A stretch of 14,165 bases of DNA from Desulfobacteraceae bacterium (GTDB lineage Bacteria; Desulfobacterota; DSM-4660; Desulfatiglandales; Desulfatiglandaceae). The notes under the pieces are model-generated. The model was not told the origin of the DNA, did not search any database, and saw nothing but the letters and a program-made list of their open reading frames with translations. Every line of letters begins with the position of its first letter. Positions within the stretch are counted from its first letter, which is position 1. Shown here piece after piece: positions 1 through 14,165 of the stretch. The position numbers and the translations under genes were made by a program. Location: NCBI GenBank assembly GCA_013203065.1, contig JABMQV010000778.1, forward strand, positions 1-14,165, written 5' to 3'.

Positions 1-1532
1 GGATCCGACTCACTCAGGCCGGATAACTCCAGGGCGACCTCTTCGAGTCTCCTGGCCGCACCCGAGAGGCCCGCGACCTCCTCCCCTAGGGTGGAATGGT
101 CTTCGTTTTTGCTGCAGAAATCATCCAGCTCGGACCTATAAGCCTTGAAAGGACCCCCATTATTGATCCTCATCTTTCTGCCCAGAAGATCCATGGACTG
201 GATTCCATTTGTGCCCTCATAGATTGATGCAATTTTGACATCCCTCAGGAACTGTTCCACATGATATTCCCTGCAATATCCGTATCCCCCCAGGCACTGG
301 ATGGCTGTTTCGCAGACCCTGAAGCCCATGTCGGAGCAGTATGCCTTGATTATGGGGGTTATAAAGTCAAGCAGGTCGTGATAGTGTCTTTTTTTATCCC
401 CATCCGGCAGTTCCAGTGCCAGATCAGACCAGTAGGCGCCGGTGTAGATCATGGACCTCATTCCATCCACCGTGGCCTTCATCCAAAGGAGCATTCGTCG
501 CACGTCGGGATGGTCAATGATAGGGACGTAACCGGGTTTTCTGCCTGCGATGTCATGACCCTGGATACGTTCCTTGGCGTATGCAAGGGCGTTCTGATAG
601 GCCAGACTGGCCAGGGTGGTTCCGCTGACACCGGTGTTGATCCGGGCCTGGTTCATCATCTGGAACATATGTGGCAGGCCCCTGTTCTCTTCCCCGCACA
701 GATATCCGACACAATCATCATTATCTCCGAAATTGAGCGCACAGGTGGGAGAGGCATGCAACCCCAGCTTTTCCTCGACCGCCGTGCAGATGACATCGTT
801 GGGTCCTCCAAGGGAGCCATCGGGCTTCACCTTTATTTTGGGAACAACAAAGAGAGAAATTCCCTTTACGCCTTCGGGGGCCCCTTCCATGCGGGCCAGG
901 ACCAGGTGGATGATATTTTCCGCCAGATCATGGTCTCCCGCCGAGATAAAGATCTTGTTTCCCTTTATCTTGAACCGGTCCCCATCGGGGATGGCAATCG
1001 TGCGTGTGGCGGCCAGATTGGAGCCGGCATTGGGTTCTGTGAGGCACATGGTTCCGGCCCACTGCCCCCTGTACATCTTTGGCACAAAGCGTTCCTTGAG
1101 TTCCTCTGTAGCAAAGCTCTCGATCAAGTGGGCTGCCCCGTGGGTAAGGCTTGGGGTAACATTGAACGACTGGGCAGCGCCATACATCTGATCATTGATG
1201 ACAATCCTCATCATGTGCGGGAACCCTTGACCGCCATATCTCGTGCTGCGGGCAGCCGCGATCCAGCCATATTCGCCATACTGCTTGAAGGCTTCCTTGA
1301 ACTCGGGGGGGCAACGGACCTGACCGTCTTCAAAGACCACGCCCTGCTTTTCTCCAATTTCCTGAAGGGGTTCCACCACGCCCTTGGCAAACTTGATGGC
1401 CTCGGTGACCAGCATATCCAAGGTCTCCTCGTCAAGCTCCCGGTAGCGCTCAAGTTTGCACAGACTGCCGTAGTTGAGCTGTTCCCTTAAAATAAAGAAG
1501 ATATCTTTTTCGTTTACCTTGAAATGTCCCAT
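1..1532 (-). CDS. Large acyl-CoA dehydrogenase, 3' end cut by window edge
   Basis: This flavoenzyme should oxidise an acyl-CoA to the 2,3-enoyl-CoA and pass electrons to ETF in the cytoplasm. The frame on the minus strand is open for 510 codons from ATG at 1532, with an AAAGGTAG ribosome site just upstream. The N-terminal helical domain spans about residues 1-160. The FAD/substrate segment CLTEPNAGSN lies at 163-172 and the FFxxS-type strand KIFISAGD at 193-200. The C-terminal helical domain carries GGYGY at 415-419 and IYEGTNGIQ at 437-445, whose Glu439 matches the catalytic base Glu376 of MCAD. The chain continues about 70 residues past this motif to the window edge, as in roughly 600-residue dehydrogenases with an extra C-terminal domain, so it is probably cut short only by the edge. 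It lies 17 bp downstream of another acyl-CoA dehydrogenase in the same operon. The substrate is unknown. Confidence 0.93.
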   Translation of the reverse strand, partial: MGHFKVNEKDIFFILREQLNYGSLCKLERYRELDEETLDMLVTEAIKFAKGVVEPLQEIGEKQGVVFEDGQVRCPPEFKEAFKQYGEYGWIAAARSTRYGGQGFPHMMRIVINDQMYGAAQSFNVTPSLTHGAAHLIESFATEELKERFVPKMYRGQWAGTMCLTEPNAGSNLAATRTIAIPDGDRFKIKGNKIFISAGDHDLAENIIHLVLARMEGAPEGVKGISLFVVPKIKVKPDGSLGGPNDVICTAVEEKLGLHASPTCALNFGDNDDCVGYLCGEENRGLPHMFQMMNQARINTGVSGTTLASLAYQNALAYAKERIQGHDIAGRKPGYVPIIDHPDVRRMLLWMKATVDGMRSMIYTGAYWSDLALELPDGDKKRHYHDLLDFITPIIKAYCSDMGFRVCETAIQCLGGYGYCREYHVEQFLRDVKIASIYEGTNGIQSMDLLGRKMRINNGGPFKAYRSELDDFCSKNEDHSTLGEEVAGLSGAARRLEEVALELSGLSESD

Positions 1533-1549
1533 GGTTCTACCTTTCGAAG

Positions 1550-2731
1550 TTATTCCAAATCTCTGAAGTCACTGGGGACGTGGATTCTTGGGCGGTTGGC
1601 CTTTTTTAACCCCAGGGCGTCATCGGCGATCAAGAGTCGCATGATGTTGGCGGTTCCCTCTCCCACCTGGTAGAGCTTTGAGTCCCGGTAGTATTTTTCA
1701 ACGGGCATCTCAAGGGAGTATCCCATCCCGCCGTGGACCTCCATGGCCATTCCCGCGGCCTTTACCACGGCCTCGCCGGCAAAGTACTTGGCTATGGCAA
1801 TCTCCCGGGTGAAAGGGCGGTCCTGGTCGTTTAGCCACGCCCCCCGGCGAACCAGGAGTCGCGCGGCTTCCACCAGGGATACCATCTCGGCAATGACGCC
1901 CTTTACCAGCTGGTATTCCCCGATAAGCTTTCCGAACTGGACCCTCTCATTGGCATATTTGACCGAGGCATCCAGACAGGCCTGTGCCAACCCCACAGCA
2001 CCGCTCGCAACACTGATGCGGCCCCGGTCAAGAGCCGTCATGGCAACCACAAAGCCTTTCCCCCATTCCCCCAGGAGGTTTTCCTTGGGTGCCTTTACGT
2101 CTTCGATGTGAATCTCGGCAATGGGGGATGATTTGTCACCCAGTTTCGGTGTGTCACGCGTGGTCCACCCAGTCTGATCGGTTTCTACCACGACAGCGCA
2201 TAGACCCCGATGCTTGAGGCTCCTGTCGTGTGTGCCGTATACCACTGCGATATCCGCAACGGTCCCATTGGAGATCCAGGTCTTGGCACCATTGATAAGA
2301 AAATGATCGCCCCGATCCTCTATGCGTGTCTCGATGGATGCTATGTCAGAGCCGGCATTGGGCTCTGAAAAACAGGTGCATCCTATCTTCTCACCACAGA
2401 CAAGTTTCTGCACATATTTTTCTCTTGCCTCGTCGATGGCCCATTCCATAATGGTATACGGGACAGTCATGGCCTGCAGGTTGAACAGGGGGCGGAGACC
2501 CGAATCCACCCTGGATATTTCCTCGCAAACCACCGAGTGGGCAAGGAAACCCGAGTCGGATCCCCCATATCTCGGAGGAAAGGCACAGCCAAAAAGCCCA
2601 AGTCCCCCCATCTTGGTTACCAGGTCCCGGTCGAACCCTTCTTCATTAACCCTTGACAGGATTTCCCGCTGGGCAAACTTCCGTGCCATATCCTGAATGG
2701 CAAGCACTTCTTCGTTTAGATCAAAATCCAT
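1550..2731 (-). CDS. Acyl-CoA dehydrogenase, glutaryl-CoA dehydrogenase-like
   Basis: This is a 393-residue FAD acyl-CoA dehydrogenase of normal family length. Visible motifs are CFSEPNAGSD (120-129), KTWISNG (150-156), GGMGYSLEMPVEKYYRD (334-350) and VGEGTANI (356-363), where Glu358 is the expected catalytic base. The segment EEISRVDSGLR (70-80) aligns without gaps to EEIARVDSSYR of human glutaryl-CoA dehydrogenase, so Arg80 falls on the Arg that binds the distal carboxylate there. This suggests a dicarboxylyl-CoA substrate (glutaryl-, benzylsuccinyl- or similar), but whether it also decarboxylates cannot be told. I chose ATG at 2731 rather than the longer reading from 2797: it follows a GGGGGGA ribosome site, lies 10 bp after the SDR stop, and starts the conserved N-terminus MDFDLNEE. 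The longer start would overlap the SDR by 56 bp. Confidence 0.93.
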   Translation of the reverse strand: MDFDLNEEVLAIQDMARKFAQREILSRVNEEGFDRDLVTKMGGLGLFGCAFPPRYGGSDSGFLAHSVVCEEISRVDSGLRPLFNLQAMTVPYTIMEWAIDEAREKYVQKLVCGEKIGCTCFSEPNAGSDIASIETRIEDRGDHFLINGAKTWISNGTVADIAVVYGTHDRSLKHRGLCAVVVETDQTGWTTRDTPKLGDKSSPIAEIHIEDVKAPKENLLGEWGKGFVVAMTALDRGRISVASGAVGLAQACLDASVKYANERVQFGKLIGEYQLVKGVIAEMVSLVEAARLLVRRGAWLNDQDRPFTREIAIAKYFAGEAVVKAAGMAMEVHGGMGYSLEMPVEKYYRDSKLYQVGEGTANIMRLLIADDALGLKKANRPRIHVPSDFRDLE

Positions 2732-2741
2732 CCCATCCCCC

Positions 2742-3515
2742 CTATTTTCTACCAAAACCCATGCGCAGACCCCCGTCCAGTCTGATATGTTCGCCATTTA
2801 GGTAAGTGTTTTCAACGATATGACAGGCAAGGGAGGCAAACTCCGAGGGTTCACCCAGACGGGGAGGGAAGGGCACCTGAAGGGCCAGCCGTTCCCTTAT
2901 CTTTTCCGGGAGCTGGGCCAGCAAGGGTGTGTCCATGATCCCGGGAAGGATGGTCATTGTCCGGATTCCATTATTGGCAAATTCCCTTGCAAGGGTCAGG
3001 GTCAAGGAGACGATTCCCCCCTTGGATGACGAATAGGCCGCCTGCCCCACCTGACCGTCTTGGGCGGCTACGGATGCTGTGTTGATATATACGCCTCTTT
3101 CTCCCTTTTCGTCGGGATTGTTTTCCATCAAGGTTGAGGCTGTGGCACGGATAACATTAAAGGTCCCGATTAAGTTGATCTGGATGGTACGGTTGAACGC
3201 CTCCAGAGGCATGACCCCGTCCCTACCCACTACCTTAATATCGCCTCCAACGCCGGCGCAGTTGAGAACTATCTGAAAGGCCCCGAACGCTTCTTTCACC
3301 TTATCAACAATCCCCTCCACCTCCTTTTCGTTGGAGACATCCCCCGGACAGAAAACCGCAGCATCACCCAGTTCCGCAACCAGCTTTTCGCCCCTTTCCC
3401 GATCCAGGTCTATAAGGGCCACCCGGCCCCCCTTTGCTACCAAAGCCCGTGCCGTGGCCTCACCCAGGCCGGACGCCCCACCTGTGATAATCGCTGCACT
3501 ATTTCCTATATCCAT
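2742..3515 (-). CDS. SDR-family 3-hydroxyacyl-CoA dehydrogenase (HSD10-like)
   Basis: This 257-residue classical short-chain dehydrogenase most resembles type II 3-hydroxyacyl-CoA dehydrogenases (HSD17B10-like). It would oxidise a 3-hydroxyacyl-CoA to the 3-ketoacyl-CoA with NAD. The nucleotide motif TGGASGLG is at 11-18, and Asp36 after the second strand favours NAD over NADP. NCAG is at 85-88, Asn114 is in the INL segment, and the catalytic set is Ser148, Tyr161 and Lys165 (YSSSK). PGIMDTPL (191-198) matches the family's PGxxxTP loop. It begins with ATG after an AAAGGAG site, 23 bp downstream of the HCDH-fold dehydrogenase, and ends 10 bp before the glutaryl-CoA-dehydrogenase-like gene. The two neighbouring 3-hydroxyacyl-CoA dehydrogenases could differ in stereochemistry or chain specificity. 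Confidence 0.92.
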   Translation of the reverse strand: MDIGNSAAIITGGASGLGEATARALVAKGGRVALIDLDRERGEKLVAELGDAAVFCPGDVSNEKEVEGIVDKVKEAFGAFQIVLNCAGVGGDIKVVGRDGVMPLEAFNRTIQINLIGTFNVIRATASTLMENNPDEKGERGVYINTASVAAQDGQVGQAAYSSSKGGIVSLTLTLAREFANNGIRTMTILPGIMDTPLLAQLPEKIRERLALQVPFPPRLGEPSEFASLACHIVENTYLNGEHIRLDGGLRMGFGRK

Positions 3516-3538
3516 GATTTCTTTCTCCTTTCAGAACA

Positions 3539-4411
3539 CTATTTTTTCCGGCTACCGTCCGGATTGTAATCATACCATCCCTTTCCCGTCTTTCGGCCCA
3601 AATGACCTGCCAGGACCTTACGCCGCATGATGGAGGGGGGGTAAAATCGGAGGTCCTTTTCCTCTTCATAGACGTTGGTGTAGGCCATGAGGGATACCTC
3701 CAGGCCCACAAGATCCCCTGTCTCAAAGGGCCCCATTTTTCGTCCAAAGGCCAGCCTCATCCCTTTGTCAATGTCCTCCGGGGTTGCTACCCCCTGCTCC
3801 ACAAGACGCATGGCCTCCATATTTGAGACCATATTGATCCGGTTCAGGATAAAACCGGCAATATCCCTCTTCACCATGATCGGTTCCTTGCCGATAAATC
3901 GGACGAAATCGGCTCCGTATTGAAAGGTCTCATCACTGGTGGAGATGCCTCGGATGACCTCCACCGCTGCCATCATCGGCACAGGGTTGAAGAAATGGAG
4001 TCCTACAAAGTTTTCGGGGCGGCTCACTGCCGAGGCGATCTCTGTGATAGGTATGGCCGAAGTGTTGGAGGCCATGATGGTTTTGTCTCCCGCCACAGAA
4101 TCGAGTTTTTTGAATACCTCGTGCTTTACCGCCAGTTTTTCGAAGACTGCCTCAATGATCAGATCCGCATCAGCAGCCGCTTCGTAATCAGAGGACGTCT
4201 GGATGCGGCCCATGACCGTATCAACGTCTTCAGAAATCTTACCCTTCTCTGAAAATTTCGATACCGACCACGCAATGTTTTTGAGGGCCTTGTCCAGCAA
4301 ATCCCGGGACATGTCAGACATGACGACTGAAATCCCCGTTTGTGCGCAGACCTGGGCGATTCCATTTCCCATTGTCCCTGCGCCTACCACAAAGACTTTG
4401 TTGATATCCAT
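3539..4411 (-). CDS. 3-hydroxyacyl-CoA dehydrogenase (3-hydroxybutyryl-CoA dehydrogenase type)
   Basis: This 290-residue stand-alone L-3-hydroxyacyl-CoA dehydrogenase has the Rossmann glycine motif VVGAGTMGNG at 8-17. SNTSAI is at 115-120 and GLHFFNPVPMM at 137-147 with catalytic His139. Its partner Glu151 sits in VEVI, twelve residues later as in the family, and Asn190 lies in GFILNR. The C-terminal helical domain ends with GRKTGKGWYDY (272-282), the usual family ending. It oxidises (S)-3-hydroxyacyl-CoA with NAD in the cytoplasm. A longer start at 4429 is possible, but those six codons contain the AGGAG site that serves ATG 4411, so the shorter start is preferred. It is the first gene after a 460-bp gap and leads a tight run with the SDR and two acyl-CoA dehydrogenases. 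Its best functional reading is short-chain 3-hydroxyacyl-CoA oxidation. Confidence 0.94.
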   Translation of the reverse strand: MDINKVFVVGAGTMGNGIAQVCAQTGISVVMSDMSRDLLDKALKNIAWSVSKFSEKGKISEDVDTVMGRIQTSSDYEAAADADLIIEAVFEKLAVKHEVFKKLDSVAGDKTIMASNTSAIPITEIASAVSRPENFVGLHFFNPVPMMAAVEVIRGISTSDETFQYGADFVRFIGKEPIMVKRDIAGFILNRINMVSNMEAMRLVEQGVATPEDIDKGMRLAFGRKMGPFETGDLVGLEVSLMAYTNVYEEEKDLRFYPPSIMRRKVLAGHLGRKTGKGWYDYNPDGSRKK

Positions 4412-4573
4412 CCTTTCGCTCCTTTCCATGGATTTTCCATAAGATCATATTCCCTTTTTCTGGTAAATTCTGAAAAAGTTCGTGGACCGTGGGGCGTAGC
4501 GGAAGTGAGAAGTAAATTCACTTTGAGAGAGCGCCTGAGAGAAACACCCGAACCCCACTGCAGAAATCCTATT

Positions 4574-4598
4574 ATTTCTCACGAATTTATTGAGAAAT
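4574..4598. promoter_or_regulatory. Operator-like dyad upstream of the HCDH-fold gene
   Basis: A perfect inverted repeat has arms ATTTCTCA (4574-4581) and TGAGAAAT (4591-4598) separated by 9 bp. It is about 165 bp upstream of the 3-hydroxyacyl-CoA dehydrogenase start on the minus strand. Size and symmetry fit a dimeric repressor site, but no regulator can be assigned. There is no T-run after it, so it is not a terminator. Confidence 0.3.
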
Positions 4599-4824
4599 TA
4601 CCAATTTTCTATACCACCTGTTCAAGAATACGGCAATCTTCAACATATGAGCCAGGGGATCATACATCGTAATTCCTCGCAGGTAGGGGACTATAGAGGT
4701 GCTTCCAATGTCATGATATAGTGCTTAAGATAATGTTTTTGGTATTTGGATACTATATGTTTTGGCTTTTCAGGCGCTTTTCAATCGACCCCGGTTGGAT
4801 AGGTTCCTCATTCAACAGGGCAGG

Positions 4825-4852
4825 CAATCGCCAATAGTCAATCTTCAATCCT
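4825..4852. repeat. Degenerate heptad repeat CAATNNN, four copies
   Basis: Four consecutive 7-bp units start with CAAT: CAATCGC, CAATAGT, CAATCTT and CAATCCT. Read on the minus strand they become ATTG-type heptads like those at 11782-11816. They lie just past the 3' end of the enoyl-CoA hydratase gene. No open frame uses them. Confidence 0.5.
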
Positions 4853-4871
4853 ATAGAACCGTGCTGCCCGG

Positions 4872-5651
4872 CTATTTTCCCTTAAAATGGGGTTTTCTCT
4901 TTTCGAGGAAGGCGGTTACACCTTCGTTTTTGTCCTGGGTTCCGCAGACTTCTGAAAAGGCCTGATTTTCAATTTCGAGCCCCTGTTCCAGCGTCAGCGA
5001 GAGCCCTCTTGAGGAGGCTTTTTTGGCTGCCCTCACGGCCAGTGGCCCCTTGCTGTTGATCTTGCCTGCCAGCTCGAATGCCGCGTCCCTCAAAGAGGCC
5101 AGGGGAACAACCTGTTGGATCAAACCGATCTTCAGCGCCTTTTCAGCCGAAATGGCCTCGCCCGTGAACAGAAGTCGGTTCGCCCATCCCAAAGGTATGG
5201 CACGGGGGAGCCGCTGGGTCCCTCCGGCTCCCGGAATCAGCCCCAAATTTACTTCCGGTACGCCCAGCTTGACATGATCAGCAGCGATTCTGATGTCGCA
5301 TACCAGGGCCAGCTCCAATCCGCCTCCCAGGCACAGACCATTGATGGCAGCGATCACCGGCTTTTCAAAACAGTCCAGTTGGCTGAAAAACTTGCGTGTA
5401 TCCTGTACCCGCTTGAGACCGCTTTCTTGATCAAGTTCCAAAAGACCCGGTATGTTGGCCCCTGCCATAAAGAACTTCTCACCGGCCCCGGTGACGATGA
5501 GGGTCCATACGTCGTCGTCCTTCGAAATCTGAGAGAGTTTTTCCGAAAACTCGTCTCTCAATTCAGGGGTTAAGGTGTTTGCAGGGGGGTTGTTTATGGT
5601 AATAAAGGCCACTTGTTGAAGAATTTCTATCTGGATTTTTTCTGTTCCCAT
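4872..5651 (-). CDS. Enoyl-CoA hydratase (crotonase)
   Basis: This 259-residue crotonase adds water to a 2,3-enoyl-CoA to give the 3-hydroxyacyl-CoA. Both catalytic glutamates are in place: Glu113 in GGGLELALVCD (109-119) and Glu133 in PEVNLGLIPGAGGTQRL (132-148), matching Glu144 and Glu164 of rat crotonase. The oxyanion-hole region FFMAGANI is at 60-67, and the family C-terminal signature FLEKRKPHFKGK ends the protein. The ATG at 5651 follows a GGAGA site. It reads away from the divergent promoter region shared with the second crotonase gene and is followed by a 460-bp gap, so it may be transcribed partly independently of the dehydrogenase run. Unlike the divergent paralogue at 5918-6694, this copy has the residues of a genuine hydratase. 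Substrate chain length is unknown. Confidence 0.95.
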   Translation of the reverse strand: MGTEKIQIEILQQVAFITINNPPANTLTPELRDEFSEKLSQISKDDDVWTLIVTGAGEKFFMAGANIPGLLELDQESGLKRVQDTRKFFSQLDCFEKPVIAAINGLCLGGGLELALVCDIRIAADHVKLGVPEVNLGLIPGAGGTQRLPRAIPLGWANRLLFTGEAISAEKALKIGLIQQVVPLASLRDAAFELAGKINSKGPLAVRAAKKASSRGLSLTLEQGLEIENQAFSEVCGTQDKNEGVTAFLEKRKPHFKGK

Positions 5652-5700
5652 AGCCCGCTCTCCTTACCCGTTTTGAAGTGTAAGAAATGGAAATATTACC

Positions 5701-5729
5701 TTGACATCTAATTGATAATTTAATTAATT
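5701..5729 (+). promoter_or_regulatory. Possible sigma-70-type promoter toward the plus operon
   Basis: A consensus -35 TTGACA lies at 5701-5706. A 17-bp spacer leads to TTAATT at 5724-5729, a poor -10 with 3 of 6 matches. The AT-rich palindrome at 5717-5742 covers the -10 and start region, where a repressor would block transcription. The implied leader before the first plus-strand gene is about 180 nt. A second TTGACA at 5833-5838 has an equally weak partner (TGGATT at 5856-5861). On the minus strand, TAATAT at 5698-5693 is a -10 candidate for the hydratase, but without a good -35. Confidence 0.28.
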
Positions 5730-5742
5730 TGTTAATTAAATT
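5717..5742. promoter_or_regulatory. AT-rich palindromic operator candidate between divergent operons
   Basis: Perfect 11-bp arms AATTTAATTAA (5717-5727) and TTAATTAAATT (5732-5742) flank the 4-bp centre TTTG. Outside them, GATAA on the left and TTATC on the right continue the symmetry if two bases bulge. It sits in the 266-bp region between two divergent crotonase genes whose operon encodes a GntR/FCD regulator. That makes it the best candidate binding site for this regulator, though the link is inference. Confidence 0.45.
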
Positions 5743-5832
5743 TTATCTCGTAATAAATTTACTCCCACACCGGTCATGTTGTCAACGCCAAAGCATTCAA
5801 CCACTGTAGTCGAAGTTCAACCGTCTATTTTT

Positions 5833-5876
5833 TTGACAGGATCAACAGGACGGGCTGGATTGTTTTATCCTGTCAA
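5833..5876. repeat. GACAGGAT-type hairpin repeat
   Basis: Arms TTGACAGGAT (5833-5842) and ATCCTGTCAA (5867-5876) are perfectly complementary. Inside them AACA (5844-5847) can pair with TGTT (5861-5864). The AACAGGA/TCCTGT theme resembles a dispersed intergenic hairpin family I associate with deltaproteobacterial genomes. It lies 41 bp before the second crotonase start, within its presumed leader, so it could also act on the mRNA. No T-run follows it. Confidence 0.45.
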
Positions 5877-5917
5877 TACAGACCACTGATCACTAATTTT
5901 TTTCGGGAGGAGATGCC

Positions 5918-6694
5918 ATGGACTTCAAGTATATCTTATTTGAGATAAAGGATCACATCGCAAAGGTCATATTGAACATACCCGAAAAATTGAACGCCCT
6001 CAACCTGGAGGTACGCGCGGAACTCCTGGAGGCCTTTGGACTGGTGCGCGGTGATGACTCGATTAAGGTGGTTGTTATCACTGGAATGGGGAAGGCCTTT
6101 TGCGCCGGGGGCGATGTTTCGACAATGGAAGGAATCACACCGGTGGCGGGGAGGCTGCGGCTCAAGAGTGGCCAGAGGTTGGTCAAGACCATGGTGGAAT
6201 TGGAAAAACCGATCATCGGGGCCATAAACGGCATCACTGCGGGGGCCGGGGTAAGCATTGCCCTTGCGTGCGATATTCTCATAGCGTCCGAGGAAGCCAG
6301 GTTTGTTCTGCCTTTTACCAAATTGGGGCTGGTGCCTGACTGGGGGCAGTTTTATTTCTTGCCGCTTCGGGTGGGAATTGCCCGTGCCAAGGAACTTATG
6401 TTTACGGGAGATATGATAAACGCCGCCGAGGCCGAACGTATGGGTCTCGTCAACAGGATTGTTCTGGGAAGAAAAGTGGTAGAGGAAGCCATGGCTTTTG
6501 CAGAGCGGTTGGCAAAAGGGCCGAGTCAGTCCTATGCAATGATCAAGGCAGCCCTGAATCGGTGGCCGGCAAGCCTTGAGTCATTCTTGGAACTGGAATC
6601 CAGCATGCAGGCCGTAGCCTTCAGCAGTAATGATTTTGACGAGGGGCGGAAGGCATTCCTTGAAAAGAGAAAACCCGAATTTAGCGGAACCTGA
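5918..6694 (+). CDS. Crotonase-fold protein lacking hydratase glutamates; PaaG-like isomerase candidate
   Basis: This 258-residue crotonase superfamily member starts at ATG 5918 behind a strong GGGAGGAG site (5905-5912). The oxyanion loop AFCAGGDV is at 60-67, and GAGVSIALACD at 109-119 forms the second half. The first catalytic Glu of hydratases is Ser113 here, and the second falls at Phe133 (LPFTKLGLVPDWG, 131-143). Asp141 in LVPD sits where PaaG-type isomerases carry their catalytic Asp, so a double-bond isomerase or other crotonase chemistry is more likely than simple hydration. The C-terminal signature FLEKRKPEFSG is intact. It leads the plus-strand operon, 53 bp ahead of the regulator gene and divergent from a true hydratase. 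Division of labour between the two crotonases is a reasonable inference. Confidence 0.92.
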   Translation: MDFKYILFEIKDHIAKVILNIPEKLNALNLEVRAELLEAFGLVRGDDSIKVVVITGMGKAFCAGGDVSTMEGITPVAGRLRLKSGQRLVKTMVELEKPIIGAINGITAGAGVSIALACDILIASEEARFVLPFTKLGLVPDWGQFYFLPLRVGIARAKELMFTGDMINAAEAERMGLVNRIVLGRKVVEEAMAFAERLAKGPSQSYAMIKAALNRWPASLESFLELESSMQAVAFSSNDFDEGRKAFLEKRKPEFSGT

Positions 6695-6705
6695 ACCTGA
6701 TCCCG

Positions 6706-6745
6706 ACGTAATAGTTCACCGGGGGGAATAGGTGAACTGGTACGT
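6706..6745. promoter_or_regulatory. Long dyad abutting the GntR-family gene start
   Basis: Two 15-bp arms (6706-6720 and 6731-6745) match at 13 of 15 positions. The inner AGTTCACC/GGTGAACT and the outer ACGTA/TACGT are perfect, with two mismatches between. The 10-bp centre GGGGGGAATA holds the only G-rich stretch upstream of the regulator ATG at 6748. The dyad could be an autoregulatory operator, or an mRNA hairpin that controls translation of the regulator. It is not a typical terminator because no T-run follows. Confidence 0.5.
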
Positions 6746-6747
6746 TT

Positions 6748-7446
6748 ATGGCAAAAAAGGGTGCTGACTTGAAAAAGAAAAAAGAACCACTGGAATCCCC
6801 TGTGGATGTGGCCTTCAGGAAGATAAAGGAGATGATGTATCACCATGAAATAGTGCCCGGGCAGAAGCTCCTTTATCAGGAACTGGCCCAAAAGCTTAAT
6901 ATGAGTGTCACTCCGATTGTTCAGGCACTGAATAGATTGCAGCTCCTCAACATTGTCCACTCAGAGCGTAATAAGGGGTTTTATGTTGGAGAGGCTGACC
7001 CGGTGGAGGCCAAGGAGTTGTTTATTGCCCGGGAGGCGTTAGAGACCTATGTTGTTCCTGCCGTGATAGAAAATCTCACCGACAAAAGGATCAGTGCCAT
7101 TGAAAGGGCCATGAAAGAACACACCAGGGGAGTTTCGGTTCCTCAATACAGACGAATTCTCATGATCAAGGACACCAATTTCCATCTCAAGATTATCGAG
7201 TGCGCGGAAAACAAGGTGGTTTATAATATGTGCAAATTGCTGCTTGAACAGATCTATCTGAAATACAGACCCGAATATATGAGAGAGCCCAGACTGGCAA
7301 AGGCGGCGGAGGAGCACGAAACCATAATGGAATCCTTGAAAAAAAGAGATGTGAGAAAAACCAAACGCCTGGTCAAGCAGCATATTAAGAGAGGCAGGGA
7401 ACACGTGGTAAGCAGCCTGCTGGAAGACAAGACCATTGAGTTTTAA
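6748..7446 (+). CDS. GntR-family transcriptional regulator, FCD (FadR-like) subfamily
   Basis: This 232-residue protein has an N-terminal winged helix (about 18-82) and an all-helical FCD ligand domain (about 88-220). The winged helix shows the family pattern PGQKLLYQELAQKLNM (37-52) and ends with the wing NKGFYV (75-80). In the recognition helix the usual S-R-T-P-V-R-E is Ser53-Val54-Thr55-Pro56-Ile57-Val58-Gln59, so both DNA-contacting arginines are missing. The FCD domain keeps the metal or ligand pattern Asp142-x3-His146, with later His190 and His212. It probably senses an acyl-CoA or organic acid of this pathway and controls the divergent operons. No strong ribosome site is visible, and a 15-bp dyad ends 2 bp before the ATG. 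It lies between metabolic genes of one operon, 20 bp before the mutase gene. Confidence 0.9.
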   Translation: MAKKGADLKKKKEPLESPVDVAFRKIKEMMYHHEIVPGQKLLYQELAQKLNMSVTPIVQALNRLQLLNIVHSERNKGFYVGEADPVEAKELFIAREALETYVVPAVIENLTDKRISAIERAMKEHTRGVSVPQYRRILMIKDTNFHLKIIECAENKVVYNMCKLLLEQIYLKYRPEYMREPRLAKAAEEHETIMESLKKRDVRKTKRLVKQHIKRGREHVVSSLLEDKTIEF

Positions 7447-7466
7447 GAGATAAAGGATGGTTTGTC

Positions 7467-9131
7467 ATGTCAGACACTTACAAGAAAATTCAGGATGAGA
7501 AAAGGCGGTGGTCTGAAACCGTTATGAACAAGCGGCCATTCAGTCGTCATTTGACTGACTGGGGTGATCCCGTCGAGGTGTTGTATACCCCGGACGACAT
7601 TGGGGACGGGGACTATGTTGGAAATTCCGGGTTTCCCGGTGAATATCCATTTGTACGGGGGATTCATCCCAATATGTATCTGGGCCGGCCCTGGACCATG
7701 CGGCAGTATTCCGGATTCGGTACGGCAGAGGAGACCAACAAGCGATTCAAGTATCTGTTGGAACAGGGGCAGACCGGCCTTTCGGTGGCCTTTGATCTTC
7801 CCACCCAGATCGGATATGACTCGGACCATCCCATGAGCGAAGGGGAAGTGAGTAAGGTCGGCGTACCGGTCGATTCTCTTGAGGATATGGAGCGGATCTT
7901 TCAGGATTTACCTCTGGATAAACTGTCGACCTCCATGACCATTAATGCTCCCGCGGCCATCTTGTTGGCCATGTATATCGTGGTTGCCGAAAAACAGGGG
8001 ATTTCATCTGAGAAGCTCAGGGGGACCATACAGAACGATATCCTCAAAGAGTATACGGTCAGGGGGACCTATATCTTCCCTCCCCAGCCTTCCATCAGGC
8101 TCATCACAGACGTCTTCGAATTTTGCAGCAAACACGTGCCCCTGTGGAATACCATAAATGTGGCCGGTTACCATATGCGTGAGGCGGGCTGCTCGGCCGT
8201 GCAGGAAATTGCCTTTAGCTTTTCCAATGCCATCGCCTATATTGAGGCAGGGCTTCAAGCCGGCCTCGACATTGACAGCTTTGCGCCGAGGATAAGTTGG
8301 ATCTTCAATACCCACAACAAGATCTTCGAGGAAGTGGCCAAATACCGCGCCGCCAGAAAGGTGTGGTCAGAGATTCTCCGTTACAGGTTTGGGGCCAAGG
8401 ACCCACGATCCTGGATGCTTCGTTTTCATACCCAGACATCAGGGGTGAGCCTGACGGCCCAGCAACCCGAGAACAATATGGTACGGGTGGCCTACCAGAC
8501 TCTGGCCGCGGTCTTGGGAGGGGCACAATCGATCGCTGCCTGTTCCTTTGATGAGGCCCTGGCGTTGCCCACGGAAAAATCGGTCAGACTCAGCCTCCGG
8601 ACACAGCAGATACTCCTGCATGAAGCCGGGGTAACGGACACCGTGGACCCCTTGGGGGGATCTTACTACATAGAATCTCTGACTCGGAAGATGATTGGAG
8701 AGATCAAGGAATTGATCTCCAAGATCGATGAGCTGGGCGGGGCGGTAGCAGCCATCGAAAAGGGATATATACAAAAGGAGATCGAGATCAGGGCATATTC
8801 CTTTCAGAAGGAGATTGAAAAGAAAGAGAGGATAGTGGTTGGCGTGAATGATTACAAGATCAAGGAAGATCTGAGCTTTGCCATATTTAGACCTGACCCG
8901 GCCCATGCACGCAGCCAAATATCGAATCTTCAGAGGTTGAAGGAGACCAGGGATCAGACCGGTGTCCGGTCTTCCCTGGACGATTTGCGAGAGGCCGCCG
9001 GGGGGGAGGATAACCTCATGCCATTTTTTGTGGAAGCAGTTAAGTCCTATGCCACACTGGGAGAGATCTGCGGTGTGCTCAGGGAGGAGTTTGGGGAATA
9101 TCAGCAGGTTGAAACGCTTGGGAAGAGATAA
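7467..9131 (+). CDS. Methylmalonyl-CoA mutase-type catalytic subunit without B12 domain
   Basis: This 554-residue chain is the TIM-barrel catalytic part of an adenosylcobalamin acyl-CoA mutase. It rearranges the carbon skeleton of an acyl-CoA by radical chemistry. By-eye alignment with Propionibacterium MutB gives Tyr81 (RQYSGF) for Tyr89, Arg199 (TVRGTY) for Arg207 and His236 (GYHMREAG) for His244. Tyr and Arg bind the free carboxylate in methylmalonyl-CoA mutase, and isobutyryl- and hydroxyisobutyryl-CoA mutases replace them. The substrate is therefore probably a carboxylated acyl-CoA (methyl-, ethyl- or alkylmalonyl/succinyl type). The protein ends near QQVETLGKR with no DxHxxG cobalamin motif, so a separate B12-binding subunit is required, and none is in the window. 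The start has an AAAGGA site. It lies 15 bp before the next gene. Confidence 0.94.
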   Translation: MSDTYKKIQDEKRRWSETVMNKRPFSRHLTDWGDPVEVLYTPDDIGDGDYVGNSGFPGEYPFVRGIHPNMYLGRPWTMRQYSGFGTAEETNKRFKYLLEQGQTGLSVAFDLPTQIGYDSDHPMSEGEVSKVGVPVDSLEDMERIFQDLPLDKLSTSMTINAPAAILLAMYIVVAEKQGISSEKLRGTIQNDILKEYTVRGTYIFPPQPSIRLITDVFEFCSKHVPLWNTINVAGYHMREAGCSAVQEIAFSFSNAIAYIEAGLQAGLDIDSFAPRISWIFNTHNKIFEEVAKYRAARKVWSEILRYRFGAKDPRSWMLRFHTQTSGVSLTAQQPENNMVRVAYQTLAAVLGGAQSIAACSFDEALALPTEKSVRLSLRTQQILLHEAGVTDTVDPLGGSYYIESLTRKMIGEIKELISKIDELGGAVAAIEKGYIQKEIEIRAYSFQKEIEKKERIVVGVNDYKIKEDLSFAIFRPDPAHARSQISNLQRLKETRDQTGVRSSLDDLREAAGGEDNLMPFFVEAVKSYATLGEICGVLREEFGEYQQVETLGKR

Positions 9132-9146
9132 GAAGGAGGAGATTAT

Positions 9147-10589
9147 ATGACGACGGTGGGAATAAGTTTATGCGGTGGCTACATCCCTTACCTCAGGCTG
9201 GATCGAGGGGTCATCGCCCAAATATGGGGAAGGCATTCCATAGGCGGGGAGAGGAGTGTGGCCAACAATGACGAAGACAGTATCACCATGGCCGTTGAGG
9301 CGTCAAGAAATTGCGTGGTGGGCCAAGGTGTTGAAGAGGTGGATGGACTCTTTTTTGCCACCACGACGGCTCCCTATAAGGAAAAGATGAACGCCTCGTT
9401 GATTGCGACGGCGGTGGATTTAAAGAGGGAGATAACAACGGCTGATTTTGCCCATTCACTCAGGGCGGGGACAGGGGCCCTAAAGGCCGCCTTTGACGCG
9501 GTGAAGAGTGGTTCCATGGGCAACGTGCTGGTAGCGGCCTCTGATTGCCGTATCGGTTATCCAAGGTCAGACCAGGAACAGGCCTTTGGCGATGGTGCCG
9601 CCGCCGTTATGGCGAGTTCAGAAAACCTGCTGGCCACCTTTGAAGGGAGCTATTCCATCTGTAACGAAATGATGGATGTTTGGAGAAACCCTGAGGATAC
9701 CTTTGTCAGGACCTGGGAGGGGCGCTTTATCCTGGGCGAGGGTTACATCAATCACATGAAAGAGGTGGTTTCAGGCCTTTTCGGGAAATACGGCCTTGAG
9801 CCGAAAGACATATCAAAGGCCATCCTGCCCGCCCCCGACGTCCGGACTCACGGCAGCCTGGTAAAACAATTGGGATTTCAAATGGAGACACAGGTGCAGA
9901 ATCCCTTGCTGTCGATCGTTGGACATTGCGGTTCCGCGCATGCACTGCTGATGCTGGTGGAGGCCATTGAAGAGGCGAGTCCAGGGGATATGCTCCTTTT
10001 GGCCAACTATGCCGATGGTGCCGACGCAATGCTTTTCAGGGTCACCGAGGCGATCAAAAGGGAGAGGAACCAGCGCAGTGTGAAGGATTACATTGAAGAA
10101 AAGTCTCTTCTTGCCTCCTATGTCCGGTTCTTGAGTTTTAAAGGGTTGGTGGAATCGGTCCCCGGAGAGCCGTTTCGTCTGATGCCGTCTGCAACGGCAA
10201 GCTGGCGGGATCGCAGGGGTATACTCAGGTGTCACGGAAGTAAGTGCACCGAGTGTGGTAAGGTTACTTTTCCGGTACAACGTATCTGTTATCATTGCGA
10301 TTCAAAAGATACGTTTGAAGAAGTCCCCATATCCTATATGAAGGGAGAGGTCTTCACCTTTACCCTGGATAACCTGGCTGGCAGGAGCGATGATCCGGTC
10401 GTGGTTCAAACGGTCGCAGACTTTGGTGAAGAAAAAGTCCGTTTTTATGGCATGATGACCGACTGTGACCCGTCTGAGGTGGAGGTGGGGACGTCTGTCA
10501 GCCTCACATTCAGGAGGATCTATGATGGTGTCGGGATGCACAACTACTTCTGGAAATGTAGACCAGTGAGAAGGGGGGGCAATACATAA
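9147..10589 (+). CDS. HMG-CoA synthase-like / DUF35 OB-fold fusion protein
   Basis: This 480-residue protein starts behind a strong AAGGAGGAG site. Residues 1 to about 305 follow the thiolase-fold HMG-CoA synthase family: RAGTGALKAA (106-115), GDGAAAVM (148-155) and GHCGSAHALLML (259-270). By-eye alignment to archaeal HMG-CoA synthases puts Leu105 at the catalytic Cys, a Thr near 73 at the catalytic Glu, and Pro228 at the catalytic His, so this half may be non-catalytic. Residues about 350-475 form a DUF35 domain: a rubredoxin-like zinc ribbon with Cys367, Cys370, Cys381 and Cys384, then an OB fold. DUF35 proteins bridge thiolase and HMG-CoA synthase in archaea and are the BbsA subunit of benzoylsuccinyl-CoA thiolase. 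Its stop overlaps the thiolase start (TAATG), which implies a complex between the two products. Confidence 0.9.
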   Translation: MTTVGISLCGGYIPYLRLDRGVIAQIWGRHSIGGERSVANNDEDSITMAVEASRNCVVGQGVEEVDGLFFATTTAPYKEKMNASLIATAVDLKREITTADFAHSLRAGTGALKAAFDAVKSGSMGNVLVAASDCRIGYPRSDQEQAFGDGAAAVMASSENLLATFEGSYSICNEMMDVWRNPEDTFVRTWEGRFILGEGYINHMKEVVSGLFGKYGLEPKDISKAILPAPDVRTHGSLVKQLGFQMETQVQNPLLSIVGHCGSAHALLMLVEAIEEASPGDMLLLANYADGADAMLFRVTEAIKRERNQRSVKDYIEEKSLLASYVRFLSFKGLVESVPGEPFRLMPSATASWRDRRGILRCHGSKCTECGKVTFPVQRICYHCDSKDTFEEVPISYMKGEVFTFTLDNLAGRSDDPVVVQTVADFGEEKVRFYGMMTDCDPSEVEVGTSVSLTFRRIYDGVGMHNYFWKCRPVRRGGNT

Positions 10590-11776
10590 TGGGCAGCATA
10601 AAAGACGAAGTCGCCATTATCGGGATGGGATGCACCAAGTTTGGTGAACGTTGGGATATGGGAGCGGAAGATCTGGCCATCGAGGCCGCCTATGAGGCCT
10701 TTGAAGACGCCGGGATCGAAAAAAAGGAGATCGAGGCGTGTTGGTTTTCAACGGTCATGGCCCCGTTAATCGGGGTGTCGGGAACCGTGGCAATGGATTC
10801 CCTGAAGCTTGGAAATATTCCTGTCATTCGAAATGAGAACTGGTGTGCGTCCGGTCACATTGCCCTTCTTGAGGCCTGTATGGCCGTCGCCAGCGGGGCA
10901 TACGACGTTGTTATGGCCCTCGGTGTGGAGAAGCTGAAAGACACCGGATTCCCCGGTCTGGGAACGGGAAGGGGGATGCATCCGGTCTATGAGGCCAGGA
11001 GGACATCACCGGGATCTTTCGGGTTGATAGCCCAGCGTTATTTCAAGACCTACGGATTGAGTATGGAGGAGGGCAGGGAGACGCTGGCCAAGATAGAGGT
11101 CAAGAATCATGACAACGGGAGCCTTTGCCCCAAGGCCCATTTTCGCAACAAAATCACCGTGGAAAAGGTTTTGAAAGCACCGGTTATTGCCTGGCCTTTG
11201 GGCCTTTTTGATTGTTGCGGCAACAGCGATGGTGCTGCCTGCGCCATCATCACGACGGCTGAAAAGGCAAGAAGTTTTCGACAGGACCCCATTTTCCTCA
11301 AAGGGTTTGGCATTTCCGCAGACGCCATGATGCCCCATTTCAGACCGGAATTCAGCTGGACCAGCTTTGAGTCCCTCAAGACATCCTCCCATAAGGCCTA
11401 TGAAATGGCCGGGATCAAGAATCCCCGTGAAGAGTTGGATGTGGCAGAGGTCCACGACTGTTTTTCCATCACAGAGCTTCTGATCTATGAAGATTTTGGG
11501 TTCAGCCCCAGGGGGAAGGCAAAAGAGGATGTTGACGCGGGTTTTTTCACCCGTGAAGGAGGTCTTCCCGTAAACATTGACGGCGGTCTGAAATGCTTTG
11601 GTCACCCCATCGGCGCCAGCGGCCTGAGGATGACTTACGAGGTTTACAAGCAGCTACAGGGGAAGGCGGATTTGCCGGAGCGACAGATCAAGGACCCGAG
11701 GCTTGGCCTTTCCCACACCTTCGGGGGTCCGCCCCAGATCAGTGCGGTTGCCATTTTTGGGAATGAGATGGGATAA
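10589..11776 (+). CDS. SCP2/BbsB-type thiolase
   Basis: This 395-residue thiolase would cleave a 3-ketoacyl-CoA with CoA, or condense in reverse. The nucleophile is Cys86 in NENWCASGHIAL (83-94). AEVHDCFSITEL (286-297) supplies His289 and Cys291, and GHPIGASG (338-345) supplies His339. The HDCF and GHP motifs and the lack of a classical C-terminal CxG cysteine (here SHTFGGPP, 375-382) place it with SCP2-type thiolases, including BbsB of anaerobic toluene degradation. Such enzymes often need a DUF35 partner. The gene before it encodes a DUF35 fusion and overlaps it by one base (TAATG), so translation is coupled. The residues suggest a catalytically competent enzyme. The 3-ketoacyl substrate could be branched or carboxylated, but that is inferred from neighbours. 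Confidence 0.93.
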   Translation: MGSIKDEVAIIGMGCTKFGERWDMGAEDLAIEAAYEAFEDAGIEKKEIEACWFSTVMAPLIGVSGTVAMDSLKLGNIPVIRNENWCASGHIALLEACMAVASGAYDVVMALGVEKLKDTGFPGLGTGRGMHPVYEARRTSPGSFGLIAQRYFKTYGLSMEEGRETLAKIEVKNHDNGSLCPKAHFRNKITVEKVLKAPVIAWPLGLFDCCGNSDGAACAIITTAEKARSFRQDPIFLKGFGISADAMMPHFRPEFSWTSFESLKTSSHKAYEMAGIKNPREELDVAEVHDCFSITELLIYEDFGFSPRGKAKEDVDAGFFTREGGLPVNIDGGLKCFGHPIGASGLRMTYEVYKQLQGKADLPERQIKDPRLGLSHTFGGPPQISAVAIFGNEMG

Positions 11777-11781
11777 GGTAA

Positions 11782-11816
11782 GATTGCGGATTGCAGATTG
11801 CAGATTGGGGATTTCG
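11782..11816 (+). repeat. GATTGCN heptad tandem repeat
   Basis: Five consecutive 7-bp units run GATTGCG, GATTGCA, GATTGCA, GATTGGG and GATTTCG, decaying along the array. The array begins 5 bp after the thiolase stop and fills part of the 113-bp spacer before the ligase gene. The same heptad theme occurs in opposite orientation at 4825-4852, again just after a gene end. No protein uses it. Confidence 0.6.
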
Positions 11817-11889
11817 GGGTTTGAAAAGATGTGAAAACAATGCGTGCTTGCCGTGAAGGCCAGATAACTGAGCGAAGGAATAGTATGAG

Positions 11890-13449
11890 ATGACTGATTA
11901 TGTAGAGAAGTATGATCCGGAAAGGATTGGCATCCCTGCCAATGCCAGGAGGACACCTGATCGAGCTGCCCTTATTATGGATGATCAGGTTGTTACCTTT
12001 GAGGAACTTGAAAGCAAGACCAATGCACTTGCCAATGCCTTTTTGGGACTCGGGATAGAGCCCGGGGATCGCATTTCCATCCTGTTGCACAATAGCCCCG
12101 AGATCTTAGAGGCATGGAGCGCCGCAGGAAAGATTTCAGTCACCCCCATCGCCCTCAATTATCGTTTCAAAGAGGACGAGCTGGCCTATATCATCAATGA
12201 TTCGGAATCAAAGGTCTTGATCTACGGACATGAGTTTGATCAGGTCGTAAATGCCACAAGGGCCAAGCTGACGGTTCCTCCCCTTGTATATATCTGCCTC
12301 GGGGGATCACGGGTTCCGGGTGTGCTGGATCTGGATGAGATTATAAGAGGGGCCCCTGATACACCCCCCCAGGTAAAGTCGGACGCAAGCGGGGTGGCCT
12401 CCTCACTGATCTATACCTCCGGTACCACAGGGAGGCCAAAGGGTGTCTTTAGAAAAAGCAGGAACCGGCTCAACAGCTTGCTGGCATATGCCCATCTCTT
12501 TGAAACCACCCATGATGATACCCACTTCGTTGCCGGGCCCCTTTATCATTCAGCCCCCTATGCCTGGGCCGTGTTTTCATTGATCCTGGGAAATACAGTC
12601 GTCATCATGCCCCGTTTTGATGCCGAGGAATACCTTCGGTTGATCCAGGAATATAAGGTAACAACAAACTGGGCGGTTCCGACTATGCTCAACCGCATTT
12701 TGAATTTGCCCCCCGAGGTCAGGGAAAGGTATGACATTTCCTCATTAAGGGTCATGACCGTTGGCGGGGAGTCTTTCCCCTTTCCCCTGGTAAAAAAGGC
12801 AGTGGAATATTTTGGAGAGGGGAAGATATTTGAATTCTTCGGGGCAACGGAGACGAGCTGTGTTACCTATATGAGACCGGAGGATCAACTCAGAAAGCCC
12901 GGGAGTTGCGGGGTACCGGCCATAGGGTGTGACATCAAATTGCTTGATGAGAACAGGAACGAAGTCCCCGTGGGAGAACCGGGGATCATGTATGTAAAAC
13001 ATGAGTTCCTCCTGGATGGGTATTACAGGAATCCTGAGGCAACAGCGGAAAACTACCACAATGGCTATTTTACCGTTGGGGACATGGGAAGGGTGGACGA
13101 AGAGGGATACTACTACATCGTGGATCGTGCCGTGGACATGATCATCTCGGGCGGGGTAAATATCTATCCTGCGGAGATCGAAGAGGTATTGTATGGCCAT
13201 CCCGACCTCTTCGACGCCTCGATCATCGGCGTCCCGGATCCGGACTGGGGCGAAAAGATTGTGGCCTATGCAGTGAAAAAGAAAAATGCCCGTATCCCCG
13301 AACAGGACGTCATAGATTATGTGGGGCAGCGGCTTGCCTCATACAAAAAGCCAAAAGAGGTTATTTTTCTGAGTGAGATCCCTTACTCGCCTTCGGGCAA
13401 ACAGCTAAAACGTGTCTTACGAGAAGAATATCCCAACAGGCAGAAATGA
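11890..13449 (+). CDS. AMP-forming acyl-CoA ligase (ANL superfamily)
   Basis: This 519-residue adenylate-forming ligase activates a carboxylic acid to its CoA thioester through an acyl-AMP, using ATP. The P-loop IYTSGTTGRPKG is at 174-185, the A5 motif FEFFGATET at 314-322, and the A7 aspartate Asp398 in YFTVGDMGR (393-401). The hinge and A8 region DRAVDMIISGGVNIYP is at 412-427, and the A10 catalytic lysine Lys504 lies in PSGKQLKR (501-508). All core motifs and the full length are present, so it should be active. The substrate pocket does not reveal the acid to me. The start ATG 11890 follows a GAAGGA site (11874-11879). It is separated from the thiolase by a 113-bp spacer with heptad repeats, and from the CoA transferase by a hairpin element, so it might be expressed separately from its neighbours. 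Confidence 0.94.
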   Translation: MTDYVEKYDPERIGIPANARRTPDRAALIMDDQVVTFEELESKTNALANAFLGLGIEPGDRISILLHNSPEILEAWSAAGKISVTPIALNYRFKEDELAYIINDSESKVLIYGHEFDQVVNATRAKLTVPPLVYICLGGSRVPGVLDLDEIIRGAPDTPPQVKSDASGVASSLIYTSGTTGRPKGVFRKSRNRLNSLLAYAHLFETTHDDTHFVAGPLYHSAPYAWAVFSLILGNTVVIMPRFDAEEYLRLIQEYKVTTNWAVPTMLNRILNLPPEVRERYDISSLRVMTVGGESFPFPLVKKAVEYFGEGKIFEFFGATETSCVTYMRPEDQLRKPGSCGVPAIGCDIKLLDENRNEVPVGEPGIMYVKHEFLLDGYYRNPEATAENYHNGYFTVGDMGRVDEEGYYYIVDRAVDMIISGGVNIYPAEIEEVLYGHPDLFDASIIGVPDPDWGEKIVAYAVKKKNARIPEQDVIDYVGQRLASYKKPKEVIFLSEIPYSPSGKQLKRVLREEYPNRQK

Positions 13450-13452
13450 GAT

Positions 13453-13487
13453 CGGGTAAGAGACTCCATTAGACCCAATCATTTTTT
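13453..13487 (+). terminator. Weak terminator-like hairpin after the ligase
   Basis: GGGT just after the ligase stop (13453-13458 region) can pair with ACCC about 14 bases later, and a run of seven T follows (near 13481-13487). The stem is short and its loop long, so termination would be inefficient. It fits partial separation of the ligase from the CoA-transferase gene. Confidence 0.2.
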
Positions 13488-13500
13488 TGAAATCTATCTT

Positions 13501-13518
13501 AGGGCCTGCGCAGGCCCT
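13501..13518. repeat. Perfect 18-bp GC-rich palindrome
   Basis: AGGGCCTGCGCAGGCCCT is identical to its own reverse complement over all 18 bp. It lies between the ligase stop and the larger hairpin element before the CoA-transferase gene. No T-run follows it, so it is not a standard terminator. It may be a protein site or part of the adjoining repeat element. Confidence 0.55.
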
Positions 13519-13533
13519 TAATGAGGGCGTAGC

Positions 13534-13660
13534 CGTTCACGGGTTCAAAGGTTCAGAGGTTCAGGCCTGCCCGCCCGCCTCGCCCGTCCGCCTCGATCTG
13601 CCTTGGCTGGAGGGCGGGCCTGAGCAAGAGCGATGGCGGGCAGGCCTGAACCTGTGAACG
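13534..13660. repeat. MITE-like hairpin element with GGTTCA octad repeats
   Basis: Outer arms CGTTCAC (13534-13540) and GTGAACG (13654-13660) pair perfectly. Inner 19-bp arms at 13557-13575 and 13635-13653 also pair perfectly. The left side carries a 16-bp insertion that makes GGTTCA occur three times with period 8 (13542, 13550, 13558). The interior has CCGCCTCG twice (13575, 13588) and a GGGCGGG run (13612-13618) that could compete for the left arm. It encodes nothing recognisable. It ends 15 bp before the CoA-transferase ATG, leaving the ribosome site free. Confidence 0.6.
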
Positions 13661-13675
13661 ATTAGAAAGGTCGAA

Positions 13676-14165
13676 ATGTCAGAAGACAAAAAACTCATGC
13701 CCCTGTCAGAGGCCATAGACCGGTACGTGTCAGACGGAGACGTCCTCTATCTGGGGGGATTCATCCAGCAGGAGCCGTTCGCAGCGGGCCATGAGATCAT
13801 AAGACAGGGCAAAAAGGACCTGACGGTTTCCAAGTGTGCGGCTTTGATACTTGTGGATCAGCTGATAGGGGCAGGGGTGGTCAGCCGCCTGATTACGACC
13901 TTTACCTGGAATCCCCTGCCAACCACGGCACACTGTTTTGTGCGCGCCGTGACAAAACAGATCCCCCGTGAAGTGGAGATAGAGGAGTATTCCATCCTGG
14001 CCCTCAACCTGGCCTATTTTGCAGGGGCATTGGATCTGCCCTATGTGGCAACCAAGACCATCCTGGGTTCAGGGTTTGATGGGGAGCAAACCGATTCCGG
14101 GGTCAAGAACAGGCTGAGGTTTGAAACGTCTCCATTTACCGGTGAACGGGTCTGTCTTGTTCCCC
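13676..14165 (+). CDS. Class I CoA-transferase alpha subunit (glutaconate CoA-transferase type), 3' end cut by window edge
   Basis: The frame from ATG 13676 is open for 163 codons to the window edge, behind an AGAAAGG site. The start MSEDKKLMPLSEAI is followed by DGDVLYLGGFIQQEPFAAGH (20-39) and EIIRQGKKDLTVSKC (40-54), the typical N-terminus of GctA-like alpha subunits. These move CoA between an acyl-CoA donor and an acid. The catalytic glutamate of this family is on the beta subunit, expected in the next gene outside the window. A role next to an ATP-using ligase could be an alternative, energy-saving activation of the substrate, or release of CoA from a product. IpdA-like ring-cleaving hydrolases share this fold, so transferase activity is likely but not certain. 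Confidence 0.88.
   Translation, partial: MSEDKKLMPLSEAIDRYVSDGDVLYLGGFIQQEPFAAGHEIIRQGKKDLTVSKCAALILVDQLIGAGVVSRLITTFTWNPLPTTAHCFVRAVTKQIPREVEIEEYSILALNLAYFAGALDLPYVATKTILGSGFDGEQTDSGVKNRLRFETSPFTGERVCLVP

Follow-up and report, generated by a model that had tools for sequence, protein, structure and literature searches.

We consider it probable that the fusion protein encoded in this window (the whole 14,165-nucleotide stretch analysed) serves a catabolic 3-ketoacyl-CoA thiolase as a subunit without catalysis of its own, probably an obligatory one, in an assembly resembling PhlABC and 6ESQ. Because the catalytic triad of its HMG-CoA synthase (HMGS)-like half is lost, a DUF35 domain is fused to that half and an intact thiolase adjoins, the protein is most likely a non-catalytic helper of an acid-degrading enzyme. 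The window carries a beta-oxidation-type gene set (Table 1), and its nearest named relative is a Desulfobacteraceae MAG (locus L001, 97% identity). The open reading frames, coordinates and TAATG overlap given in a first-pass annotation of this DNA were all correct.

Table 1 Genes of the window and features of the fusion protein.
Feature	Coordinates	Strand	Remarks
Second acyl-CoA dehydrogenase	3..1532	-	Continues beyond the window edge
Acyl-CoA dehydrogenase, 415 aa	1550..2797	-	Nearest solved structure: glutaryl-CoA dehydrogenase 3mpi (3e-97)
SDR dehydrogenase	2742..3515	-	
3-Hydroxyacyl-CoA dehydrogenase	3539..4429	-	
Enoyl-CoA hydratase family protein	4872..5651	-	
Enoyl-CoA hydratase/isomerase family protein	5918..6694	+	
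GntR/FCD regulator	6748..7446	+	
B12-dependent acyl-CoA mutase large subunit	7467..9131	+	Directly 5' of the fusion gene
Fusion gene, 480 aa	9147..10589	+	HMG-CoA-synthase-like half and DUF35 (zinc ribbon, OB fold)
HMGS-like half, ~residues 1-335	9147..10151	+	
Thr73	9363..9365	+	In place of the catalytic Glu (alignment)
Leu105	9459..9461	+	In place of the nucleophilic Cys (alignment)
Glu191	9717..9719	+	Invariant, 78/78 fused proteins
Pro228	9828..9830	+	In place of the catalytic His (alignment)
DUF35 domain, ~residues 355-475	10209..10571	+	PF12172, 26 bits (cut-off 23.2); 6ESQ chain E, E 1.7e-11
Zinc-ribbon Cys 367, 370, 381, 384	10245..10298	+	Kept in 78/78 fused proteins
TAATG stop/start overlap with thiolase gene	10587..10591	+	TAA 10587-10589, ATG 10589-10591
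Thiolase, 395 aa	10589..11776	+	Nearest solved structure: 6ESQ thiolase; Cys86, His289, Cys291, His339 present
AMP-forming acyl-CoA ligase	11890..13449	+	
CoA-transferase alpha subunit	13676..14165	+	3' end beyond the window; weak profile match in the window

The synthase-like half has the HMGS/thiolase fold, with 6ESQ as its best fold match, and aligned to the synthase of that complex (M. thermolithotrophicus HMGS, chain I; E 7e-34); its predicted fold is intact (pTM 0.88). It missed the curated NCBIfam cut-offs for HMG-CoA synthase with both NF003274 (206 vs 244 bits) and TIGR00748 (154 vs 353 bits). Residues 351-474 aligned to residues 4-128 of the 130-residue DUF35 subunit of 6ESQ, and the PF12172 match and four zinc cysteines characteristic of zf-ChsH2/OB proteins were both found, confirming the earlier assignment of the second half to DUF35. 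In the profile search the OB profile PF01796 gave no match in the window fusion protein, despite the alignment of this region with chain E of 6ESQ. When the fusion and thiolase of relative L033 were linked as a single chain, the AlphaFold2 model had good domains (pLDDT 84.0), but its pTM of 0.57 left their relative placement unpredicted, and we do not take it as proof of a complex.

The alignment to 6ESQ chain I also agreed with the first-pass annotation in placing Leu, Thr and Pro at the Cys, Glu and His positions, so that the window fusion has none of the three residues by which an HMG-CoA synthase is recognized; all 120 archaeal synthases used as a control read Glu/Cys/His at the same columns. 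This loss holds across the fused family. We reduced 92 matches, including the window, to 78 distinct proteins by removing 14 identical ones, and among these the catalytic Cys was found in 0/78 (L 55, T 11, V 5, I 5, M 1, E 1), as were the Glu (T 71, A 5, V 1, S 1) and the His (P 47, Y 15, S 7, A 3, T 3, F 2, G 1). The triad residues were likewise absent from the 120 best database matches and from all eight plasmid-borne fusions fetched, which come from Sphingomonas, Novosphingobium (two), Rhodococcus (two), Azoarcus, Niveispirillum and Halorubrum (the His region of one, L095, is poorly aligned). We also looked at genomes of the two phyla to which the Lokiarchaeota-titled and the Chloroflexi-titled loci belong. 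Their 26 fused proteins lack the Cys and Glu, one of them (L154) retaining the His, and a complete triad is present in 36 of 45 unfused proteins. Two of these 45 are doubtful members of the set: L132 (532 aa, intact letters) may be another thiolase-fold protein, and L161 (triad-less) is cut at a contig end. Since no Cys or His in the synthase half is conserved at 90% or more among the fused proteins, no displaced triad, which would have told against the first-pass reading, is apparent. The Glu/Cys/His columns serve as a residue test that separates the fused dead proteins from true synthases. Of the 120 database relatives listed, about 40 by our hand count are named as HMG-CoA-synthase-type proteins, labels that would wrongly suggest a mevalonate step.

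The partner gene, by comparison with this loss, is complete. Of 108 distinct relatives (window excluded), 105 have a thiolase gene no more than 1.8 kb from the fused gene, lying 3' in 104 and 5' in one (Halorubrum). The three fused genes with no thiolase seen are L078 and L084, which are near contig ends, and L110, an exception over the 8 kb examined, whose fused gene (3622-4986) is followed directly by another open frame. Partner thiolases, including that of the window, have Cys86 in 99/101, His289 and Cys291 each in 100/101 and His339 in 101/101, and the window protein has the nucleophilic Cys, the HDCF motif (His289-Asp-Cys291) and the GHP His of DUF35-associated thiolases, bearing out the earlier statement that its catalytic residues are intact. 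Because the partner thiolases keep these residues, the retained active site is that of the thiolase. Thiolase, HMGS-like and DUF35 modules are thus encoded together, as in complexes of the 6ESQ/PhlABC type. The synthase half is under purifying selection, with dN/dS of 0.05-0.10 in six pairwise comparisons of the window with close fused sequences; values were similar for the DUF35 half (0.03-0.12, two of the six comparisons being saturated), and four thiolase comparisons gave 0.04-0.06, but 0.22 in the nearest, low-divergence pair. Such low values indicate that the synthase half is not decaying and, together with the 105/108 pairing, that the arrangement is more than chance.

Triad loss, pairing, selection and the intact thiolase residues, all read from sequence, support the first-pass proposal that the dead synthase half may be a structural or substrate-holding partner of the thiolase. 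We hypothesize that the DUF35 part docks onto the thiolase, and that the HMGS-fold half would retain its acyl-CoA-binding shape without HMGS chemistry. Fusion and thiolase would then form an assembly whose architecture we infer from PhlABC and 6ESQ, here used for thiolysis, in which the 3-ketoacyl-CoA might be held and presented to Cys86 of the thiolase for cleavage.

The fused proteins also share a set of residues that must be weighed against a non-catalytic role. Besides Glu191, position 79 is acidic in 78/78 (E 70, D 8), and Asp149 (77/78), Arg135 (77/78) and Tyr325 (78/78) are kept. The positions of Glu191, Asp149 and acidic 79 are not acidic in any of the archaeal HMGS, PhlA and 9vbo_A references, and this clade-specific set might reflect some new activity. 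The synthase-like half would then be a repurposed enzyme, dead as an HMG-CoA synthase only, whose new active site is formed by residues such as E79, D149 and E191. This reading, which would also fit the purifying selection on this half, has in our judgement a small but real chance of being correct. However, the synthase half has no highly conserved Cys or His of its own and is nearly always paired with a complete thiolase, Arg135 is also present in PhlA and Tyr325 in archaeal HMGS, and the acidic residues may instead form an interface to the DUF35 domain or the thiolase.

The direction of the reaction is suggested by the surrounding genes. Our guess from the CoA-transferase, ligase, mutase, acyl-CoA dehydrogenases, hydratases and dehydrogenases is beta-oxidation of a carboxylated or rearranged acyl-CoA. 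The full-length CoA-transferase of L001 matches PF01144 and has glutaconate CoA-transferase as its nearest solved structure (8e-43), and this glutaconate-type transferase, the glutaryl-type dehydrogenase and the mutase letters make a carboxylated, possibly branched acyl-CoA a plausible substrate. Queried with the window genes, each beta-oxidation gene is present in less than half of 40 loci, which counts against this reading. By score the best solved match of the mutase is 4r3u, a 2-hydroxyisobutyryl-CoA mutase; we rejected that assignment, and with it an acetone pathway, on the pocket letters Tyr, Ala and Arg, which in the alignment are those of methylmalonyl-CoA mutase, the 2-hydroxyisobutyryl enzyme having Ile, Asp and Gln there. 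The mutase is outside the core module, since a mutase gene is found within 2.5 kb of only 16/108 fused genes, of which 12 share at least 50% identity with the window; among 40 well-covered loci, 11 have one within 5 kb. The window's lineage has a large B12 mutase set: genomes G001, G002, G003, G018 and G020 each have 7 to 13 mutase large-subunit matches, some partial, and G001 has 24 B12-binding domains above cut-off. In the Desulfotomaculum acetone cluster a DUF35 gene (04021) adjoins an acetyl-CoA acetyltransferase gene (04022), and in D. arcticum the 04021 protein was seen only in acetone- or isopropanol-grown cells, with 04022 induced too (PMC8084838); proteomics may thus have picked up a DUF35-thiolase pair there.

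Thiolase chemistry is reversible, and the complex could instead form C-C bonds, by acyl transfer or condensation as in PhlABC or HMGS, and not cleave a 3-ketoacyl-CoA. The solved triad-less complexes PhlABC and MucABC are acyltransferases by their paper or entry titles, and PhlABC is biosynthetic and needs no added CoA (PMC6392133), which counts against the thiolysis reading. We nevertheless regard bond formation as unlikely: the acyl-CoA dehydrogenases, hydratases, ligases and CoA-transferases nearby are degradative by name, two of the eight plasmid-borne fusion-thiolase pairs (L093, Rhodococcus; L097, Niveispirillum) are near aromatic ring-hydroxylating dioxygenase genes, and the eight plasmid stretches contain no polyketide or peptide synthase genes by name. 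It is very improbable, and already disfavoured, that constraint on the synthase half has relaxed and that it persists as a relic because the DUF35 domain attached to it is needed; the lost triad would be expected of a relic, but its dN/dS is like that of the DUF35 half, residues are invariant across phyla and the predicted fold is intact. Thiolase-fold aldolases with bound DUF35 do exist (PMC12329534), but we give hardly any credence to an Ltp2/Sal-type retro-aldolase with the fusion as its DUF35 partner, because all four thiolase catalytic residues are present and the best NCBIfam match is the acetyl-CoA acetyltransferase equivalog (525 bits vs a cut-off of 403).

The history of the fusion appears simple. 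We built a FastTree phylogeny from the synthase part after removal of L132 and L161, taking the M. thermolithotrophicus synthase as its root. In it all 123 dead rows fell in a single clade (0.992) and all 112 fused rows, which include at least three genes fetched twice (L128/L011, L129/L016, L130/L018), in a single subclade (0.996). The dead rows outside this subclade were two PhlA, 9vbo_A, L134 (which keeps the His) and L180 from the Chloroflexi-type phylum, and six from the Asgard-type phylum, and two branches between dead groups were weak (0.606, 0.126). In another tree, which had 86 fused rows and took archaeal synthases for its outgroup, the fused clade had a support of 0.843. This topology, with a root that rests on one synthase lineage, suggests that catalysis was lost first and that one fusion followed, so that a pseudoenzyme may have been made a fixed part of another enzyme.

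Several unfused loci were also observed. In the Asgard-type phylum, L155, L156, L158, L200 and L201 have a triad-less unfused HMGS-like gene with a thiolase and a separate DUF35 relative nearby, and are PhlABC-like triplets outside the fused clade; L159 has such an HMGS-like gene near a thiolase, without a separate DUF35 relative. At L182 (G348 contig 129, the same as L134), in a Chloroflexi-titled locus genome, a DUF35 match is just 5' of an HMGS-like gene in which Gln replaces the Glu and Gly the Cys, the His being retained.

The fusion is common in bacteria and is found in archaea too. Some match was present in 52/61 relatives, in many cases confined to the DUF35 part, and matches with E <=1e-40 in 91/297 genomes drawn from the window's phylum. 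Among plasmid records 72/72,556 matched, 64 covering at least 80% of the query, and matches at 1e-20 were found in 65/79 genomes of the Asgard-type and 20/81 of the Chloroflexi-type phylum, many of these being unfused proteins of ~350 aa. A search for viral relatives gave five pattern matches, none of them confirmed. The earlier statement that the three parts are separate proteins in archaea holds for 6ESQ and fails as a generalization, the Halorubrum plasmid being one archaeal example of the fusion.

Certain family members are parts of larger chains. Eight open reading frames of 909-913 aa have the fusion at their N-terminus; in the two of them that were dissected, L070 and L076, it is followed by an SDR dehydrogenase and then SCP2 (for L076 by Pfam too). 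L108 and L109 have the same additions, and L105, L106 and L107 the SDR only. All seven of these dissected loci have a thiolase gene 3' and another SDR-SCP2 protein 5', and an SDR gene is immediately 5' of the fusion on two plasmids and one gene away on a third. The SDR fusions and neighbours tie the module to the oxidation step that produces the thiolase substrate. A three-part fusion including the thiolase was considered for the ~910 aa frames and rejected, as the dissected ones are fusion-SDR-SCP2 with a separate thiolase gene downstream; frames of ~870 aa with one stop proved to be two genes in frame. More tentatively, we speculate that a synthase whose chemistry was lost a single time became, after one DUF35 fusion, the chassis for a beta-oxidation multienzyme of a third kind. 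There a dehydrogenase (fused in some lineages), the acyl-CoA-holding dead synthase, a zinc-finger plug and the thiolase might have a single CoA site in common and hand over the 3-ketoacyl-CoA unreleased, with branched, aromatic or carboxylated compounds as substrates, in both bacteria and archaea. The existence of members with a fused dehydrogenase makes channelling versus holding of acyl-CoA by dead subunits testable.

Known thiolase/HMGS/DUF35 systems share different parts of this design. 6ESQ has all three parts and is the best solved sequence match for each part of the window system; its DUF35 subunit joins thiolase and synthase, with CoA at their interface (PMC6392133, PMC12329534). In contrast to the window, 6ESQ consists of three separate chains and its synthase has the Cys and Glu (PMC6392133), and the His by our alignment; the window has a triad-less synthase part in one chain with DUF35, among genes that look degradative. 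In the Shy-Sal and ChsH2-Ltp2 steroid side-chain aldolase complexes a DUF35 domain likewise docks on a thiolase-fold enzyme, and Shy carries it in fusion with a different acyl-CoA-pathway domain; however, the chemistry is that of an aldolase, and MaoC stands where the window has its HMGS-like half. The benzoylsuccinyl-CoA thiolase BbsAB (7PXP) pairs a thiolase with a DUF35-type partner in a catabolic role, and we know of no HMGS-like part in it; the window proteins missed the BbsA and BbsB equivalog cut-offs (25 vs 250 and 158 vs 750 bits). Among the literature matches listed (20 of 41 and 10 of 63 papers in two of the listings), drawn largely from non-subscription papers and read as titles and abstract openings, we found no description of a fused dead HMGS-DUF35 protein.

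The closest parallels to the dead half are the Friedel-Crafts acylase PhlABC (5M3K, 9SKH) and MucABC (9VBO), in which a triad-less HMGS-like subunit, as in the window fusion, accompanies thiolase-type and DUF35-type subunits. In PhlA the synthase Cys is replaced by Gly and the Glu by Cys, acyl transfer uses PhlC residues only, and PhlA and PhlB were judged necessary for a functional complex (PMC6392133); the MucABC chain 9vbo_A likewise lacks the triad in our alignment. The first-pass view of a dead synthase half as in itself a new design therefore finds no support in that form. Unlike the window protein, which is fused and belongs to a separate clade, the PhlA/MucA lineage keeps three separate subunits, serves biosynthetic acylation and is outside the fused clade in both trees. 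The family described here thus adds to the few solved thiolase/DUF35 complexes a seemingly catabolic, phylogenetically broad branch; what is new is this fused, apparently catabolic form of thiolase/HMGS/DUF35 complex, built on a dead-subunit principle already known from PhlA.
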